Positions 1-64,000 of a stretch of 64,000 nt of DNA are shown in pieces. Every line of letters begins with the position of its first letter. Position 1 is the first letter of the stretch. Location of the stretch: positions 1,607,589 to 1,671,588 of the forward strand of contig NZ_QPMJ01000001.1 of the NCBI RefSeq assembly GCF_003369835.1. The letters are read 5' to 3'. The notes beneath the pieces were generated by a model. The model worked only from the letters and a program-made list of their open reading frames with translations. It made no database searches and was not told the origin of the DNA. Source of the stretch: Halorussus rarus (GTDB lineage: Archaea; Halobacteriota; Halobacteria; Halobacteriales; Haladaptataceae). The translations under genes were made by a program, and so were the position numbers.

Positions 1-20
1 CGTCTGACGTAAGTCAGACG
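1..20. repeat. 8-bp perfect inverted repeat with 4-nt loop
   Basis: The arms CGTCTGAC and GTCAGACG flank a GTAA loop. It lies at the very edge of the window and about 110 nt before the first gene, so it could be the terminator of a gene outside the window or an operator. No T-tract follows it on the plus strand. Confidence 0.5.
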
Positions 21-127
21 ACTACCCGCACCATTGAAAACAGTTACCACTCGCCACGACCCTGGCTCCACCGACCAGAGGTCGTGCGGGGCAGTATGGT
101 TAAACAGGGACGCCTCTAAAGGCGGAT

Positions 128-541
128 GTGGTGTACGTAACTCGGGGTCTGGCGAACGTGTTGCTGAATTTCGCGGCGGAGTCGGAGCCGGACGATCTCA
201 CGGTTTCGCTCGCGGTCACGCCCGCGGGCGAACTGAAAGGAATCGAGGACCTGCCGGCGGAAGCCCCGGTCTTCACGCACTTCTACCCGCCTGACGCCGG
301 GAAGTCGCTGACCGCCGTGTTCGGGGTCGACCTGTCGGTTCCGGCCGGCCAGACCCAGGGCCGGTTCGTCTCCCACCCCAGGGGCAACCTCGGGGTGGAC
401 AAGACCGACGACCTCCACGAGGCGATACTCGTCGCGGTCCCGCCGTGGGACGAGTCGTCGCTGGCGGCGTTCGACCGGTCGGGCCGCCGGCAGCCGCTGG
501 AGGTCGTCGACGCCGAACCGCCCGCGGAGTCGCTGGCCTGA
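128..541 (+). CDS. Conserved hypothetical protein, possibly a degenerate JAB/MPN-fold protein
   Basis: 137-residue acidic cytosolic protein with no signal peptide or membrane segment. A central stretch (about residues 88-112) reads G-x-F-V-S-H-P, then nine residues later T-D-D. This recalls the JAMM signature H-x-H-P...S/T-x-x-D of JAB1/MPN proteases, but the first metal-binding histidine is a serine, so if the fold is right the site is likely inactive. The start is GTG, and a second GTG follows immediately at 131. It converges with the ribbon-helix-helix gene at 550. The coding assignment is fairly sure; the fold is only inferred. Confidence 0.6.
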   Translation: MVYVTRGLANVLLNFAAESEPDDLTVSLAVTPAGELKGIEDLPAEAPVFTHFYPPDAGKSLTAVFGVDLSVPAGQTQGRFVSHPRGNLGVDKTDDLHEAILVAVPPWDESSLAAFDRSGRRQPLEVVDAEPPAESLA

Positions 542-549
542 CCCGGTCG

Positions 550-759
550 CTACTCCAGGTACCCGAGTTCGCGCAGCTGACCCGTGATCTCCTCGAACTC
601 CGACTCGGTCAACTGGCCCTCCTTCTGGTGCTGGATGACGATGCTCCGGAGCAGGAATCGCACCAGGTCGCTGGTACTGGAGAAGCTGGTCCCCTCGATG
701 GTCTCGTCGACGCGGTCGGCCAGGTCCTTCGGAATGGAGACGGTGGTGTACTCGGTCAT
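550..759 (-). CDS. Ribbon-helix-helix (CopG-type) DNA-binding protein
   Basis: 69-residue protein starting M-T-E-Y-T-T-V-S-I-P. This is the usual beta-strand opening of CopG/MetJ/Arc regulators, followed by two helices with the S-T-S-D-L-V-R-F-L turn. Such proteins bind DNA as dimers through the paired N-terminal strands. The open frame extends 26 codons further upstream, but the internal ATG at 759 fits the family start exactly and is preferred. No target is evident; self-regulation is common in the family. Confidence 0.8.
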   Translation of the reverse strand: MTEYTTVSIPKDLADRVDETIEGTSFSSTSDLVRFLLRSIVIQHQKEGQLTESEFEEITGQLRELGYLE

Positions 760-833
760 GCGACCAACTGCGGCCGCACGGGGGATAGATGTTGTGTACT
801 CGCAGCGCGATTGCATCGGGAGGAGTCGATGGG

Positions 834-1109
834 TCACATCCCCATGTCTTCGGCCGCCTCGGGAACCGGCATGTCGTTCGGCGAGACGCCGAGCAGTTCG
901 GCGGCGTGGTCCAGCGCCATGTCGAATCCGTAGTAGCGTTCGAGTTCGTCGCCGTCGGGGCTCGGTCGGATCTTCAGCATGGCGTACCCCTCCACGTTCT
1001 GGGCCACCGCGGCGGTCGCGCCGCCGCGGTCGAACTCGATGACGCGCTCGTCGTCGGTCTCGTAGTATCGCGCGGTGACGTCCTCGCGTTCGGCCTCCTG
1101 TTCGGTCAT
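834..1109 (-). CDS. Conserved haloarchaeal hypothetical protein
   Basis: 91-residue acidic protein starting M-T-E-Q-E-A-E-R. It has an alternating beta pattern (R-V-I-E-F-D, T-A-A-V-A-Q-N-V-E-G-Y-A-M-L-K-I) followed by a short helix and a C-terminal tail with D-M-P-V-P-E-A. There are no membrane segments and no cysteines. The frame runs 28 codons further upstream, but that part is Arg-rich and unlike haloarchaeal coding sequence, so the ATG at 1109 is chosen. It lies 137 nt downstream of the large repeat-protein gene on the same strand. Function unknown. Confidence 0.65.
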   Translation of the reverse strand: MTEQEAEREDVTARYYETDDERVIEFDRGGATAAVAQNVEGYAMLKIRPSPDGDELERYYGFDMALDHAAELLGVSPNDMPVPEAAEDMGM

Positions 1110-1246
1110 GGCCGGGAGTTCGAGTCGGTGGCAGTCGAAGGTACCGGTTCGTCCCGGACGAACGCGGCGGTACGAGTACCGGGAAGCTGCCACTCCCGAC
1201 CGTACTCGACGACGACGTCCGAAAAAAGGTGATCCGGGGTAGCGAT

Positions 1247-3547
1247 TCAGACCGCGGCGTAGACCTCGACGACTGCCGCGCTCGGAACGTCAGTCACTGC
1301 GAACGCACTCGACTGGGTCGCCGAAACGCTCGCCGGCTGGGTCACGGACGCGGGCAGGGCCATGCTGTCGGACTCCTGGGTCTGGTTGGTCTCGACGTTT
1401 ATCGACGAACTCGAACTCTGCTCGTTGCCGTCGCCGTCGGTGTACTGCTCGTCCTCTTGCTCGACCTCAACGTCGGAGCTCTGCTCCTGCTCGTTGTCGT
1501 CGCCGTCCTCGATATCCTGCTCGCTGTTCTGCTCGACCTCGGCGTCCTGTTCGACCTCCTGCTCGTTGTCATCGCCGTCGGTCTCCTGGTCGATCTCCTG
1601 TTCGACTTCGGCGTCCTGCTCGGACTCCTGCTCGTTGTCGTCGCCGTCTTCTATCTCCTGATCGCTCTCCTGCTCGACGTCGCTCTCCTGTTCGGCGTCC
1701 TGCTCGTTGTCGTCGCCGTCAGCTTCCTGTTCGACCTCGTTCTCCTGTTCGATGTCCTGTTCGGCGTCCTGCTCGTTGTCGTCGCCGTCCTCAACTTCCT
1801 GTTCGGCGTCCTGCTCGGCCTCGTTCTCTTGTTCGGCCTCCTGTTCGTTGTCGTCGCCGTCAGCTTCCTGTTCGGCCTCGTTCTCCTGTTCTAGTTCTTG
1901 CTCGAGGTCCTGTTCGTTGTCGTCACCGTCTTCGACTTCTTGCTCGCCCTCTTGCTCGCCTTCGTTCTCCTGCTCGAGTTCCTGCTCGTTGTCGTCACCC
2001 TCGGCTTCCTGCTCGCCCTCGTTCTCCTGTTCGGCTTCCTGCTCGCCCTCCTGCTCGTTGTCGTCGCCGTCTTCTATCTCCTGCTCGAGTTCTTGTTCGA
2101 GTTCGTTCTCCTGTTCGCCCTCCTGCTCGTTGTCGTCACCGTCTTCGACCTCCTGCTCGAACTCGTTCTCCTGCTCGCCCTCCTGTTCGCCTTCCTGCTC
2201 GTTGAAGATGCCGTCCTCGACTTCCTGTTCGATCTCCTGTTCTCCTTCGTTCTCCTGTTCGCCTTCCTGCTCGTTGTCGTCACCGTCTTCGACTTCCTGT
2301 TCGACTTCGTTCTCCTGCTCGAGGTCCTGCTCGCCCTCCTGCTCGTTGTCGTCGGCCAGGTCCTCGAGCTCTTGCTCTATCTCCTGTTCGCCCTCGTTCT
2401 CCTGCTCGGCGTCCTGCTCGTTGTCGTCACCGTCTTCGACTTCCTGTTCGGCCTCGTTCTCCTGTTCGAGGTCCTGCTCGGCTTCCTGTTCGTTGTCGAA
2501 CGCGTCGTCAGCTTCCTGCTCGACCTCTTGCTCGCCCTCGTTCTCCTGTTCGGCGTCCTGTTCGTTGTCGTCACCGTCTTCGACTTCCTGTTCGGCCTCG
2601 TTCTCCTGTTCGAGGTCCTGTTCCGCTTCCTGCTGGTCGCCGATACTTAGCCGGATGTCTTGTTCGACGTCCTGCTCGCCCTCGTTTTCCTGCTCGACCT
2701 CCTGCTCGTTGTCGTCACCGTCTTCGACCTCCTGCTCGAACTCGTTCTCCTGCTCGCCCTCCTGTTCGGACTCCTGCTCGTTGTCGAAGCCGTCTTCGAT
2801 TTCCTGCTCGCTGTCCTGTTCGAGTTCGTTCTCCTGCTCGCCCTCCTGCTCGTTGTCGTCACCGTCTTCGACCTCCTGCTCGCCCTGGTTCTCGAGCTCG
2901 CCCTCCTGTTCGGCGTCCTGCTCGTTGCCTTCGGAGTCGACCAGGTCACTTTCGACCTCCTGCTCGTTCTCTTGTTCGAGTTCGTTCTCCTGCTCGTTCT
3001 CCTGCTCGTTGTCGTCGCCGTCCTCGACCTCCTGCTCGTTCTCGTTCTCCAGTTCGCCTTCTTGGTCGGCGTACTGCTCGTTGTCGTCGCCCTCGGCTTC
3101 CTGCTCGTTCTCCTGCTCGAGTTCGTCCTCCTGTTCGGCCTCCTGCTCGTTGTCGTCGCCGTCTTCGACCTCCTGCTCGTTCTCCTGCTCGATGTCGCCC
3201 TCCTGGTCAACGTCTTGGACGTTGTCGTCACCGTCAGCGTCCTGCTCGTTCTCCATCTCAACTTCGCTCTCCTGCTCTACCTCCTGGCAGTTATCGTCGC
3301 CATCATCGATATCCTGTTCCGCGTCGGAACTCTCAAAGACGATCCGTTTCAGCCGTTGGGTGTTGTCGTCACCGTCAGCGTCCTGCTCGTTCTCCTGTTC
3401 GAGCTCGAGCTCATCCTCTTCCTCTTGACAGTTCTCATCCTGCGCGACAGCCGCTCCTGTCATCCCGATACTCATCACACTGACTACCATCAAGATGGTC
3501 AGTACGAGGGCCGTTGCGCGCCCGATTCTTGTCTCGTTTGCTCTCAT
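1247..3547 (-). CDS. Large secreted Glu/Gln/Asp-rich tandem-repeat protein, candidate beta-solenoid
   Basis: 766-residue protein. Residues 1-36 form a Sec signal peptide: a basic start (R-I-G-R), a hydrophobic core and a probable cut at A-V-A/Q. The mature part is about 28 units of 22-28 residues, each with a turn of the form D-G-D-D-N-E-Q between stretches in which Glu alternates with Q, V, L, A or N. Variant turns carry a hydrophobic residue (G-F-D-N, G-I-F-N, A-F-D-N). Alternation with Gly-x-x-Asn turns resembles curlin-type beta-strand repeats (inference). Only two cysteines are seen, both in N-C-Q near the N terminus. The C-terminal 60 residues are Ser/Thr/Val/Ala-rich, with no PGF-CTERM or membrane anchor. 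The ATG at 3547 is preferred over the upstream frame because it opens the signal peptide. Confidence 0.85.
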   Translation of the reverse strand: MRANETRIGRATALVLTILMVVSVMSIGMTGAAVAQDENCQEEEDELELEQENEQDADGDDNTQRLKRIVFESSDAEQDIDDGDDNCQEVEQESEVEMENEQDADGDDNVQDVDQEGDIEQENEQEVEDGDDNEQEAEQEDELEQENEQEAEGDDNEQYADQEGELENENEQEVEDGDDNEQENEQENELEQENEQEVESDLVDSEGNEQDAEQEGELENQGEQEVEDGDDNEQEGEQENELEQDSEQEIEDGFDNEQESEQEGEQENEFEQEVEDGDDNEQEVEQENEGEQDVEQDIRLSIGDQQEAEQDLEQENEAEQEVEDGDDNEQDAEQENEGEQEVEQEADDAFDNEQEAEQDLEQENEAEQEVEDGDDNEQDAEQENEGEQEIEQELEDLADDNEQEGEQDLEQENEVEQEVEDGDDNEQEGEQENEGEQEIEQEVEDGIFNEQEGEQEGEQENEFEQEVEDGDDNEQEGEQENELEQELEQEIEDGDDNEQEGEQEAEQENEGEQEAEGDDNEQELEQENEGEQEGEQEVEDGDDNEQDLEQELEQENEAEQEADGDDNEQEAEQENEAEQDAEQEVEDGDDNEQDAEQDIEQENEVEQEADGDDNEQDAEQESDVEQESDQEIEDGDDNEQESEQDAEVEQEIDQETDGDDNEQEVEQDAEVEQNSEQDIEDGDDNEQEQSSDVEVEQEDEQYTDGDGNEQSSSSSINVETNQTQESDSMALPASVTQPASVSATQSSAFAVTDVPSAAVVEVYAAV

Positions 3548-4039
3548 GAGTTCGTACCGCGACCTGTGGGTCGCACGGAACACCACAACGAACCCCCCTT
3601 TTGTTATTGGGCATCCTATAAATCCGTAACCTCGATTGTTATCAAACATCATAATAGTAACGGCCGTTAGAACAAAATCGTCGAGAATCAACGCCTAATG
3701 ATGGGAAAACGGAGGTATTTCGAATCAATAGTTTCGAACGATAAATCGAGCTCGGTGATCCGGGGGTGTCGGTGACCGCACTGGGTATCCGGCAGTTGTA
3801 GGTCGGGAACCGCATCGTTCGTTCGAACAGAGGATGGTATGTGGGATGTTATCTGCCCGCATCGTTCGTTTCCCGGTTCCCCGTCCTCATTGCGGTCGTC
3901 TCTCCGCTCGAAACACACCGATAACGGTCACGTTCCCCTCCGACCACGTCTCTCGTCGCCCCGCCGAATCGTGTCGCCGTAAGGATTGACGCGATTCGAA
4001 AGCGCAAACGTCGTACCCGCCCGGAGGAATATCTCTCGC
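3548..4039. other. Long AT-richer intergenic region between divergent genes
   Basis: 492 nt without a convincing gene. The half next to the repeat-protein gene is AT-rich and holds its promoter. The rest shows only short frames of non-haloarchaeal composition (Arg/Cys/His-rich), judged to be noise. It also contains the promoter of the winged-helix regulator at 4040. The length and AT content suggest regulated divergent transcription. Confidence 0.5.
3615..3669 (-). promoter_or_regulatory. Promoter region of the repeat-protein gene with an upstream palindrome
   Basis: Read on the minus strand, a TATA-like GATTTATAGG lies at 3615-3624, about 70 nt before the start codon. This implies a leader of roughly 45 nt, unlike most genes here. 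A perfect 12-bp palindrome, TAACGGCCGTTA, lies at 3658-3669, about 35 nt further upstream, in a typical activator position. The assignment rests on position and sequence only. Confidence 0.45.
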
Positions 4040-4318
4040 ATGACCAGATGGCTCCCGAGCGGGCGGCGGCGCGACCTCTGCGTCCTGCTGTACGACGACG
4101 GACCGCTCCGCGGCCAGTCGCTCAAGACCCGCCTCGAAGCCCACTACGACGCCCACATCGACTCTCAATCGTTCTACGGCGCGCTGAAATCGCTCGAAGA
4201 GAAGGGATTCGTGGAGAAGCGTACCGAGGGTATCCACGAGGCCTACGCCCTGACCGAGGCGGGCGAGCGTCGGGTCAGGGAACACTTCGAGTGGATGCGT
4301 GAGAAGGTTGCGGAGTAG
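4040..4318 (+). CDS. PadR-like winged-helix transcriptional regulator
   Basis: 92-residue single-domain protein. After M-T-R-W-L-P-S-G it has a winged-helix pattern: L-C-V-L-L-Y-D-D-G, then S-F-Y-G-A-L-K-S-L-E-E-K-G-F-V-E-K-R, then a Y-A-L-T-E-A-G-E-R-R-V wing. The Y-x-x-L-x-x-L-E-x-x-G-(F/L)-V layout and the A-Y-x-L-T-x-x-G wing are the PadR/PF03551 hallmark. The ATG at 4040 was chosen over the frame start at 3986 because the 18 residues before it do not fit the family. It diverges from the large repeat-protein gene and is a plausible regulator of it or of itself. Confidence 0.8.
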   Translation: MTRWLPSGRRRDLCVLLYDDGPLRGQSLKTRLEAHYDAHIDSQSFYGALKSLEEKGFVEKRTEGIHEAYALTEAGERRVREHFEWMREKVAE

Positions 4319-4346
4319 GGTGTCCTCCCGCGAGGGGGTCGTGCCC

Positions 4347-5489
4347 TCACTCCAGCAGTTCGTTCGCGATGGTGTTCCGCAGCACCTCGCTGGTACCCTC
4401 GTAGATCTCGTTGAGTTTCGAGTCGCGGTAGTACCGCTCGGCGGGGAAGTCCTTGGTGTAGCCGTACCCGCCGTGGATCTGGATGCCCTCGTTGGCGACC
4501 TCGCGGGAGATCTCCGACGCGTAGAGTTTGGCCTGGGCGGCCTGCTTGATGAAGTCCTCGCCGCGCATCTTGCGGTCGGCAGCGCGGTGCATCAGCATCT
4601 TGGCGGCCTGGACCTTGGTGTCCATGTCCGCGAGCTTGTGCTGGATGGTCTGGAACTCCGAGATGGACTGGTCGAACTGCTCGCGGTCCTGGGAGTACTC
4701 CAGGGCGTCTTCGAGCGCGGCGCGCGCGATGCCGATGGACCGGGCCGCGATGGTGATGCGCCCGCCGTTCAGGGTCTTGAGCGCGTGGACGAACCCGCGG
4801 CCCTCCTCGCCGAGCAGGCGGTCCTCGGGGATACGCATCTCGTCGAAACGGAGCTCGGCGGTCGGACAGCCCTTGTCGCCGAGCTTGTCCTCGGTGCCCT
4901 CGACGTGGAAGCCGTCGTCCTCCTCGGGCCGGACGACGAGCGACGAGATGCCCTTGTTACCCGCGTCGGGGTCGGTCTTGGCGAACAGCGTGACGGTGTC
5001 GGCGACCGAGCCGTTCGAGATCCAGAGCTTCCCGCCGTTGATCACGTACTCGTCGCCGTCCTTCTCGGCCGTCGTGTCCATCGCGGGGACGTCCGATCCG
5101 GCGCCCGCCTCCGAGAGCGCGAACGCGCCGATGTCCTCGCCGCGGTTGAGCGGCGTGAGGTACTCCTGCTTCTGCTCCTCGTCGCCGAAGGCGTAGAGCA
5201 TGTTGCCCGCGAGGCTGGTGTGGGCCGCCACGACCGTCCCCAGGCCGCCCGAGCCCCGGGAGATCTCCTCCAGCCCGATGGCGTAGGAGTGGTAGTCGAG
5301 GCCCGCCCCGCCGTACTCCTCGGGGAACGGCATCCCCATCAGGCCGAGGTCGGCCATCTGGTCGACGAGGTCCGCGGGGAACTCGTCGGTCTCGTCGATC
5401 TCGTCGGCCCGGGGCTCGATCTCCTCGTCGGCGAACTCCGAGACCATGTCGCGTATCTGCTTCTGTTCGGCGGAGAGGCTGAAGTCCAT
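4347..5489 (-). CDS. Acyl-CoA dehydrogenase
   Basis: 380-residue FAD enzyme that oxidises an acyl-CoA to the trans-2-enoyl-CoA, the first step of beta-oxidation, passing electrons to ETF. The family order is seen: N-terminal helical domain (M-D-F-S-L-S-A-E-Q), middle beta domain with A-L-S-E-A-G-A-G-S-D and W-I-S-N-G, and a C-terminal four-helix domain with Q-I-H-G-G-Y-G-Y and the catalytic-Glu motif Y-E-G-T-S-E. Length is normal. An in-frame TTG lies two codons upstream, but the ATG at 5489 fits the family. A palindrome abuts the start codon (see 5491-5503), shared with the paralogue at 22235. Substrate chain length cannot be told. Confidence 0.93.
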   Translation of the reverse strand: MDFSLSAEQKQIRDMVSEFADEEIEPRADEIDETDEFPADLVDQMADLGLMGMPFPEEYGGAGLDYHSYAIGLEEISRGSGGLGTVVAAHTSLAGNMLYAFGDEEQKQEYLTPLNRGEDIGAFALSEAGAGSDVPAMDTTAEKDGDEYVINGGKLWISNGSVADTVTLFAKTDPDAGNKGISSLVVRPEEDDGFHVEGTEDKLGDKGCPTAELRFDEMRIPEDRLLGEEGRGFVHALKTLNGGRITIAARSIGIARAALEDALEYSQDREQFDQSISEFQTIQHKLADMDTKVQAAKMLMHRAADRKMRGEDFIKQAAQAKLYASEISREVANEGIQIHGGYGYTKDFPAERYYRDSKLNEIYEGTSEVLRNTIANELLE

Positions 5490-5490
5490 G

Positions 5491-5503
5491 CGCAAAACTT
5501 GCG
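5491..5503. promoter_or_regulatory. Candidate operator CGCAA-N3-TTGCG at the acyl-CoA dehydrogenase start
   Basis: Perfect 5-bp arms CGCAA and TTGCG around AAC, one nucleotide upstream of the ATG at 5489. The same motif at identical spacing precedes the second acyl-CoA dehydrogenase (23379-23391), and a one-mismatch copy lies just upstream of the hydroxyacyl-CoA dehydrogenase (8018-8030). Its position over the probable transcription start suggests a repressor site. Confidence 0.6.
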
Positions 5504-5563
5504 GGCACGCCGTCCTTTAGCTTTCCCTTCGAACCGAGGCCGGTCCCGAGCGGCCGCTCGCGG

Positions 5564-5803
5564 TCAGAACAGCTTCCGCCGGACGTCGTCCGCCGCGAGC
5601 GCGCCCTGGAGCAGCCACGACGCAGCGGGGTGTCTGGGCGCGACGCTGGCGGCCCCGAGCAGGAGGAACGCCCGCGTGGGCTTTCCGTTCTTCAGAGCGA
5701 TGGCGGCCTGCAGGACGAACGACGCGACGTTGAGTCGGTTCGTCTCGATGCCCAGCGGCTTGCCGACGAGCACCTTGGCGGCGTCCCTGGGTGTCGGAAT
5801 CAT
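5564..5803 (-). CDS. Small conserved haloarchaeal protein
   Basis: 79-residue basic-to-neutral protein starting M-I-P-T-P-R-D-A-A-K-V-L. It has several amphipathic helical stretches (N-V-A-S-F-V-L-Q-A-A-I-A-L-K-N-G and A-F-L-L-L-G-A-A-S-V-A) and no clear transmembrane run or cysteine. The longer upstream frame is Arg-rich and rejected; the ATG at 5803 is used. It lies between the acyl-CoA dehydrogenase and the divergent squalene-synthase-like gene. Function unknown. Confidence 0.6.
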   Translation of the reverse strand: MIPTPRDAAKVLVGKPLGIETNRLNVASFVLQAAIALKNGKPTRAFLLLGAASVAPRHPAASWLLQGALAADDVRRKLF

Positions 5804-5994
5804 GTGTACTCGAACGCGGCGCGCCGGAATAAACGTTGGGTCGGTGACGGTTACGGCCCGCCTCGACCGAGTACAAGAAAGTGTCGGCACAATCGCCGGA
5901 CAGCCCAGAGCCAACGGCGGGGATTCCGACGGCGGTAAACGCTAAGGCATTTGCTCAAGCTTTTCAATCTCGCGTCCTAAGAACCCAGAAGTCA

Positions 5995-7074
5995 ATGGAT
6001 ACGGAGTCGCTCACCGAACGCCCGGACGCCGACATGGACTGGTGTTTCGAGGCCGTCCAGGGCGTGTCGAGAACGTTCGCCATCACCATCGACGTGCTCG
6101 AGCAGCCGATGGCGTCGTACATCTGCGTCGGCTACCTGCTCTGTCGCGTCGCCGATACGGTCGAGGACGCCGGTCACGTCCCGCCGGAGACCCAGTCCCG
6201 TCTCCTGACCCTCTACGACCGGGCGCTCGACCCGGACGACGAGACGAGCATCGAGGAGTTCCGGGCGGCCGTCGAGCCCCACCTGCCCGCGAACGCCGAC
6301 GAGGTCGACGCGGAGGAGGTCGCCCGCGAGGACTGGGACGTGGTCGCAGAGTCGCCCCGCGTCGTCGCCACCTTCCGGTCGCTGGGCGAGGACGCCCAGT
6401 CGGCAATCTACCCGCCGGTCAGCGAGCTGGTCAGGGGAATGGCCGAGTTCGTCGAGCGCTACGAGGACGACGGCGGCCTCCGCATCGGCACCATCGACGA
6501 GCTCGAGGAGTACTGCTGGTACGCAGCGGGCACCGTCGGCGAGCTCATCACCAATCTGGTCGCCCAGGACGTCGACGACCGGCGCGCCGAGGTGCTCCGG
6601 GCAAACGCCCGCGGGTTCGCGCTGCTGCTCCAGCTCGTCAACGTCGCCAAGGACGTCTCCGACGACTTCCGCGAGGAGAACAACGTCTACCTGCCCGCGA
6701 CGTGGCTCCGCGAGCACGGGGTGAGCCCGTCGAACGTCACCGACCCGGAGAACCGGACCGCGGTCGCCGGCGTCATCCGGCGGGTCACCCGCCACGCCCG
6801 CGGCTACATGGACGACGCCCAGCGCTACCTCGAGGTGCTCCCCGAATCGAAAGGGAACACCCTCGAAGCGTGGGCCATCCCGTACCTGCTGGCGGTCGGC
6901 ACCAGCCGCGAACTGCTCGAGCGCCCCGAGGACGTGGTGGAGGACGGCGGCGTGAAGGTCTCCCGCACGGAGGTGATGGGACTCATCCAGCTGTTCAAGT
7001 CGGGCAACGTCGAGCGCGAGAAGATCGGCGAGCTCCGGGCCCGGATGGAGGACGAGCAGTTCACGCCGTCGTGA
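5995..7074 (+). CDS. Phytoene/squalene synthase family protein, probably squalene synthase
   Basis: 359-residue prenyl-transferring enzyme that would condense two farnesyl diphosphates head to head to squalene. The first Asp-rich motif is D54-T-V-E-D58, within Y-L-L-C-R-V-A-D-T-V-E-D. The second is K-D-V-S-D-D-F-R-E-E-N-N-V-Y-L-P. The opening V-S-R-T-F-A-I-T-I and the length are closer to squalene synthases than to the roughly 320-residue CrtB phytoene synthases of haloarchaea. Squalene is a neutral membrane lipid of these cells. The frame extends 38 codons upstream of the ATG at 5995; that part is not conserved-looking. It could alternatively be a second phytoene synthase. Confidence 0.85.
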   Translation: MDTESLTERPDADMDWCFEAVQGVSRTFAITIDVLEQPMASYICVGYLLCRVADTVEDAGHVPPETQSRLLTLYDRALDPDDETSIEEFRAAVEPHLPANADEVDAEEVAREDWDVVAESPRVVATFRSLGEDAQSAIYPPVSELVRGMAEFVERYEDDGGLRIGTIDELEEYCWYAAGTVGELITNLVAQDVDDRRAEVLRANARGFALLLQLVNVAKDVSDDFREENNVYLPATWLREHGVSPSNVTDPENRTAVAGVIRRVTRHARGYMDDAQRYLEVLPESKGNTLEAWAIPYLLAVGTSRELLERPEDVVEDGGVKVSRTEVMGLIQLFKSGNVEREKIGELRARMEDEQFTPS

Positions 7075-7149
7075 CCGGCGAGAGACTGACCCCGACGCCG
7101 TTCGTTGCCGGCTGCGGCGACACCAGTAACCTGTCCGACACTTCTCGAT

Positions 7150-8013
7150 TCAGTCGTACTCGTAGAAGCCCTCGCCCGTCTTCTTGCCCAGATCACCCGC
7201 GTCGACCTTGCGCTTGAGCAGGTACGCCGGCTTGTAGCGGTCGCCCAGCTCCTCGTGGAGCGTCTCGCTGGCGTCCAGGCAGATGTCCAGCCCGATGTGG
7301 TCGGCGAGTTCGAGCGGACCCATCGGGACGTTCGTGCCGAGTTTCATCCCCTTGTCGATGTCCTCCTTGGAGGCGACGCCCTCGTCGTATGCCCGGACGC
7401 CCTCGTTGAGCCACGGCATCAGGATGCGGTTGGTGACGAAGCCGGGCTTGTCGTCGGACTCCCAGGTCTCCTTGCCGAGGTCCTCGGCGAGCGCGTGGGC
7501 GAACTCCACGACCTCCTCGTCGGTCTTCTCGCCGACGACCACCTCGACGCCCGTCATCACCGGCACGGGGTTCATGAAGTGGAGGCCGACGACCCGGTCC
7601 TCGCGCTCGGTGGCGGCCGCGATGGTCGTTATCGAGAGCGTAGAGGTGTTGGTCGCCAGCACGACGTCCTCGGGAATCGCCTCGTCGAGGTCCGCGAAGA
7701 TGTCCTGTTTGATGTCCATGTCCTCGACCGCGGCCTCGACCACCACGTCGCAGTCCGCGAGGTCCGCGAGGTCCGTCGTCCCCGCGATGCGCTCGACCGT
7801 CGCCTCGGCCTCGTCGTCGGTCAGTTTGTCCTTCGAGACGAACCGGTCGAGGCTGTCCTCGATGGAGTCGAAGCCGTTCTGGACGAACTCCTCCTTCACG
7901 TCGCGCATCACGACGTCGTAACCCTGCTGGGCGGCGACCTGCGCGATGCCGCTGCCCATCGTGCCTGCGCCGACGACGCCGATACGCTGGATGCTGTCGA
8001 GCGTCCGAACCAT
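7150..8013 (-). CDS. hbd: 3-hydroxyacyl-CoA dehydrogenase
   Basis: 287-residue NAD-dependent enzyme of beta-oxidation, converting 3-hydroxyacyl-CoA to 3-ketoacyl-CoA. It has a Rossmann G-A-G-T-M-G-S-G-I-A-Q at residues 13-23. The catalytic-His block is L-A-T-N-T-S-T-L-S-I then G-L-H-F-M-N-P-V-P. The C-terminal dimer domain has P-G-F-V-T-N-R-I-L-M-P and G-P-L-E-L-A-D. Length is that of the stand-alone bacterial type. The open frame runs 74 codons further upstream, but the ATG at 8013 begins right before the nucleotide-binding strand. A CGCAA-N3-TTGCG-like palindrome lies immediately upstream, linking it to the two acyl-CoA dehydrogenases. Confidence 0.95.
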   Translation of the reverse strand: MVRTLDSIQRIGVVGAGTMGSGIAQVAAQQGYDVVMRDVKEEFVQNGFDSIEDSLDRFVSKDKLTDDEAEATVERIAGTTDLADLADCDVVVEAAVEDMDIKQDIFADLDEAIPEDVVLATNTSTLSITTIAAATEREDRVVGLHFMNPVPVMTGVEVVVGEKTDEEVVEFAHALAEDLGKETWESDDKPGFVTNRILMPWLNEGVRAYDEGVASKEDIDKGMKLGTNVPMGPLELADHIGLDICLDASETLHEELGDRYKPAYLLKRKVDAGDLGKKTGEGFYEYD

Positions 8014-8017
8014 GCCC

Positions 8018-8030
8018 GGCAATTCTTGCG
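8018..8030. promoter_or_regulatory. Candidate operator (one-mismatch copy) upstream of hbd
   Basis: GGCAA-TTC-TTGCG, differing at one outer base from the CGCAA-N3-TTGCG sites at the two acyl-CoA dehydrogenases. It begins four nucleotides upstream of the start codon at 8013, so like those sites it sits over the probable transcription start. Confidence 0.5.
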
Positions 8031-8173
8031 CCCGTGGCGTAAGCCTACCGAAGCCGGGACGCCACTCGACCGCGGTCCGGCGTCGCGGCCGCCGCACCGG
8101 CGATCTTCTTTCGCTCCGGGCAAAACATTCAAGCCCCGTCAGTGAGACTCCGAAATTAACTCGGTGACGCCCC

Positions 8174-8824
8174 GTGAGCCAAAACGATGCCCCCGACGAC
8201 GAACCGACCGACGGCGTGACTGCGCTGACAGACATCCACCTCGTCGGTCCCGCGACCGCGGAGGTGCTGGCCGACGCCGACTTCGACGCGACCGGCCTGC
8301 CGGAGAAGGAGGTGTCCTACGAGATGCTCGTCGGTGCGGGCGTCAACGCCGGCGTCGCCACGCGCCTACGCAAGGAGCACTCGCTTCACTGGTCGTTCGG
8401 CGGTAGTGACGAGGACGACGACTCGCTCGCGCAGCGGTCGGAGAAGGTCCGCGGACTCCAGGACGACGAGCGCGCGTGGGTCGCCGCCAGCAGCGGCGAC
8501 TGGGAGTCAGCGGACCCGGACGGTGCGGACGCGACCGGCGGCGACTGGTCGCCGACCGGCGAGTCGTCCGCGCCGATGGAGGCCTCGACCGACGGCAGCG
8601 GGGCCGCCGAGGCCGCCGAGGCCGCGTGGCGCGAGCGGAGTCGTCCCGACCCGGTGACAGACGTCCCGGGCGTCGACGAACGGACCGCCGAAACTCTGGC
8701 CAACGGCGGCGTGACCTCGGTCCGGAGCCTCGCCACCGCCGATCCCGAGCACCTCGCCGACTCGCTCGGCCTCGACCGCGAGCGGGTCGCCGATTGGCGC
8801 GACGCCGCCCGCGAGCTGGCCTGA
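8174..8824 (+). CDS. Helix-hairpin-helix domain protein
   Basis: 216-residue acidic haloarchaeal protein. The N-terminal part (about 15-70) and the C-terminal part (about 160-214) each carry a helix-hairpin-helix-like pattern: L-V-G-P-A-T-A-E-V-L-A-D-A-D and V-P-G-V-D-E-R-T-A-E-T-L-A-N-G-G-V. They are joined by a low-complexity Asp/Ser/Ala/Glu linker (about 95-155). HhH pairs bind DNA non-specifically through the backbone, so a DNA-associated role is likely; none is demonstrated. The start is GTG at 8174. A T-rich stretch follows the stop and may end transcription. Confidence 0.75.
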   Translation: MSQNDAPDDEPTDGVTALTDIHLVGPATAEVLADADFDATGLPEKEVSYEMLVGAGVNAGVATRLRKEHSLHWSFGGSDEDDDSLAQRSEKVRGLQDDERAWVAASSGDWESADPDGADATGGDWSPTGESSAPMEASTDGSGAAEAAEAAWRERSRPDPVTDVPGVDERTAETLANGGVTSVRSLATADPEHLADSLGLDRERVADWRDAARELA

Positions 8825-8933
8825 TTTTTACTATTTCGGTAGTAAGTACTCTTCAGGCGAACCGGGTTCACGTCGCGTCTCGCGCACCTTCGCGCCCGTA
8901 AGAGCGACTTCGTCTCGCCTGCGCGACCAGTAA

Positions 8934-8943
8934 GACTCTTATG
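8934..8943 (+). promoter_or_regulatory. TATA box of the fba-fbp operon
   Basis: A TATA-like ACTCTTATGC lies 25-34 nt before the ATG at 8968. This fits a leaderless transcript and supports that start over the in-frame ATG at 8941, which overlaps the box itself. Confidence 0.5.
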
Positions 8944-8967
8944 CGATGTTACCGGACTTCGAAACGA

Positions 8968-9762
8968 ATGATACCACTCGAAGACTCCCCGGTAACGCGC
9001 GACGGCAAGGCGCTCATCCTCGCTTACGACCACGGGCTCGAGCACGGCCCCTCCGCTGACTTCAGTTCGGTGCCGGAGACGCTGGACCCCGAGCGGATCT
9101 TCGACATCGCGACCCACGACGCGGTGACGTCGCTGGCGGTCCAGAAGGGGGTCGCCGAGCGGTACTACCCCTCCTACGACGACCAGGTCAACCTGCTGGC
9201 GAAGCTCAACGGCACGAGCAACCTCTGGACGGGCGAGCCCTACTCGCCCAAGAACTGGACGGTCGACTACGCCGCCGAGCTGGGCGCCGACGCGGTGGGC
9301 TACACGGTCTACTCGGGGTCGAACCACGAGACCGAGATGTACGAGGACTTCCGCGAGATCCAGGAAGCGGCCCACTCCGAGCACGACCTGCCGGTCGTCA
9401 TGTGGTCGTACCCCCGCGGCCAGGGCCTGAAGAACGACACCAAGGAGAGCGTCATCGCCTACGCCACCCGCATCGCGCTGGAGATCGGCGCCGACATGGC
9501 GAAGGTCAAGTACCCCGGCTCCCGGGAGTCGATGGAGTGGGCGGTCCGGTCCGCGGGCGACGTGCCGGTGGTGATGTCGGGCGGGTCGAAGATCAGCGAC
9601 TACGAGTTCCTCTCGAGCGTCGAGGCGGTCATGGACGCCGGCGGGTCGGGCCTCGCGGTCGGCCGCAACGTCTGGCAGCGCGACGAGCCCGAGCGCATCC
9701 TCGACTCGCTCGAGCAGGTCATCTTCGAGGGAGCCACCGCCGACGAAGCGCTCGACGAATGA
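8968..9762 (+). CDS. Class I fructose-bisphosphate aldolase, archaeal DhnA type
   Basis: 264-residue TIM-barrel aldolase making or cleaving fructose 1,6-bisphosphate. The DhnA-type opening A-L-I-L-A-Y-D-H-G-L-E-H-G-P is at 15-28. The Schiff-base region M-A-K-V-K-Y-P-G is at about 177-184 (K179 or K181). The phosphate-binding loop is V-V-M-S-G-G-S-K. The stop overlaps the start of the fructose-bisphosphatase gene (ATGA), so the two are translationally coupled and act in sequence in gluconeogenesis. The related 2-amino-3,7-dideoxy-heptulosonate synthase (AroA') belongs to the same superfamily, but the fbp coupling favours the sugar aldolase. Confidence 0.9.
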   Translation: MIPLEDSPVTRDGKALILAYDHGLEHGPSADFSSVPETLDPERIFDIATHDAVTSLAVQKGVAERYYPSYDDQVNLLAKLNGTSNLWTGEPYSPKNWTVDYAAELGADAVGYTVYSGSNHETEMYEDFREIQEAAHSEHDLPVVMWSYPRGQGLKNDTKESVIAYATRIALEIGADMAKVKYPGSRESMEWAVRSAGDVPVVMSGGSKISDYEFLSSVEAVMDAGGSGLAVGRNVWQRDEPERILDSLEQVIFEGATADEALDE

Positions 9763-10811
9763 GCGGGCCGGACCCGGACGTCGCGACGGACACCGAACTC
9801 GACGCCGACGGACCCATCGTCGACCGCGACGACCCCGTCACGGCCGCGGTCGAGACCGTCGCCCTCTCTGCCCCCGAGATACGGGGCGGGCTGGTCGGTC
9901 GCCGGCGGAAGGCCGAGGGCGAGAACCCCAGCGGGGAGGAGCAACTGGCGGCCGACGTGTGGGCCGACGAACTGCTCGAGGCCCGTCTGACCGCCATCGA
10001 CGGCATCGCCCAGTACGCCAGCGAGGAGCGCGAGGGCATCGTCGAGGCCGGCGATGGTGACCCGAGCGAAGCCGGCGCGAGCTACGCCGTCACCGTCGAC
10101 CCCCTCGACGGCTCGTCGAACCTCAAGCCGAACAACACGATGGGGACCATCCTCGGGGTCTACGACGCCGAGCTTCCCGCGAAGGGCGCGGAACTCGTCG
10201 CCGCAGCGTACGTCCTCTACGGGCCCATCACGACGATGATGGTCGCGCGCGACGGCGAGGCGACCGAGTACGTGATAGATAGCGAGGCGCGACGCGCCTC
10301 GGACAGTCGAGTAGCGAGGGACGCGGAACGTCCCTCGGACCGTGCGAGCGGCGATAGCGGCGAGCAGACGGCGGAGCCGCGAGACGGTGACCGCAGCTCC
10401 CACGCCGAACGCAAGGCTGTCCGCGAGGACGTGACCCTGCCCGACGAGCCCACGGTCTACGGGTTCGGCGGGCGCGTACCCGACTGGACCGACCGGTTCG
10501 CCGCCTACGCCGACGAGGTGGAGGACGAGCTCAAGCTCCGGTACGGCGGCGCGATGATCGGCGACGTCAACCAGGTGATGACCTACGGGGGAATCTTCGC
10601 CTATCCCGAACTCGAATCGCGGCCCGAGGGCAAGCTCCGGCTCCAGTTCGAGGGGTACCCCATCGGCTACCTCGTGGAGACGGCGGGCGGGCGCTCCTCG
10701 AACGGGGAGGCGTCGCTGCTCGACGTGGAACCCGACGAGCTCCACCAGCGGACGCCGGTGTACGTTGGTAACCGGGACCTCATCGAGCGGCTGGAATCGC
10801 AGTTCGCGTAA
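9759..10811 (+). CDS. fbp: Class I fructose-1,6-bisphosphatase carrying an in-frame palindromic insertion
   Basis: 350-residue phosphatase converting fructose 1,6-bisphosphate to fructose 6-phosphate. The metal-binding D-P-L-D-G-S-S-N motif is near residue 115, and the substrate region has Y-G-G-A-M-I-G-D-V-N-Q and E-G-K-L-R-L-Q-F-E. The start ATG overlaps the aldolase stop by four bases. Residues about 174-222 are an Arg/Ser/Ala/Asp/Glu-rich block unlike the rest of the enzyme, encoded by a tract with two perfect palindromes (10284-10336). Without it the protein would be about 300 residues, nearer the usual size of class I enzymes. The insertion lies between V-A-R-D-G-E-A-T-E-Y-V-I and T-L-P-D-E-P-T-V-Y, probably a surface loop, so activity is probably kept. 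Confidence 0.92.
   Translation: MSGPDPDVATDTELDADGPIVDRDDPVTAAVETVALSAPEIRGGLVGRRRKAEGENPSGEEQLAADVWADELLEARLTAIDGIAQYASEEREGIVEAGDGDPSEAGASYAVTVDPLDGSSNLKPNNTMGTILGVYDAELPAKGAELVAAAYVLYGPITTMMVARDGEATEYVIDSEARRASDSRVARDAERPSDRASGDSGEQTAEPRDGDRSSHAERKAVREDVTLPDEPTVYGFGGRVPDWTDRFAAYADEVEDELKLRYGGAMIGDVNQVMTYGGIFAYPELESRPEGKLRLQFEGYPIGYLVETAGGRSSNGEASLLDVEPDELHQRTPVYVGNRDLIERLESQFA
10284..10336. repeat. Pair of palindromic units inside fbp
   Basis: Unit 1 (10284-10300) is GAGGCGCG-A-CGCGCCTC. Unit 2 (10316-10336) has arms GAGGGACG and CGTCCCTC around CGGAA. Both begin with GAGG and are followed by GGAC after the closing CCTC, so they look like two copies of one repeat design. They sit in frame within the coding sequence. 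Confidence 0.8.
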
Positions 10812-10854
10812 GCGGCCCTTTTCACATTCGTCTTTCGCGTGTTCCGAGTCGGCG

Positions 10855-11952
10855 TCAGATTCCCGCGTTGTCGACATCGACCCGGCGGCCCGTCTCGGCC
10901 GACTCGTAGATCGCCTCGACCGCCTCCATGTCGGCGACGCTGTCGCGGCCGTCGGGCTCCGGGTCGGTGTCGGTCAGCACGCAGTGGGCGAAGTAGTCGA
11001 ACTCCTCGGCCACCTCGTTGACGTACGGGCCGGTGTACGCCGCGCACTCGTCGCCGACCCCGATTTCGAGCGTGGGATGAATCTCGGAGTTGAACGCCGG
11101 GTTCATCTCCACCTGCCCATCGGTGCCGACGATGCGGAGGCGGTCGTCGGCTTGGGCGTCGTAGCTCGCGGTGCAGGAGGCGGTCGCGCCGCCGGGGAAC
11201 TCCAGCTGGAAGGCGACGTGCTCGTCCAGTCCCTCGAACTGGTCGTCCGGAGCGCTGGTGGTCGCCCGGGCCCCGACGGGGTCCGCGTCGAGCAGGAACC
11301 GGACCGCGTTGAGGGGGTAGACCCCCACGTCCATCAGTGCGCCGCCGCCGGCCAGTTCGGGGTCGAGCCGCCACTGGTCGGGACCGCCCTGCTCGAGGAT
11401 GTGGCCCGTGAACCAGCCGTGGAACGCGACCGGGTCGCCCAGGACGCCGTCCCGGACCATCTCCCGGAGGCGGCGGTGGGCCGGCTCGACCTGCGGCCGG
11501 TAAGCGACCATCAGGGTCACGTCCGCCTCCTCGCAGACCCGGACCATCTCGCGGGCGCGGTCGGCCGTGGTCTCGATTGGCTTCTCGCAGAGGACGTGCT
11601 TGCCGTGGTCGGCCGCGGTCCGGGCGTAGTCGAGGTGGAGCGCGTTCGGCCCCGCGACGTAGACGGCGTCGAAGGCGTCGACTCCCTCGCCCGCCTCGAA
11701 CTCGTCGTAGGTGAGCACGGCCTCGACGCCGTACTCGTCGGCGACCGATTCGGCCTTCCCGGACGACCCGCTGATCAGCGCCGAGACCTCGCAGAACTGT
11801 GTGCGGTCGGTCGCGGCGTGACCTTCCAGCGCCGGCAGGACGTGGTCGCGGGCGAACCCGCCGAGGCCGAGCAGCGCGACCCGGACGGTCCCCTCCTCGG
11901 CGGTCTGCCAGTCGCGGGTCGCGAAGCGCTCGGTGTACGAATCGAGGTTCAT
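10855..11952 (-). CDS. Gfo/Idh/MocA family oxidoreductase, probably D-xylose 1-dehydrogenase-like
   Basis: 365-residue NAD(P)-dependent sugar dehydrogenase. The Rossmann domain has V-A-L-L-G-L-G-G-F-A-R-D-H-V near residues 25-38, followed by the E-K-P-I block characteristic of the family (H-V-L-C-E-K-P-I-E-T-T). The C-terminal domain has G-G-G-A-L-M-D-V-G-V-Y-P-L-N. The N-terminal extension (Y-T-E-R-F-A-T-R-D-W-Q) and the length match what is known of haloarchaeal NADP-dependent D-xylose dehydrogenases (Gfo6/Xdh), which make xylonolactone; substrate assignment is by resemblance only. The longer upstream frame is the antisense of the permease region and is discarded. Confidence 0.85.
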   Translation of the reverse strand: MNLDSYTERFATRDWQTAEEGTVRVALLGLGGFARDHVLPALEGHAATDRTQFCEVSALISGSSGKAESVADEYGVEAVLTYDEFEAGEGVDAFDAVYVAGPNALHLDYARTAADHGKHVLCEKPIETTADRAREMVRVCEEADVTLMVAYRPQVEPAHRRLREMVRDGVLGDPVAFHGWFTGHILEQGGPDQWRLDPELAGGGALMDVGVYPLNAVRFLLDADPVGARATTSAPDDQFEGLDEHVAFQLEFPGGATASCTASYDAQADDRLRIVGTDGQVEMNPAFNSEIHPTLEIGVGDECAAYTGPYVNEVAEEFDYFAHCVLTDTDPEPDGRDSVADMEAVEAIYESAETGRRVDVDNAGI

Positions 11953-12111
11953 GGCAGTTGGGTCGCCCCGGACGCCGGAAAGCCTACCGGCGGGATGAGG
12001 CCGAGCGCCCGCGTCGGTGCGGGGTCGCCAGCGGAGCGATGGCCGAGCGACCGAACCCCCGTCGGACCTCGGCCGGGCGTTTCTTCCCGACCCACCGAGA
12101 AGAGGCGCCTC

Positions 12112-12987
12112 GTGGTAGGACTCGGCATCTGGTACGCGGCGGTCGCGGCGCTGGTCTGGGGCGGCTACCTCTTCGGACTCAAGCGGTACGTCTCGGGGTA
12201 CCCGCCCGCGGTGGTCATCGTCGGCGCGAACGCGGCCGGCGTCGCGTGGTACTTCCCGGTCGCGGCGCTCTGGCCGGCGGAGGGGCCGCCAGTCGGCGAG
12301 GTCACGTTCGCGGGGGTCGCGCTCGTCGGCTTCGTGCTGGTCGCCAGCGCCGCGGCGTATCTCGCGCTGCTCTACGCGCTGAACGCCGGCGACGTCTCGT
12401 ACGTCGCCCCGCTGGGCAAACTGGTCCCGGCGTTCACCCTGCCGCTGGAGGTCCTGCTGGTCGGCGAGCATCTGGCGCCGTCGCAGCTCGTCGGCGTCGG
12501 GTTCGCCACGCTGGCGGTCTACCTCGCCAACTACCAGTCCACCGGGCTACTGGCGCCGATCCGCCGGGCTGCGACTCACCGGCCGGCCCAGCTCGCGCTC
12601 GGGAGCGCCGCCCTCTACGGCGCGGTCGACGTCGGCACTCGCGTCGTGCTCCAGGGCGTCGGGGTGCGCTCGGACGTCTGGGTGCTGGTCTACACCGGCG
12701 GGGTCGCGGTCGTGCTCCTCCCGCTGGCGGCCCGCCAGTGGTCCGGCGATGTGGCCGCCGCGCTGCCGACGTTCGCGGCGCTCGGCGCCGTCGTCGCGGT
12801 CGGGACCCACCTCATGACCCAGGCGTTCGCGGTCCTGCCGGCGAGCATCGTCTCGCCCATCCTCAACACCCAGGCGATCGTCGCGGTCGTGCTCGGCGGT
12901 CTACTGCTCGGCGAGGACCGGTTCGGGCTCCGGCTGGTCGCCGGCGCGGTCGCCGTCGTCGGCATCTCGCTCATCGCGCTCGGGTGA
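12112..12987 (+). CDS. EamA-type (DMT superfamily) permease
   Basis: 291-residue integral membrane protein with about ten hydrophobic helices in two homologous halves (first half about 1-140, second about 160-290), the layout of EamA transporters. It starts V-G-L-G-I-W-Y-A-A-V-A-A-L-V-W-G-G at a GTG; the same open frame extends far upstream but only as antisense of the dehydrogenase gene. The substrate is unknown; family members move amino acids, sugars or metabolites. It diverges from the sugar dehydrogenase with about 160 nt between them. Confidence 0.85.
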   Translation: MVGLGIWYAAVAALVWGGYLFGLKRYVSGYPPAVVIVGANAAGVAWYFPVAALWPAEGPPVGEVTFAGVALVGFVLVASAAAYLALLYALNAGDVSYVAPLGKLVPAFTLPLEVLLVGEHLAPSQLVGVGFATLAVYLANYQSTGLLAPIRRAATHRPAQLALGSAALYGAVDVGTRVVLQGVGVRSDVWVLVYTGGVAVVLLPLAARQWSGDVAAALPTFAALGAVVAVGTHLMTQAFAVLPASIVSPILNTQAIVAVVLGGLLLGEDRFGLRLVAGAVAVVGISLIALG

Positions 12988-13090
12988 GAGGGGCGGTCGG
13001 GTCACGGTCCGGACCGCGGCGGAGTCCGCCGGTGGCAATATTCGCACCTAAATGGAAAACGGTTTGAAATTGCTCGCCGGACGCTTGTAC

Positions 13091-14902
13091 ATGAAAGTCC
13101 GCGTCAGCGACGGTGCGACCGACGAGGAGGCCTCCGCCATCGCGGAGGCGCTCGCCCGGCACGTCCGCGACGAGGTCGAAGTGTTCGTGGGCGACGCCGA
13201 CGCCCCGGCCGTGGTCAGAGAGGCGCCGGTCGCCGAGGCAGGAGCAGCCGGAGCGGGGTCTCCCGGGGCAGCGACCGGCGACGGTGGGTCGTCGGCCGCG
13301 CCTGGGACCTCGGCCGGCGACGACCTCGGACCGACCGACCGCGAGCGGGCGCTCTGGGACGAGATCGAGGACATCGAACTCGGCGGGCCCGAGAAGTACA
13401 AACAGCGCCTCGACGAGCAGGGCAAGCTGTTCGTCCGCGACCGGCTCGACCTCTGGTTCGGAGAGGACGGGATGCTGTTCGAGGACGGGAAGTTCGCCAA
13501 CTTCGACGCCTGGCACCCCGACAGCCCCGAGGTCGAGGACAGCGACGACCGGCTCCCGGGCGACGGCCTGCTCACCGGCGCGGCCGAGTTCGAGGGCCGG
13601 GAGCTCCACTTCATGGCCAACGACTTCACCGTCAAGGCCGGGTCGATGGCCCAGAAGGGCGTCGAGAAGTTCCTCCGGATGCAGCAGCGCGCGCTCAAGT
13701 CGGGCAAGCCCGTGCTCTACCTGATGGACTCGTCGGGCGGGCGCATCGACCAGCAGACCGGCTTCTTCGCCAACCGCGAGGGAATCGGGAAGTACTACTA
13801 CAACCACTCGATGCTCTCGGGGCGGGTCCCCCAGATCTGCGTGCTCTACGGCCCCTGCATCGCGGGTGCGGCCTACACGCCCGTCTTCGCCGACTTCACG
13901 GTCATGGTCCGCGACATGTCGGCGATGGCCATCGCCTCGCCGCGGATGGTCGAGATGGTCACCGGCGAGGAGATCGAACTCGAGGAGCTCGGCGGCCCGG
14001 ACGTCCACGCCAAGTACTCCGGCAGCGCGGACCTGGTCGCCGACGACGAGGAGCACGCCCGCGAGCTGGTCGCGGAGCTCGTCGGCTACCTCCCTGACAG
14101 CGCCGACGACGAGCCCCCGAAGCGGGAGGGCAAGCCCCCCGCGAAGTCGCCGGAGGGAATCGATTCCATCGTCCCGCAGGCCCCGAACAAGGGCTACGAC
14201 ATGACCGACGTGATAGACCGCGTGGTCGACGAGGGGTCGTACTTCGAGCTCAAGCCCGAGTACGGGAAGGAGATCATCACCGCGTTCGCCCGCATCGACG
14301 GCCGGCCGGTCGGCATCGTCGCCAACCAGCCCGCCCAGCGCGCCGGCGCCATCTTCCCCGACGCCGCCGAGAAGGCCGCGGAGTTCATCTGGACCTGCGA
14401 CGCCTACGATATTCCTCTACTGTACCTCTGCGACACCCCCGGCTTCATGGCCGGGTCGCAGGTCGAGAAGGACGCCATCCTCGAGAAGGGCAAGAAGTTC
14501 ATCTACGCCACCTCGTCGGCGACCGTGCCGAAGCAGACCGTCGTCGTCCGGAAGGCCTACGGCGCGGGCATCTACGCCATGGGCGGCCCGGCGTACGACC
14601 CCGAGAGCGTCCTCGGACTCCCGTCGGGCGAGATCGCCATCATGGGGCCGGAGGCAGCCATCAACGCGGTGTACGCCCGGAAGCTCTCCGAGATCGACGA
14701 CGAGGAGGAGCGCGCGGCCAAGGAGCGGGAGCTCCGCGAGGAGTACCGCGAGGACATCGACGTCCACCGGATGGCCAGCGAGGTCGTCATCGACGAGATC
14801 GTCCCGCCGAGCACGCTCCGGACCGAACTGGAGAACCGGTTCGCGTTCTACGAGGGCGTCGAGAAGGAATTGCCCGACAAGAAGCACGGCACGATCCTCT
14901 GA
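13091..14902 (+). CDS. pccB: Acyl-CoA (propionyl-CoA) carboxylase carboxyltransferase beta chain with an N-terminal extra domain
   Basis: 603-residue protein. Residues about 90-603 are a full carboxyltransferase with N-half S-S-G-G-R-I-D-Q-Q and G-P-C-I-A-G-A-A-Y, and C-half Q-P-A-Q-R-A-G-A-I-F-P and L-C-D-T-P-G-F-M-A-G-S. It would transfer carboxyl from biotin to propionyl- or acetyl-CoA. Residues 1-40 form a small beta-alpha-beta unit (M-K-V-R-V-S-D-G-A-T-D-E-E-A-S-A-I), followed by an Ala/Gly/Ser linker to about 88. That unit resembles actinobacterial epsilon subunits (inference). The family is usually about 510-520 residues. The biotin carboxylase chain is not in this window. The start at 13091 fits a TATA-like stretch near 13060. 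Confidence 0.9.
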   Translation: MKVRVSDGATDEEASAIAEALARHVRDEVEVFVGDADAPAVVREAPVAEAGAAGAGSPGAATGDGGSSAAPGTSAGDDLGPTDRERALWDEIEDIELGGPEKYKQRLDEQGKLFVRDRLDLWFGEDGMLFEDGKFANFDAWHPDSPEVEDSDDRLPGDGLLTGAAEFEGRELHFMANDFTVKAGSMAQKGVEKFLRMQQRALKSGKPVLYLMDSSGGRIDQQTGFFANREGIGKYYYNHSMLSGRVPQICVLYGPCIAGAAYTPVFADFTVMVRDMSAMAIASPRMVEMVTGEEIELEELGGPDVHAKYSGSADLVADDEEHARELVAELVGYLPDSADDEPPKREGKPPAKSPEGIDSIVPQAPNKGYDMTDVIDRVVDEGSYFELKPEYGKEIITAFARIDGRPVGIVANQPAQRAGAIFPDAAEKAAEFIWTCDAYDIPLLYLCDTPGFMAGSQVEKDAILEKGKKFIYATSSATVPKQTVVVRKAYGAGIYAMGGPAYDPESVLGLPSGEIAIMGPEAAINAVYARKLSEIDDEEERAAKERELREEYREDIDVHRMASEVVIDEIVPPSTLRTELENRFAFYEGVEKELPDKKHGTIL

Positions 14903-14912
14903 CTCGCCGCGC

Positions 14913-14948
14913 CGACGCTCCGACCGGTGAGGTGACGCTCCGACCGGT
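14913..14948. repeat. Two direct copies of a 16-bp sequence, 20-bp period
   Basis: GACGCTCCGACCGGTG occurs at 14913-14928 and 14933-14948, just after the carboxylase gene. The rest of this 249-nt gap (14903-15151) holds GC-rich short palindromes and no convincing gene. This is probably slippage duplication. Confidence 0.7.
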
Positions 14949-15151
14949 GCGCCGTTCCGACCCGCGCTGCTGACTCCCCGACGGCGCGCCGGACAGGTCC
15001 GGCCTGTGGCGACCCGCCGCCGGTGTAATGCGGCGTTTTCTACCGATACGACCCCCGACGTGCCCGTTCTCCGGGGTTCGCGTTTTCGAGCGGCGGAGCC
15101 TCGTTCTCCCGCGTTAATCCGGCGTGTCAGCGGCTAAGGAGCCGTATAACA

Positions 15152-15556
15152 ATGGACGGTCTCGTCGTCCGTGGATTCGTGAGTTCTGACGGACGCTACT
15201 GGTCGGCGCTGGCCAGCACCGGACGACGACGCCTGACCGACCCGCTGGCGGGCGTCGACGGGACCGAGCGGACGCTCTGGATACTCGTGGGGGTCGCGCT
15301 CGTCGGCGACCTGCTCACCACCTACTACGGGCTACAGCTGGGGCTGTCCGAGTCGAACCCGGTCGCCAGGGCCGCCATCCGGCAGTTCGGGTTCTCGGCG
15401 ATGGTGGGGATGAAGCTGATCGCGATCGGGGTCGGGCTGGGCTGCCGGCGGCTCCTGCCCGAGCGACACGGCCTGCTCGTCCCGGCCGGCCTCGCGGTGC
15501 CCTGGCTGGCGGCCGCGGTCGTCAACCTCGCGCTCTACGCGATGGTCGCGAGCTGA
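15152..15556 (+). CDS. DUF5658-like small membrane protein
   Basis: 134-residue protein with a soluble N terminus (about 1-45) and three or four hydrophobic helices. The motif D-L-L-T-T-Y-Y-G-L-x-L-G-L-S-E-S-N-P-V-A at about 59-80 is the D-x-x-T-T...E-x-N-P signature that I associate with DUF5658 proteins. Function unknown. It has its own TATA-like element (TATAAC, just before the ATG at 15152), and an alternative start cannot be excluded. Confidence 0.7.
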   Translation: MDGLVVRGFVSSDGRYWSALASTGRRRLTDPLAGVDGTERTLWILVGVALVGDLLTTYYGLQLGLSESNPVARAAIRQFGFSAMVGMKLIAIGVGLGCRRLLPERHGLLVPAGLAVPWLAAAVVNLALYAMVAS

Positions 15557-15584
15557 AGACGCCGCGGCGTCGTGCCGCGACCGA

Positions 15585-16058
15585 CTACTGGTTTTCCTTC
15601 TTGAGCGACAGCACCGTCCGGTCGAACTCGCAGACCAGAAGGTCGTCGCCGTCCTCGTCCTCGCGGTTCGCGGCGAACGCCTCGACTCGCATCGTCACGA
15701 CGCCGCGCTCGCCGTCAGAGGTCTCGCGCTTGTCGGTCACGGTCGACTGCGCGCGGATGGTGTCGCCGTGGAACACCGGGTTCGGGTGCTCGACGTCGTC
15801 GTACGAGAGGTTGGCGACGATGGTTCCGTCCGTGGTATGGGGGATCGTGAGCCCGACCGCCAGGCTCATCGTGTAGAGGCCGTTGACCAGGCGCTCGCCG
15901 AACTGGGTGTCGGCTGCGAACTCCGCGTCGAGGTGGAGCGGCTGCTGGTTCATCGTCATGTCGCAGAACGCCTGGTTGTCCGACTCGCTGACGGTGCGTC
16001 GCTTCTCGTGTTCGTAGGTCGCGCCGACCTCGAACTCCTCGTAGTAGAGCCCGGTCAC
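15585..16058 (-). CDS. MaoC-like hot-dog dehydratase
   Basis: 157-residue single hot-dog domain, starting at a GTG (V-T-G-L-Y-Y-E-E-F-E-V-G). Family features are the F-E-V-G-x-x-Y opening, the D-M-T-M-N-Q-Q-P-L-H-L-D segment with the hydratase Asp/His region, and F-G-E-R-L-V-N-G-L-Y-T. Such proteins hydrate enoyl-CoA esters. In haloarchaea, mesaconyl-CoA hydratase of the methylaspartate cycle is MaoC-like, and a CoA-ester lyase gene lies 1.4 kb away, so mesaconyl-CoA is a reasonable candidate substrate (inference). A TTG nine codons upstream is a possible but less likely start. Confidence 0.85.
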   Translation of the reverse strand: MTGLYYEEFEVGATYEHEKRRTVSESDNQAFCDMTMNQQPLHLDAEFAADTQFGERLVNGLYTMSLAVGLTIPHTTDGTIVANLSYDDVEHPNPVFHGDTIRAQSTVTDKRETSDGERGVVTMRVEAFAANREDEDGDDLLVCEFDRTVLSLKKENQ

Positions 16059-16230
16059 GGCCGAACCGTCGCCTCGGTCGGGCAAAAATCCCGCCGATTC
16101 CGCGCCCGGCGCCCGACACGCCGTCCGGAGACCTCACCGTCATGCGGCGCCTACGACGCAGTAATTACCCCATAACAAAGCATAAGTCCCGAATAAATCA
16201 GGTCGCAGTCAGTCACAGCCGAGGCTTACC

Positions 16231-17463
16231 ATGTCTGAGGACGCAAGCCGGTTCGAGTGGGCGCGACCGCGAACAGGGGACGAACGCGTCGGCGCGGCCG
16301 CCGGCCGCGAAACGGTGCCAGGGACACCGCGGGGTGCGACGCCCCCGGCCGGCGCGCCGGGCGCACGCGAATCGGACGCGCGACGCTCGCGTCCGCGCCC
16401 GGCTCGGGCCGACGCTCCGCACGACCGGCTTGCCGACGACCGGATCGCCACCGAACCCGGAATCGAGAGCGCACGCGACCGCATCCCCGCTCCGGCCCGA
16501 CCGCGGGTTCGCTTCCGCTTCGGGGCCGACGGGCCGGTCGCGACCGCGCCCGTCGTCCGCGACGGGACGGCGTACCTGGGCTGTGCGACCGGCTGCACGC
16601 ATGCCGTCGATCTCACCGACGGAACCGAAGTCTGGTCCGTCCACGCGGGCGGACGGGTCACGGGACCGGCAGTCGCCGACGGCACCCTCTACGCGGGGAC
16701 GAGCCGCGGCGCGGTCCTCGCGCTCGACGCGGCGACCGGCGACCGCCGGTGGACGACCGAGACGGACGGCGACGTCCAGGCGACGCCCGCAGTAGTCGAC
16801 GGAACCGTCTTCGCCGCGGCCGACGACGGCCGGGTCGCAGCACTCCATCCCGCCGACGGCTCGCGGCTCCGGACGTTCCGGAACGCCGCGCGGACGCTCT
16901 GCTCGGTCGCCGTCGACGACGAGCGCGTCCTCCTCGCGAGCCTCGCCGGCGGCGCGTACGCCCACGACCGGACCGACGGCCGCGAGCGCTGGCGGTTCAG
17001 GCCCGCGGTGGCGGTCGGCAGCGCACCCGCGGTCGACGGCGACACGGCGTACCTCGGGACGGTCGACGACGGCCGGGTGTGTGCGATCTCGGCGGTGACC
17101 GGCCGTGAGCGCTGGCAGGCCGAGACGGACGGGGCCGTCTGGGCATCGCCGACGGTCGCGGACAGGACCGTCTTCGCGGGGAGCGCCGACGGGTCGGTCT
17201 ACGCGCTCGACGCCGCCGACGGGTCGGTGTCGTGGCGGACCGACCTCGGCGCGCGGATCTGGGCGTCGCCGACGGTCGCCGACGGCGCGGTCGTCGTCGG
17301 GACCGAGGCCGGCGACGTCTGCGGGATAGACCGGCAGGAGGGGACGGTACTGTGGTGGTACCGGGCGGCGGACGCCGTGGTCGCGCCGGTGGCCGTCGAG
17401 GACGAGACGGCCTACGCGGCCGACCGCGGCGGGGTCCTCACCGCACTCTCTATTCCGGAATAG
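16231..17463 (+). CDS. PQQ-type beta-propeller repeat protein without signal peptide
   Basis: 410-residue protein. Residues 1-88 are disordered, rich in Arg, Ala, Pro and Asp. Residues about 90-410 hold seven or eight blades with the PQQ-like pattern V-A-D-G-T-x-Y-A-G-x-x-x-G-x-V-x-A-L-D-A-x-x-G-x-x-x-W. No Sec, Tat or lipobox signal is visible, so it is predicted cytoplasmic, unlike most such propellers. It lies between a MaoC hydratase and a CoA-ester lyase, whose gene follows after about 30 nt on the same strand. It is probably a binding or assembly protein; the ligand is unknown. Confidence 0.8.
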   Translation: MSEDASRFEWARPRTGDERVGAAAGRETVPGTPRGATPPAGAPGARESDARRSRPRPARADAPHDRLADDRIATEPGIESARDRIPAPARPRVRFRFGADGPVATAPVVRDGTAYLGCATGCTHAVDLTDGTEVWSVHAGGRVTGPAVADGTLYAGTSRGAVLALDAATGDRRWTTETDGDVQATPAVVDGTVFAAADDGRVAALHPADGSRLRTFRNAARTLCSVAVDDERVLLASLAGGAYAHDRTDGRERWRFRPAVAVGSAPAVDGDTAYLGTVDDGRVCAISAVTGRERWQAETDGAVWASPTVADRTVFAGSADGSVYALDAADGSVSWRTDLGARIWASPTVADGAVVVGTEAGDVCGIDRQEGTVLWWYRAADAVVAPVAVEDETAYAADRGGVLTALSIPE

Positions 17464-17492
17464 TTGAACCGTCGGAGCGCGTGGTGTCGCGC

Positions 17493-18398
17493 ATGCCCCG
17501 ACGAAGTATCCTGTTCACGCCGGGCGACCGCCCGGAGATGATGCGCAAGGCGCCGAGCGCCGGCGCCGACGTGATCGTGTTCGATCTGGAGGACGCCGTG
17601 GCGCCCGACGCCAAGGACGAGGCCCGCGCGGCGGTCCGGGAGGTGCTGGCCGACCCCGATTTCGGGCCGGACTGCGAGGTCTGCATCCGGGTGAACCCGG
17701 CCGGCATCGCCGCCGACGACGACCTCCGGGGCGTGCTGGGTCGGTCCGAGCGAGACGGAGAAGCCGCGACCGGTGAGGAGGGCGCCGCCGAGAGAGTCGG
17801 GAAAACGCTCGACGCCGTGATGCTCCCGAAGACCGAGACGCCCGCCGACGCCGAGACGCTGGCCGAACTGCTGGAGGAGCGCGGCGCCGAGGTGCCGGTC
17901 CTCGCGCTGGTCGAGACGGCCGCCGGCGTGCTCGCCGCCGAGGAGATCGCCGAGGTCCCCGAGGTAGACGCCCTCGTCTTCGGCGCCGAAGACCTCGCGG
18001 CCGACCTGAGCGCGACCCGGACCGACGAGGGAACGGAGGTGCTGCACGCTCGCCAGCAGGTCGTGCTCGCCGCTAGCGCCGCGGACGTCGACGCCATCGA
18101 CACGGTGTACACCGACTTCGAGGACGCCGACGGCCTGCGCGAAGAGACTGGATTCGTCATCCAGCTCGGCTACGACGGCAAATTGGCCATCCATCCCGCG
18201 CAGGTCGACCCGATCAACGAGGCGTTCACGCCCGACCCCGAGCGCGTCGAGTGGGCCGAGCGCGTGCTGGCGGCCAAGGAAGAGGCCGATGCCGAGGGCC
18301 GAGGCGTCTTCCGGGTCGACGGCGAGATGGTCGACGCGCCCCTCGTCTCGCAGGCCGAGCGCGTGCTGGCCTACGCGGAGGCGGCCGACGAGAAGTAG
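17493..18398 (+). CDS. HpcH/HpaI-CitE family CoA-ester lyase
   Basis: 301-residue TIM-barrel lyase. Family motifs are F-T-P-G-D-R-P-E-M-M near the start, V-F-D-L-E-D-A-V (metal-binding acid), C-I-R-V-N-P, L-V-E-T-A-A-G-V-L, F-G-A-E-D-L-A-A-D-L, and the I-H-P-A-Q-V end. Candidates are beta-methylmalyl-CoA, malyl-CoA or citramalyl-CoA lyase. The nearby MaoC hydratase, glutamate dehydrogenases and propionyl-CoA carboxylase beta chain make the first attractive. The ATG at 17493 fits the family start. Residues about 85-105 form a Glu/Arg/Gly-rich insertion of unclear origin. Confidence 0.87.
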   Translation: MPRRSILFTPGDRPEMMRKAPSAGADVIVFDLEDAVAPDAKDEARAAVREVLADPDFGPDCEVCIRVNPAGIAADDDLRGVLGRSERDGEAATGEEGAAERVGKTLDAVMLPKTETPADAETLAELLEERGAEVPVLALVETAAGVLAAEEIAEVPEVDALVFGAEDLAADLSATRTDEGTEVLHARQQVVLAASAADVDAIDTVYTDFEDADGLREETGFVIQLGYDGKLAIHPAQVDPINEAFTPDPERVEWAERVLAAKEEADAEGRGVFRVDGEMVDAPLVSQAERVLAYAEAADEK

Positions 18399-18425
18399 CC
18401 GGTGAGGGGCTGTCAGCGGTCCGCT

Positions 18426-19727
18426 TCAGGGCCAGAGCCCGCGGGTCGACTTGGCCTCGGCGATGCGCGAGAGCGCGACGACGTAGGCCGCATCGCGCCA
18501 GCTGATGTCGCGGGCCTCGACCTCGGTCCGGACGTCGTCCCAGGCCGAGAGCATGTGTGATTCGAGCTCGTCGTTGACGCGCTCGAGCGACCACTGCCGG
18601 CGGTTGATGTCCTGGAGCCACTCGAAGTACGACACCGTCACCCCGCCCGCGTTCGCCAGGATGTCCGGGATGACCTGAACGCCGTTCTCCTCGAGGATGG
18701 CGTCGGCGGCGAACGTGGTCGGCCCGTTGGCGCCCTCGACCACGATGTCGGCCCGCACGTCGCCGGCGTTGTCGGCGGTGATGACGTTGCCGATGGCGGC
18801 CGGGACCAGCACGTCCACGTCGAGTTCGAGGATCTTCTCGTTCGAGAGCTTCTGCGGCGCGTCGTGGGTCATCACGGCCTCGGGCTCCTCCTCGTGGGAG
18901 GGCACCGCGTGGGTGTCGAGGCCATCGGGGTCGTAGATGGCGCCGTTCACGTCGCTCACGGCCACGACGTTCGCGCCCCAGTCGTCGAGCAGGCGGGCGG
19001 CGTTCGCGCCGACGCTGCCGAACCCCTGGACCGCCACCGTGGTGTCCCCGAGGTCGTAGTCGTAGTAGTCGGCGGCCTCGCGGACGACGATGGCGACCGA
19101 CCGGCCGGGCGCCTCCTCGCGGCCCTCGCTGCCGCCGACGACCGGCGGCTTGCCCGTCACCACGCCCGGGATGGTCTCGCCCTCCTGCATCGAGTAGGCG
19201 TCCATGAACCACGCCATCGTCTGGGCGTCGGTTCCCATGTCGGGCGCCGGGATGTCCTTCTTGGGGCCGACGAACTTCCGGAGTTCCTCGGCGAACCGGC
19301 GGGTGAGCCGCTCCTTCTCGTCGGCGCTCAGTTCCTTCGGGTCGACGACGACGCCGCCCTTGCCGCCGCCGAACGGCAGGTCCATGACCGCGCACTTCCA
19401 GGTCATCCACATCGACAGGCCCACGCACTCCTGTTCGCTCACGTGGGGGTGAAAGCGCAGGCCGCCCTTGTAGGGGCCCCGAACGTCGTCGTGCTGGGCG
19501 CGATAGCCCGTGAACACCTCGACGTTCCCGTCGTCGCGCTTCAGCGGAACCGCGACGCGGTGGACTTTCGTCGGGTGCTTGAGGCGTTCGATGACGCCCT
19601 CGTCGACGTCGAGATGGGCCGCGGCGTGTTCGAGCTGGCGCCGGGCCGTCTCGAGCGCGGACTCCGGCTGCTCGGTCTCTTCGCCGGTGCCCGCTTGGTC
19701 CGCGGCTTCGGTTTTGCCAGAGGACAT
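18426..19727 (-). CDS. Glutamate dehydrogenase, paralogue 1
   Basis: 433-residue Glu/Leu dehydrogenase family enzyme interconverting glutamate with 2-oxoglutarate and ammonia. Catalytic blocks are [27 protein letters not shown] and P-A-P-D-M-G-T. The nucleotide-binding turn is Q-G-F-G-S-V-G, with C-terminal [12 protein letters not shown]. An acidic tail (1-35) precedes the fold. It diverges from a second paralogue at 19943. An AT-rich TATA region at 19756-19767 lies about 30-40 nt before the start. Coenzyme choice (NAD or NADP) cannot be told. Confidence 0.95.
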
Positions 19728-19755
19728 TGGTAGGGAGTAGGTCCTCCCAGACGCT

Positions 19756-19767
19756 TAAAATATTAAT
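19756..19767 (-). promoter_or_regulatory. TATA box of the first glutamate dehydrogenase gene
   Basis: Read on the minus strand this is TTAATATTTTAA-like, about 30-40 nt before the ATG at 19727, so the transcript should have almost no leader. The opposite half of this 215-nt shared intergenic region shows no equally clear box for the divergent paralogue. Confidence 0.55.
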
Positions 19768-19942
19768 GCTATTGATTCCACTTAGGACCTTAAACTCACA
19801 CTTACGGTTCGCCCGTGATTGGGATGACGTAATTCGGAATAGCCGAAATCCGGCCGAACGAGGCCGGACGTACCCGCTTCGCTTCCGGAAACTGTATGAG
19901 TCACTGTAACGAATCCGTGACCCGACGGCGGAATTTACCACC

Positions 19943-21199
19943 ATGTCCGAGCAAGCAAACCCCTTCGAGAGCCTACAGGAACAGATCGACGACGCCGCCG
20001 AGTACGTCGACGCCGGCGACGACGTGCTGAACCGGCTCAAACATCCCGAGCGCGTGCTGGAGACCAACCTCTCGGTCGAGATGGACGACGGCCACGTGGA
20101 GGTGTTCGAGGCGTTCCGCTCGGAGTTCAACGGCGACCGCGGCCCCTACAAGGGCGGCATCCGCTACCACCCGAACGTCTCGCGCGACGAGGTCAAGGCC
20201 CTCTCCGGGTGGATGGTCTACAAGTGCGCGGTCGTCGACATCCCCTACGGCGGCGGCAAGGGCGGCATCGTCATCGACCCCGACGACTACAGCGAGGCCG
20301 AACTCGAACGCATCACCCGGTCGTTCGCCAAGGAGCTCCGGCCGTTCATCGGCGAGGACAAGGACATCCCCGCCCCGGACGTCAACACCGGCCAGCGCGA
20401 GATGAACTGGATCAAGGACACCTACGAGACGCTGGAGAACACCACCGAACCCGGCGTCATCACGGGCAAGTCCCTCGACAGCGGCGGGAGCGCGGGCCGC
20501 GTCGAGGCCACGGGTCGCTCGACGATGCTCACCGCCCGCGAGGCGTTCGACTACCTCGACCGGGACATCGAGGGCGCGTCGGTCGCCATCCAGGGGTACG
20601 GCAACGCCGGGTGGATCACGGCGAAGCTCCTCCACGAACTCGACGCGAAGGTCGTCGCGGTCAGCGACTCCTCCGGCGCGGTCTACACCGAGGACGGCTT
20701 CAATCCCGTCGACGTCAAGGACCACAAGAACGAGACCGGCAGCGTCGTCGACTACCCCGGCGCCGACGAGGAGTTTTCCAACGAGGACCTGCTCACGCTC
20801 GACGTGGACCTGCTCGTCCCGGCGGCGCTCGAGAACGCCATCGACGGCGACCTCGCGCGGGACGTGCAGGCCGACGTGATCGTCGAGGCAGCGAACGGCC
20901 CGCTCACTCCCGAGGCCGACGAGGTGCTGGCCGAGACCGACACCTACGTCTTCCCCGACATCCTGGCGAACGCGGGCGGGGTGACGGTGTCGTACTTCGA
21001 GTGGGTCCAGAACCGCCAGCGGTTCTACTGGACCGAGGAGCGGGTCAACGAGGAACTCGAACGCATCATCACCGAGGCGTTCGACAATCTGGTCGAGACC
21101 TACGAGCGGACCGGCGCCCCCAACATGCGGACCGCGGCGTACGTCGTCGCCATCCGACGCGTCGTCGACGCATACGAGGAGAGCGGCAACTGGCCCTGA
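19943..21199 (+). CDS. Glutamate dehydrogenase, paralogue 2
   Basis: 418-residue paralogue of the divergent neighbour. It has [35 protein letters not shown] and [12 protein letters not shown]. The nucleotide-binding turn reads Q-G-Y-G-N-A-G instead of Q-G-F-G-S-V-G, and it lacks the acidic N-terminal tail. This suggests different coenzyme preference or regulation between the two, for example one catabolic and one biosynthetic; that is inference. ATG start at 19943. Confidence 0.95.
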
Positions 21200-21484
21200 A
21201 TCGGCCGCTCGGCGGGGTCCGTCCACTCCAGTGACGGCTTCGAGCGCACCGAGCATCGGGAGATCGGCCTCCGAGATTGGAAGTGCTTCGCGATGGGAGT
21301 CTTCAGTCGTAATCAAATTTTATCCACCAGATAATTCATTACAATTCGCTCACTTTCTCAACCTCATATTGTGGCTAGTGCGTCTCTACCCCCGAGACTC
21401 AAGCTCGCATAGATTATTTTCACCTGTGATAATGGTATTGGGGTTTTATGTCCTAAGTCCGAGAAGATCGACCCAGAAAGAAGC

Positions 21485-22087
21485 ATGTTCGACATCGAAA
21501 CAGAGCGGGCCGACCGCGGTCAGGTAGGTATCGGCACCCTCATCGTGTTCATCGCGATGGTGCTGGTGGCCGCCATCGCGGCCGGCGTGCTCATCAACAC
21601 CGCGGGCTTCCTCCAGACCAAGGCCGAGCAGACCGGCGAGGAGAGCACCGCGAGCGTGACGAACCGGGTGAACGTCGTGAGCAGCGTCGGGGTCGTCGGC
21701 AACGACGAGACCATCCATCTGGTCAACCTCACCGTGATGAAGAACTCCGGGTCGGGCGACATCAACCTCTCGACGGCGACGGTCGAGTGGCTCGGGCCTC
21801 ACAGCGGAAGAATCCTTCAGAACAATACAGACGGAGGGGCAGATAAGAATCATTTCAACCTCACAGCCATTAAGGACAAGAAAAATACCTTCCCTGTCTT
21901 GCATAACCAAGAGGACCGGTTCCGGATTACTATCAACCCTGATAAGATATCGGATGACGTCGACGAAGAGGGTGGCCTCGAAGGCGGTGAAGAGTTCACC
22001 ATCAAAATCGTGACGTCGGCGGGTGCGATGACCTACCACCACAGCGTCCCGCCGTCGCTCTCGCAGAAGGACGCGGTGCAGCTCTAA
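21485..22087 (+). CDS. Archaellin (archaeal flagellin), orphan copy
   Basis: 200-residue filament subunit of the archaellum. The class III (prepilin-like) signal ends A-D-R-G / Q-V-G-I-G-T-L-I-V-F, the haloarchaeal archaellin cut site. It is followed by a hydrophobic helix (about 15-45), an outer domain with several N-glycosylation sequons (N-L-T, N-L-S, N-N-T, N-L-T), and a short hydrophobic C terminus. No other arl or che genes are in the window. The stretch at about 21800-21990 is clearly richer in A/T than both ends, suggesting a mosaic outer domain. The promoter region upstream (21310-21450) is AT-rich, with TTTTATG about 40 nt before the ATG. Confidence 0.93.
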   Translation: MFDIETERADRGQVGIGTLIVFIAMVLVAAIAAGVLINTAGFLQTKAEQTGEESTASVTNRVNVVSSVGVVGNDETIHLVNLTVMKNSGSGDINLSTATVEWLGPHSGRILQNNTDGGADKNHFNLTAIKDKKNTFPVLHNQEDRFRITINPDKISDDVDEEGGLEGGEEFTIKIVTSAGAMTYHHSVPPSLSQKDAVQL

Positions 22088-22234
22088 CCGGTTCTTCTCC
22101 CGTTCTCTTCGCCCGTACTCTACTCGTAATAGCGGAGCGACCGACTGCACGTCTTAGCTCGCACCTCCGAATCTGGGAGATAAATTACGCGAAACGAGAA
22201 CGGACGTTTACGGCCCGAGTTCCTCACATCGCCT

Positions 22235-23377
22235 TCAGAGCCCGAGTTCCCGCCCGACGACGAGGTGCTGGATCTCGCTGGTCCCCTCCCCGATCTCCAT
22301 CAGCTTCGCGTCGCGGAAGAACCGCTGGGGCGCGAAGTCCTCGGTGTAGCCGTAGCCGCCGAGCGTCTGGACCGCGTCCTCGGCGACCTCCCGAGCGGCC
22401 TCGCTGGCGTCGAGCTTCGCGAGGGCGCTCTCGCGGGTGACCGACTCGCTCTGGTCGTACCGCCAGGCCGCGCGGTGGGTCAGCAGGCGGGCTCGCTCGA
22501 CCTTTCGGTCCATCGAGACCACCTTGTTCCTGATGGCGTCGAACTTCGAGATCGGCTGGCCGAACTGCTCGCGTTCCTTGCTGTACTCCTTGGCGGCCTC
22601 GTAGGCGCCCTGGGCCAGCCCGGTCGAGAGCGCCGCGATGGAGATGCGGCCGCCGTCCAGCGTCTTCTTGGTCTGATTCCAGCCCTCGCCCTCCTCGCCG
22701 AGCAGACGGTCCTCGGGAATGCGGACGTCGTCGAGCTGGATTTCACAGGTGGGCGAGGCGTTGAGCCCCATCTTGTCCCAGACGGTCGTGACCTCGAAGC
22801 CGTCGTCCTCCTCGGGGTCGACGATGAACGTCGAGATGCCGTCGTAGCCGGCCTCGGGGTCCGTGACGGCCTTGACGAGGACCGACCCGGCGACGTTGGC
22901 GTTGGTGATGAACTGCTTCGTGCCGTTGAGGACCCATTCGTCGCCGTCCTTCTCCGCCATCGTGTCCATGTCGCTGGCGTCCGACCCGCTGCCGGGCTCG
23001 GTCAGCGCCCACGAGCCGAGGTACTCGCCCTCCGCGAGCGGACGGAGCCACCGCTCTTTCTGCTCTTCGGTGCCGAACAGCTCGATGGGCTTGGAGGCCA
23101 GCGAGACGTGGGCCGCGTAGGAGAGGCCGACCGACCCGGAGACGCGGCCGAGCTCCTCGGTGACGAGCGCGTACATGAGCTGGTCGCCGCCCAGTCCGCC
23201 GTACTCCTCGCCGACCGGGACGCCCATCATGTCGAGGTCGGCGAGCTTCTCGAAGATGTCCTCGGGGAACCGGTGTTCGTCCTCCATCTCCTGGGCGACG
23301 GGCTCGATCTCCTCGTCGCAGAACCGACGCACCTCGTCGCGGATCATCTGGTGCTCGTCGGAGAGTCCGAAATCCAT
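22235..23377 (-). CDS. Acyl-CoA dehydrogenase, second paralogue
   Basis: 380-residue FAD enzyme of beta-oxidation or branched-chain acyl-CoA breakdown. Motifs are W-A-L-T-E-P-G-S-G-S-D, F-I-T-N-A in the middle domain, T-L-G-G-Y-G-Y and I-G-E-G-T-S-E-I-Q with the catalytic-Glu region at the C terminus. It starts M-D-F-G-L-S-D-E-H at the ATG 23377; a TTG two codons upstream is not needed. It shares with the paralogue at 4347 not only fold but the palindrome directly before the start codon, so both are probably under one regulator. Confidence 0.93.
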   Translation of the reverse strand: MDFGLSDEHQMIRDEVRRFCDEEIEPVAQEMEDEHRFPEDIFEKLADLDMMGVPVGEEYGGLGGDQLMYALVTEELGRVSGSVGLSYAAHVSLASKPIELFGTEEQKERWLRPLAEGEYLGSWALTEPGSGSDASDMDTMAEKDGDEWVLNGTKQFITNANVAGSVLVKAVTDPEAGYDGISTFIVDPEEDDGFEVTTVWDKMGLNASPTCEIQLDDVRIPEDRLLGEEGEGWNQTKKTLDGGRISIAALSTGLAQGAYEAAKEYSKEREQFGQPISKFDAIRNKVVSMDRKVERARLLTHRAAWRYDQSESVTRESALAKLDASEAAREVAEDAVQTLGGYGYTEDFAPQRFFRDAKLMEIGEGTSEIQHLVVGRELGL

Positions 23378-23378
23378 G

Positions 23379-23391
23379 CGCAAATTTTGCG
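23379..23391. promoter_or_regulatory. Candidate operator CGCAA-N3-TTGCG at the second acyl-CoA dehydrogenase
   Basis: CGCAA-ATT-TTGCG, extended to a 7-bp arm palindrome GCGCAAA-T-TTTGCGC style on both sides. It begins one nucleotide upstream of the ATG at 23377, the same spacing as the site at 5491-5503. Confidence 0.65.
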
Positions 23392-23503
23392 CGAGCCGGA
23401 GTATAAAGTCACCGAAGCGAGCGGTCGCGACGCTGGTGGAGTACTCCGGCTCCCAGCCGTTACCGCCGTAACGCTGTTGACCGGGACGGGCGTATCAGCC
23501 CGC

Positions 23504-24967
23504 GTGAATGCCCACACGCCGACTCGGGTCGCGCTCGGCGCCGTCAGCCTCGGACTGGTCCTCGCGCTCGCGGCCGGATTCGTCACCGCCGGACAGTCGC
23601 CGAACGCCCGGTACGACCGCTCGGCGGAACTGGCTCCCGGCGTCCGGGAGGGGGTCGCCGAACCCCGACCGGGGGTCACGGTGGTTACCGTCCAGCGGGG
23701 CGACATGCGCGGCCTCTCCGGCGAACTCGTCGCATTTCGGCCGAACGGGACCGTACTCTACCAGACCGAGCGGTACAGCTCCTACTGGGACGTCGACCCG
23801 AGCCTCAGGGGTAATCGGACGGTCACCTACGTCGCCACGAAGTGGCTGAACGAGTCGGTCTGCGGCGGCGGTCCGCTGCTTTCCGACCGCGGCGACTGTC
23901 GGCGGAACGTGGTCGAGCGGCTGAACCTGACGACGGGCGAGCACACTCGACTGTACAGCCACCGGATGGAGGGCGGCCGGTGGCACGACGTCGACGTGAT
24001 AAACGACTCGCACATCCTCGTCGGCGACATCGGCAACGAGGCGGTCTTCGTCGTCGACACGACCTCGGGCATCCGGGAGTGGACCTGGACCGCCGAGAGC
24101 GACCTCCCGATCACGGGCGGCGGGAGCTACGACCGGGACTGGGTGCACATCAACGACGTCGAACTACTCGACGACGGCCGCATCATGGTCGACCTCCGCA
24201 ACCAGGACCAGGTCGCCTTCCTGAACCGGAGCGGCGGGATGATCGCGAACTGGACGCTCGGGAGCGAGAACGACTACGAGACGCTGCGGGAGCAGCACAA
24301 CCCCGACTACATCCCGAAGTCGGAGGGCGGACCGGCGGTCATCGTGGCCGACTCGGAGAACGACCGAGTCGTAGAGTACCAGCGCGTCGGTGGCGAGAAC
24401 GGGACCGACGCCCGGTGGAACCGGACGTGGACCTGGACCGACGAGCGGATGCAGTGGCCCCGGGACGCCGACCGCCTCCCGAACGGCCACACCCTCGTCA
24501 CCGACACCATCGGCGACCGCGTGTTCGAGGTGAACCGGCGGGGCGAGGTCGTCTGGAACGCGCCCGTCGACCGGGCGTACGAGGCCGAGCGGCTCGGGAC
24601 CGGCGACGAGAGCGCGGGCGGGCCGAGCGCCGCGAGCGCCGACCTCCGGTCGCACGCCCCGGCGACCGTCGACGGCCCGACCGACCGGCTCGAAGAGGCG
24701 GTCCGAGGAGCGGTCCCCATCGGCGTCCAGAACGGCCTGTTGGGCTACTTCTTCCCGTGGTGGATGGGATTCTACGACGTGCTGACGGTGTTCGCGCTGG
24801 CCGGCGTCCTTCTGGTCTGGGCCGGCCTGGAGCTGTGGTGGTCGGCGCCGCTTCGGACGCCGGCGGGGCTCGGGACCGACGCGTTCCCGTCGCTCCGGTC
24901 GGTTCTCGTCCTGACCGCGCTCGCGGTCATCGGCTACGTCGGCTCGGTCGTCGCCTCGCTGGTGTGA
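23504..24967 (+). CDS. Arylsulfotransferase (ASST)-family membrane protein
   Basis: 487-residue protein. It has one N-terminal membrane segment (about 10-32) and an extracellular beta-propeller-like region with the pattern W-H-D-V-D-V-I-N-D-S-H-I, W-V-H-I-N-D-V-E-L-L-D-D-G, and D-A-D-R-L-P-N-G-H-T-L-V-T-D-T. These are typical of arylsulfotransferase/ASST propellers. Two membrane helices follow near the C terminus (about 420-440 and 460-485). Many N-x-S/T sequons fit surface exposure. A GTG at 23504 is the best start. True sulfotransferase activity is not implied; archaeal members are uncharacterised as far as I know. Confidence 0.8.
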   Translation: MNAHTPTRVALGAVSLGLVLALAAGFVTAGQSPNARYDRSAELAPGVREGVAEPRPGVTVVTVQRGDMRGLSGELVAFRPNGTVLYQTERYSSYWDVDPSLRGNRTVTYVATKWLNESVCGGGPLLSDRGDCRRNVVERLNLTTGEHTRLYSHRMEGGRWHDVDVINDSHILVGDIGNEAVFVVDTTSGIREWTWTAESDLPITGGGSYDRDWVHINDVELLDDGRIMVDLRNQDQVAFLNRSGGMIANWTLGSENDYETLREQHNPDYIPKSEGGPAVIVADSENDRVVEYQRVGGENGTDARWNRTWTWTDERMQWPRDADRLPNGHTLVTDTIGDRVFEVNRRGEVVWNAPVDRAYEAERLGTGDESAGGPSAASADLRSHAPATVDGPTDRLEEAVRGAVPIGVQNGLLGYFFPWWMGFYDVLTVFALAGVLLVWAGLELWWSAPLRTPAGLGTDAFPSLRSVLVLTALAVIGYVGSVVASLV

Positions 24968-25064
24968 GGCTGTCGAGGGTCGAACCGCATCGGCGCCGCG
25001 AACCGGGAGACGGAACCGGCGCGGGCAAGTGGCTTTTTCAGGGCCGGCCGCCTAGTCGCTCCCG

Positions 25065-25874
25065 ATGGGCATCCGGCGACTGGTCCGCGGCACCATCGAG
25101 TGGCAGCGCCTCGAGGCCGTCTTCGCGGAGATGGCCCGGCGGTACGACCAGTCGGAACTCCGGGTCGAGTTCCTCGACGCCGACAACTGGCTGTCGACCC
25201 CCGCGGTGGTCGACGACCAGTGGTTCGTCAAGATCGTGACCGACCAGAACTCGCTGGTCCACGCGCTGTTCACCGGCGCGCGCAACCTCGGCGCGTTCTC
25301 GTCGGGCACGGAGGGCTTCTTCGAGCACTTCGCCGACCCGATGGAGATGTGCGAGCACGAACTCGAGGCGACCCGCCGGATGCGCGAGATCGGGCTGAAC
25401 GTCCCCGCGCCGGTCGAGGCGTTCGAGGTCGACGGGATGGGCGTGCTGGTGATGGAGTACCTCCCGGAGTTCCGGATCCTCGACGATCTGGCCTCGGAAG
25501 AGGTCGAGCGGTTTGCGCCCGAGGTGTTCGGGGCGCTGTCGGTGATGCACGACAACCGGCTCGCCCACGGCGACCTCCGTGGCGAGAACGTCCTGGTGCA
25601 GGACGGGGAGGTGTACTTCATCGACGCGACCAGCGTCCGCGAGGACGCCATCGAGGAGGCCCGGTCGTACGACATCGCCTGCGCGCTCGGGGCGCTCGAA
25701 CCGCTCATCGGCGCGAGCGCGGCGGTCTCGGCCGCCGCCGAGCACTACGCGCCCGACGAGCTGCTCGCTGCCCGGGAGTTCCTCGACTTCGTGAACATTC
25801 GGCCCGACCACGACTTCGACGCGGTGAGCGTCAAGGGCGAGGTGGAGAAGCTGGCCGACTCGAAGGGGGAGTGA
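25065..25874 (+). CDS. RIO-like atypical protein kinase
   Basis: 269-residue kinase-fold protein. A nucleotide-binding Lys lies in W-F-V-K-I-V. A hinge follows with V-L-V-M-E-Y-L-P-E. The catalytic loop is L-A-H-G-D-L-R-G-E-N-V-L-V, and the metal-binding loop Y-F-I-D-A-T replaces D-F-G. This arrangement is that of RIO/KdoK-type kinases rather than ordinary Ser/Thr kinases. The first about 50 residues are an extra helical segment. The substrate is unknown; canonical RIO proteins act in ribosome maturation, but this divergent member may not. Confidence 0.8.
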   Translation: MGIRRLVRGTIEWQRLEAVFAEMARRYDQSELRVEFLDADNWLSTPAVVDDQWFVKIVTDQNSLVHALFTGARNLGAFSSGTEGFFEHFADPMEMCEHELEATRRMREIGLNVPAPVEAFEVDGMGVLVMEYLPEFRILDDLASEEVERFAPEVFGALSVMHDNRLAHGDLRGENVLVQDGEVYFIDATSVREDAIEEARSYDIACALGALEPLIGASAAVSAAAEHYAPDELLAAREFLDFVNIRPDHDFDAVSVKGEVEKLADSKGE

Positions 25875-26000
25875 GGTCGGGTCGGCGACCCGATAGCGGT
25901 CTGTCCCCCCGCCGTCGGGCGGAACGAGAGTCCACGTTTCGCGCGAGTGACCCGAATTGAGAGACTTTTTAGTCGTGCCCGTCCCAATTTTTGCCAGAGC

Positions 26001-27539
26001 ATGAGCCAACAAGCCAGCGAGGAGACCTACGAGCACTACATCGGCGGCGAGTGGACCGAGGGGCGCGGCGACGAGACGTTCGAGAGCGTCGACCCCTCGA
26101 ACCGGGAGGTCCTCGGGGAGTTCCACCGCGGGACCGAGGCGGACGTCGACGCCGCCCTCGCTGCCGCCGCGGACGCCGAGGAGGAGTGGCGCGACCTCTC
26201 GTACATCGACCGCGCGGAGTACCTCTGGGACGTCTACCACGAGCTCAAGGACCGGACCGACGAGCTCGGCGAGATCGTGACCAGGGAGTGCGGCAAGGAG
26301 ATCTCCGAGGGGAAGGCCGACGTGGTCGAGGCCGCCCACATGGTCGAGTGGGCCGCGGGCAACGCCCGTCACCCCCACGGCGACGTGGTCCCGTCCGAGA
26401 TCCCGAGCAAGGACGCCTACATGCGCCGCAAGCCCCGCGGCGTGGTGGGCTGCATCACCCCGTGGAACTTCCCGGTCGCCATCCCGTTCTGGCACATGGC
26501 GCTCGCGCTGGTGGAGGGCAACACGGTCGTCTGGAAGCCCGCCGAGCAGACGCCGTGGTGCGGCCAGATCATCGCGGAGATGATGGTCGACGCCGGCATC
26601 CCCGAGGGCGTGTTCAACATGGTCCAGGGCTTCGGCGACGCCGGCAACGCCATCGTCGAGGACGAGCGGGTCGACACCGTGCTGTTCACGGGTAGCAGCG
26701 AGGTCGGCCACAAGATCGCGGGCAAGGTCGGCGGCGAGCCCGGCAAGCTCGCTGCCTGCGAGATGGGCGGGAAGAACGGCATCGTCGTCACCGACGAGGC
26801 GGACCTCGACGTCGCGGTCCACTCGGCCATCATGTCCTCGTTCAAGACGACGGGCCAGCGCTGCGTCTCCAGCGAGCGCCTCATCGTCCACGAGGACGTC
26901 TACGACGAGTTCAAGGAGCGCTACGTCGAGCTCGCCGAGAGCGTCTCCGTCGGCGACCCGCTCGACGCGGACACCTTCATGGGCCCGATGGTCAACGAAG
27001 AGCAGGTCGAGAAGTTCGGCAAGTACAACGACCTCGCCCGCCAGGAGGGCGCGAACGTGCTGGTCGACCGCGAGGAGCTCGACGACGACGAGATCCCCGA
27101 GGGCCACGAGGACGGTTTCTGGGTCGGTCCGTTCGTCTACGAGGTCGACTACGACACCGACCTCCGGTGCATCAAGGAGGAGGTGTTCGGCCCCCACGTC
27201 GCGCTCATCGAGTACTCGGGCGACATGGACCGGGCCATCGAGATCCACAACGACACGCCCTACGGGCTCGCCGGCGCGGTCATCTCGGAGGACTACCGCC
27301 AGATCAACCAGTTCCGCGACGAGGCCGAGCTCGGCCTGGCGTACGCCAACCTGCCGTGCATCGGCGCGGAGGTCCAGCTCCCGTTCGGCGGCGTCAAGAA
27401 GTCCGGCAACGGCTACCCGAGCGCCCGGGAGGCCATCGAGGCGGTCACCGAGCGGACGGCCTGGACGATGAACAACTCGAAGGACATCCAGATGGCACAG
27501 GGGCTGTCCGCCGACATCAAGACCGAGAGCGACGATTAG
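26001..27539 (+). CDS. NAD(P)-dependent aldehyde dehydrogenase
   Basis: 512-residue ALDH-superfamily enzyme oxidising an aldehyde to the acid. Signature blocks are I-T-P-W-N-F-P, K-P-A-E-Q-T-P, F-T-G-S-S-E-V-G, catalytic Glu in C-E-M-G-G-K-N, and catalytic Cys in G-Q-R-C-V-S-S-E-R. Length is normal. The ATG at 26001 follows a TATA-like TTTTTAG about 30 nt upstream. The aldehyde is unknown; nothing in the neighbouring genes decides it. Confidence 0.95.
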   Translation: MSQQASEETYEHYIGGEWTEGRGDETFESVDPSNREVLGEFHRGTEADVDAALAAAADAEEEWRDLSYIDRAEYLWDVYHELKDRTDELGEIVTRECGKEISEGKADVVEAAHMVEWAAGNARHPHGDVVPSEIPSKDAYMRRKPRGVVGCITPWNFPVAIPFWHMALALVEGNTVVWKPAEQTPWCGQIIAEMMVDAGIPEGVFNMVQGFGDAGNAIVEDERVDTVLFTGSSEVGHKIAGKVGGEPGKLAACEMGGKNGIVVTDEADLDVAVHSAIMSSFKTTGQRCVSSERLIVHEDVYDEFKERYVELAESVSVGDPLDADTFMGPMVNEEQVEKFGKYNDLARQEGANVLVDREELDDDEIPEGHEDGFWVGPFVYEVDYDTDLRCIKEEVFGPHVALIEYSGDMDRAIEIHNDTPYGLAGAVISEDYRQINQFRDEAELGLAYANLPCIGAEVQLPFGGVKKSGNGYPSAREAIEAVTERTAWTMNNSKDIQMAQGLSADIKTESDD

Positions 27540-27773
27540 ACCGCGGGACACATCGTCGGGTGGTCGAGTACGTCTAATCGCCGTTCCCGCAGAATCCGAC
27601 GATTGAACAGCGAGGTCCTCGTGGCCGAGCAAATTCAGCCATAACGTTCGCAGATTCGACGACCGAGCTGTGGTGTCTTTTCGGCGTACGCACTCACTCT
27701 CGCTCACGTTTCGAGCGACGATCAGACTCGTGCCACAAGTCGCCGAGAAGTTCCGGAGCAGGGGACCGCCCGG

Positions 27774-28019
27774 TCACGAACAGCCGCAGTCGCCCGAACA
27801 GCCGCAGTCCGAGGCGCCAATTGCGTCCGGGCCGCGCAGGAAGAGGATCGCCCCGGCGACCAGACCGAGGCCGCCGACCGCGATACCGGACACCGTTCCG
27901 ACGGCCGGAACCGAGACCGGTTCCGGGGGAACCAGCGTGCCGACGCTGAGACCCACGACGACGCCGGCAATCATCTTGATTGTTCTCGCACTCGCGATCG
28001 CGTTCCTGATTCGGTTCAC
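27774..28019 (-). CDS. Small membrane protein with a Cys-rich tail
   Basis: 81-residue protein with a basic start, two hydrophobic segments (about 16-30 and 44-62) and a tail D-C-G-C-S-G-D-C-G-C-S. The four cysteines in C-x-C pairs at the extreme C terminus could bind metal or carry a redox function. The composition and the clean termination after the Cys cluster support a real gene, although overlapping frames exist on both strands. Function unknown. Confidence 0.6.
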   Translation of the reverse strand: MNRIRNAIASARTIKMIAGVVVGLSVGTLVPPEPVSVPAVGTVSGIAVGGLGLVAGAILFLRGPDAIGASDCGCSGDCGCS

Positions 28020-28108
28020 GAGGGATGGTAGCGCTGAATCGACTGTAAACGTTTTCAGAACGGCGGTTCTGTTCGTTGAGCGTCACTTATCCCGGCCGTC
28101 CGATGTCC

Positions 28109-29068
28109 TCAGACCACACTGCGTTCCGTCTGGACGACCTGAAGGCGGTCGTCGAGGACTACCCGCAACTGTTCGCCATCGATCTCGTACGGGACCGCGA
28201 CCGACACCGGGTCCGTTCCGACGACTTCGATGCTCTCTCTCGCCGCGGCGATCGGGTCGTTCCACCAGCGCGAACGCGCCGCCTCCCGGCCGTGCTCGGC
28301 GAAGAAACCGACGACTTCGGGCGCGGTCACCGCGACGTTCGCGGGGTGACCGGCGAGACTGGTCGCACACTCCTCGCACGCGAGCACCGCGTACGACTCC
28401 AGACACGACAGCGGGTCGCCGCCGCAGCTGTCGGCGACCGACTCGTTGTGCCCGAGCCGTCGCTCGATTCGACCGCCGCAGCCGTGACAGACGCCGCGAC
28501 GCATCACGGCGATCTTGTGGTGCCGACGCCGGTAGACCGCGTCGAGCAGTTCCGACTGCGAGCGGACCTCGACCCCTCGAGTCGGGAAGTGCGCGGCGTC
28601 GAAGAGTCGCTCGCGGCCCTCGCACTCGACGATGAGCACGTGGTCGGGACGGTACGACGCCGCGAGCCGCCCCTCGCACTCGGGACAGTCGCCGACAGGG
28701 AACGGGTCGACGGCGAGTCTGTCGGTCAGCGTTCCGGCGACGAACGCCTGGTGGAGCATCTGTCCGGGAAGACTGAGACCGTAGCCGTCGTCGCCTTTCT
28801 CGACGAACGTCCCGACGAGCTTGTCCAGGTGGTAATTGAACCGACCGCTGTCCTCGACGCCGGTCCGCTCCATCAACTCCGTGAACGTCAGGGCGTCCGA
28901 CGTGGCGGGGTCGGCCGACCGCGCCTCACCGAGTTCGAGAACGATGGTCGCGCGCGTCGGTTCGCCGACGATGGAGAGCGCCTCGTCGAGCGAGAGCGAC
29001 GCCGCTCGCTCGGGACCGTTCCCGAGGTCCGGCGACTCACGGTCGGTGCTGCTCGCGTCGTTCGACAT
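28109..29068 (-). CDS. ArsR-type winged-helix protein with zinc-ribbon C-terminal region
   Basis: 319-residue protein. Residues about 25-105 form an ArsR-like winged helix (A-L-S-I-V-G-E-P-T-R-A-T-I-V-L-E-L-G, then R-F-N-Y-H-L-D-K-L-V-G). The remainder has three C-x-x-C knuckles, C-P-E-C, C-H-G-C and C-E-E-C, and a C-terminal beta-rich part. This organisation matches a large haloarchaeal family of ArsR regulators with a DUF7351-like domain. It probably senses a ligand or redox state through the zinc sites. Target genes are unknown. Confidence 0.8.
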   Translation of the reverse strand: MSNDASSTDRESPDLGNGPERAASLSLDEALSIVGEPTRATIVLELGEARSADPATSDALTFTELMERTGVEDSGRFNYHLDKLVGTFVEKGDDGYGLSLPGQMLHQAFVAGTLTDRLAVDPFPVGDCPECEGRLAASYRPDHVLIVECEGRERLFDAAHFPTRGVEVRSQSELLDAVYRRRHHKIAVMRRGVCHGCGGRIERRLGHNESVADSCGGDPLSCLESYAVLACEECATSLAGHPANVAVTAPEVVGFFAEHGREAARSRWWNDPIAAARESIEVVGTDPVSVAVPYEIDGEQLRVVLDDRLQVVQTERSVV

Positions 29069-29161
29069 ACCTCGGTGTTCGAGCGGGGGCCTCTTCGGTG
29101 TTCTGTCGGGCGGGAGCGACGACGGGACGACGAGGCGAAGAAGGGCGGGGCGAAAGCGAGT

Positions 29162-29743
29162 TCAGTCGACGTAGCGCAGCAGCTTCGGCCCCTCGACCGC
29201 CATCACGAACGAGACGCTGAGCATCATGAACGTCACCGTGAGCAGGCCGTAGAGGTCCTCGGTCCCGAAGTGGGTCGCCGGGGCGGTGCCGAGCCAGTTG
29301 CCGGCGATGGCGGCGCTGCCGACCACCGCGGTCCAGAGGAAGTAGCGGCTCCACTGGTGGGAGGGCCGACTCTGTCGGGGTTCATCGACGTCGAGGAAGC
29401 GGCGGAGCCGGTCGGGGTCGGCGGTCAGTCTGACCGTCCGCTCGGCGGCGTCGTAGGTCACGACGTCGTTGTCGCTCAGGCGGGGGATGTGGGTCTGGTA
29501 GAGCGAGGAGTACACCTGCTTGCGCTGGCGCGAGGTGAGGTCGGCGACCGGCGTGTCGTTCTCCCACGCCGCGATGCGCGCGCTGAGGTCGGTCAGGGTT
29601 ATCTCGGGGTCCTCCAGCAGGTGGCGGAGGAGTCGCCGCCGCCGGGAGTTGCCGAGCAGGTCGAACATCGTCTCCCGGGAGGGGCCGGTCGGGGCCTCCT
29701 CGCTCGCGTTCTGTACGCCGGTTCGAGTCGTCGCGTTGGCCAT
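29162..29743 (-). CDS. DUF7344-like winged-helix protein with two membrane helices
   Basis: 193-residue protein. An N-terminal winged-helix domain (about 22-120) has F-D-L-L-G-N-S-R-R-R-R-L-L-R-H-L-L and V-Y-S-S-L-Y-Q-T-H-I-P-R-L. It is followed by two transmembrane helices (about 135-153 and 163-185). The same soluble domain occurs in the protein at 62830. Membrane-anchored one-component regulators of this build are common in haloarchaea; signal and targets are unknown. An AT-rich promoter lies around 29770. Confidence 0.8.
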   Translation of the reverse strand: MANATTRTGVQNASEEAPTGPSRETMFDLLGNSRRRRLLRHLLEDPEITLTDLSARIAAWENDTPVADLTSRQRKQVYSSLYQTHIPRLSDNDVVTYDAAERTVRLTADPDRLRRFLDVDEPRQSRPSHQWSRYFLWTAVVGSAAIAGNWLGTAPATHFGTEDLYGLLTVTFMMLSVSFVMAVEGPKLLRYVD

Positions 29744-29934
29744 CTGTCCGTTATGTGGCCATTATCTTACAGCGTAATTAATATTCGGGTCTTGACTCTT
29801 GTGGCCGCGAGACGACCGAATAGCCCCGTTTCGGTCGAGCGACGGCCCAGTGCGGCCGATAGTAAACTGTGGAAAACGAGAGAGGAGTTTGGTCCGAGTC
29901 CGCGTCCCGCGTCCGGAGCGTCACGCTCGGAGCG

Positions 29935-30738
29935 TCAGATTCGCCGGTCGCGCCACGCCGGGAACTCCTCGCGGACGGCCGCGACCCGATCCGGGTCGAC
30001 GTCGGTGACGACGAGCGCCGGGTCGTCGCCCGTGCTCGCCAGCGTGGTGCCCCAGGGGTCGTACGCCGTCGAGCGCCCGAGGAGTTCGGCGTCGTCGAAG
30101 TCGCCCGACCCGTTGATCGTGGCGACGAACAGTTGGTTCTCGACAGCGCGGGCGCGGGGCAGGAGCTTCCAGTGCTCGACGCGGGGGTACGGCCACGCGC
30201 TCGGGACGAGGACGAGGTCAGCGCCCTCCGCCGCGATGGAACGGAACAGTTCCGGGAACCGGAGGTCGTAGCAGGTCGTCATCCCGACCGTCGTCCCTCC
30301 GAACTCGGCGACGCCCAGGCTCTCGCCGGGCACGAGCATCCGAGCCTCGGCCGATTCGTAGCCGAACAGGTGGTGCTTGCGGTACACCGCGAGGCGCCGC
30401 CCGTCGCGGTCGAACAGGACCGACGTGTTCGCCAGCCCCTCGTCGGCCGGCGTCTCGACGCTCTCGGTCTCTGCGAGGTCCTCCACGATGCTGCCCGCGA
30501 GGACGCCCACGCCGTGCTCGCTGGCCGCGTCGGCGATGCGGGTCAGCGTCGGCCCCTCGACGGGTTCGGCCGCGCGCTGGTAGGAGTCGAACGCGAAGTA
30601 GCCCACGTTGAATATCTCCGGGAGCGCGACGAGGTCGGCGCCCCGGTCGGCGGCCTCGGCGACGGCCGCCTCGGCGCGCTCGCGGTTGTCCTCGACCGCG
30701 GCGGACTCTATCTCGAGCTGGGCGAGCGCGAGCCTCAC
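29935..30738 (-). CDS. Carbon-nitrogen hydrolase (nitrilase superfamily)
   Basis: 267-residue amidase-type enzyme with the catalytic triad visible: Glu in A-L-P-E-I-F, Lys in Y-R-K-H-H-L-F-G, and Cys in T-T-C-Y-D-L-R-F-P-E. The R-F-P-E block and the P-S-A-W-P strand are typical of omega-amidase/nitrilase-branch C-N hydrolases. Its GTG start overlaps the stop of the upstream SRPBCC gene by four bases (30735-30738), so the two form an operon. The substrate cannot be deduced. Confidence 0.9.
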   Translation of the reverse strand: MRLALAQLEIESAAVEDNRERAEAAVAEAADRGADLVALPEIFNVGYFAFDSYQRAAEPVEGPTLTRIADAASEHGVGVLAGSIVEDLAETESVETPADEGLANTSVLFDRDGRRLAVYRKHHLFGYESAEARMLVPGESLGVAEFGGTTVGMTTCYDLRFPELFRSIAAEGADLVLVPSAWPYPRVEHWKLLPRARAVENQLFVATINGSGDFDDAELLGRSTAYDPWGTTLASTGDDPALVVTDVDPDRVAAVREEFPAWRDRRI

Positions 30739-31157
30739 GCCGGAACCGCCTCCCGGAGCGCGGTCTCGAGGTTGTCGAGCTCCTCGTCGAGGTGCTTCCT
30801 GAAGTAGCGCTCGATGCCGGGCATCCTCCCCTCGACGGTGAACCGGTTGATCAGCTGGCTCCCGTCCTCGGTCTCCCGTATCTCGTGCTCGCCGGTGACG
30901 CGGAGGGCCGACGACCGGCCGACGAACTTGACGTACCGCGGCGGGTCGCGCTCGACGTCCTCGGTCTCGACCGGGACGGTCCTGTCGAGGAACGGGATCG
31001 GGAGCTTGATGTGCCAGATCGACTGGTTCTCGCCGACGACCTCGTAGTCGTCGACGACGCTGATGGCGGTAGCTCGCTTCTCCGGGTCCGCGATGAACTC
31101 CCACACCTCCTCGGGCGCGACTGCCATCTCGAACGTTCGCTCCACCCGGATTGTCAT
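30735..31157 (-). CDS. SRPBCC (START/Bet v1-like) domain protein
   Basis: 140-residue single-domain protein with the SRPBCC pattern. An N-terminal strand (R-V-E-R-T-F-E-M-A-V-A-P-E-E-V-W-E-F-I-A-D-P-E) is followed by antiparallel strands and a long C-terminal helix. It would bind a hydrophobic ligand. The ATG at 31157 was chosen because it begins the first strand; the longer frame start at 31241 is Arg-rich. It is the first gene of an operon with the C-N hydrolase. Confidence 0.85.
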   Translation of the reverse strand: MTIRVERTFEMAVAPEEVWEFIADPEKRATAISVVDDYEVVGENQSIWHIKLPIPFLDRTVPVETEDVERDPPRYVKFVGRSSALRVTGEHEIRETEDGSQLINRFTVEGRMPGIERYFRKHLDEELDNLETALREAVPA

Positions 31158-31329
31158 ACCGGTCGTTCGGGACGCGCTCTCAAAAACCCGCCGGACCTTC
31201 CGTCGCCTCCGTCCCTGAATTACACCGAAGCGTCGGCGCATCGCGGTCGGGCGTCCCGGTCGTTATCGAAGACGGCGGGGATTGCCTCCGCGAGGTAGCG
31301 ATTCTCCTGCCGCGGCGAGCTGCTCGGCG

Positions 31330-31554
31330 CTATCCCGGCGTCACCTTCCAGGTCGTCGACTTGGCGCGACCCCACTTCTCGATGTCGACCTCCTCGGTCT
31401 TCTCGGCGAGCTCGGGCAGCCTGACGCCGACCTGCTTCGAGGAGAGCCCGAGCTGCTCGGCGATGTTCTTCGACCGGAAGTACCGCTCGCCCTTCGAGAC
31501 GCTCTCGCGGAGGTAGGCAACGATCCGTTGCTCCTCGTCGGTGTAATCGGTCAT
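31330..31554 (-). CDS. DUF7123-like small winged-helix protein
   Basis: 74-residue acidic protein, M-T-D-Y-T-D-E-E-Q-R-I-V-A-Y-L-R-E-S-V. The helix-turn-helix region reads R-S-K-N-I-A-E-Q-L-G-L-S-S-K-Q-V-G-V-R-L-P-E-L, with a short wing W-x-x-x-K-S-T-T-W-K-V. I associate this with DUF7123-type proteins found throughout haloarchaea. It is probably a transcription factor, with targets unknown. Confidence 0.8.
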   Translation of the reverse strand: MTDYTDEEQRIVAYLRESVSKGERYFRSKNIAEQLGLSSKQVGVRLPELAEKTEEVDIEKWGRAKSTTWKVTPG

Positions 31555-31684
31555 CCTCTACGGGGTATAGGGGGTTGCGACCCTTAACGATTTCCCGTGG
31601 GAAACGACCCGCATCGGGAGATGACCGGCGTCTCGGCGGGTCCGGGGTACCGGACGTTACGACCGTGAAACGGACGCCGCGGTG

Positions 31685-31870
31685 TTACCAGAAGAGGTGA
31701 ACCGCGGCGACCGCGAGGACGCCGGCGGTCACCGCCGCTGCGAAGCCCCACGCGGCGAGTTCGGTGCCCGGCGCGACGAACATTGCGACCGTCGCACCCG
31801 CCGCCAGCAGCGTGAACAGCGTCGCGAGTCCGATACCCTTGTCGCTCCCGACCGTCTCGGTTTCGGCCAT
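31685..31870 (-). CDS. Small two-helix membrane protein
   Basis: 61 residues: a short polar N terminus (M-A-E-T-E-T-V-G-S-D-K) and two hydrophobic helices (about 14-33 and 38-58), ending H-L-F-W. It has haloarchaeal composition and diverges from the LEA-domain gene. No known function. Confidence 0.65.
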   Translation of the reverse strand: MAETETVGSDKGIGLATLFTLLAAGATVAMFVAPGTELAAWGFAAAVTAGVLAVAAVHLFW

Positions 31871-31960
31871 ACGTGTCGCTTCTGGCGACCGGAACTTAGT
31901 TCATTCTACTCGCCGATAGGTGACGGTAGCTTTTACGGGGTGGAGTGCGGGCCGGGGAGT

Positions 31961-33169
31961 ATGGCACTCTCGCTCAAGTCCGCGTTACTCGGGAGCAAGC
32001 TCCGAATTCTGTTCTCGGTCGTACTACTGGCCGGCGTCGCCGTCGCCGGCGGCGTGTCGCTGGGCGTCCTCGGCGCGCCCAGCGTCGGCGGAATCAACAA
32101 CAGTTTCGGCAACGTCACCGAGGACACGACCGAGATACGGACCGACATCGCCGTCAGCAACCCCAATCCCGTCGGGGTGAGCCTCGGCGGCGTCTCGGTG
32201 TCCTACGACGTGACGATGAACGACGTGGCGATGGCCAACGGGACGAAGGAGGGCGTCTCGGTCGGCGCCGGGAACAGCACGGTCGAGCTCGCTACCCTGA
32301 TGGACAACGACCGGATTCCGGCGTGGTGGGTCAGCCACGTCCGGAACGGAGAGCGGACGACGCTCCGCGTCGACGCCTCGGTCCGCTCGGCCACGCTCGG
32401 GCGTCGCTTCGAGGCGCCGCCGGTCGACCGCGAGATCTCGACCGACCTCATCTCGCAGTTCAACTCGACCGAGACGCGACCCGTCAACGCGAACCGGCCG
32501 CTGGTCTCGGACCCCGTCGCGTACGTCAACGAGACCGGCGCCCGGTGGGGGGAGGTGACGAAGTCCGAGACGCCCATCGCCCTGCGCTTCGAGGTGTACA
32601 ACGCCAAGACCCTCCCGCTGGCGATCACCGAGATCGGGTACAACATCACGATGAACGACGTCGCGGTGGGGAGCGGCGAGAGCCAGACCGGTCACGTCAT
32701 CGAGGGCCACTCCTCGGAGACGATCGAGACCCGGACCGTCATCCGGAACGCCAGGCTCGACGACTGGTGGGTCTCGCACCTCCGGAACGACCAGGTGACC
32801 GAGCTCCGCATCGACTTCTACGCCCGGGTCGAACTCGCCGGCGAGACGTTCCGGATCCCGCTCGACGGGATGACCTACACCAAGACCATCGAGACCGACA
32901 TCCTCGGGTCGAAGGGCGCGAGCGACGGCAGCGAGTCGAACGCCGCGACCACGGCCGGCGGTGACGGCTCGGAGACCGACGACGGGAGCAAGCCGACCGC
33001 GACGACCACCGGAACGGAGACGACCACCGACGACGGGACCGCGACTGCGGAACCGGCCGCCACGACTTCCGGCGACTCGACCACCACTTCGGACGATTCG
33101 ACAACTACCGGCGGGGAGACTACGACCGACGACGGACTCCTCGCCCGCAGCCCGGCGGGAATCCGGTGA
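31961..33169 (+). CDS. Membrane-anchored protein with two LEA type 2 domains
   Basis: 402-residue protein. It has an N-terminal membrane anchor (about 14-36). Two homologous LEA14/WHy domains follow (about 40-165 and 185-310), each with the I-x-x-x-Y-x-(V/I)-T-M-N-D-V-A strand and a W-W-V-S-H-(V/L)-R-N motif. The tail is about 80 residues of Thr/Ser/Asp/Gly-rich low complexity. LEA type 2 domains are linked to desiccation and salt stress. The repeated W-W-V-S-H motif shows internal duplication. A TTTTA box precedes the ATG by about 30 nt. Confidence 0.85.
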   Translation: MALSLKSALLGSKLRILFSVVLLAGVAVAGGVSLGVLGAPSVGGINNSFGNVTEDTTEIRTDIAVSNPNPVGVSLGGVSVSYDVTMNDVAMANGTKEGVSVGAGNSTVELATLMDNDRIPAWWVSHVRNGERTTLRVDASVRSATLGRRFEAPPVDREISTDLISQFNSTETRPVNANRPLVSDPVAYVNETGARWGEVTKSETPIALRFEVYNAKTLPLAITEIGYNITMNDVAVGSGESQTGHVIEGHSSETIETRTVIRNARLDDWWVSHLRNDQVTELRIDFYARVELAGETFRIPLDGMTYTKTIETDILGSKGASDGSESNAATTAGGDGSETDDGSKPTATTTGTETTTDDGTATAEPAATTSGDSTTTSDDSTTTGGETTTDDGLLARSPAGIR

Positions 33170-33290
33170 GTCGACCGCCGGTGGGACGATCTCGATGATC
33201 CAGCGGACCGTTCTCGGCGCGTCGAACCACCGAGTCGGACGCTACTACTCGCCGACGGGAGGCGCAGAAATTAGGGGGTGTCGACAGAAC

Positions 33291-33296
33291 TTTATA
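33291..33296 (+). promoter_or_regulatory. TATA box 30 nt before ATG 33321
   Basis: TTTATA at 33291-33296. Its spacing predicts a leaderless transcript starting at the ATG 33321, not at the GTG 33406, which matters for the start of the next gene. Confidence 0.5.
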
Positions 33297-33405
33297 GCCG
33301 GCGGTACGACCTACGTTCGCATGACACGGAGTGTAGACGCTCCTGATCGAGTTCTTCTCGGGCGATGAGAACGACGTCTCGGTCCGACGGGACGGCGAGT
33401 CGATA

Positions 33406-33840
33406 GTGCTGGCAGTCGACGGCTGTGACTACGAACTGTCCAGAGACGAGGCCGCCCAGCTGCAGGACGCGGTCGGCGACGCACTGACCCAGCGCCGGGA
33501 GTTCTTCCGGACCGCGGGGGTCCACCGCGAGGACGGCACCTACGAGGTCTCCCGCCGGGGCGCCGACTCGGCGGGCAACTCGAAGGTGTTCGAGAGCTTC
33601 GAGGTGCTGGGCCGGCTGTACGACCGGCTGCCCGACGAGTTCTCGGCCGACGACGTCGGCCGGACCGGAATCACGGGCTCGCGGCGCCACATGCTGGTGC
33701 GGCACTTCGCCGAGCACCCGGCGTTCGACTGCGGCATCGCGCGCCGGAACCCGCTGACCGCCGAGAAGACAGGAGACACGGTAGATGAGACGGGCGACGA
33801 AACTGACGCTGCGGAGGTCGGGGTGGCCGGCGCGGACTGA
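33406..33840 (+). CDS. Conserved haloarchaeal protein, N-terminus uncertain (possible frameshift)
   Basis: 144 residues from the GTG at 33406. It contains D-E-A-A-Q-L-Q-D-A-V-G-D-A-L and a C-terminal region with R-R-H-M-L-V-R-H-F-A-E-H-P-A-F-D. The same frame is coding-like back to 33337 (T-L-L-I-E-F-F-S-G-D-E-N-D-V-S-V) but has no start codon there and a TAG just before. An ATG at 33321, well placed after a TATA box, is out of frame by one base. So either the true start is 33406, or the N terminus carries a one-base frameshift. Function unknown. Confidence 0.65.
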   Translation: MLAVDGCDYELSRDEAAQLQDAVGDALTQRREFFRTAGVHREDGTYEVSRRGADSAGNSKVFESFEVLGRLYDRLPDEFSADDVGRTGITGSRRHMLVRHFAEHPAFDCGIARRNPLTAEKTGDTVDETGDETDAAEVGVAGAD

Positions 33841-33978
33841 CGCGCTCACCTCGTTGGACGAGAATTCAGTCGAACCTCGCGGTGATATTTTTCCGAAGGC
33901 CAGTTTGCCCCGGTAGAGTACCTACTGTCTCCCTTCGAGTGCCGACGCTTCACCTGCCGAAAGCCACTGCCTTCGGAC

Positions 33979-34152
33979 TTACGTGTCGGGTCGCATGTCG
34001 AAGCCCTCGATCTCCTTGACGTCGCTCGACCCGCACTCCGGACACTCGCCGTAGGGTTCCTCGAACGTCGCGCCGCAGTCGGTGCACTCCAGCGCGACGC
34101 CCGGTTCGTTGTCGGGGACGAGCATGTCGCGAATCGTGTCGACGATACCCAT
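33979..34152 (-). CDS. Small zinc-ribbon protein
   Basis: 57-residue protein too short to stand out as a frame. It begins M-G-I-V-D-T-I-R-D-M-L-V-P-D-N-E, then C-T-D-C-G-A-T-F and C-P-E-C-G-S-S-D-V-K-E-I. The two C-x-x-C knuckles 14 residues apart form a classic zinc ribbon. Haloarchaea carry many such single-ribbon proteins. Partner unknown. Confidence 0.75.
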   Translation of the reverse strand: MGIVDTIRDMLVPDNEPGVALECTDCGATFEEPYGECPECGSSDVKEIEGFDMRPDT

Positions 34153-34275
34153 GCCGACGCTTGCGTCGCGGGCCTGAAATGGGTTGTTGCCGAAACGACT
34201 GATTTCGCCAGGGAGCGGCCCGAGCGGCGTGCAATGTCGAAAAAGGGGACGCCTGACCGGGATTCGGCGACCGAC

Positions 34276-35304
34276 TCAGTTGATGGTCGTGTGCTCGCTC
34301 TCCTCGTTCAGCGCGAGGTTGGCCGCGATCTCGGCGTTCCGCATGGCGTACTGGGCGGTCTGCTGGAGGCTGACCAGCACCTCGCGGACCGCCAGCAGGG
34401 AGTCGTTGTCCATCTCGGGCAGGTCCGAGAGGATCTCGCTCTCGCGGTCGCTGATCTCGTGGAACAGCGCCCGGACCTCGAGGGTCTTGTCGTAGTCGCG
34501 CTCGACGGCGGCCTGGACCGCCTTCGCGGTTATCTCGTCGACCTGGTCGGTGAACTCCCGGATGCGCCGCATCGTCTGGCCGTCGACGTCGAGGGTGTGG
34601 CCGTCGGCCTCCAGCGCGATCTCGGCGATGTCCTCGGCGTTGTCCGCGGTGAGTTCGAGGTTCTTGGCGATCGACCGATAGCCGATGAGGGGGAAGCCGC
34701 TGTCCAGGTCCACGGCCCGCGCGAGCGTGGGGTTCTGGTAGGCCGTGAAGATGAGGCGGAGCAGCAGGACGAAGATCTTGTTCGCCTGGCGCTCGCGGTT
34801 GAGCGCGCGCTCGGCGAGGTCGGGGTTGCCGTGGGCGAGCGCCTTGACCGCCTCGCCCCGCATGGTCGAACCGGTGTTCTCCAGGCGCTCGAGCAGGTTG
34901 TCGAGGCTGAAGTCCTCCGGGTCGACCGAGCACCGGATGGCGATGCTGTCGGGGGTCTCCTCGACCACGCCCAGCCCCATCAGCTGGGTCTCGGCCTTGT
35001 ACACCGCGTTGATGTGGTCGCTGTCGAGGGTCTCCTCGCTCTCGAGGTGGATGACCCGGCGCCCGAGCACGTACTGGGCGACGATGGCGCGCTCGACCGC
35101 GTCGGCGTCGAGGTTCTCGGCGTGGATTATCGCTTCGGACTCCTCGGTGTGGGCCGACTCCGGCAGCACCGTCAGCGTTCCCTTCCCGCCCATGCGCAGC
35201 GACACCTCGTCACCCTTCTCGACGTTGTTCTCCGAGGCCCACTCCGCCGGGAGGGTCATCGCCAGCGTCGAGGGGCCTAACCGTTGCACCTTTCGCGTTT
35301 CCAT
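34276..35304 (-). CDS. PhoU-domain phosphate-uptake regulator with AbrB-like N-terminus
   Basis: 342-residue protein. Residues about 1-50 form an AbrB/SpoVT swapped-hairpin domain (M-E-T-R-K-V-Q-R-L-G-P-S-T-L-A-M-T-L-P-A). The remainder is helical with two PhoU repeats containing the E-x-x-x-(D/N)-x-x-x-D pattern (A-D-N-A-E-D-I-A-E, F-T-D-Q-V-D-E-I). This archaeal AbrB-PhoU fusion is thought to control phosphate transport genes; no pst genes are adjacent. Start: ATG at 35304. Confidence 0.9.
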   Translation of the reverse strand: METRKVQRLGPSTLAMTLPAEWASENNVEKGDEVSLRMGGKGTLTVLPESAHTEESEAIIHAENLDADAVERAIVAQYVLGRRVIHLESEETLDSDHINAVYKAETQLMGLGVVEETPDSIAIRCSVDPEDFSLDNLLERLENTGSTMRGEAVKALAHGNPDLAERALNRERQANKIFVLLLRLIFTAYQNPTLARAVDLDSGFPLIGYRSIAKNLELTADNAEDIAEIALEADGHTLDVDGQTMRRIREFTDQVDEITAKAVQAAVERDYDKTLEVRALFHEISDRESEILSDLPEMDNDSLLAVREVLVSLQQTAQYAMRNAEIAANLALNEESEHTTIN

Positions 35305-35361
35305 GTGTGCTCACTCTATCCCACAAGACCTTAAACTTCACCCGGAGTCAATAATTGTGCC

Positions 35362-36501
35362 TTAAACGACCTTCATCATCCTCCGTTCGAATCTGCCGAC
35401 CCTGACCTTCCGCCATCCCCGCAGCGAGTCGTCGACTTCGTCGTCGCCGGTGTCGACCCTGAGGACGCCGATACCGTCGAGTTTCGGCTTCGACGCGATT
35501 ATCTCGACCGAGGACCGTCGGACGACTTCCGGGGAGATCTGGTCGTTGCCGCGACCGAAGACGAACCCCTGCCCGCCGATGGGCGACACCACGACGACGT
35601 TCTTCTCGTCCAGGTGGGCCAGAATCTCGTCCTCGGTCGCGTCCTCGACCAGCACCTCGCCACCGTCGGACTCGTCCGACGAGCCTCCGTTCGCTTCGCT
35701 CTCGGAGACGCTTCGCCAAACGTCGACCCCGAGTGGAGACCCCTCGAAACCGAGTTCGTCCTTCACCGCGCCGACCGTGCTGCCCGGCCCGAGGACGTAC
35801 GTCGCGCCTTCGTCGGACCGGATGTCGTCGGCCACCCCGGCCGCCAGGCTCTCGACCGTGCCGCCGCCGACCTGCTTGCTCGACTGGAGGTCCTCGGCGA
35901 CCGGCACCGCGACCACCGCCCTGAGTTCGGCCCGGACCTCGCCCTCCCGGTAGGCGTCCTCGTCGATGTCGTTGACCTCGCGGTCCTCGGTCCGGTCGAA
36001 GTCGGCGGCGACCCGGCCCGCGGCCTCGGGCGTGACCGCGAACACCGCCGAGTAGACCTTCACGCCCGCGGGCACGCCGAGCACCGGAACCTCTGCGCCC
36101 TCTTCGTCGAGCGTCTCGGCCACGTCGACCGCGGTCCCGTCGCCGCCGACGAACAGTATCAGGTCGACGCCTTCGGCGACGAATCGCCTGACCGCCTCGC
36201 GGGTGTCCGCGGCGGTCGTCTCGTCCTCGCGCTCGGGACGACCGACGATGACGGGGTCGAACCCCGCCTCGCGGGCCTCGCGCTCGCCCATCTCCCCGCC
36301 GTAGGTCAGCAGGTCGACGTCGGGAGCGCCGGAGGCGTCGACGCGCTCGCGGAGCGCGCCCAGCGCGTCGACCGCCCGGTCGGGTGCGCGCGGTTCCGCG
36401 CCGCGCTCGCGGGCCGCCTCGACCTTCCCGTCGGTGCCCTTCAGACCGACTCGCCCGCCCATCCCCGCGACGGGGTTGACGACGACGCCGATGGTTCGCA
36501 T
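35362..36501 (-). CDS. ATP-NAD kinase family protein
   Basis: 379-residue protein of the ATP-NAD kinase/AcoX group. It opens M-R-T-I-G-V-V-V-N-P-V-A-G-M-G-G, with the catalytic G-G-D-G-T-A-V-D-V-A and P-A-G-V-K-V-Y-S. The C-terminal half has S-P-I-G-G-Q-G-F-V-F-G-R-G-N. It would phosphorylate NAD or a related substrate. Residues about 265-285 are a Ser/Glu/Gly/Asp loop encoded by a palindromic dispersed element (35674-35709) also found at 49361-49396. The ATG at 36501 precedes the first strand directly and is preferred to an upstream frame start. Confidence 0.87.
   Translation of the reverse strand: MRTIGVVVNPVAGMGGRVGLKGTDGKVEAARERGAEPRAPDRAVDALGALRERVDASGAPDVDLLTYGGEMGEREAREAGFDPVIVGRPEREDETTAADTREAVRRFVAEGVDLILFVGGDGTAVDVAETLDEEGAEVPVLGVPAGVKVYSAVFAVTPEAAGRVAADFDRTEDREVNDIDEDAYREGEVRAELRAVVAVPVAEDLQSSKQVGGGTVESLAAGVADDIRSDEGATYVLGPGSTVGAVKDELGFEGSPLGVDVWRSVSESEANGGSSDESDGGEVLVEDATEDEILAHLDEKNVVVVSPIGGQGFVFGRGNDQISPEVVRRSSVEIIASKPKLDGIGVLRVDTGDDEVDDSLRGWRKVRVGRFERRMMKVV
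35674..35709 (-). repeat. 36-bp palindrome-rich dispersed repeat, copy A (in frame within the NAD kinase gene)
   Basis: On the minus strand it reads GTCTCCGAGAGCGAAGCGAA then CGGAGGCTCGTCGGAC. It matches 32 of 36 bases of the intergenic copy at 49361-49396. It contains a CTCCG...CGGAG inverted repeat, and an adjacent GTCGGAC-TC-GTCCGAC palindrome at 35665-35680. The insertion keeps the frame. Confidence 0.8.
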
Positions 36502-36576
36502 GGCCGCGGCTACGGGCGTCGCGCGCAAAAGCGGTCCGATACGAGAAAAAGTCGGTAGTTCGTGCGTCGGGTCAGC

Positions 36577-37398
36577 TCAGTACGACTGGGTGCCCTGGAA
36601 CGACTGCCCCTGGGGCTGCTGGAACGACTGGCCCGTCTGTCCGCCCTGCTGGCTCGTCTGTCCACCCTGCGGCTGCTGGTAGGACTGGCTCTGGGGCTGC
36701 TGGTGGGACGACTGACCCATCTGTCCGCCCGGCTGGCTGGACTGTCCGCCCTGCTGGCTCGTCGTGCCCTGTTGGCCCATCGACTGCTGGCCCTGCTGAC
36801 TGACCTGCTCGCGGATGCCAGTGGTCGCGCTCTGCTGGCCGCCGCTGATGGAGTTGAGCAGCTTCTCGGTGGCGTCCAGCGCCTGCGTCACCGCCTGGTA
36901 TGTCTCCTGGACGTGGGGCGACTGCTGGTGCTGCTCGAGGATCGGCAGCCCCTGCTGGGCGACCTTGATGAACGCCTCCGCAACCTCCGGCCCGTTGATG
37001 GAGTCGCGCGCGATGAGCTTCTCGTTCAGCGACGCCAGGTCGGCGAGGTCCTCGCAGAGCCGGGCGCACTCGGCCATCTGCGGGCCGCTCTCGATGCACT
37101 TGTCGGCGCACCACTCGGCGATCTCGACCACGCGGTCGAACGACTCCAGCGCCTGGTTGAGCTCCGGAGTCATCTCCGACTCGAACTGCTGACCGACCCG
37201 CTCGTGGGTAATCTGGTGGCTCTGGCCGCTCTGCTGGCCGCTCATCTGGGCCGACTGCATCGGCTGTTGCTGGGTGGTCCCCTGTTGGCCCATCTGGCCG
37301 TGCGTCTGCTGACCCGTCTGTCCGTGCTTCTGCTGTCCCGTCTGTCCGTACGTTTGCTGTCCCGTGCTCCCCGTCGGCTGTTGATAGTGCTGTGACAT
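36577..37398 (-). CDS. Gln-rich low-complexity protein with a central four-helix, Csp/DUF326-like core
   Basis: 273 residues. About 1-65 and 180-273 are Gln/Gly/Ser/Thr-rich (runs such as T-G-Q-Q-T-Y-G-Q-T-G-Q-Q). About 66-175 form a helical core with A-E-W-C-A-D-K-C, A-E-C-A-R-L-C-E-D-L-A-D and L-A-S-L-N-E-K-L-I-A-R-D-S. The C-A-D-K-C and A-R-L-C spacings recall the Cys-rich four-helix DUF326/copper-storage (Csp) bundles, but only four Cys remain. The flanks are prion-like and unusually low in acid for a haloarchaeon. A surface-adhesive, condensate-forming or metal-binding role is conceivable. No signal peptide. Confidence 0.8.
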   Translation of the reverse strand: MSQHYQQPTGSTGQQTYGQTGQQKHGQTGQQTHGQMGQQGTTQQQPMQSAQMSGQQSGQSHQITHERVGQQFESEMTPELNQALESFDRVVEIAEWCADKCIESGPQMAECARLCEDLADLASLNEKLIARDSINGPEVAEAFIKVAQQGLPILEQHQQSPHVQETYQAVTQALDATEKLLNSISGGQQSATTGIREQVSQQGQQSMGQQGTTSQQGGQSSQPGGQMGQSSHQQPQSQSYQQPQGGQTSQQGGQTGQSFQQPQGQSFQGTQSY

Positions 37399-37695
37399 AG
37401 TTCGTTCACCCCCGCGTAGGCACCTCCTAACGTCGAGGCGCCCTCAGCGGGTGGACGGTAGTTCGCCGGAAATACGGATAAACCGGAGCGACCGTTGGCG
37501 ACTGTTCAACCGGGCAATGGAGTATTTCCGTACTTACGGAGTCGAAAAAACCGATTTCCGGGGAGAAAGAAACACCCAGTTACGCCGACGTTTCCGAACC
37601 GTTCGCCGGGACAACGACGGATTTCGACCGGGCGACCGCGGGAGCGTCCGACAGGGTTGGCAAGCGTTAAGGGACCGGCACCGGAACGCTCGGAC

Positions 37696-37806
37696 ATGAT
37701 AGCACTCGCAGAATCGGCGACGATTCCGGCCAACGCCGCGGGTATCGTGACCGGCCTCCTCGGACTCCTCATCACCGCCGCGTGGGTGGCGTACCTCTAC
37801 CGGTGA
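37696..37806 (+). CDS. Very small single-helix membrane protein
   Basis: 36 residues, M-I-A-L-A-E-S-A-T-I-P-A-N-A-A-G then a hydrophobic helix ending W-V-A-Y-L-Y-R. The open frame continues upstream but only with Arg/Pro-rich noise, and a TTAA-type box lies about 30 nt before the ATG at 37696. The 297-nt gap before it (37399-37695) contains no other gene I can support. Function unknown. Confidence 0.55.
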   Translation: MIALAESATIPANAAGIVTGLLGLLITAAWVAYLYR

Positions 37807-37854
37807 ACCGGCTGCAGGCCGCGCGTCAGCTCCGGCACTGATTCACGGATCCAC

Positions 37855-38547
37855 CTACCGGTCGATTCCCTCGACGCGCTCGCGCAGCCATTCCGCCGCG
37901 CGTTCGAGTTCCTCTTCGTCGGTGCTCCGTAGCTTGACCCGGACGTGGTCGCCGGGGTAGCTCCCGACGGTCACGTCGAACTCCTCCCGGAGCGTCGCGA
38001 ACCGTTCGACCAGCGCGCTCTCGGGCTCGTCGGCCTCCACGGTCCTGACGTGGCGGTACTCGCCCGAGAACTCGTCGGCGATGCCCTCGAACATCGCCTC
38101 CATCTCCGCCGGGACGCCCGGCAGGACGTAGATGTTCTCGACGACGCACCCCGGCGCGACGCCCTCGCGATTCGGCAACATTCGGGCTCCCTTCGGGAGG
38201 TGGGTCGTCCCCTCCACCAGGTCGGCCCGCCGGTAGTCGGTGTGGTCGGCGATCCACGCCACGGCCTCGTCGTGCTCCTCCACCGGCACGCCGACGGCGG
38301 CCGCCACGGCCTCCATCGTGAGGTCGTCGTGCGTCGGGCCGAGGCCGCCGGTGACCACCACCGCGTCGTACTCGGCCCGGAGCTCGTTGACCACCCGGGC
38401 GATGTCGGCCACGCGGTCGGGGACCACGACGACGCGCTCGACGCTCGCGCCGCGCTCGGTGAGGCGCTCGCCCAGCCACGCGGCGTTCGTGTTCACGGTG
38501 TCGCCCGCCAGCAGTTCGTCGCCGACGGAGACGAGGGCTACGTCCAT
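37855..38547 (-). CDS. CinA/MoaB-like molybdopterin-binding domain protein
   Basis: 230-residue protein with the MoCF fold: V-A-L-V-S-V-G-D-E-L-L-A-G-D-T-V-N-T-N at the start, V-V-V-T-G-G-L-G-P-T-H-D-D-L-T in the middle, then Y-V-L-P-G-V-P-A-E-M-E-A-M-F. This is the N-terminal part of CinA, without the C-terminal NMN deamidase domain. Archaeal versions are annotated as nicotinamide-nucleotide or molybdopterin-binding proteins. The ATG at 38547 is preferred to the GTG two codons earlier. Confidence 0.85.
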   Translation of the reverse strand: MDVALVSVGDELLAGDTVNTNAAWLGERLTERGASVERVVVVPDRVADIARVVNELRAEYDAVVVTGGLGPTHDDLTMEAVAAAVGVPVEEHDEAVAWIADHTDYRRADLVEGTTHLPKGARMLPNREGVAPGCVVENIYVLPGVPAEMEAMFEGIADEFSGEYRHVRTVEADEPESALVERFATLREEFDVTVGSYPGDHVRVKLRSTDEEELERAAEWLRERVEGIDR

Positions 38548-38647
38548 GGACACGGGTACGAATCGCGGAGATAAAAAGAGGGCGTTACCCGACCTCGCGG
38601 ACCGCGGTCTCGGGTTCGCGACCGTCCTCGGAGGCGACGCGGGCCGG

Positions 38648-39418
38648 TTAGCCCATCCCGGGCGGCGGTCCCTGGTCGAACTCGTCGCTGTCCGTGTCGA
38701 CGTTCAGGCCCATCTCCTCGCGCTCCTGCTCGAGCCGGCGAATCTGTAGCCGGAAGTAGGCCAGCCCGACCAGTGCGACGAGCACGCTGGCGCCGATGAT
38801 GCCGGCGAAGATGGTGAGGTCGCGCGCGAGGTAGTACCGGACCACGACGCTGTCGGCGGTCACCTCGGCCCACGAGAGGTGGACTCGGCCCCCGAGCTGG
38901 CTCCGGCCGTCGGCGCTCGGCCGGACCTGGCTCAGGATCGGCGTGCCGACCCGCATCCCCTTCGGGAGGATGACCTCGTAGGAGTCGTGGACGTAGGTCG
39001 GCGTCGTGAACGACTTCCCGCGGTGGGGCGCGGTGTAGGCGAGCTGGCCCTCGGACGCGGGCAGCGTGATGACGGTGTTGGACTTCGTCTTCCGGACGTT
39101 CTCCTGCCCGAGGGTGACGACCGTGCCGTTGTCGTACCGGAACCGGACCGTGCCGACGTTGACCGGCGTCTTCTCGCCGAGCGACTCGCGCTCGAAGACG
39201 CGTAGCTCCGTGCGGTTGTCGAAGTCGTACACCGCCCGGTACTCGCCGCCCGTGACGTTGAGCGTCACCGTCGCGGTGTTGTCCCAGTCGTAGGTCGTGT
39301 TCCCGTCGCCCTCGAGGCGCTTCTCGCTGATCTGGTCGCCGCCGAACAGGCCGGTACAGCCGGCGGTGAGCGCGAGCAGCGCGACCGACGCGAACGCGAG
39401 TGAGAGTCGCCGGTTCAT
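38648..39418 (-). CDS. DUF5803-like lipoprotein with C-terminal membrane helix
   Basis: 256 residues. Lipoprotein signal M-N-R-R-L-S-L-A-F-A-S-V-A-L-L-A with lipobox L-T-A-G-C. An extracellular beta-rich domain (about 30-190) has several N-x-T/S sequons. A transmembrane helix (about 198-220) is followed by a charged cytosolic tail ending P-P-P-G-M-G. Both ends are thus membrane-attached. I associate this with the haloarchaeal DUF5803 family; function unknown. Downstream neighbour of DUF2110 and tfe on the same strand. Confidence 0.8.
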   Translation of the reverse strand: MNRRLSLAFASVALLALTAGCTGLFGGDQISEKRLEGDGNTTYDWDNTATVTLNVTGGEYRAVYDFDNRTELRVFERESLGEKTPVNVGTVRFRYDNGTVVTLGQENVRKTKSNTVITLPASEGQLAYTAPHRGKSFTTPTYVHDSYEVILPKGMRVGTPILSQVRPSADGRSQLGGRVHLSWAEVTADSVVVRYYLARDLTIFAGIIGASVLVALVGLAYFRLQIRRLEQEREEMGLNVDTDSDEFDQGPPPGMG

Positions 39419-39431
39419 TGGATTCGTCGGC

Positions 39432-40142
39432 TCATGGAATGACGCAACGAATCTCCGCCGGGATGTAGTCGCCGATGGCCGCCAGCAGCCCCGGCGGGTC
39501 CGTCTCGTCCTTGCAGACGATGCTCTGCTCGAGGAGACCGAGCCGCTCGACCGTCACGATGTCGCGAGCGTGGCCCGCGCGGTTGACCGTCGCCCGCACC
39601 TCGCCGCGGGTCGCGCTGTTGACGTTGACCCGGCCCGCGCCGCGAGTCCAGTCGTAGAGGCGGTCGCGCTCCGCGTCCGCGAGGCGGTGGGGTCGTTCTT
39701 CGCCGGCCGCCTCGTCCTCGCCTCCGTCAGTCGGCTCGCCTCCGTAGACGAACCGGAGCGGCATGTGCTGGACGAGCCCGAACCGCTCGACGATCTGGAC
39801 CGGCGACCCCTGGCCCAGGCCGAGTTCGTCGGCGGGGACCCGGACCTCCTCGCCGGCGTCGAGGACGAACCCGTCCTCGTCCCACACTTCGAGCGTGCCG
39901 ACGTAGGTCTCGCCCGGCTCGAAGTCGGGGGTGACCTCGCCGAACTCCTCGCGGAGGACGTTGCGCGCGACCACCTCGTCCTCGCCCTCGATGGTGACGA
40001 CCGCGAAGTCGTCGCGACGGACGCCCACCGTGTACTCGACGTCGAGGTCGCCGATCTCGTTGTCGACGAGCGACCGGAGCGCGTCGAGCGCGCGCTCGCG
40101 GGCATCGCCCTGCACGTACACCTTCGTGGCGAGTACGACCAT
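39432..40142 (-). CDS. DUF2110 family protein
   Basis: 236 residues, starting M-V-V-L-A-T-K-V-Y-V-Q-G-D-A-R-E-R-A. It has an N-terminal alpha/beta unit, a central S1-like beta segment (Y-V-G-T-L-E-V-W-D-E-D-G-F-V-L-D-A-G) and a C-terminal domain with the G-L-L-E-Q-S-I-V-C-K-D-E-T-D-P-P-G pattern. The gene follows tfe with no gap, an arrangement expected for a conserved archaeal pair, so a role near transcription is suspected. Residues about 135-155 are an acidic insertion. Confidence 0.85.
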   Translation of the reverse strand: MVVLATKVYVQGDARERALDALRSLVDNEIGDLDVEYTVGVRRDDFAVVTIEGEDEVVARNVLREEFGEVTPDFEPGETYVGTLEVWDEDGFVLDAGEEVRVPADELGLGQGSPVQIVERFGLVQHMPLRFVYGGEPTDGGEDEAAGEERPHRLADAERDRLYDWTRGAGRVNVNSATRGEVRATVNRAGHARDIVTVERLGLLEQSIVCKDETDPPGLLAAIGDYIPAEIRCVIP

Positions 40143-40679
40143 CTATGCCTCGGCCTCTTCGAGCTGTTCGACGTTGAGCTCCGCTCGCAGGTCCTCGATC
40201 CGCTGCTCCATCGCGTCGATGAGCCGGCTGTTCTCCATCGACTCGAGCGGCGACCCGCACTCGGGGCACTCGAAGCCGAAGTCCATCGCCTCGCCGAACT
40301 CGAAGCGGATGGAGCAGACCTCGCAGAGGTAGAACTCGTGCTGGTACTCGTACTCCTGGCGCTGTTCGAGCGCGTCGAGCAGCCGGTACATCTCCTCCTC
40401 CAGGTTGTCCGGGATGTTCTCGTACTGGAACGTCCAGAGGTACGTCAGCCACCCCGAATCCTCGTCGCGGAGCCGGCGGTACGTCGCGAGGTCGTTCTCG
40501 TAGAGGATGAAAAGCGCCCGGCGCACGTCGTTGAGCTCGAGGTCGAGCTCCTCGGCGAGTTCCTCGTCGGTGACCTCGCCGTCGGGCGGTGCGGCCGCCA
40601 CCGGCATCCCCTTCGGCCCGACCAATTCGTGAAGATACTTCTGAATTACCGGGTCCTCCAGTAAGTCCTCAAAAGCCAT
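40143..40679 (-). CDS. tfe: Transcription initiation factor E alpha subunit (TFE)
   Basis: 178-residue factor that aids promoter opening by RNA polymerase. Residues about 1-95 are the winged helix (V-T-D-E-E-L-A-E-E-L-D-L-E-L-N-D-V-R-R-A-L-F-I-L-Y-E), followed by a linker. A zinc ribbon has C-E-V-C and C-P-E-C at about 120-145, and an acidic coiled C terminus closes the protein. The frame extends 72 codons upstream, but the ATG at 40679 lies 25-32 nt after a TTTAAA box (40704-40711 on the minus strand). The DUF2110 gene follows directly. Confidence 0.95.
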   Translation of the reverse strand: MAFEDLLEDPVIQKYLHELVGPKGMPVAAAPPDGEVTDEELAEELDLELNDVRRALFILYENDLATYRRLRDEDSGWLTYLWTFQYENIPDNLEEEMYRLLDALEQRQEYEYQHEFYLCEVCSIRFEFGEAMDFGFECPECGSPLESMENSRLIDAMEQRIEDLRAELNVEQLEEAEA

Positions 40680-40703
40680 TATCGTACACTGGGGCGTTCG
40701 AGC

Positions 40704-40711
40704 GTTTAAAA
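40704..40711 (-). promoter_or_regulatory. TATA box of tfe-DUF2110
   Basis: GTTTTAAA-type box on the minus strand, about 25-32 nt before the tfe ATG. This implies a leaderless transcript and fixes the start at 40679. Confidence 0.6.
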
Positions 40712-40928
40712 CCATCGGGAACGCGTCATTCCCTCCCGCGGCGGGCGCGCGCCAGCGAGAAAGCGGGCATTCGACCGGGCGAAGGGGTCGATCGACTGCG
40801 CGACAGTCGGCCGACCGACTACGAGCGGAGAGGCCGACCCCGGACTCGCCCCCGACTCGGTGACAGGTCGTCGGGAGACGCGAACGGAACACCATAGAAT
40901 TTTATCGTCAACGACCGAACACCGTTCC

Positions 40929-41399
40929 ATGCCGTACAGCTATCGACCCCACTACTTCGAGGACTTCGAGGAGGGCCAGACCTTCGAGAGCGCCGGGCGG
41001 ACGGTCACCGAGTACGACTTCGTGATGCACTCGGCGTTCGCGGGCGACTGGACGGAGCTCCACACCAACAAGGAGTACGCCGAGGAGGAGTACTTCGGCG
41101 AGCGCGTGGCCCACGGCCCGATGACGTTCGTCCTCGCCACGGGCTTCGTCTACCGCACCGGACTCCTCGAACGGACGGTGCTGGCGTTCCTCGGGATGAA
41201 CTACATGGACATCCCGAACCCGGTATACATGGACGACACCATCAGCCTCGACATGGAGATCACCGAGACGAAGGACCTGAGCAGCCGCGAGGACGCGGGC
41301 CTGGTGGTCATGGACACCACGATGACCAACCAGGAGGACACCGCGGTGTTCGAGGGCGACATGAAGTTCCTCATCAAGAAGGAGGCGGCCGACGAGTAG
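40929..41399 (+). CDS. MaoC-like hot-dog domain protein
   Basis: 156 residues. F-E-E-G-Q-T-F at the start, D-W-T-E-L-H-T-N at the hydratase position, then G-E-R-V-A-H-G-P-M-T. These are the usual MaoC/R-hydratase marks, although the catalytic Asp region reads A-G-D-W-T-E-L-H. It would hydrate enoyl-CoA or act in polyhydroxyalkanoate or fatty-acid metabolism. A TTTTAT box about 30 nt before the ATG supports the start. It is diverged from the MaoC protein at 15585. Confidence 0.87.
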   Translation: MPYSYRPHYFEDFEEGQTFESAGRTVTEYDFVMHSAFAGDWTELHTNKEYAEEEYFGERVAHGPMTFVLATGFVYRTGLLERTVLAFLGMNYMDIPNPVYMDDTISLDMEITETKDLSSREDAGLVVMDTTMTNQEDTAVFEGDMKFLIKKEAADE

Positions 41400-41459
41400 T
41401 CGCTCGCCCCGTTCCGAGTGGAAAGCGTTTTATAATTATTCTGTTACTATCGGGGCGTG

Positions 41460-42173
41460 ATGCACCCCTCCGAGCGGTCGCGGGCTGCCGCCGACGCGTC
41501 GGCGCTCGAAGGCCGGTCACTGTTCGCGGTCGGAGCGACTGTCGCGGCGATGCCGGTCGCTATCGTCGGGTTCGCCGTCGTCGGAGCTGTCACGGACACC
41601 GGGCCCGACGAGTTCGCTACGCCCACGGCGTTCCTGCTCTACGGGCTCGCCAACCTCGCGGTCGTCTCGATGGCGTACGCCGCGCTCACCCCCGACGAGC
41701 GCCGGGCGGCGTTCCCCTTCCGGCGGCCGACGGCGCGCGAACTCCTCGCGGTCGCCGCCGCGTTCGCCGTCGGGCTCGGCGCGTACCAGGCGATCACCCG
41801 GGTGACGGCAGCGCTCGGCTACGAGATGAGCGGGCTCTCCTACTCGCTGTCGGACCCCGCGACCCTCGCGGTCGTCGTCGTCGGACCGGTGCTGGTCGGC
41901 CCGCTGGTCGAGGAGATGCTGTACCGCGGGCTCCTGCTCGGCGGGCTGCTCGCCCGGGGCTGGTCGCCGCCCGCGGCCGCCGCCGGGATGATACTCGTCT
42001 TCGGCGCGATACACGTCCCCTTCTTCGGGGTGGCCGGCGGCGTCTTCGTGACTGTCTGGAGCGTCCTCCCGACGGCGCTCCGCCTCCGGTACGGCGACCT
42101 TACCGGGGCGAGCCTGCTCCACGTTGCGAACAACGCCTTCTCGTACCTGGTCGCGGTCGGACTCGGCTTCTGA
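41460..42173 (+). CDS. CPBP-family intramembrane protease (Rce1/CAAX-type)
   Basis: 237 residues, six or seven hydrophobic helices. The family motif E-E-M-L-Y-R-G (the paired glutamates and Arg) is near 155 and the metal-binding H in F-G-A-I-H-V-P-F near 190. Members cleave within the membrane or serve bacteriocin immunity; the archaeal substrate is unknown. ATG at 41460; a GTG immediately before is an alternative. Confidence 0.88.
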   Translation: MHPSERSRAAADASALEGRSLFAVGATVAAMPVAIVGFAVVGAVTDTGPDEFATPTAFLLYGLANLAVVSMAYAALTPDERRAAFPFRRPTARELLAVAAAFAVGLGAYQAITRVTAALGYEMSGLSYSLSDPATLAVVVVGPVLVGPLVEEMLYRGLLLGGLLARGWSPPAAAAGMILVFGAIHVPFFGVAGGVFVTVWSVLPTALRLRYGDLTGASLLHVANNAFSYLVAVGLGF

Positions 42174-42219
42174 CCCCTGCCCCACACGATTTTTCACGAC
42201 ACTCGCCGAACGCCTGACC

Positions 42220-43101
42220 ATGCCGCAACTCGACGTCGTCGCCGACCACGCCGAGGACTACCCCGTCATCGACACCCACTGTCACCAGCCCACCGAGGAG
42301 TTCCTCGTCGACGCGGGCGGGCAGATGATGCGGGACGCCGCCGAGAAGTTCGGCGCCGAGATGGAGACCGACACGTACGACCACCTCATCGAGGAGTACC
42401 GCGACTGCGGCATCGGCCGAGCCGTGCTGCTCGGGTGGGACGCCGAGACCAACACCGGGAACCCGCCGGTGCCCAACGACTACGTGGCCGAGGTCCGCGA
42501 CGAGTACGACGACTTCTTCGTCGGGTTCGCCAGCGTCGACCCCCTGAAGGACGACTGCGTCGCGGAGGCCGAGCGGGCGGTGGAGGACCTCGACCTCTCG
42601 GGGTTCAAGTTCCAGCAGATCGCCCAGGGGTTCGACCCGAGCGACCCCGAGCACGACGAGCTGTGGGACACCATCGAGGACCTCGGCGTCCCGGTCGTCT
42701 TCCACGGCGGCAGCTCGACCCTCGGCGCGGGCGCGCCCGGCGGGAGGGGCCTCAAGATAAAATACGGCGACCCGATGATGATAGACGACGTCGCCGCCGA
42801 GCACCCCGACCTCCAGATTCTGCTCGCCCACCCCGCCTTCCCGTGGGAGAAGGAACAGCTCGCCATCTGCCAGCAGAAGGGCAACGTCTACATGGACCTC
42901 TCGGGGTGGATGCCCCGGTACATCGACGACCAGGTGCTCCACTACGCGAAGACGCTGCTGCGGGACAAGGTGATGTTCGGCACCGACTACCCGATGATCG
43001 ACCCGGCGGCGTGGCTCGACCAGTTCGCGGAACTCGATTTCTCGGAGGACGTCCAGCGCAAGATACTCTGGGAGAACGCCGAGCAGTTCCTCGGGCTGTA
43101 G
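42220..43101 (+). CDS. Amidohydrolase (metal-dependent hydrolase or decarboxylase)
   Basis: 293-residue TIM-barrel protein of the amidohydrolase-2 group, as in ACMS decarboxylase. Metal-binding V-I-D-T-H-C-H at about 16-22, V-V-F-H-G-G at mid-barrel, L-L-A-H-P-A and the final Asp in M-F-G-T-D-Y-P-M-I. Haloarchaea carry several such enzymes; neither hydrolase nor decarboxylase substrate is known. The ATG at 42220 is chosen over the earlier frame start, which overlaps the protease gene. Confidence 0.88.
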   Translation: MPQLDVVADHAEDYPVIDTHCHQPTEEFLVDAGGQMMRDAAEKFGAEMETDTYDHLIEEYRDCGIGRAVLLGWDAETNTGNPPVPNDYVAEVRDEYDDFFVGFASVDPLKDDCVAEAERAVEDLDLSGFKFQQIAQGFDPSDPEHDELWDTIEDLGVPVVFHGGSSTLGAGAPGGRGLKIKYGDPMMIDDVAAEHPDLQILLAHPAFPWEKEQLAICQQKGNVYMDLSGWMPRYIDDQVLHYAKTLLRDKVMFGTDYPMIDPAAWLDQFAELDFSEDVQRKILWENAEQFLGL

Positions 43102-43143
43102 GCAGACTCCCCGCTCGAAATCCACTATCTCCTCACTCCTCCT

Positions 43144-43500
43144 TCACTCGCCGCCTATAACCGACGTCTCGTCGCTCCGCGCGTGATGAATCTCCACCTC
43201 GTGGCGGGTGTGCCGGACGTGCGTCTCGGCCCACCGTTCGGCGGCGTCGCTCGCCAGTCGCTGGACCTCCTCCGGGCAGTTGCGGCAGACCGCGCGCCAG
43301 GTCCCGATGCCGTCCGGGAAGTGGCCGGTGTGGCGCTTGTGGTCGAGCGCGAACTGCTCGACCGCGTGGTTGCCCACGCCCAGGTCGTCGAACTCCGTCG
43401 AGAGGTCCCACTCCCGGTCGCACCGCTCGCAGGTCACGGTCGGCGCGTCGAACTCGCCGTCGCCGGCGGGTGGGCCGCCGCTGTCGTTGGTGTCGGACAC
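43144..43500 (-). CDS. Conserved haloarchaeal zinc-ribbon-like protein
   Basis: 118 residues from the GTG at 43500 (V-S-D-T-N-D-S-G-G). It has C-E-R-C-D-R-E-W and later C-R-N-C-P-E-E, with an H-K-R-H-T-G-H helix between. The pairs of Cys and the His-rich segment suggest one zinc site. The longer frame to 43569 looks non-coding. Function unknown. Confidence 0.7.
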   Translation of the reverse strand: MSDTNDSGGPPAGDGEFDAPTVTCERCDREWDLSTEFDDLGVGNHAVEQFALDHKRHTGHFPDGIGTWRAVCRNCPEEVQRLASDAAERWAETHVRHTRHEVEIHHARSDETSVIGGE

Positions 43501-43579
43501 GCGTCCGGATAGCCGGGCCACGGCCTTGAATCGCTCGTCGTCGCGCCGGTGCCGGGAACTGCAGACCACCCCGCCGACT

Positions 43580-44419
43580 CTACTCCGAGATGCCGTACAC
43601 GTCGCCGGCCCAGTCGCGGGCGGGCGTGTCGTACACCGGGTAGTCGCGGTCGAGGTCGTCGAGCCGGCGTCGGTCGTCCTCGTCGAGGTCCCACCCGAAG
43701 AGGTCGATATTCTCTCGAACGTGGTCGGGCGAGGAGGACTTCGGGATGACCACGATACCTTGTTCGACAGCCCACTTTAGCACGATCTGAGCGGGCGTCC
43801 GGTCGTACTGCTCGGCGAGTTCCTGCACGGTGTCGTCGCCCAGCACCTCGGTCCGGGCCAGCGGCGCGGCGGCCTCGACCACGACGTCGGTCTCGCGGCA
43901 GTAGTCGACGAGGTCGGGGCGCTGGAACCACGGGTGGAACTCGATCTGGTTGACCGCGATGGGGACGTCCGAGACGTGCCGGGCGGCGCTGAGCTGGTAC
44001 GCGCTGAAGTTCGAGACGCCGACGTTCCGGACCAGCCCCCGGTCGCGCAGGGTCGCCATCGCGTCGAGGGTCTCGCGCAGCGATATCGCGGGGTTGGGCC
44101 AGTGGATCAGGTAGAGGTCGAGGTAGTCGGTGTCGAGCCGGTCGAGCGAGGCCTCGCACGACTCGACGACCGAGTCGTAGTTGAGGTTCGACGGCAGCAC
44201 CTTCGAGGTCAGAAAGAGGTCCTCGCGGTCGTAGTCGGCCAGCGCCTCGCCGATCTCGGCCTCGTTCATGTACCCCTCCGCGGTGTCGACGTGGGTGTAC
44301 GCGTCGTCGAGCGCGGTCCGGACCGACTTCTGTACCGTCTCGTCATCGAGGTTCCACGTGCCGACGCCGACGAGTGGCATCTCGTCGCCGCTCGGCAGTT
44401 CGACAGTTGGTACGGTCAC
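43580..44419 (-). CDS. Aldo/keto reductase
   Basis: 279-residue NADPH-dependent (beta/alpha)8 reductase. The catalytic tetrad region shows D-T-A-E-G-Y (Asp/Tyr), S-K-V-L-P (Lys) and I-H-W-P-N (His). Cofactor-binding I-P-K-S-S-S near the C terminus is typical of the AKR5-like branch. It begins V-T-V-P-T-V-E-L at a GTG. It would reduce a small aldehyde or 2,5-diketo-sugar; the substrate is unknown. Confidence 0.92.
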   Translation of the reverse strand: MTVPTVELPSGDEMPLVGVGTWNLDDETVQKSVRTALDDAYTHVDTAEGYMNEAEIGEALADYDREDLFLTSKVLPSNLNYDSVVESCEASLDRLDTDYLDLYLIHWPNPAISLRETLDAMATLRDRGLVRNVGVSNFSAYQLSAARHVSDVPIAVNQIEFHPWFQRPDLVDYCRETDVVVEAAAPLARTEVLGDDTVQELAEQYDRTPAQIVLKWAVEQGIVVIPKSSSPDHVRENIDLFGWDLDEDDRRRLDDLDRDYPVYDTPARDWAGDVYGISE

Positions 44420-44526
44420 GGCGGATGATGGCGGCTCGCACGGGCTTAGTTCTGCTGTAACCGGCGGGTCTACCGGGTGCTGCGCAGCGGACCCTCGGAT
44501 TCAGAACTCGGCGGGGCCGCCCCGGT

Positions 44527-45291
44527 TCACTCGAACTCGGGGTCCCGGCCTTCGAGGAACGCCGCGACGCCCTCCCCGTGCTCGGACGTGGCGTACGCCT
44601 GGGACTGGACCGCGTTCTCGTAGTCGAGCGCTTCCTGCCAGCCCTTCCCCATGTTCTCGTGGATGGCGCGCTTGGCGAGGCCGATGGTCCGCGTCGGGCG
44701 CTCCCGGAGCGTGTCCAACAGGTCCGCGACCGCGTCGTCGAGGTCGTCCGCGGCCGCGACCTCGTTGACCAGCCCCATCTCGGCGGCCTCTGCGGCCGAG
44801 AAGAACTCCCCGGTGAACGCGAGTCGCTTGGCGGTCCGCAGCCCCACGATGCGGGGGAGCAGGAAGCTCCCGCCGGTGTCGGGGATCAACCCGACCCGGA
44901 CGAACGCGCAGCTGAACGTCGCCGACTCGGCCGCGTAGGCGAAGTCGCTGACCGCCGCGACCGCCAGCCCCGCGCCGACGGCGTCGCCGTTGACCTTGGC
45001 GACGATGGGGACCCTGGCCGAGAGCGCCTCCTCGACGAGCCGACCGAACGTCTCGGTGACCCGCTCGTAGGCCTCGTCGGGCGCCTCCTCGCGCTCGGCC
45101 ATCGACTGGAGGTCCCCGCCCGCGCTGAACGCGCCGCCCTCGCCCGTCAGGACGATGGCGTCGAGCTCCGCGGGGTCGGCCTCGGCGAACACGTCGGCCA
45201 GCTTCCCGGCCAGCTCGGGCGTGAACGCGTTCATCACCTCTGGTCGGTCGAACGTGACGGTCCGGACGCCGTCGTCGTCTGCGATGTCCAT
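44527..45291 (-). CDS. Enoyl-CoA hydratase/isomerase
   Basis: 254-residue crotonase-fold protein. The CoA-binding and oxyanion region is S-A-G-G-D-L-Q-S-M, then G-D-A-V-G-A-G-L-A-V-A, and the second half has G-L-I-P-D-T-G-G-S-F-L-L-P-R. One of the two usual catalytic glutamates appears replaced (Asp in I-P-D-T-G-G), so isomerase or PaaB/PaaG-like chemistry is as likely as hydration. Unlike the other beta-oxidation genes here, it has no CGCAA-N3-TTGCG palindrome at its start. Confidence 0.9.
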   Translation of the reverse strand: MDIADDDGVRTVTFDRPEVMNAFTPELAGKLADVFAEADPAELDAIVLTGEGGAFSAGGDLQSMAEREEAPDEAYERVTETFGRLVEEALSARVPIVAKVNGDAVGAGLAVAAVSDFAYAAESATFSCAFVRVGLIPDTGGSFLLPRIVGLRTAKRLAFTGEFFSAAEAAEMGLVNEVAAADDLDDAVADLLDTLRERPTRTIGLAKRAIHENMGKGWQEALDYENAVQSQAYATSEHGEGVAAFLEGRDPEFE

Positions 45292-45389
45292 ACGCGCCCG
45301 TCCGCCGCCACGACGATAAGGGTACTCACTCCGACCGGGACACCGGCCCGACCGAAACCGCAAAGCCCGCTCGCGCCCTCTCTCCGCCG

Positions 45390-45779
45390 ATGCACGTCGA
45401 AATCCTGGGACAGACGGTCGAGCTCGACGCGGACCGCGTCGGCGCGTCGGAGGCGGAGATCCGCGCGCAGGTCGACGAGTACGCCGCGGGCGACCGCCGG
45501 ACCTTCGACCTGCCGGTCGAGCTCGTCGACGGGTTCGCGGGCGAGGTGATGGCCGAGATGCGGGCGATTCCGTACGGCGAGACCCGGACCTACGGCGACA
45601 TCGCGGCGGCGCTCGACACCGCCCCGGTCGCGGTCGGCCGGGCCTGCGGGGCGAACCCGGTGCCGCTGGTCGTGCCCTGCCACCGAGTGGTCGGCGCGGA
45701 CTCGCTGGGCGGCTACTCGGCTGGCGACGGCCTCCCGCTCAAGCGGGCGCTGCTCGACCACGAAACCGGGGAGAAGTAG
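45390..45779 (+). CDS. ogt: Methylated-DNA-protein cysteine methyltransferase
   Basis: 129-residue suicidal DNA-repair protein that removes alkyl groups from O6-alkylguanine. The active-site V-P-C-H-R-V at about 95-100, preceded by R-A-C-G-A-N-P, with Y-G-E-T-R-T-Y in the DNA-binding helix-turn-helix. The N-terminal domain is shorter than in bacterial Ogt, as in some archaeal forms. It ends two nucleotides before the convergent YwbE-like gene. Confidence 0.92.
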   Translation: MHVEILGQTVELDADRVGASEAEIRAQVDEYAAGDRRTFDLPVELVDGFAGEVMAEMRAIPYGETRTYGDIAAALDTAPVAVGRACGANPVPLVVPCHRVVGADSLGGYSAGDGLPLKRALLDHETGEK

Positions 45780-45780
45780 C

Positions 45781-45999
45781 TCACTCGTCGGACGCCACGC
45801 GCTTGACGTATCCGGTCGCGCCCGACTGGAGTTTCACCTTCGCCCCCTTGACGCTGGCGTCGTCGTCTTCCAGCACGGTCTGGATCTCGCCCATGATGCC
45901 CTCGGCGTCGGGCGCGTTCTCGGCGTTCGACTGCTCTATCTCGACCATCATGCCGCGTCGGAGCTCGTCGTCGCTCGGGCGGTCGCCTGTCTCTGACAT
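45781..45999 (-). CDS. YwbE-like (DUF2196) protein
   Basis: 72 residues. After an acidic start come R-R-G-M-M-V-E-I-E-Q, T-V-L-E-D-D-D-A-S-V-K-G-A-K-V and the end L-Q-S-G-A-T-G-Y-V-K-R-V. This R-x-G-x-x-V...G-x-x-G-x-V-K-x-V layout is the DUF2196/YwbE hallmark, a small beta-barrel of unknown function. ATG at 45999; the longer open frame upstream is not supported. Confidence 0.85.
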   Translation of the reverse strand: MSETGDRPSDDELRRGMMVEIEQSNAENAPDAEGIMGEIQTVLEDDDASVKGAKVKLQSGATGYVKRVASDE

Positions 46000-46340
46000 A
46001 CGGTACCCTGGGTTCGTGTCGGGCAAGAAGATGACGGCCCCGTCGCGGCCCGGATTATTTCCCCGATGTCGGCCATAACGACTAAGCAGATAGTACCACT
46101 CATTTAGGACGCGGTCGCGACCGGTCGCACCGCCAGCCATCCGTGACCGGGCCGCCCGCCGACCGTCGCCCGCGCTCGGCCATCCGGCGCGGGTCGGCGT
46201 CATCGGGTTCCACGCCCTCCTCTCGTCCCGCCGCTCGTCGCGGGCGGTGCGTCGGAGCCCCACATCGATTCGACGGGGTGCTGTAACTGGGACTTCGGAG
46301 ACGACGGAACTGCATTGCCATGAAGAACGGACCGGGGCGG
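46000..46340. other. Intergenic region
   Basis: 341 nt between the YwbE-like gene and the end of the paa operon. There are Arg-rich short frames on both strands, judged to be noise. An AT-richer stretch at 46045-46110 (GGATTATTT, CCATAACG, CATTTAGG) probably holds the promoter of the YwbE gene. No structured repeat stands out. Confidence 0.4.
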
Positions 46341-46514
46341 CTACTCGAACTTCTCGAACGGCTGTTCGCACGCGTTGCAGTAGTGCATCGACCGGCAGAG
46401 CGACGGCCCCTTCGGGTGCTCGCGCTCGGTGTCGGTCGACCCGCAGTAGGGGCACTCGGCGCCTGTCCGGTCGCCCGACGTGTCGACGCTGGGGTCTGGT
46501 CGGCGCACGGTCAC
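46341..46514 (-). CDS. PaaD-type zinc-ribbon protein, encoded apart from PaaD
   Basis: 57 residues from a GTG that overlaps the paaD stop by four bases. C-P-Y-C-G-S-T-D-T-E then C-R-S-M-H-Y-C-N-A-C-E-Q-P-F-E-K-F. In bacterial PaaD this C-x-x-C...C-x-x-x-x-x-C-x-x-C-x-x-P-F-x-x-F module is the C-terminal end of the same chain. Here it is a separate last gene of the operon. It probably works with PaaD in loading iron into PaaA. Confidence 0.87.
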   Translation of the reverse strand: MTVRRPDPSVDTSGDRTGAECPYCGSTDTEREHPKGPSLCRSMHYCNACEQPFEKFE

Positions 46515-47038
46515 ACGCTCAGGCCGAACTCGCGGAGGTCGTCCTTGCCGGCTTCGGTCACCATCTCGACGGACCACTCGGGACTCCAGACCAGGCGGAG
46601 GTCGACGGACTCGACGCCCTCGACGCCCGCGACCGCGCGCTCGACCTCGTCGGTCAGCATGTCGCGGGCGGGGCAGCCCGAGTAGGTCAGGGTCATCAGC
46701 ACCTGGGCGTGGACGCCCCCGTCCACGCGCTCGTCGATTTCGACGCCGTAGACGAGCCCCAGGTCGACGATGGAGACCGGCATCTCGGGGTCCTCGACGC
46801 CGTAGAGGGCGTCCCACACGTCGGCCTCGACGCCCTCGGCGCCCTCGCCGGTCGCCGGGAGGTCCTCGCGTTCCTCGCCCTCGACGTACTCGGTGTACGC
46901 GCAGAGCGCGGGGTCCGCACAGTCGTCGTCCAGCCCGGGGACGCCGCCGACTCCGGGGACGTCGTCGCCCCCGCTTTCCGTCGGGTCCGCTTCGTCCAAA
47001 TCGGGTATCTCGGGGTCGTAGGGCAGTTCGCTCGACAT
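46511..47038 (-). CDS. paaD: Phenylacetyl-CoA epoxidase accessory protein PaaD (MIP18/DUF59 domain)
   Basis: 175 residues. An acidic, Gly-rich N-terminal part (1-75) is specific to this protein. It is followed by a DUF59 domain (D-A-L-Y-G-V-E-D-P-E-M-P-V-S-I-V-D-L-G-L-V-Y-G-V) with the conserved metal-ligand Cys in Y-S-G-C-P-A-R-D. It is thought to help assemble the diiron site of the epoxidase. The zinc-ribbon half is encoded separately downstream. Confidence 0.92.
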   Translation of the reverse strand: MSSELPYDPEIPDLDEADPTESGGDDVPGVGGVPGLDDDCADPALCAYTEYVEGEEREDLPATGEGAEGVEADVWDALYGVEDPEMPVSIVDLGLVYGVEIDERVDGGVHAQVLMTLTYSGCPARDMLTDEVERAVAGVEGVESVDLRLVWSPEWSVEMVTEAGKDDLREFGLSV

Positions 47039-47042
47039 GGAA

Positions 47043-47882
47043 TCACGCCACCTCGTCGGGATCCTTCATGATGCGGGTCGCCTCGCTCCGGCCGAGTTCC
47101 CGGTACGTCCGGGTGAACTCCTCGCGGAGGTCGTCCCAGTCGTCCGTGTGCGATTTGTCCCGGCCGATCTCCTCGGGCAGGTCGCGATCCTCCGGGACCG
47201 ACAGGCCGAGGCCCTCCAGGTACGGCACCACCGTCTCCAGCCACGCCTCGCGCATGTCGACCAGCGACTCGGTCCGGAGGCCGAGGTCGTCGATGCGGGC
47301 CTCGATCTCCTCGTCGGTCGGCGCGAAGAGCGTGAGGGCGTGGGGGAACAGCCGGTCGAGCGCGTCCTGAACGCGCTTGCGGCCGTCCTCGTCGTCGGCG
47401 AGCCGCTCGAGCCAGTTCTCGGCGTGCTCGCGGTGGTAGTCCTCCTCGCCCTGTATCTTGCCGACCCGGTCGCGGATGCGGGCGTACGAGGAGTCGACCA
47501 GCGCCTCGAGCCGGAGCTCCTCGGCCACGTCGTAGAGGTACGACCGCAGGACGGGGTCGGCCCAGTCGCCCTCCGCGAACGGGAGTTCGGTCAGCGTGCT
47601 GTGTCGCCACTCGTCGGCGGGGCGCTCCCAGATGAGGTCGGGCTCGTCCGGCCCGAAGTCCTGGAGCAGGTCGTACCAGAGCCGGGCGTGGCCGAGTTCG
47701 TCCTGCGCGACGTTGGCCAGCGCGAGGTCGGACTCGAGGGTGGGCGCCCGGACCTGCCACTCGGTGTAGCGCTCGGCCAGCACGAACTCGTCGTCAGCGA
47801 GGCGGAAGAGCAGGGTCTCGACCGCCTCGCGCTCCTCGTCGGAGAGCTCGTCGGGGCCGGCCAGTTGCTCGGCGCTCGCCAT
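47043..47882 (-). CDS. paaC: Phenylacetyl-CoA epoxidase subunit PaaC
   Basis: 279-residue non-catalytic ferritin-fold subunit that pairs with PaaA. D-E-F-V-L-A-E-R-Y-T-E-W and A-N-V-A-Q-D-E-L-G-H-A-R are typical. Its ATG overlaps the paaB stop by one base (TGATG), so translation is coupled. The order A-B-C-D matches bacterial paa operons. Confidence 0.95.
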   Translation of the reverse strand: MASAEQLAGPDELSDEEREAVETLLFRLADDEFVLAERYTEWQVRAPTLESDLALANVAQDELGHARLWYDLLQDFGPDEPDLIWERPADEWRHSTLTELPFAEGDWADPVLRSYLYDVAEELRLEALVDSSYARIRDRVGKIQGEEDYHREHAENWLERLADDEDGRKRVQDALDRLFPHALTLFAPTDEEIEARIDDLGLRTESLVDMREAWLETVVPYLEGLGLSVPEDRDLPEEIGRDKSHTDDWDDLREEFTRTYRELGRSEATRIMKDPDEVA

Positions 47883-48202
47883 CAGTCGTCACCCCGCTGG
47901 CGCTCGGCCTCGGCCTCGACCTGCTCGCTCTCGGACTCGGCGACCTCCTCGGCCGCCGCCTCGAAGTTGTACGCTTGGACCCACCGGTAGGACTTGTCCG
48001 TCGTCCCGCCGAAGCTCGCGTCCTCGGTGTCGACTTCGCCGATCTCCTTCTGGGGGACGACCCACAGGCTGTTGGTCGGCTTGCGCCGGCCGTGCTGGAC
48101 CTCGGCGAACATGAGCGCCATCTCGCGGTCGGGCGCGTGGACGTTGCCGCAGTGGGTGTGGTACTCGCCGGACTGCTCCTGTCGGAACACTTCCCAGATC
48201 AT
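47882..48202 (-). CDS. paaB: Phenylacetyl-CoA epoxidase subunit PaaB
   Basis: 106-residue bridging subunit of the PaaA-PaaC complex. M-I-W-E-V-F-R-Q-E-Q-S-G-E-Y-H-T-H-C-G-N-V-H-A-P-D opens as in the family, with R-K-P-T-N-S-L-W-V-V-P. The C-terminal 25 residues are an acidic extension. The PaaA stop lies two nucleotides upstream. Confidence 0.95.
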   Translation of the reverse strand: MIWEVFRQEQSGEYHTHCGNVHAPDREMALMFAEVQHGRRKPTNSLWVVPQKEIGEVDTEDASFGGTTDKSYRWVQAYNFEAAAEEVAESESEQVEAEAERQRGDD

Positions 48203-48204
48203 GG

Positions 48205-49146
48205 TCAGTCTGCCGCCTGCGGACTCGCGCCCGCGCTCTTGGCTTCCCAGTCGTCCATGCTGTTCCGGACCCACTCGACGGCCTCCTGGGTGCGACGGCG
48301 CTTGCCGATCTGCTCGTGGCTGCCCTCGTAGTCGTTCTTCGCGATGGTGAAGAACTCGTCCCAGTCGAGGTCGTCCTCCTCGACCTCGTAGGTGCCGTCG
48401 CCGTTCTCGCGGATGCGGGGCTCGTCGGGGATCTCGAGGCCGTACTTCTCGGCCTTCGGGACGTAGGAGTTGAGGAAGGCGTTCCGGAGCTCGTCGTTGG
48501 TCATCGTCTTCAGGCCGACGTCGGCCGAGAAGTCGTGGTGGGTCGACTTGTCGTCGGTCGGGCCGAAGAACTGGATGATGCGGGGCCACCACGTCTCGAA
48601 GGCCTCCTGGGTCTTCTCCTGCTCTGCCTTCGAGCCGGTCATCAGCTCGTGGAGGATGGCCTCGCCGTGCTTGACGTGGAACCCCTCCTCGAAGCACACC
48701 TTGTCCATCGCGTGGGCGTAGGGCTCCCAGCTCGACCGCTTGAGCGTTGCCTGCCGGCGCATCGCCGCCCCGTCGACGAAGAACGCGATCATCGGCGTCT
48801 CGACCCACGACTCCAGCGGGTAGTGGAAGCAGTTGAGGAACTTCCCCTCGCCGGCGGCCAGTTCGTCGAGCATCTCCTCGCGGCTCTTGACGCCCAGCGA
48901 TTCGGCGGCACGGTACAGCAGTTGCCCGTGACCGATCTCGTCCTGCACCTTCGCGGAGAACGCCAGCTTCCGGTCGAGGCTGGGCGCCTCCCGGATGAAC
49001 GGGCGTTCGAGGTACGCCCCCATGATCTCGCTGTTCGCGTGGAACTGAATCATCCGAGTCGCGGCCTTCCGGTACTCCTCCGGGAGGTCGTCCTTCGGGC
49101 TGAATTCGCGCGGCCCGGCGCGCTCTTTCACCTGATCGATGTCCAT
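48205..49146 (-). CDS. paaA: Phenylacetyl-CoA epoxidase catalytic subunit PaaA
   Basis: 313-residue diiron monooxygenase subunit that epoxidises phenylacetyl-CoA. Iron ligands lie in K-V-Q-D-E-I-G-H-G-Q and E-E-G-F-H-V-K-H-G-E-A. It is the first gene of a tightly packed operon A-B-C-D-zinc ribbon. The usual electron-donating PaaE is absent here, so another ferredoxin/reductase must serve. ATG at 49146; the region before is AT-richer and holds the promoter. Confidence 0.95.
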   Translation of the reverse strand: MDIDQVKERAGPREFSPKDDLPEEYRKAATRMIQFHANSEIMGAYLERPFIREAPSLDRKLAFSAKVQDEIGHGQLLYRAAESLGVKSREEMLDELAAGEGKFLNCFHYPLESWVETPMIAFFVDGAAMRRQATLKRSSWEPYAHAMDKVCFEEGFHVKHGEAILHELMTGSKAEQEKTQEAFETWWPRIIQFFGPTDDKSTHHDFSADVGLKTMTNDELRNAFLNSYVPKAEKYGLEIPDEPRIRENGDGTYEVEEDDLDWDEFFTIAKNDYEGSHEQIGKRRRTQEAVEWVRNSMDDWEAKSAGASPQAAD

Positions 49147-49568
49147 ATACCGGAATCTAGACCCGGATTGCCAAACCAATTCACCCGTCCATGGGCGGGC
49201 TTTAAGTATTCCCGCGGGAAAGACCGTGATGGAAATGGGGAGAGAACCCGACCGACTACCGCAGCGCTCGGTCGACCAGACAACCTCGGGCGGGACCGAA
49301 AGGGCCCGGTCGCTCGCGTTTACGTGGTCGTCTCCGGCGGCCCTATTCGCGGCGGGCGGTGTCTCCGCGAGCGGAGCGAGCGGAGGCTCGTCCGACCTGT
49401 GGTCTGACGGTGTGGAGAGCCGCGAATATCCGCCGGAGTCGTTCGAAAATCGGAGATTTTCGTGATGACGAGAGAACTTCGCTCTCTCGAACCACGACCG
49501 CGAGCGACCGGGGGCTTTCTAAACGTTCTTCCCAATGGCTCCACAGCACGATTCGAGGGGGTCAATCG
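49147..49568. other. Intergenic region rich in palindromes
   Basis: 422 nt between the divergent paaA and HTH-10 regulator genes. It holds a 36-bp dispersed repeat (49361-49396) and two perfect inverted repeats: CGAAAATC-GGA-GATTTTCG at 49444-49462 and CGAGAGA-7 nt-TCTCTCG at 49469-49489. No convincing gene is present. Repeats this close to the regulator may act in its control or be mobile mini-elements. Confidence 0.55.
49361..49396 (+). repeat. 36-bp palindrome-rich dispersed repeat, copy B (intergenic)
   Basis: GTCTCCGCGAGCGGAGCGAG then CGGAGGCTCGTCCGAC. It is identical at 32 of 36 positions to the copy lying in frame inside the NAD kinase gene. CTCCG and CGGAG arms form the inverted repeat. 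Confidence 0.8.
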
Positions 49569-50210
49569 ATGATAGACGAGTGCCTCGTCGTCGAATTCTC
49601 CGTCACGGGCGACGACTGCCCCCTGGCGGACGCCGCCCGCGAGACCGGCGCGAGCGTCGACGCTCGGCCGCCGCAACTCCGCCGCGACGACAACGCCCTC
49701 CTCCGGTTCTCGGCCGGCGACGGCGCCGGTGAACTCGGCGAGGTGCTCGACGACGACGAGCGCATCCGCTACCTCCACGCTTCCCGGACCGACAGCAGGA
49801 CCAACTTCCGGTGCCTCTCGAAGCACCCCTGCGTCGTCCACGAGCTCACCGACGCGGGGTTCATGGCCGAGACGCTCCAGTACCGCGCGGGAACCGAACG
49901 CCACACCGGCGCCGTGGTGGGCCACGACGTGCTCCAGGGCGTGCTCGCGGCGGCCGCCGAGACGGTCGGGGTCTCGCTGGAGCGGGTCTTCCCCCTCGGG
50001 AGCGAGGACGACGAGGCGGTCGCCCAGCGCTGGGACGTGACGCCCTCCCAGGAGGCTGCGCTCCGGACCGCGCTGGAGTTGGGCTACTTCGAGGTGCCGC
50101 GCCGGACGACAGCCCAGGAGGTCGCCGACGAACTCGGCATCAGCAAGTCGGCGTTCCTGGAGCGACTCCACCGCGGGCAAGCCACCCTTTTCGAGCAGGT
50201 GTTCGGGTAG
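49569..50210 (+). CDS. Bat-type HTH-10 transcriptional regulator
   Basis: 213-residue protein. The N-terminal part (about 1-145) is a beta-rich sensing domain. The C-terminal HTH-10 segment reads L-T-P/D-V-T-P-S-Q-E-A-A-L-R-T-A-L-E-L-G-Y-F-E-V-P-R-R-T-T-A-Q-E-V-A-D-E-L-G-I-S-K-S-A-F-L-E-R-L-H-R-style; the key marks are G-Y-F-x-x-P-R and L-G-I-S-K-S. It is transcribed divergently from paaA and so is the best candidate for phenylacetate-dependent control. ATG at 49569. Confidence 0.85.
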   Translation: MIDECLVVEFSVTGDDCPLADAARETGASVDARPPQLRRDDNALLRFSAGDGAGELGEVLDDDERIRYLHASRTDSRTNFRCLSKHPCVVHELTDAGFMAETLQYRAGTERHTGAVVGHDVLQGVLAAAAETVGVSLERVFPLGSEDDEAVAQRWDVTPSQEAALRTALELGYFEVPRRTTAQEVADELGISKSAFLERLHRGQATLFEQVFG

Positions 50211-50305
50211 CCGGCGCCGAGGGCGGGGCGAATCGAGGGGTGCAGACCGCAGTCCGACCGCCTGGAATGGTTAGATTCTTGGAACGACGGCCGAACGACG
50301 CAGGC

Positions 50306-50503
50306 ATGGCCGGACCTGACCCCGCTCTCTCGGACATCGACCGGACCCTCGAACGCATCCACCGGACGCTGGAGTTCGTCGCCTTTCTGCTCGCCGTCCT
50401 CGTCCTCCAGAACGGCGGGACGCTGGGAATCGTCGTCGGTGGCGGCGCGGCGCTCCTCCTCGCGTACGACGCGCTGACGAACGTGCTCGAAAGCGACCGC
50501 TGA
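50306..50503 (+). CDS. Small membrane protein
   Basis: 65 residues: a soluble N terminus with D-I-D-R-T-L-E-R-I-H-R-T-L-E amphipathic helix, then two short hydrophobic segments, ending N-V-L-E-S-D-R. The ATG at 50306 has the right composition; the longer frame upstream is a shadow of the regulator gene. Function unknown. Confidence 0.6.
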   Translation: MAGPDPALSDIDRTLERIHRTLEFVAFLLAVLVLQNGGTLGIVVGGGAALLLAYDALTNVLESDR

Positions 50504-50562
50504 TTCGGTACGACGCACACCGATTCGCGAAGCGGTTCATCCTGCTCTTCGGAAGGAACTGC

Positions 50563-50946
50563 TCACCCCGTCTTGTAGACGCCCCGTGCGTCGGCGACCT
50601 GCGTCCCGTCTTCCGCGAACACCTCGACGTCGACCACGCCCACGTCGCTCCCGCACCGAACGACGTCGGCCTCCGCCTCCAGATCGCCGGTGCCGGCTTC
50701 GAGGTAGTCGATGCGCATGTCGACCGTCGGGACCGGCTGGTCGACCAGCGAGACCAGCGCCGCCCCGCCGACGGTGTCGGCCAGCGTGAACGTGACGCCG
50801 CCGTGGGCCATCTGGCGGTCGGGGTTCCACGACAGTTCCTCGCGCATCTCGATCCGGCCCTCGGCGTGGCCGTCGGCGACCTCGGTGACCTCGACGCCGA
50901 GCAGGTCCGCGAAGGGCATCTCCTCGAAGAATTGCTCTACGTCCAT
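50563..50946 (-). CDS. PaaI-type hot-dog thioesterase
   Basis: 127-residue thioesterase. The active-site region is N-P-D-R-Q-M-A-H-G-G-V-T-F-T-L-A-D, in which H-G-G and the Asp are typical of PaaI/YdiI. It hydrolyses acyl-CoA esters, in the paa pathway ring-hydroxylated phenylacetyl-CoA derivatives formed by mistake. Its place near paaA-D supports this role. Start: ATG at 50946; a TTGCG half-site lies upstream. Confidence 0.88.
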   Translation of the reverse strand: MDVEQFFEEMPFADLLGVEVTEVADGHAEGRIEMREELSWNPDRQMAHGGVTFTLADTVGGAALVSLVDQPVPTVDMRIDYLEAGTGDLEAEADVVRCGSDVGVVDVEVFAEDGTQVADARGVYKTG

Positions 50947-51045
50947 ACGGTCGGATTGCGCCCGGGAGCGGCTTAAGGGTACTTCCCGGGTCGAGCCCGG
51001 GGCGAGTCGCGTGGGTTTAAACGCGACGGCGCGCAATCCTCGGGC

Positions 51046-51951
51046 ATGACCGACGACGGAGCTCCTCCCGACGCCGAGGGCGGGTGGTTCGCGGGCGTCG
51101 CGCCGGGCGACGCCGCCGGGGGCGCGACCGCCATCAGCGAGGGCCGCGCCGACGCACCCGCCGACTGGCCCCGGCGGGCGGTCGAGTCGGGGTTCGCCGA
51201 CGACGAGGACGACTACTACGGAAAGCTCCGCGAGGCGACCCTGAGGGCGGCCCGCGAGGGCGCCGCCGAGCGCGAGCGCGCGGACGACCAGCAGCTGGTC
51301 CACGCGGTCCGGGCGATGGACGACGCCGCGGCGACCGCCAACGAACTCGCCGAGCGCGTCGCCGAGTGGGCGGGCAGCCGGTACCCCGACGCCGGGACCG
51401 GCGTCGACTACGCACGCGACCTCGCCGAGCGCGAACCCGAGTCGCCGACCGACGAGCGACTGATCTCGCTGGCCCGCCGGACCGCCGGCCTCGCCGACGA
51501 GAGCGACGCGCTCCGGGAGTTCATCGAGCGCGAGACGCCAGAGGTCGCGCCCAACCTCGCGGCGATGGCGGGCCCGGTGCTGGCGGCCCGCCTCGTCTCG
51601 CTCGCCGGCGGCCTGGAGTCGCTCGCGAAGAAACCGTCCGGCACTGTCCAGGTCCTCGGCGCGGAGGACTCGCTGTTCGCACACCTCCGGGGACACGCCC
51701 CATCGCCCAAGCACGGCGTCATCTTTACCCACGAGTACGTCCGGGGGACCCGCCCCGAGAAGCGCGGGTCCGCGGCCCGGGCGCTCGCCGGGAAGCTGAC
51801 CATCGCGGCGCGGGTCGACCACTACTCGGGCGAGCGCAAGCCCGAGCTGGACGAGGAACTGCAGCGCCGGATGGTCCAGATTCGCGGACAGGGCGAGGAA
51901 GGCGACGCCGACCCCGAAACCGAGGACGCGCAAGCGGGGGGTGACGCGTGA
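51046..51951 (+). CDS. Nop5/Nop56-58 family C/D box RNP core protein
   Basis: 301-residue protein. A coiled-coil region (about 60-130) joins the Nop domain: A-P-N-L-A-A-M-A-G-P-V-L-A-A-R-L-V-S-L-A, then P-S-G-T-V-Q-V-L-G-A-E and H-G-V-I-F-T-H-E-Y-V-R. It scaffolds L7Ae and fibrillarin on guide RNAs for 2'-O-methylation. The stop overlaps the start of flpA by four bases, the standard archaeal arrangement. The N-terminal 45 residues are more variable than the core. Confidence 0.95.
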   Translation: MTDDGAPPDAEGGWFAGVAPGDAAGGATAISEGRADAPADWPRRAVESGFADDEDDYYGKLREATLRAAREGAAERERADDQQLVHAVRAMDDAAATANELAERVAEWAGSRYPDAGTGVDYARDLAEREPESPTDERLISLARRTAGLADESDALREFIERETPEVAPNLAAMAGPVLAARLVSLAGGLESLAKKPSGTVQVLGAEDSLFAHLRGHAPSPKHGVIFTHEYVRGTRPEKRGSAARALAGKLTIAARVDHYSGERKPELDEELQRRMVQIRGQGEEGDADPETEDAQAGGDA

Positions 51952-52580
51952 CCGACCTGCCCGAGGGCGTCGAGCGCCGCAGCTTCGACGGCCGCGAGCG
52001 GCTCGCGACCAGGGGCGAACCGGTGTACGGCGAGCCGACCGACGAGGGATGGCGCTGCTGGGACGCAGGCCGGTCGAAGCTCGCCGCGATGGTCGAGTCG
52101 GGGCTGGACGTGGGGCTCGCCGGCGGCGACACCGTCCTCTACCTCGGGGCGGCCAGCGGGACGACCGTCAGCCACGTCGCGGACTTCGCCGGCCCGACCT
52201 ACGCGGTCGAGTTCGCGCCCCGGCCGGTCCGGGATCTCGTGGGAGTCGCCGAGGACCGCCCGAATCTCTTTCCCCTGTTGAAGGACGCCCGCAAGCCCGA
52301 GACGTACGCCCACGTCGTCGAGGCCGAGGTGGACGCCGTGATACAGGACGTGGCGACCCGGGGGCAGGCCCGCGTCGCGGTCGAGAACGCCCGGTTCCTC
52401 CGGGAGGACGGCCGGCTGCTCGCGGCCGTCAAGGCCCGGAGCGAGGACGTGACCCGCGACCCCGAGGACGTGTTCGCGGACGCGCTGGCCGACCTCGAAG
52501 CGAGCTACGAGGTGCTGGCGACCGAGCGCCTCGAACCCTACCACGACGACCACCTCGGCGTGGTGGCCCGACCGAAGTGA
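51948..52580 (+). CDS. flpA: Fibrillarin-like rRNA/tRNA 2'-O-methyltransferase
   Basis: 210-residue SAM-dependent methyltransferase with the V-L-Y-L-G-A-A-S-G-T-T-V-S-H-V-A-D motif near 64-80 and the fibrillarin marks A-V-E-F-A-P-R-P and D-A-R-K-P-E-T-Y. It starts at a GTG overlapping the nop5 stop (GTGA). Together the two form the C/D box methylation machinery with L7Ae, encoded elsewhere. Confidence 0.95.
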   Translation: MTDLPEGVERRSFDGRERLATRGEPVYGEPTDEGWRCWDAGRSKLAAMVESGLDVGLAGGDTVLYLGAASGTTVSHVADFAGPTYAVEFAPRPVRDLVGVAEDRPNLFPLLKDARKPETYAHVVEAEVDAVIQDVATRGQARVAVENARFLREDGRLLAAVKARSEDVTRDPEDVFADALADLEASYEVLATERLEPYHDDHLGVVARPK

Positions 52581-52673
52581 GACGGTCGAAGCGCTGCGTT
52601 CGCGGGGCGGGTCCGCACGGGTGAACCCCCGACGCGACCCCGCTCGCGTCCGCGCCTGCCGTCTCCGGAACTA

Positions 52674-52679
52674 TTTATA
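52674..52679 (+). promoter_or_regulatory. TATA box of gshA
   Basis: TTTATA, 27-32 nt before the ATG at 52706, giving a leaderless transcript. Confidence 0.6.
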
Positions 52680-52705
52680 CGGCGGCTTCCGAACCCCCGG
52701 GAGAG

Positions 52706-53788
52706 ATGGACTCGGGTTCGGCCGATAGCTTCGCGGAGATGGGGACGCTGGGCGTCGAGGAGGAGTTCTTCGTCGTCGACCGCCGGGGCCGTCCGACGGC
52801 GGGCACCGACGAGCTCGTCTACGAGCGCGAGCCGCCCGAGCTCCTCGAGGACCGGCTCGACCACGAGCTGTTCAAGTGCGTCGTCGAGACCCAGACCCCG
52901 AAGCTCGACGGGCTCGCCGACGCCGCAGACAGCGTCCGCGATGTCCGGTCGGCGCTGGTCGACCACGCCGAGGCCTGCGGCTTCCGCATCGCGGCCGCGG
53001 GGCTCCACCCGGGCGCGAAGTGGCGCGAACTCGAACACGCCGAGAAGCCCCGGTACCGCGCGCAGCTCGACCGCATCCAGTACCCCCAGCACCGCAACAC
53101 GACCGCGGGCCTCCACGTCCACGTCGGGGTCGACGACGCCGACAAGGCGGTGTGGGTCGCCAACGAGATCCGGTGGTACGTCCCCGTGATGCTCGCGCTG
53201 TCGGCCAACTCGCCGTACTGGAACGGCTTCGACACCGGCCTCCAGTCGGCCCGCGCCAAAATCTTCGAGGCGCTGCCCAACACCGGGATGCCGACCTGCT
53301 TCGACTCCTACGAGGACTTCGCGGCCTTCGAGGAGACGATGCTCCGCACGGACTCCATCGCCGACCGGGGCGAGCTCTGGTACGACGTGCGCCCGCACAC
53401 CGGCCACGGCACGGTCGAGGTCCGGACGCCCGACGGGCAGGCCGACCCCGAGCGCGTGCTGGCGTTCGTCGAGTACACCCACGCCCTGGTCGAGGACCTC
53501 TCGGCCCGGTACGAGGACGGCGAACCGGGTTACCGCCATCGGCGGGAGCTCCTCGACGAGAACAAGTGGCGCGCGATGCGGTACGGCCACGACGCGTCGT
53601 TCATCCGGCGGGACCGCGAGGGCGAGGTCTGCCTCGGCGAGGTCGTCGACCGGGAGTGCGACCGCCTCGGCGTCTCGGGCATCCGGGACGTGTACGAGGC
53701 CGCGAGCGGCGCGGCGAGCCAGCGCCGGATCCGCGACGAGGAGGGCGTCGAGGCGCTGTACGAGTCGCTGGTGCTGCGACCCGAGTAG
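52706..53788 (+). CDS. gshA: Glutamate-cysteine ligase (GCS2 family)
   Basis: 360-residue ligase making gamma-glutamylcysteine, the main low-molecular thiol of haloarchaea, which lack glutathione synthetase. The family opening [11 protein letters not shown] is at about 14-24, with [11 protein letters not shown] and the E-V-R-T-P-D strand. It sits alone, with a TATA box 30 nt upstream. Confidence 0.93.
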
Positions 53789-53910
53789 TCCGTCCGTCCG
53801 CTTCGTGCCAGTCGACTCCCTCTGACTCGCGCGTGAACCCCGAACGCCGACGGCAGCACCTGTAAGCAACCTTTTTACTCGCCCGTAGCTTGTGTCCTCG
53901 TAGAGAGGAC

Positions 53911-54597
53911 ATGTCCGGTGAAAACACAGACGACGATGTGGACGTCGAAGACGACGCCGTCGAGGAAGCCGAGATCGACGACGTCGCGGACGACGTCACA
54001 GTTGAGGAGGAACTCGAGGCCGACGAGGACGGCGACCTGACCGAGGAGGTGAACGTCGAGGTCGAGGGCGAGGAGGCGGTGTCTGTCGAGCAGGACGTGC
54101 CGGTCGAGGAGGGCGGCGACCGCATCTCGAAGGGCCGCGAGCGCCTGGAGGAGGAGGCCGACCGCGCGGTCGACCAGTTCGACCAGGGCATCGTCGACCT
54201 GCTGTCGTGGGTGCTCGACACCGAGACCCGGGCGCGCATCTACGTCTACCTGCGCCAGCAGCCCTACAGCACCAGCGAGGAGATCGCCGAGGGAACCGGG
54301 CTCTACCCCTCGACGGTCCGGGAGTCGCTGGCCGAGCTCCACGACGAGGAGATCGTCGAGCGCCGCAAGCGCGAGAGCGAGGGCGCCGGCAACAACCCGT
54401 ACGAGTACACCGCCATCGCGCCGAGCGATCTCGTCGGCGGCATCGTGGGCCAGATCCAGGACGAGCTCAACACGGTGTTCAACCTCGACTCGCACCTCCG
54501 GTCGGGCGACGAGGACGAGCCGGCGTCGGAGCCGACCGAGCCGGTGAGCATCCGTGTCGAGGACGCGGAGGACGAGGAATCGGACGACGAGGAGTAG
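53911..54597 (+). CDS. Acidic winged-helix transcriptional regulator
   Basis: 228 residues. Residues 1-75 are almost wholly acidic (Asp/Glu/Val). About 90-165 form a winged helix: D-T-E-T-R-A-R-I-Y-V-Y-L-R, S-T-S-E-E-I-A-E-G-T-G-L-Y-P-S-T-V-R-E-S-L, E-I-V-E-R-R-K-R. The C terminus is again acidic. It resembles the haloarchaeal ArsR/TrmB-like HTH proteins with acidic tails. Start at the ATG 53911, about 30 nt after a TTTTTA box. Confidence 0.82.
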   Translation: MSGENTDDDVDVEDDAVEEAEIDDVADDVTVEEELEADEDGDLTEEVNVEVEGEEAVSVEQDVPVEEGGDRISKGRERLEEEADRAVDQFDQGIVDLLSWVLDTETRARIYVYLRQQPYSTSEEIAEGTGLYPSTVRESLAELHDEEIVERRKRESEGAGNNPYEYTAIAPSDLVGGIVGQIQDELNTVFNLDSHLRSGDEDEPASEPTEPVSIRVEDAEDEESDDEE

Positions 54598-54658
54598 TTT
54601 TCCCGGTCCGAGACCGTATTCCGAAGGCACTAAGCGGCGGGGAACCCTTCGCGGGGAT

Positions 54659-55150
54659 ATGAGGGTTGCCCTGGGCGGGACCTTCGACCCGGTCCACGAC
54701 GGCCACCGCGCGCTGTTCGAGCGCGCCTTCGAACTCGGCGACGTGACGGTGGGACTGACCAGCGACGAGCTCGCCCCGAAGACGCGCCACGAGGACCGGT
54801 ACGTCCGCCCGTTCGACGAGCGCGAGGCCGATCTGGAGGCCGTGCTGGCCGAGTTCGCCGACGAGTACGACCGGGAGTTCGAGGTCCGGGAGCTGACCGA
54901 GCCGACCGGCATCGCGACCGAACCCCAGTTCGACGCGCTGGTGGTCTCGCCAGAGACGACCGACGGCGCCGAGCGCATCAACGAGATCCGCGAGGAGCGC
55001 GGCCACGATCCCCTCGACGTCGAGGTCGTGGCCCACGTCGAGGCCGAGGACGGCGACATCATCTCCAGCACGCGCATCGTCAAGGGCGAGATCGACGAAC
55101 ACGGCAATCTGACGCCCGAGCGGGACGGCCGGAACGCCGAGCGGAGTTAG
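54659..55150 (+). CDS. coaD: Phosphopantetheine adenylyltransferase, archaeal type
   Basis: 163-residue nucleotidyltransferase of CoA synthesis, transferring AMP to 4'-phosphopantetheine. G-G-T-F-D-P-V-H-D-G-H near the start (the HxGH motif) and I-I-S-S-T-R-I near the C terminus are diagnostic. The archaeal/eukaryotic type is confirmed by the short length and K-T-R-H-E-D-R-Y. ATG at 54659; the longer open frame begins inside the regulator gene. Confidence 0.93.
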   Translation: MRVALGGTFDPVHDGHRALFERAFELGDVTVGLTSDELAPKTRHEDRYVRPFDEREADLEAVLAEFADEYDREFEVRELTEPTGIATEPQFDALVVSPETTDGAERINEIREERGHDPLDVEVVAHVEAEDGDIISSTRIVKGEIDEHGNLTPERDGRNAERS

Positions 55151-55203
55151 ATCGAGCCATCGGTCGGCGCGCCCAAGTAGCGTGATCAGTCTCCTCGTGT
55201 CGC

Positions 55204-55560
55204 TTACCACGACGGCGGTTCGAGCCCGGCCGCTTCCAGCAGTTCCTTCCAGCGCTGCTGGACGGTCAGCCGCGCGACGCCGACGGCGTCGGCCACCTCG
55301 CTCTGGGAGCGCTGGTCGCCCTCGATGAGCGACCCGGCGTAGAGGCTGGCCGCGACGACCGCCCGCCGGGAGTCGGCGTCGCGCTCGTCGGGCGCGTCCC
55401 ACTCCGAGACGGTCGAGAGGAAGAGGTCGGTCGCCCGCGACCTGGCGGCGGCGTCGAGTCCGAGTCGGTCGGCGGCCCGCTCGATCTGGGCGAGCCAGCG
55501 CTGGTTCTCCACGTGGTCGCGTGCCCGATACACGAAGACTGCTTGCGACCGGACGACCAT
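55204..55560 (-). CDS. TFB-like protein of a single cyclin fold
   Basis: 118 residues, starting M-V-V-R-S-Q-A-V-F-V-Y-R-A-R-D-H-V-E-N. It has a cyclin-type helical region with S-R-R-A-V-V-A-A-S-L-Y-A-G-S-L and the C-terminal helix-turn-helix S-Q-S-E-V-A-D-A-V-G-V-A-R-L-T-V-Q-Q-R-W. This is the second cyclin repeat of TFB without zinc ribbon or first repeat. It might be a promoter-selective regulator or a competitor of TFB. Beside tRNA-Leu. Confidence 0.75.
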   Translation of the reverse strand: MVVRSQAVFVYRARDHVENQRWLAQIERAADRLGLDAAARSRATDLFLSTVSEWDAPDERDADSRRAVVAASLYAGSLIEGDQRSQSEVADAVGVARLTVQQRWKELLEAAGLEPPSW

Positions 55561-55616
55561 AAGCCCCTCGCCGAGAGCGACAGGTTCTTGTCGCCCTCGC
55601 CGGAATCTGGGAACGC

Positions 55617-55701
55617 GCGCGGGTTGCCAAGCCAGGCCAACGGCGTAGCGCTTAGGACGCTATCCCGTAGGGGTCCGCCGGTTCGAATCCGGTCCCGCGC
55701 A
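55617..55701 (+). tRNA. tRNA-Leu (anticodon UAG)
   Basis: 85 nt. The acceptor stem GCGCGGG pairs with CCCGCGC (55694-55700), followed by discriminator A. The anticodon arm is TAGCG-CTTAGGA-CGCTA, giving UAG, which reads CUA. A long variable arm (TCCCGTAGGGG) makes it type II, as expected for Leu. T arm CCGG-TTCGAAT-CCGG. CCA is not encoded. No intron is seen. Confidence 0.93.
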
Positions 55702-55707
55702 TTCTCC
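55678..55707. repeat. tRNA-Leu 3' end, first member of a direct repeat
   Basis: The tRNA T arm and 3' end, running CCGGTTCGAATCCGGTCCCG then CGCATTCTCC. A slightly diverged copy lies at 55809-55837. This is the pattern left by integration of an element at a tRNA 3' end. Confidence 0.6.
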
Positions 55708-55808
55708 GGCGACCAAACCGGTGAGCTGTGAGAATCGCCGACCGGTTCGAACCCTGCAAGTCGCAGCCCGGAACGGCCCGCAAGGCCGCACGCCCGGGCC
55801 GTCTTGCT

Positions 55809-55837
55809 CCGGTTCGAATCCGGTTCCGCGAATCTCC
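55809..55837. repeat. Partial duplicate of the tRNA-Leu 3' end (candidate att site)
   Basis: CCGGTTCGAATCCGGTTCCG then CGAATCTCC, matching the tRNA 3' end except at a few positions, about 130 bp downstream of it. No matching 5' half of a tRNA is upstream, so it is not a second tRNA gene. The segment between also holds an ACGGCCCG/CGGGCCGT hairpin. Confidence 0.6.
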
Positions 55838-55847
55838 AACTTCGCCG

Positions 55848-56768
55848 TTACGCCGATATCGACCAGTAAACGCTCCAGCTTCCGTCGAAACCCGACTCTG
55901 CCCACTGGACCTTGAAGTCGGACTTCGACGTACCTTCGGGGACTTCGTAGGCGATCCAGCCTTTGCGGACGATACCCGGCGAGATCTCGCCGCCCTCGAA
56001 CTCGTTCTCGTCGGTCATCAACATCGCCGCGTCGTACTGCTGATTCCCCGCAATCAGTGCCACGTCCGACGACAACGGGGTATAGGTCTGTTCGTTCCCC
56101 TTATTTTCGGCTCTGACGGACACCTTCGCCCACTTCCTGCCGGACGGCGCTTCCTCCGTGTACTGCGTGCCCGACGACCCCGACCAGGTGTACGAATCCA
56201 TGAACGAAACCTTGTCGACGGTGAATGCGATACCGTTCGCGGCGGTGAACGGCTCCCCGAACGGGAGGACGGCGCTCACGTATCGAACGGCGAATTCTCT
56301 GGCCGTACGTTCGAGGCGGAACGTGATCTGGCCGTTGTACTGGACCGTCACTTCGTTACTCTCCCACGTTTTCGTCTCCCCGGCAGGGACTTCGAGTTCG
56401 ATCACGCCGATCTCCTGCCACTGCCCGTCACCCTGTTTCGCGTACACGGTGTCCGCCCAGACACCGGACGCCCCGCCGGTGTTTTCGATCGTGATCGAAA
56501 ACGAGTAGGAATCGCCGAGGGGAACTTCGCTGGGCGCTTCGATGCCGGTGACTGTGAACGCCGCTTCGCCTTCCGTCGTTGCGTTCTCAGTCGTCGTCGG
56601 GTCGATCTCCGACCCCGATTCCCGTTGCGTCGTAGTATCTTCGTTCCCGGTATCAACCGTGTCGGGAGAGTCATCGTCACTACCGCTACATCCTGCAAGA
56701 CCGGTTGCGAGGACAGCGGTCCCGCCAACGAACTGTCGGCGAGACAAGGTGGCTGGATAGTCCGCCAT
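55848..56768 (-). CDS. Tat-secreted lipoprotein with DUF4352-like domain
   Basis: 306 residues. Twin-arginine signal with S-R-R-Q-F-V-G-G, hydrophobic core and lipobox L-A-G-C, so it is a Tat lipoprotein as usual in haloarchaea. A Thr/Asp/Ser-rich linker (about 30-75) leads to a CARDB-like beta domain (75-165), and then a DUF4352-like domain with W-x-x-x-x-V-R-A-E-N-K-G-N-E-Q-T-Y. Codon use is less GC-biased than in neighbours. Function unknown; probably ligand binding at the cell surface. Confidence 0.8.
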   Translation of the reverse strand: MADYPATLSRRQFVGGTAVLATGLAGCSGSDDDSPDTVDTGNEDTTTQRESGSEIDPTTTENATTEGEAAFTVTGIEAPSEVPLGDSYSFSITIENTGGASGVWADTVYAKQGDGQWQEIGVIELEVPAGETKTWESNEVTVQYNGQITFRLERTAREFAVRYVSAVLPFGEPFTAANGIAFTVDKVSFMDSYTWSGSSGTQYTEEAPSGRKWAKVSVRAENKGNEQTYTPLSSDVALIAGNQQYDAAMLMTDENEFEGGEISPGIVRKGWIAYEVPEGTSKSDFKVQWAESGFDGSWSVYWSISA

Positions 56769-57151
56769 TCCGGCACGACGTACAGTCAGATACAAGATAG
56801 TTATTCACCACCAGAGAGATATATCGTCCGTTTCAGTCGCTTCCTACGCCATACAGACGGCGGAATAGTATTCGGAAAAATTGATAGATATTCTATATAA
56901 CGGTGGGAGTGAGTCAAAGTTGTTCGAGGAGGCGTCCTCAGAACCACGGAAATGAGGTGCCGGTGAGTGATAGATACGGTATCCCCTCGGAAATCGTACT
57001 TCAATTCGCCGATTCACCGGGTTCGCTCCGTCCGAGTCGTACCGCCGAGAGAGAACCGGACCGGACTCAATTGCGTCATCGGTACGACCGAGCGAACTCC
57101 GAGGAGGAATCAGCCGGTGAACCGCAGAAGAGTGAGGGGAGAGGGTGTCGA
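56769..57151. other. AT-richer intergenic region
   Basis: 383 nt. TATA-like stretches occur at 56815-56835 (GATATATCG) and 56885-56905 (TATTCTATATAAC). Frames here are Arg/Ser-rich and not haloarchaeal in composition. It is part of the low-GC tract following tRNA-Leu. Confidence 0.45.
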
Positions 57152-57664
57152 CTACGCGTCGAGTTTCCTCCGGGCGCGCCGGTTGAAGAAGTAGCCGACA
57201 GCGGCGGTGACGATGGCGAACAGCAGGAACGCGAAGCCCCAGATGACGAGACCCATGATGCTCCCGATGAACGTTCCTGTCGCCTCGGCGCTCTCGCCCT
57301 CGCCGCTCGACATAATCGTCGGGATGTAGAACAGGAGCGGCGTGAGTATCATGAGCAGTGCCGTGACGTAGAGGCCGGAACCGATGGCTTCGCTCGGAAT
57401 CCGCTTCTGGTAGAGGAAGTAGGCGCTTCCCACGGTAGCGATCACGAAGGCTATCACAGCGAAGCCCATCGTCGCGGTCGCCCAGGCGGCGAATCCCCCG
57501 ATGATGAGCGCCATGACGCCCGCCGTAATCCCCATTTTCCACGAGAAGCCGCCAGTTTCGTCGGGAGTCACGTCGTGCTCGACCCGCGTACCGCCGTCAG
57601 TGGATGGGTGTTCGTCGTCCGAGTTCGAATCGGGAGAATCTATCTGGTTTGCCAAGGATACCAC
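57152..57664 (-). CDS. Membrane protein with four helices
   Basis: 170 residues. A polar, acidic N terminus (1-40) precedes four hydrophobic helices (about 45-62, 65-83, 97-115, 130-155) and a basic end R-R-A-R-R-K-L-D-A. It starts at GTG 57664 or TTG 57655; the latter would give a cleaner M-A-N-Q start. Composition fits the low-GC tract. No family recognised. Confidence 0.7.
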   Translation of the reverse strand: MVSLANQIDSPDSNSDDEHPSTDGGTRVEHDVTPDETGGFSWKMGITAGVMALIIGGFAAWATATMGFAVIAFVIATVGSAYFLYQKRIPSEAIGSGLYVTALLMILTPLLFYIPTIMSSGEGESAEATGTFIGSIMGLVIWGFAFLLFAIVTAAVGYFFNRRARRKLDA

Positions 57665-58021
57665 CGTCCTAATCTATGACATATGCGTTCTTTGTTACGA
57701 GTGCGCTGGAAAGTGTTAACACGCACCTGATACAGGCCTTGATTCTTATCTTCTAACAAAAACCATTTAATTTCCGTAAATGGAGTCAAACGAAACTCCA
57801 GAGTAGGCCCGCGGCCCGCGCTCGCATACACTTTCAATCAGACCGATACGCGATAATAGAGTTCGTAGATTCATCGACCAGATCGGGAACGATTGTTCGG
57901 TGAGTCCGCGCGCTTGCTGTCCGGATTTTTGCCACTGGTGGACGAGTCACAGAACATCTGCAACTGGTAGCGCACCTGCAGCCTCCCAAGTGTTATACCT
58001 GCTGGCTCATCTAAAAGGGGC
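57665..58021. other. AT-rich intergenic region before tfb
   Basis: 357 nt. It contains A/T-rich stretches around 57740-57790 and an imperfect inverted repeat CCATTTA...TAAATGG (57763-57783). It ends with the promoter of tfb. No gene seen. Confidence 0.5.
57993..57999 (+). promoter_or_regulatory. TATA box of tfb
   Basis: TTATACC, 23-29 nt before the ATG at 58022. Leaderless transcript expected. Confidence 0.6.
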
Positions 58022-58990
58022 ATGGAGCGAACCCGGCAGCGCCACCCCCGCGAGGACGACGCAGAACAAGAGCAGAAAGAGGACACCGAACACAGCCAAA
58101 CGTGTCCGGAATGCGACGCTGCCAACCTCGTCAAAAGCGCTGACGGGACCGAACTCACGTGTGAGGACTGCGGGCTCATCATCGAGGAGACCAACGTCGA
58201 CCGGGGGCCGGAGTGGCGTGCATTCAACCACTCCGAACGCCAGGAGAAGTCCCGCGTGGGTGCCCCAACCACGAACACGATGCACGACAAAGGGCTGACG
58301 ACGTCCATCGACTGGAAGGACAAGGACGCCTACGGCAACTCGCTCTCCTCGGAGAAACGCAGTCAGATGAACCGGCTGCGGAAGTGGCAGAACCGCATCC
58401 GGACCAAGGACGCTGGCGAGCGAAACCTCCAGTTCGCGCTCTCGGAGTCCGACCGGATGGCCTCGGGGTTAGGCGTCCCCCGATCGGTCAGAGAAGTCGC
58501 CAGCGTCATCTACCGACGGGCACTCAACGAGGATCTCATCCGCGGCCGGTCGATCGAGGGTGTCGCCTCCGCCACGCTCTACGCGGCCTGCCGAAAGGAA
58601 GGGATCCCGCGGTCGCTCGAAGAGGTCACGGCGGTCTCGCGCGTCGAGCAGAAGGAGATCGGGCGCACGTATCGATACATCTCGAAGGAACTCGGGTTGG
58701 AGATGGAACCCGTCGATCCCAAGCAGTACGTGCCGCGGTTCTGTTCGGAGCTCGATCTTCCCGAGGAGGTGCAGGTCAAGGCGACCGAAATCATCGACAA
58801 GTCCGCCGAGGCGGGACTCCTGTCCGGCAAATCACCGACGGGCTTCGCCGCGGCGGCGATATACGCCGCGTCGCTGCTCTGCAACGAGAAGAAGACCCAG
58901 CGCGAGGTTTCCGACGTCGCCCAAGTCACCGAGGTCACCATCCGCAACCGGTATCAGGAACAGATCGAGGCGATGGGCCTTCGCGGATAG
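58022..58990 (+). CDS. tfb: Transcription initiation factor IIB (TFB)
   Basis: 322-residue general factor. Zinc ribbon C-P-E-C...C-E-D-C at about 28-50, B-reader/linker, then two cyclin repeats (about 120-215 and 220-320) with [17 protein letters not shown] and [17 protein letters not shown]. Haloarchaea carry many TFBs with separate regulons; this one lies at the end of a low-GC tract next to tRNA-Leu, suggesting an accessory copy. Confidence 0.95.
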
Positions 58991-59096
58991 TCCCGGCGCA
59001 ATCCACGGGTCTTAGCGCGCAGAACCGCGGAAGCAGGGATTCTCCTGGGACGTCCATAGGGGTCGATGCTGAGCCGTAGCCACTTCGTTCGACCGA

Positions 59097-59222
59097 TTAC
59101 GGTTCCCGAACGCCAAGCGACAGCGCCAGTCGGGCAGCGCCGAAGCCGCCCACCAGTGCGAACGCGAGCGACGGCGAACCGTGGGTGAGGGCAGTGCCGA
59201 CTACCGACGCGCCGACGACAGT
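59097..59222 (-). pseudogene. C-terminal remnant of a membrane protein
   Basis: An open stretch of 41 residues ending V-R-E-P-stop reads like the end of a membrane protein (S-L-A-F-A-L-V-G-G-F-G-A-A-R-L-A-L-S-L). It has no start codon, and a stop lies just upstream. It sits right after the low-GC tract with tfb and so may be a gene cut by the tract's insertion or deletion. The rest of the 278-nt gap (58991-59268) shows nothing. Confidence 0.35.
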
Positions 59223-59268
59223 TCAGGTTCGGCACATTTTTCCGTGGGAGAGACGTATCAGACTGAAG

Positions 59269-59847
59269 ATGACTGACCTCGCGGACGCATACGACCGGGA
59301 CGTCCCCTGGCAGGCGGTAGCGTGGGCCGTCCTGGCGTTCGGCGCCGGACTGGTGGCCGCGGTCGGGGTGGCCGCCGCGACCGCCAGCCTGGTCGCCGGC
59401 TTCGGCGTCGGGAAATCCCGCGCGCTCGGACTCGGGGTCGTCGCCGGCGGCGCGCTGCTGCTGGCGGCGTTTCTCGCGCCGGTCGTCCGCGGTGCCGCCA
59501 CCGACCGCTCGCAGCTCCTCGCGGGGGTCGGCGCCGTGGTCGGCGGGGTGGGACTCGCGTGGTTCTGGACCGGCCTGCCCGCGGGGTGGACCGGCCAGGT
59601 CGGGACGCTCCCAGTCGGCGGGGCCGGCGCGTACGCGGTCGGCCTGCTCGCCGCGTTCGGCGCGGGGTTCGCCGCCCTGCAGGCCCCCGACGCTCGGGAG
59701 TCGGCGGCGGACCGTCGGGAGGCGGACGCGTTCGCCAGCGTCGGGTCGGTGCTCGCGGCCTGCGAGGACGACCCCAGTGAGTCCGCCACCGTCGGCGACG
59801 GCGGCGAACCCGACGAGGACCTGTCGTTCTTCGACGACGAGACGTAA
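59269..59847 (+). CDS. DUF7139-like haloarchaeal membrane protein
   Basis: 192 residues with a short soluble start (M-T-D-L-A-D-A-Y-D-R-D-V-P-W), four hydrophobic helices (about 15-45, 50-68, 78-100, 108-130) and an acidic C-terminal tail D-E-D-L-S-F-F-D-D-E. ATG at 59269; the frame start 84 nt upstream is a shadow. No function known. Confidence 0.7.
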   Translation: MTDLADAYDRDVPWQAVAWAVLAFGAGLVAAVGVAAATASLVAGFGVGKSRALGLGVVAGGALLLAAFLAPVVRGAATDRSQLLAGVGAVVGGVGLAWFWTGLPAGWTGQVGTLPVGGAGAYAVGLLAAFGAGFAALQAPDARESAADRREADAFASVGSVLAACEDDPSESATVGDGGEPDEDLSFFDDET

Positions 59848-59978
59848 CGGTCCGTCCGCAAGTGTCGGTTCGACAGACGATTCGAGAGGTCCGGCACACC
59901 GCCGTGGGCAACGCTCGTCGGCGGGCGACGACGCCGGGCAGGGCTCCCGCCGCCGGCGGACTCGAACCCGCACTCGAT

Positions 59979-59988
59979 TGATATATAC
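59979..59988 (+). promoter_or_regulatory. TATA box of the dacZ operon
   Basis: TGATATATAC around 59979-59988, about 45 nt before the dacZ start, so a short leader of about 20 nt is expected. Confidence 0.55.
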
Positions 59989-60029
59989 ACCCGCAAACCT
60001 TTTCTTCGGTCGTTGAGTCGTTTCGGGTA

Positions 60030-60845
60030 ATGGCTGACGTGAGCGAACTGTTGGGGGACGTGACCGAGGACGCCGACGCCGTCTTTCTGTTCTCACCGAG
60101 CGGCTCTTACTACGACCGATACGCCGACCTCGACGCTGACGTGGACCTCGTCGTCGTCGGTCCCGAGAACTCCGTCGGCGCCGACGAGTTCGTGGAGCTG
60201 CCGCTGGAGTTCGAGAACGTCCGCGAGCGCATCCGGTTCGGCATCGAGGGCGCGATGGAGCAGGGGCTCGCCGAGGACGGCGACGTCATCGTCTGCACCG
60301 TCAGCATGTTCGACGGGGGCACCGACACCGTCACCCGGGCGCGGGCCAGCGACGAGATGTACTCGGGCGTCTACGACCTGTTCGCCAACTCCCGGGCCGA
60401 CCCCGGCGTCATCCGCGACGTGTTCGACGTCGCCATCGAACTCGGCAAGAAGGGCCAGAAGGGCGAACCGGTCGGCGCGCTGTTCGTCGTCGGCGACGCC
60501 GGCAAGGTGATGAACAAGTCCCGGCCGCTGTCGTACAACCCCTTCGAGAAGTCCCACGTCCACGTCGGCGATCCCATCGTGAACGTGATGCTGAAGGAGT
60601 TCTCCCGGCTCGACGGCGCCTTCGTCATCAGCGACGCGGGCAAGATCGTCTCGGCCTACCGCTACCTCGAACCCTCGGCCGAGGGCGTCGACATCCCCAA
60701 GGGGCTGGGCGCGCGCCACATGGCCGCCGGCGCCATCACCCGCGAGACGAACGCCACGGCCATCGTCCTCTCGGAGAGCGACGGGCTGGTCCGGGCGTTC
60801 AAGGGAGGCGAGCTGGTACTCGAGCTCGATCCGGAGGAGTACTGA
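60030..60845 (+). CDS. dacZ: Diadenylate cyclase DacZ
   Basis: 271-residue cyclase making the second messenger c-di-AMP from two ATP. The C-terminal DAC domain has the D-G-A motif (195-197) in L-D-G-A-F-V-I-S-D-A-G-K-I-V-S-A-Y and the second catalytic motif G-A-R-H (227-230). The N-terminal part is a pyruvate-kinase-like alpha/beta domain seen in archaeal DacZ. The mscS gene starts one base into its stop codon. In Haloferax, dacZ is known to be needed and linked to osmotic control. Confidence 0.93.
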   Translation: MADVSELLGDVTEDADAVFLFSPSGSYYDRYADLDADVDLVVVGPENSVGADEFVELPLEFENVRERIRFGIEGAMEQGLAEDGDVIVCTVSMFDGGTDTVTRARASDEMYSGVYDLFANSRADPGVIRDVFDVAIELGKKGQKGEPVGALFVVGDAGKVMNKSRPLSYNPFEKSHVHVGDPIVNVMLKEFSRLDGAFVISDAGKIVSAYRYLEPSAEGVDIPKGLGARHMAAGAITRETNATAIVLSESDGLVRAFKGGELVLELDPEEY

Positions 60846-61621
60846 TGCAGGGGGAGCTGGAGGGCCTGTTCCGCGACCAGTTCCAGTTCATCGTCGCCTT
60901 CTTCGCGCTCGTGCTCGGCATCGTCGCCGGCTACGTCATCGGCCGCGTCAACCACCGGCTGCTGACCGCCGCCGGCGTTCCCGAGGCGGTCGAGCGCACG
61001 CCGTTCGAGCGGACCGCCCAGAGCCTCGGCACCGACACCGTCTCGCTCGTGTCGCGGTTGAGTTCGTGGTTCATCTACGGGGTCGTCGTCCTCATCGCGC
61101 TCAACATCGCGGAGCTGCTGAACGCCCGGCTGTTCTGGAACGGCGTCCTCACCTTCATCCCAGACCTGTTCATCGCCATCCTCGTCTTCATCGTCGGGTT
61201 CGTGGTGGCCGACAAGGCCGAGCTCGTCGTCGGCGAGCGGCTCCGGTCGGTCAAGCTCCCGGAGGTCGGGGTCATCCCGCGGCTCGTCAAGTACACCATC
61301 GTCTACCTCGCGGCGCTGGTCGCGCTCGGGCAGGTCAACGTCGCCATCGAGGCGCTGCTCATCCTGCTGGCGGCGTACGTGTTCGCGGTCATCCTCTTCG
61401 GCGCGGTGGCGCTGTGGGACCTGCTCCGGTCGTCCGCGGCCGGGGTCTACCTCCTGCTGAACCAGCCGTACGGCATCGGCGACGAGGTCAAGGTCGGCGG
61501 CGACCGGGGCATCGTCCAGGAGGTCGACGTGTTCGTCACCCGCATCGAGAGCGACGGCGAGGAGTACATCATCCCCAACAGCAGGGTGTTCGAGCAGGGC
61601 GTCGTCCGCATCCGGGACTGA
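60845..61621 (+). CDS. MscS-type mechanosensitive channel
   Basis: 258 residues. Four or five membrane helices (about 13-35, 68-90, 98-118, 140-175), then an MscS beta domain with Q-P-Y-G-I-G-D-E-V-K-V-G-G-D-R-G-I-V-Q-E and I-I-P-N-S-R-V. It lacks the large C-terminal cage of E. coli MscS. The start overlaps the dacZ stop (TGATG), so both are co-translated. It would release ions at hypo-osmotic shock. Confidence 0.9.
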   Translation: MQGELEGLFRDQFQFIVAFFALVLGIVAGYVIGRVNHRLLTAAGVPEAVERTPFERTAQSLGTDTVSLVSRLSSWFIYGVVVLIALNIAELLNARLFWNGVLTFIPDLFIAILVFIVGFVVADKAELVVGERLRSVKLPEVGVIPRLVKYTIVYLAALVALGQVNVAIEALLILLAAYVFAVILFGAVALWDLLRSSAAGVYLLLNQPYGIGDEVKVGGDRGIVQEVDVFVTRIESDGEEYIIPNSRVFEQGVVRIRD

Positions 61622-61622
61622 G

Positions 61623-62126
61623 ATGCAGGGCAGTCCCGACCCGATACTCGGCACCGACGCCCTGAACGCGGTCGCCGCGACGCTGGTCGCCTGTTGCTTC
61701 GTCGCGCTCCCGTACGCCCTGCGGAAGCGCGTCACGGAACCCCGACGGCTCGCGCTGGTCGGCGGCCTCGCCTACGCGGTCGTCTGCCTCGGCGCGTGGG
61801 TCGGCGCCAGGCTCGTCGCGGACGCCTTCGTGGGCGCGATGGTCGCGGACCCGGGAACCTTCCTCGGCTGGATTCTGGCCGGCGCGGTAGTCCTCGGCGC
61901 CCAGGCAGCGGTTCCATACTACTGCCTGGCCCGCTGGCGGCTGATCGCGCCGCTCGCGGCGCTGTTCGGCGTGACCGTCCTCGTCCTCCCCGCGTTCCTG
62001 AGCGTCCGCGGCGAGTCCGACCCGCTGGCGCTATACGCGCTGGTGTTCGGGCCGCTGCTGATCGGCCTGACCTGCCTCGGCGGTCTCGCGGAGTACGCGG
62101 TCCGGAGCGTCGTGGTCGCCGAATAG
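61623..62126 (+). CDS. Five-helix membrane protein in the dacZ operon
   Basis: 167 residues, five hydrophobic helices (about 12-32, 42-62, 78-98, 105-125, 133-155) with short loops. The ATG lies one base after the mscS stop. Not recognised; third gene of the dacZ-mscS operon and therefore a candidate in the same osmotic response. Confidence 0.75.
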   Translation: MQGSPDPILGTDALNAVAATLVACCFVALPYALRKRVTEPRRLALVGGLAYAVVCLGAWVGARLVADAFVGAMVADPGTFLGWILAGAVVLGAQAAVPYYCLARWRLIAPLAALFGVTVLVLPAFLSVRGESDPLALYALVFGPLLIGLTCLGGLAEYAVRSVVVAE

Positions 62127-62163
62127 TGCGCGAGCGGACACCGCACCCCGTTCCGCCGGCGAC

Positions 62164-62775
62164 TCAATCGGACGACTCCTCGCCGCTCATGGGCTCGGCC
62201 GGCACGCCGGCGACCGTCTCGCCCGGCGGGACGTCCCGCGTCACCAGCGAGTTGGCCGCCACGCTCGCGCCCGCGCCGATCTCGACCCCCGGCAGGATGA
62301 TGGCGCCCGCGCCGATCATGGCGCGCTCGCCGACCACGACCTCGCCGGTCCGGTACTCGTCCTGGAGGAACTCGTGACAGAGGATGGTGGCGTCGTAGCC
62401 GACGATGGCGTGGTCCTCGACCGTGATCAGTTCGGGCCAGAACACGTCCGGGGTCGACTCCAGCCCCCACGAGACGCCCTCGCCGACCGTGACGCCGATG
62501 CTCCGGAGGAGGACGTTCTTGAGCGTCAGGCTGGGCGAGATGCGCGCGAGGACGATGACGACGTAGTTCAACGCGACCCGGAGCGGGCTCTTGGCGCGGG
62601 TCCACGACTGCAACGAGTTGCCGGGGCCGGGCGTGGCGTGGCGCGCGACGCGGTCGTGGCGTCGCGCGTCGTCAGTCGGGTCCGGGTCCGCCGAGTCGCG
62701 GTCGGCCGGGCCGGAGTCGGCCGGGTCCGGGTCGCTCGGGTCCGCACCGATCCGGTCGTCCGTTTCGTCGGGCAC
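62164..62775 (-). CDS. Left-handed beta-helix acyltransferase
   Basis: 203 residues. Residues 1-45 are Asp/Pro/Ala/Arg-rich and disordered. The remainder has hexapeptide repeats (I-T-V-E-D-H-A-I-V-G-Y, A-M-I-G-A-G-A-I-I-L-P-G-V-E-I-G-A-G-A-S-V) ending V-P-P-G-E-T-V-A-G-V-P-A-E-P, typical of maltose/galactoside O-acetyltransferases. Start GTG at 62775. The acceptor is unknown. Confidence 0.88.
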   Translation of the reverse strand: MPDETDDRIGADPSDPDPADSGPADRDSADPDPTDDARRHDRVARHATPGPGNSLQSWTRAKSPLRVALNYVVIVLARISPSLTLKNVLLRSIGVTVGEGVSWGLESTPDVFWPELITVEDHAIVGYDATILCHEFLQDEYRTGEVVVGERAMIGAGAIILPGVEIGAGASVAANSLVTRDVPPGETVAGVPAEPMSGEESSD

Positions 62776-62829
62776 GGCCGGGGATTCGTGGGGTTCGGTC
62801 TTGAAAGTAGCTGGTTCCGTCGGGCCGGC

Positions 62830-63186
62830 TCACTCGGAGAATCGGCGCTCGATGACCTCGAAGTACGGCTCCAGCTCCGCGGCCGTCTCCGTCAGGACCA
62901 CCCGGCTCTCGCCGGGGTCGTACTCGACCACGCCGGCGTCGGCGAGCTTCGGCAGGTGAGAGTGGTGGAGCGACGCGGCGACCCGCTCGCGCCGGTCTGT
63001 CGGCACGGCAGGCCGGTCGACGTCGTCGAGGCGGGCAGCGGTCGCCGCGGCGAGTTCGCCGAGCGTCGCCGCCCCGTCGGTCTCCCGCAGGGCGGCCACC
63101 GCGTTGCGGCGTCGACCGTCGGCGAGCAGTTCCAAGGTCTGGTCGGTCGTCAGCGAGGCCGCTGCCGCCTCGTCGTACTTGGACAT
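62830..63186 (-). CDS. DUF7344-like winged-helix protein
   Basis: 118 residues with L-E-L-L-A-D-G-R-R-R-N-A-V-A-A-L and V-A-A-S-L-H-H-S-H-L-P-K-L-A-D-A-G-V-V. These are the same marks as in the protein at 29162, but without the two membrane helices. Probable transcription factor. The ATG at 63186 is chosen; the upstream frame is noise. Confidence 0.8.
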   Translation of the reverse strand: MSKYDEAAAASLTTDQTLELLADGRRRNAVAALRETDGAATLGELAAATAARLDDVDRPAVPTDRRERVAASLHHSHLPKLADAGVVEYDPGESRVVLTETAAELEPYFEVIERRFSE

Positions 63187-63364
63187 GCGCGCCGAAACGG
63201 CGAGTCGGCGGTTTGTTATGGGTTGCGTGGTGCCTCGACAGGCGGCGATTACGGGGTGACAGGCGGGGGCTGCGACCAATCAGGTCGGGACTGTGACGAG
63301 GCGGCCCCGGTTGAAGGAGATGCGGAACGGAACGAAACGGTCGGTCGGCTCGCGTCGCGGGCGG

Positions 63365-64000
63365 CTACTCCCCGCGGAGCTCCGCCACGTGGTCGACCCG
63401 GCGCCGGACCAGGTCGGGCTTGCCGATGTCGTGGCGCACGTCGAGTCCCTCCTCGCCGGCGAGCGAGAGCGCGTCCTCGGCGATCTCCTCGGCCTCGGTG
63501 ATGGTGTCGGCGACCCCGACCACCGCGAACGCCCGCGAGGTCGTGGTGTAGATGCCGTCGTCGCGCTCGTCGACGCTGGCGTAGAAGAGGACGGCGTCGC
63601 CGGCGCTGTCCTCCGTGATCTCGACCTTCGCACCCGCTTTAGGGTCGGTCGGGTAGCCCTCGGGAACGGCGTACTTGCAGACCGTGGCCTTCGGCGCGAA
63701 GGAGAGTTCCGGCAGCGGCTCGCCGTCGCGGGCCGCGACCAGCACGTCGAGGAAGTCGGTGTTGAGCACCGGCAGGGTGTTCATCGCCTCGGGGTCGCCG
63801 AACCGGGCGTTGAACTCCACGACCTTCACGCCGTCGGCGGTGAGCATGAACTGGCCGTAGAGCACGCCCTTGTACCCCTCCAGCGCGTCGACCGTGGCCC
63901 GTAGCACGTCGACCGCCTGGCGGTAGTCATCCTCGGTCATGAACGGGAGCGCGAGCTCCGCGTCGCTGTAGCTGCCCATCCCGCCGGTGTTGGGGCCCTC
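63365..64000 (-). CDS. purD: Phosphoribosylamine-glycine ligase, C-terminal part (cut by window edge)
   Basis: About 211 residues visible; the N terminus lies beyond 64000. The frame is open to the edge, and the visible start E-G-P-N-T-G-G-M-G-S-Y-S is an internal GAR synthetase motif. ATP-grasp residues V-E-F-N-A-R-F-G-D-P-E-A-M follow, then the C-terminal domain with P-E-G-Y-P-T-D-P and V-L-F-Y-A-S-V. This enzyme makes GAR in purine synthesis. Confidence 0.93.
   Translation of the reverse strand, partial: EGPNTGGMGSYSDAELALPFMTEDDYRQAVDVLRATVDALEGYKGVLYGQFMLTADGVKVVEFNARFGDPEAMNTLPVLNTDFLDVLVAARDGEPLPELSFAPKATVCKYAVPEGYPTDPKAGAKVEITEDSAGDAVLFYASVDERDDGIYTTTSRAFAVVGVADTITEAEEIAEDALSLAGEEGLDVRHDIGKPDLVRRRVDHVAELRGE

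Follow-up and report, generated by a model that had tools for sequence, protein, structure and literature searches.

How one palindromic sequence can lie both in frame within a NAD kinase gene and again between genes is the question raised by this locus, for which an earlier note had proposed either a small non-autonomous element or a recurring protein- or RNA-binding site. The window, by which we mean the whole 64-kb stretch of DNA analysed, comes from a Halorussus genome of 4.37 Mb in seven contigs. The resemblance first reported between the two copies holds in direct comparison: positions 35674-35709 (plus strand) and 49361-49396 (minus strand) are identical at 32/36 positions, the second-best place in the window matching at 24/36, and the NAD kinase copy is indeed in frame and the other intergenic. 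The 36 bp originally described are part of a larger unit, which spans 35661-35709 on the minus strand (49 nt) and 49361-49412 on the plus strand (52 nt). A covariance model, R1, built from 16 copies with both window copies among them, scores these two at 71-72 bits, and the third-best hit in the window reaches 18 bits. The gene beside the intergenic copy is presumably paa, a name that we take from the earlier note. The features are as follows, with the basis of each in brackets.

35362..36501, minus strand: host gene, NAD kinase (Pfam PF01513 and PF20143; start codon from the ORF listing)
35661..35709, minus strand: module of two hairpins inside the NAD kinase gene, 49 nt, GTC...GACGGTG (R1 match of 71.3 bits; empty orthologues)
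35662-35709, minus strand: net insertion of 48 nt within the NAD kinase module (orthologue comparison)
35683..35709, minus strand: hairpin 1 of the NAD kinase copy, an 8-position stem with a T.G wobble, tandem GA/GA, two closing pairs and a GAA loop (R1 alignment; pair counts over copies)
35665..35680, minus strand: hairpin 2 of the NAD kinase copy, GTCGGA...TCCGAC (alignment to R1)
49361..49412, plus strand: two-hairpin module, intergenic, beside the presumed paa gene, 52 nt (R1 match of 72 bits)
49298..49519, plus strand: larger structured intergenic repeat of about 222 nt with an outer stem GAAAGGG...GGGGGCTTTC (RNA fold)

In the 377-residue translation of the NAD kinase gene, the insert makes up residues 263-278. 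Most orthologues read GVDVWR-D-GEVL at this place and the window's gene reads GVDVWR-S-VSESEANGGSSDESDG-GEVL, a net gain of 48 nt in frame, with Ser262 standing where most orthologues have Asp. From 80 collected NAD kinase loci, of which 29 are in the structure alignment, 23 orthologues, some picked for their unusual length, were aligned at the site: 19 are empty, three carry unrelated extra residues and one, from H. halobius (L092), has a related but shorter insert at the same point, with hairpin 2 lost. Conservation at the protein level, against which the earlier note had weighed its reading, is thus not seen. The nearest orthologue among those listed is that of H. aquaticus, with 81% identity over the best segment. 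In an AlphaFold2 model of the protein (mean pLDDT 81.5, pTM 0.55), the insert is predicted, at low confidence, to form a loop that joins strands 258-262 and 279-283, with pLDDT under 50 at residues 269-275.

Two hairpins with covarying stems

Alignment of the copies gives, for the consensus strand, GTCTNCGN-GA-GC-GNA-GC-GA-NCGNAGGC-TC-GTCNNN...NNNGAC-GGYG, which forms two successive hairpins: in the first, a T.G wobble lies close to the foot, tandem GA faces GA and the loop has three bases; the second has a variable stem closed by GTC/GAC. Position 8 of the hairpin-1 stem is an A/A mismatch in the NAD kinase copy. The GA/GA arrangement is present in 14/16 coding and 28/36 non-coding copies counted, and the GNA loop in only 10/16 and again 28/36, respectively. 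Single-stranded DNA gains unusual stability from d(GCGNAGC)-type loops and from tandem GA pairs.

The stems covary. In seventeen hand-picked copies, both members of a pair have changed in 37 cells, compared with 12.4 after shuffling and 1-6 with a slid partner; the corresponding figures are 250, 71.6 and 15-31 for 68 copies of the window's own genome and 178, 48.7 and 4-20 for 62 distinct copies from other genomes, the last two alignments having been fitted to R1. The T.G pair is retained in 60/62 rows from other genomes, which indicates one strand as the folded form. The folding energies of single copies, with z-scores of -1.2 to -2.0 on both strands, are not unusual for their composition, and the case for the structure therefore rests on covariation. 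No Rfam family reached its gathering score for the eight loci submitted.

Copies, empty sites and reading frame

The sequence is far from limited to the two copies first noticed: counting copies in the genome and its relatives, as had been suggested, gives at least 65 R1 hits in the own genome at E<=0.01 (78 at E<=1). A degenerate 32-base pattern finds 16 places genome-wide at <=3 mismatches, and the same pattern read backwards finds none. The 18 Halorussus genomes, the own included, have 17-116 hits each, with the highest count in G008; these are lower bounds, with 150 of about 6,000-14,000 first-look candidates scored per genome. A draw of Halobacteria gave hits at E<=1e-4 in 143/194 genomes and 54/65 genera, and a phylum-wide draw of 120 genomes gave hits in 15/19 haloarchaea and 0/101 others. 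Among the latter, 85 unlisted genomes with no match were taken as non-haloarchaeal from the listing order, and the non-haloarchaeal genomes of this draw are probably less GC-rich, so that they control for composition only in part.

Presence and absence at orthologous loci, the comparison called for by the earlier note, gives empty sites in relatives for several hosts besides NAD kinase. We ran a joined query of the flank pairs of eight other hosts, identified by Pfam and NCBIfam searches, against the 18 Halorussus genomes and read the homologous DNA for part of the hits. A SpoVR-like gene (net insert +48) is empty in 7/7 relatives read, an XPB helicase gene (+51) in 5/5, hemD (+51) in 9/9 and the L246 gene (+57), whose protein has no match in Pfam or NCBIfam, in 5/5. 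For a TnpB gene, where the comparison sequences are homologues of unproven orthology, the insert is +48 against six and +51 against one, and 7/7 are empty; an HD-domain gene (+51) is empty in 5/6, with a similar insert in G016. In Kae1 (+48), 14/16 relatives are empty and two have unrelated acidic inserts, 16 of the 17 relatives having been read and G003, with a slightly longer span in the joined query, left out. The Kae1/Bud32 gene of the window's genome (L243) carries two modules; in Kae1 of a different family (L399, in G204), the second of these sites also holds a module. All net inserts at the sites read are 48-57 nt long, every one a multiple of three, and the hosts are functionally unrelated.

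BirA was excluded as a clean empty-site case because some relatives carry modules: among the 13 read, the module is present in L355 and L367, weakly in L358 and partially in L372. The BirA modules of several species share one position, and their stems differ yet pair, which also fits a long-term upkeep of the structure.

The reading frame is biased. R1 matched 68 times in own-genome loci, and 65 copies were analysed after the three weakest (L279 and the second matches in L267 and L263) had been dropped; of these 65, 20 count as genic under a strict GC3 criterion, 12 sense and 8 antisense. Eleven of the 12 sense copies share one frame. The exception by its model start, L278, passes the criterion in a different phase and has a model length of 44 nt; with its Ser-Glu-Ala codons in the usual phase, the model start is probably misplaced. 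Among 51 copies from other genomes (one per locus from 63 matches, without L214 and L215), 15/15 coding copies use the main sense frame, in a set that favours consensus-like copies because it was picked by the highest model score.

The main sense frame of the consensus is VSASEASGGSSDESDG and yields VSASEASGGSSDESDGG-like linkers; the two remaining sense frames and two of the antisense frames are Arg-rich. The antisense frame PSDSSDEPPLASLAE looks tolerable, and no copy was seen using it; a factor beyond peptide selection may therefore set the strand, and peptide selection alone may not account for the whole strand bias. A model length of 3n+1 is found in 17/17 hand-classed coding sense copies vs 25/36 non-coding ones (Fisher p 0.010). 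The 17 comprise 11 strict copies and six added by hand in the same best frame (L236, L246, L253, L262, L264 and the second L243 copy), with L277, L278 and L281 set aside; L278, as counted, contradicts the 17/17. Seven antisense copies in six genes form VEHGS(T/A)SP.SQA.. units, and we take these six genes to be histidine kinases. In L260, L263, L267, L270, L271, L275 and L276, probable histidine kinase genes, the antisense module takes the form of VEHGSTSPRSQARED-like units next to the N-box; L260 has it twice.

Proposed mobility and its alternatives

We suggest, with a probability of about 0.7, that haloarchaea harbour in this module a non-autonomous mobile element, some 48-57 bp long and made of two hairpins, whose insertions are tolerated in frame and whose single-stranded form is probably what is recognised. 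A recurring binding site, the other half of the earlier proposal, is less likely; it is the differences in presence and absence at orthologous sites that favour the mobile element. Against mobility, the searches for Y1 and TnpB linked no transposase to the module, and no movement was seen between near-identical strains in a sample of one genome per species. The mobilising machinery would probably act on a single-stranded form, either ssDNA or RNA, and insertion would take place at short sites like the element's own end/start joint, with no separable target duplication. The sites in relatives do resemble this joint, GAC GGC-GTC (e.g., GGC-GTC in XPB and the L246 gene), and the pyrimidine preceding the element equals the Y of the terminal GGY in 40/46 cases (Fisher p 3e-6), a statistic in which copies within the same larger repeats are non-independent. 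The search for target-site duplications, which the earlier note had also advised, turned up none that could be separated from the element's ends at the sites read. Once inserted into a protein loop, the unit would survive because its length is as a rule divisible by three and it is translated, in the sense frame, into a hydrophilic Ser/Gly/Asp linker; selection would presumably purge insertions in unsuitable frames, leaving the frame bias that we observe.

The kind of element is known. Rickettsia palindromic elements (RPEs), about 150 bp in length (PMC10969869), are described in the passages used here as palindromic and in frame in unrelated housekeeping genes, mostly in non-structured protein segments, and also outside genes (PMC10969869, PMC2996958). 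The present module is likewise palindromic and in frame within unrelated genes, with empty sites and 3n inserts; it differs, the two being compared by description only, in the size of its inserts (48-57 nt), its two small hairpins and its haloarchaeal hosts. PMC2996958 cites in-frame protein-coding palindromes for Rickettsia, Wolbachia and the archaeon Methanocaldococcus jannaschii; such palindromes are thus not new to archaea, and Methanocaldococcus is the only archaeal precedent found. Our literature searches found no description of the module in haloarchaea, and those with motif letters and peptides gave nothing related by title. MITEs share terminal inverted repeats with a transposon and usually have a target duplication; for the module, no separable duplication was found at the sites read, and the transposon search covered Y1 and TnpB.

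The PATEs of Haloquadratum walsbyi are palindromic and transposase-free, make no target duplication and occur as terminal-only forms of 52 bp, according to the relevant passages of PMC3119063. The haloarchaeal, palindromic and transposase-free module, also without target duplication, could similarly be a relic of the ends of an IS605/IS1341-type transposon, moved in trans by some other partner. We regard this origin as unlikely. PATEs are tied to IS605-type ends and no such link was noticed for the module, the two elements having been compared by description; an unsystematic look at the loci showed no transposase gene with a module on each side; the passages on PATEs do not mention in-frame insertion (PMC3119063), unlike what is seen here; and the one PF07282 (TnpB) match of the own genome is itself a host that carries the module in frame (L240/L404).

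Another explanation would be a functional RNA element, with a role in protein binding, processing or stability, that selection maintains in intergenic transcripts and mRNAs and that has spread through recombination, not as selfish DNA. The T.G wobble and the conserved unpaired positions that mark one strand point this way, as do the excess of sense over antisense among the genic copies and the BirA copies that diverge between species and yet pair. Eight of the genic copies are antisense, however, the hosts have unrelated functions, the insert is missing from most relatives and hairpin 2 has been lost from the H. halobius NAD kinase copy; we consider such a role improbable as the source of the pattern.

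A REP/REPIN-type element, whose hairpin is recognised in ssDNA and moved by a RAYT/TnpA-IS200-like Y1 (HUH) transposase, would share with the module the hairpins with conserved mismatches and the lack of a target duplication, and some modules form inverted pairs (L249, L250), as in REPINs. According to the parts of PMC3733652 used here, REP/REPIN sequences, tagged GTAG or CGTC, are multicopy hairpins of 20-40 bp with variable stems, found as dimers and in some cases intragenic, and the CGTC families have 8-9 bp stems, 4-5 base loops and CCA-like tails. The module is similar in being a set of small multicopy hairpins with variable stems and paired forms, some of them intragenic. It differs in its second hairpin and in its stem and loop plan, has no GTAG foot and, in place of an unpaired GTAG/CGTC tag, ends in a paired GTC (5') and GGYG (3'); CGTC does occur in GGCTCGTC, with its GTC paired in hairpin 2. 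The Y1 family (PF01797) has no match in the own genome and in seven others of the 18 Halorussus, the 116-copy G008 among them, and a search around 26 Y1 loci gave a single R1 hit, which scores 28 bits and adjoins a weak Y1 fragment. These results make a Y1-driven origin very improbable. Finally, a chance or convergent origin as low-complexity, acidic Ser/Gly-rich linkers in a GC-rich genome, of the sort that the acidic inserts of G008 and G011 at the second Kae1 site and the unrelated extra residues of three NAD kinase orthologues might suggest, is ruled out by the covariation, the backward-pattern control, the 0/101 non-haloarchaeal genomes and the intergenic copies of the same structure.

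A wider claim, which we put forward only tentatively, is that the module is a class-wide archaeal mobile element, a single-stranded hairpin pair adapted to genes and moved by a non-Y1 enzyme, whose length and coding frame let it supply essential proteins with ready-made flexible linkers, and that mobile DNA would in this way have produced much of the diversity of loops in the proteins of haloarchaea. The copies form a natural insertion set with empty-site controls across the 54 genera, in hosts that include Kae1, NAD kinase, HemD and the XPB helicase, and bring two questions within reach of a test: how hairpins with no visible transposase are moved, and at which rate proteins gain loops from mobile DNA. 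Haloarchaea include tractable members, such as Haloferax.

Larger repeats between genes

Between genes, the module would serve as a building block of larger palindromic repeats. The copy beside the presumed paa gene sits at the tip of the repeat of about 222 nt, and the RNA fold of 49255-49525 has a z-score of -4.69; in the minimum-energy fold of this region the module pairs unlike R1, and the centroid retains hairpin 1 as in R1. Strong flanking arms were found in 3/9 other copies tried (L199, L216, L200), and the arm patterns of this repeat each occur in 9/408 loci.

Some modules lie within another intergenic repeat of about 200 bp, rich in hairpins and with exchangeable inner hairpins, that starts CGGCGCGCGCTGGC and ends GTGACGGCAGTAGCTAGCT (L012:1450-1672 and 45 BLAST places in the own genome). 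The end has 58 own-genome places at <=3 mismatches. In a class-wide draw of 97 genomes, it gave 49 own-genome places, one single-mismatch place in 3/96 others, no more than the backward control gives, and none in G009, the sole other Halorussus of that draw. With its end nearly confined to the own genome, this repeat was rejected as the class-wide unit. Starts of the same type adjoin modules in other Halorussus (L206, L210).

A different intergenic repeat, with the plan CCTTTT(G/A)C(T/C)GC-module-GGCG-hairpin-GCAAAA or similar, is seen at L247, L249, L251, L258 and L265 and at times contains a second, inverted module. Elsewhere in the window, positions 1418-3439 are taken up by coding-type repeats of about 69-72 bp in a long tandem array, and the regions 4379-5503 and 22267-23391, which lie 17,888 bp apart and are 71-73% identical in pieces, are probably paralogous genes.

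Follow-up and report, generated by a model that had tools for sequence, protein, structure and literature searches.

A degenerate copper-storage-type protein with glutamine-rich arms in Halorussus rarus and other haloarchaea

A conserved gene and its neighbours

We analyzed a stretch of 64,000 nucleotides from the Halorussus rarus genome (the window). On its minus strand, an ATG-initiated open reading frame at 36577..37398 encodes a protein of 273 amino acids with a helical core of the copper storage protein (Csp) type between two Gln-rich flanks. The frame is a real gene, because purifying selection acts on its core codons (dN/dS 0.09-0.43 against nine orthologues), its third-position GC is 0.91, a Shine-Dalgarno-like GGGGGTGA lies upstream of the ATG (37406..37413, minus strand; recognized in the sequence and an upstream alignment), a promoter-like element CCGGTTTATCC (37476..37486, minus strand) is kept as TTTAT in 10 of 10 aligned upstream regions, and orthologues with Gln-rich flanks were found in all nine Halorussus genomes sampled.

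The downstream neighbour encodes an NAD kinase family protein (35365..36498, minus strand) and the upstream neighbour a MoCF_biosynth/CinA-type protein (37858..38553, minus strand). This synteny is conserved in Halorussus, where the gene stands between the CinA-type and NAD kinase genes, with a PhoU-domain gene beyond the latter. In Natrinema and its kin, the Gln-flanked Csp gene is located between upp and a DUF5828 gene. No copper gene adjoins the gene at the window locus. The derivation of a function from an operon was rejected, since the differing synteny of Halorussus and Natrinema suggests no shared pathway.

Other loci of the family have neighbours of their own. At the early-branching locus L054, the Csp has as neighbours a phasin-like protein with a Gln/Pro tail and a Gln-rich protein with a CBS pair; the three genes lie in a row on the plus strand (3258-6699), with Gln-rich tails on the phasin-like helix, the CBS pair and the Csp. 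The product of the gene adjoining the Gln-flanked Csp at L053 (7053-7727) and L059 (6881-7636) is of low complexity and purely Gln-rich. Near Gln-flanked Csps with eight or nine Cys lie small proteins of PRC-barrel-like appearance, judged by eye (L055, 4752-4988; L058, 5625-5867; L059, 3606-3845), and the one checked had no Pfam match. DUF5789 and dodecin genes also occur near such loci. Elsewhere in the window, a minus-strand gene at 1250-3652 encodes 801 amino acids that begin like a signal peptide and include strongly acidic repeats of Glu, Gln, Asn and Asp (EQENEQEVEDGDDNEQ), with a net charge of about −0.42 per residue.

A Csp-type core with several mouth positions kept

An AlphaFold2 model built on 15 natural orthologues predicts four helices in a core of residues 71-188 (36835..37188, minus strand), with block means of pLDDT mostly of 83-97. 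Helix 1 covers residues 78-104 (37087..37167) and includes WCADKC, helix 2 covers residues 106-130 (37009..37083) and includes CARLC, helix 3 covers residues 136-156 (36931..36993), and helix 4 covers residues 161-186 (36841..36918), all on the minus strand. The best match to this model in VIA-align was SlCsp3 (Z 17.9, rmsd 1.6 Å over 110 residues), followed by MtCsp3 (Z 17.5), BsCsp3 (17.1) and Csp1 (16.4). Among the top 22 entries there was nothing but bundles of the Csp1/Csp3 type or their close kin; fusions of one of them followed, and the first unrelated bundle appeared at Z 12.4. The same families ranked first in Foldseek. By its modelled fold the core is thus a degenerate Csp-type four-helix bundle, in agreement with the copper-storage-type helical core that an earlier note on this DNA had proposed from the letters and translations.

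Sequence kinship was visible through a second gene of the same genome, which the window protein matched at E 1.7e-12 over residues 81-193. This paralogue has 116 amino acids and 15 Cys and matches both BsCsp3 (E 4.7e-17) and the DUF326 profile PF03860 (E 7.6e-7; 29.3 bits, threshold 20.4); by its sequence it is an ordinary Csp3. The earlier note had also proposed a DUF326 search of the core as a check of kinship. Here the expectation failed, as PF03860 gave no match to the Gln-flanked Csp even at E 10 despite the Csp-type fold. The Csp1 profile TIGR04401 was matched at E 0.003 and 17.6 bits, far below its 100-bit cut-off, and relatives reached 19-22 bits. A profile of the family searched against PDB sequences returned only chance matches to designed repeat proteins and no Csp. 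The link to Csps therefore shows through the own-genome Csp3 and through the fold, and a protein that is missed by DUF326 and matches TIGR04401 only at E 0.003 is not to be filed as a storage Csp.

In Csp3s, the deep Cys build tetranuclear Cu(I) clusters. Characterized members have a Cys-lined core with 16-19 Cys (PMC10155185), which has room for many Cu(I). At the open end of MtCsp3, Cu(I) is held by Cys54, Cys111, His104 and His110, several of its Cu(I) sites are carried by CxxxC pairs on single helices, and Asn58 lies between the core and the mouth (PMC5171941, PMC10155185); the mouth is the presumed route of Cu(I) entry and exit (PMC5171941).

The window protein has four Cys in total, all in the two motifs recognized at the outset, CADKC (residues 97-101; 37096..37110, minus strand) and CARLC (residues 111-115; 37054..37068, minus strand), so that the proposed loss of most Cys also stands. 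When MtCsp3 numbering was transferred through the own-genome Csp3 and SlCsp3, C97 and C101 aligned with the mouth residues Cys38 and Cys42, C111 with the mouth residue Cys54, C115 with the position of Asn58, and H162 (36913..36915, minus strand) with the mouth Cu(I) ligand His110. The mouth has thus kept Cys38, Cys42, Cys54, His110 and the His104-aligned residue, with Cys in place of Asn58, and has lost Cys111 and His108. The residues at 24, 28, 35, 90, 94, 97, 101, 114, 121 and 125 are replaced; on helix 3, Cys 90, 94, 97 and 101 of Csp3 correspond to F, A, G and L, and on helix 4 none of Cys 111, 114, 121 and 125 is left.

This pattern recurs among the 54 relatives with four to six Cys. Cys54 and Cys58 are present in all 54, His110 in 53, Cys38 in 52 and Cys42 in 49, the remaining five having Met at position 42. 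The same five carry Cys111 and form a single clade, so that the change counts as one event. Hardly any of the 54 retain Cys at the deep positions 24, 28, 35, 90, 94, 97, 101, 114 and 121, and a lone Cys at 125, with no evident partner, is found in 31. The class with eight or nine Cys keeps positions 35, 38, 42, 54, 58, 97, 101, 104, 110, 111 and 114 and lacks the far end. As mouth and middle are thereby retained and the far end is missing, loss runs from the closed end toward the mouth. Judged from these alignments, Cys loss is non-random: the deep storage Cys are gone and several mouth ligand positions remain.

Gln-rich arms and the history of the family

The N-terminal flank (residues 1-70; 37189..37398, minus strand) contains 24 Gln (34%), two Lys/Arg and one Asp/Glu, and its tip is conserved as MSxxYQQ in the alignment. 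The C-terminal flank (residues 189-273; 36580..36834, minus strand) contains 32 Gln (38%), one Lys/Arg and one Asp/Glu, and ends in QSY. Both are predicted to be disordered, with pLDDT mostly below 50. There are only five charged residues in the two flanks combined, and the core (71-188) is acidic, with 21 Asp/Glu against 7 Lys/Arg. The arms have no Asn, few aromatics and many Gly, Pro and Met. Their lengths are close to the values of about 65 and 95 residues first assigned to them.

As a background for this composition we used 262 genes, obtained by crude gene calling from the window plus twelve further stretches of this genome. The Gln fraction of 24.9% ranked first (mean 2.5%, s.d. 2.3), as did the density of Gln plus Asn, 31 per 80 residues (median 6), well outside what chance would give and bearing out the earlier note in calling neutral Gln-rich flanks unusual for this proteome. 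Prion-like composition was scored with the Q/N prion-domain log-odds table of PMC3654983, using a 60-residue scoring window and a cut-off of 50 bits. The protein again came first of the 262 genes, with 59.3 bits (an upper value, because the proline correction of that paper was left out) and the runner-up at 18.8. The label 'prion-like' therefore holds for the composition of the window protein and fails for most of its family, in which only 14 of 69 Gln-type relatives reach the cut-off and 55 fall below it. Composition scores alone yield false positives, with 16% false discovery in the authors' own benchmark (PMC3654983), and 'prion' denotes here a match of composition only.

To place the family, we surveyed 391 sampled haloarchaeal genomes, of which 202 had a match to the window protein, Csp3s included. 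Gln-flanked proteins occur in at least 59 of them by our count from the survey, all nine of Halorussus among them; 148 genomes sampled from the phylum outside the haloarchaeal order gave no match. Genomes were assigned to Halorussus through proteins identical to those of named species of that genus. In the tree, 69 distinct Gln-type sequences fall on one side of a branch with support of 100/100, which was still 100/99 after removal of 15 Cys-bearing columns. With bacterial Csp3s as an outgroup, the Gln-type proteins nest among haloarchaeal Csp3s (80/97), a rooting that is less certain given the long bacterial branches. Within the Gln-type clade, proteins with eight or nine Cys branch early and those with four to six later, and those with zero to two are nested within. 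We found no description of haloarchaeal Gln-flanked Csps in the open-access papers that we searched, including those on Gln-rich, prion-like and DUF326 proteins.

None of the Csp3s with 13-17 Cys has Gln-rich flanks, and all but one or two of the Gln-type members have retained them. At L047:6504 the flanks are rich in Arg instead of Gln, the Gln-poor N-flank of L075 may stem from a start-codon error, and the flanks of L055 and L058 are short. Orthologue alignments indicate that the flanks evolve fast in sequence and length and keep their composition, with class averages of 28-39% Gln and less than 11% Lys, Arg, Asp and Glu together. A C-terminal Tyr, Phe or Trp is found in 50 of 69 Gln-type proteins against 0 of 27 Csp3s, in counts that ignore kinship. 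The arms appear to outlast the metal site: members with zero to two Cys still carry flanks of 26-56% Gln. Such forms were read in four genomes (G274, G326, G137 and G372), each of which also has a Cys-bearing Gln-flanked form.

Variants of this layout were observed as well. Proteins at L050, L051 and L052 possess an N-terminal Gln-rich arm only, of about 200-250 residues and strongly basic at its start. Cys-poor Gln-flanked paralogues at L048 and L063, from two genera, share one neighbourhood, in which they are flanked by genes named by eye as tRNA-modification-like and diphthine-synthase-like.

Gln-rich flanks are also found on both sides of a Dps-type ferritin-domain protein (PF00210) of the same genome (G000:C2:1281388-1281651; L129, also L125). 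It was found among matches to the codon pattern QxQQxxQQ, which is not enriched in this genome (8 matches versus 25 in a reversed control). The Gln-flanked Dps is present in 7 of 10 Halorussus genomes, and three other Dps paralogues are without flanks. Two metal-storage cores of unrelated sequence with the same type of arm in one genus give the strongest hint that the arms share a purpose. The parallel makes chance less likely. A further gene of the genome (G000:C1:1584551; L124, minus strand) encodes 328 amino acids that are almost wholly Gln, Ser, Gly, Arg and His; it contains a run of nine His, ends in RRPQY and has no Pfam domain.

Possible functions and likeness to known systems

Taken together, sequence, fold and tree indicate that the window protein is derived from a cytosolic Csp3 that ceased to be a store. 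Members of the family line up in a clear series: the copper store is dismantled from the bottom upward, its door stays and, in parallel, disordered arms are added. For the present role of the protein we tentatively favor, at a probability of about 0.45, a multivalent, salt-tolerant, self-assembling and stress-responsive scaffold that retains a small Cu(I)/thiol site. The bundle persists, its deep Cys have turned into ordinary packing residues, and Cys38, Cys42, Cys54, Cys58 and His110 stay at the mouth. Such a bundle would take no more than a few Cu(I), or it might serve as a thiol-based switch. Csps are tetramers; should the window protein share this state, its four bundles would together carry eight neutral arms of Gln, Gly and Ser. 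As these arms are almost uncharged, their self-association should escape screening by multimolar salt, and they may drive reversible condensation or gel formation. The tuning would come from the Cu(I) or redox state of the mouth, perhaps together with ionic strength or desiccation.

Condensation that relies on charge is expected to be weak at 4 M salt. If the arms do assemble, they would therefore show a mode of condensation, based on a disordered protein, that is workable in a saturated-brine cytoplasm. Further proteins with Gln-rich flanks might share the assembly role, the Gln-flanked Dps of the genus among them. In a broader version, which we regard as rather unlikely, neutral Gln arms were grafted independently onto Csp, Dps, CBS pair and phasin-like helix as a shared haloarchaeal adhesive, and salt-tolerant co-condensates would, under stress, gather copper and iron or respond to them.

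Alternatively, the mouth may take up one or two Cu(I) and hand them on, as a chaperone, buffer or sensor, the arms being entropic spacers or solubility tags with no part in assembly. The near invariance of the mouth residues, their place on the presumed Csp3 entry and exit route (PMC5171941) and the true Csp3 of the genome as a potential partner speak for such Cu(I) handling. However, members with zero to two Cys lack the site and still have the arms, at least one relative (G172) has no second Csp-like match, no copper genes are adjacent, and 34-38% Gln is not obviously needed for a spacer. We thus consider it a secondary possibility, unlikely on balance.

The clade with zero to two Cys, which has lost all metal ligands and retained its flanks, and the stepwise Cys loss down the family would suit a metal-free structural scaffold, in which the bundle only oligomerizes the arms and the Cys that are left serve for disulfides or core packing. 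Against it, four Cys and a His are nearly invariant over 54 diverse proteins, and the Met42/Cys111 combination retains ligand-type residues, making a metal-free role distinctly unlikely.

A heritable prion or functional amyloid would fit the score of 59.3 against the published cut-off of 50 and is very improbable given arms with no Asn and many Gly, Pro and Met, the 55 of 69 relatives below the cut-off and the 16% false discovery of composition scores alone. Least probable is a phasin-like coat protein of polyhydroxyalkanoate (PHA) granules. In its favour stand the L054 neighbours, the Gln-rich CBS protein and the Gln/Pro-tailed protein that is weakly similar to the phasin-like protein of the PHA locus in the window genome; against it, PHA synthase (TIGR01836) is missing in six of nine Halorussus genomes with the gene and in both sampled sister-genus genomes, which refutes a general granule role and leaves at most a role on the granules of some species.

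The scaffold reading has an analogue in NFAT5, an animal transcription factor to which the window protein has no kinship and with which it shares a long disordered prion-like arm. In NFAT5 the Gln residues of the prion-like domain are important, and the purified domain condenses alone as ionic strength rises; nine other disordered regions gave no response in cells, and NFAT5 itself responds to modest rises, far below 4 M (PMC10602047). Condensation of the window protein in rising salt may be envisaged by this analogy, but that range and those nine non-responders give no ground for presuming the same at 4 M.

Closer likenesses lie within metal storage. In the Gln-flanked Dps of Halorussus, too, a four-helix-bundle core for metal storage is framed by two Gln-rich arms, and the family is an oligomeric one, but its core is of the ferritin/Dps type, its sequence is unrelated and its arms contain more Arg. 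With Csp3s (MtCsp3, BsCsp3, SlCsp3; PF03860) the window protein shares the four-helix bundle, the CxxxC units, His110 at the mouth and homology through the own-genome Csp3; it differs from them in its Cys number (4 versus 13-19), its missing storage core, the long Gln-rich arms at both ends and the absence of a PF03860 match. RkCsp3 (PMC10155185), from a non-classical subgroup of Csp3s whose mouth has fewer ligands, is likewise a Csp3 variant with an altered set of sites. The change there is the opposite one: in RkCsp3 mouth ligands are gone and the core remains, whereas in the window protein the core is gone and much of the mouth remains.
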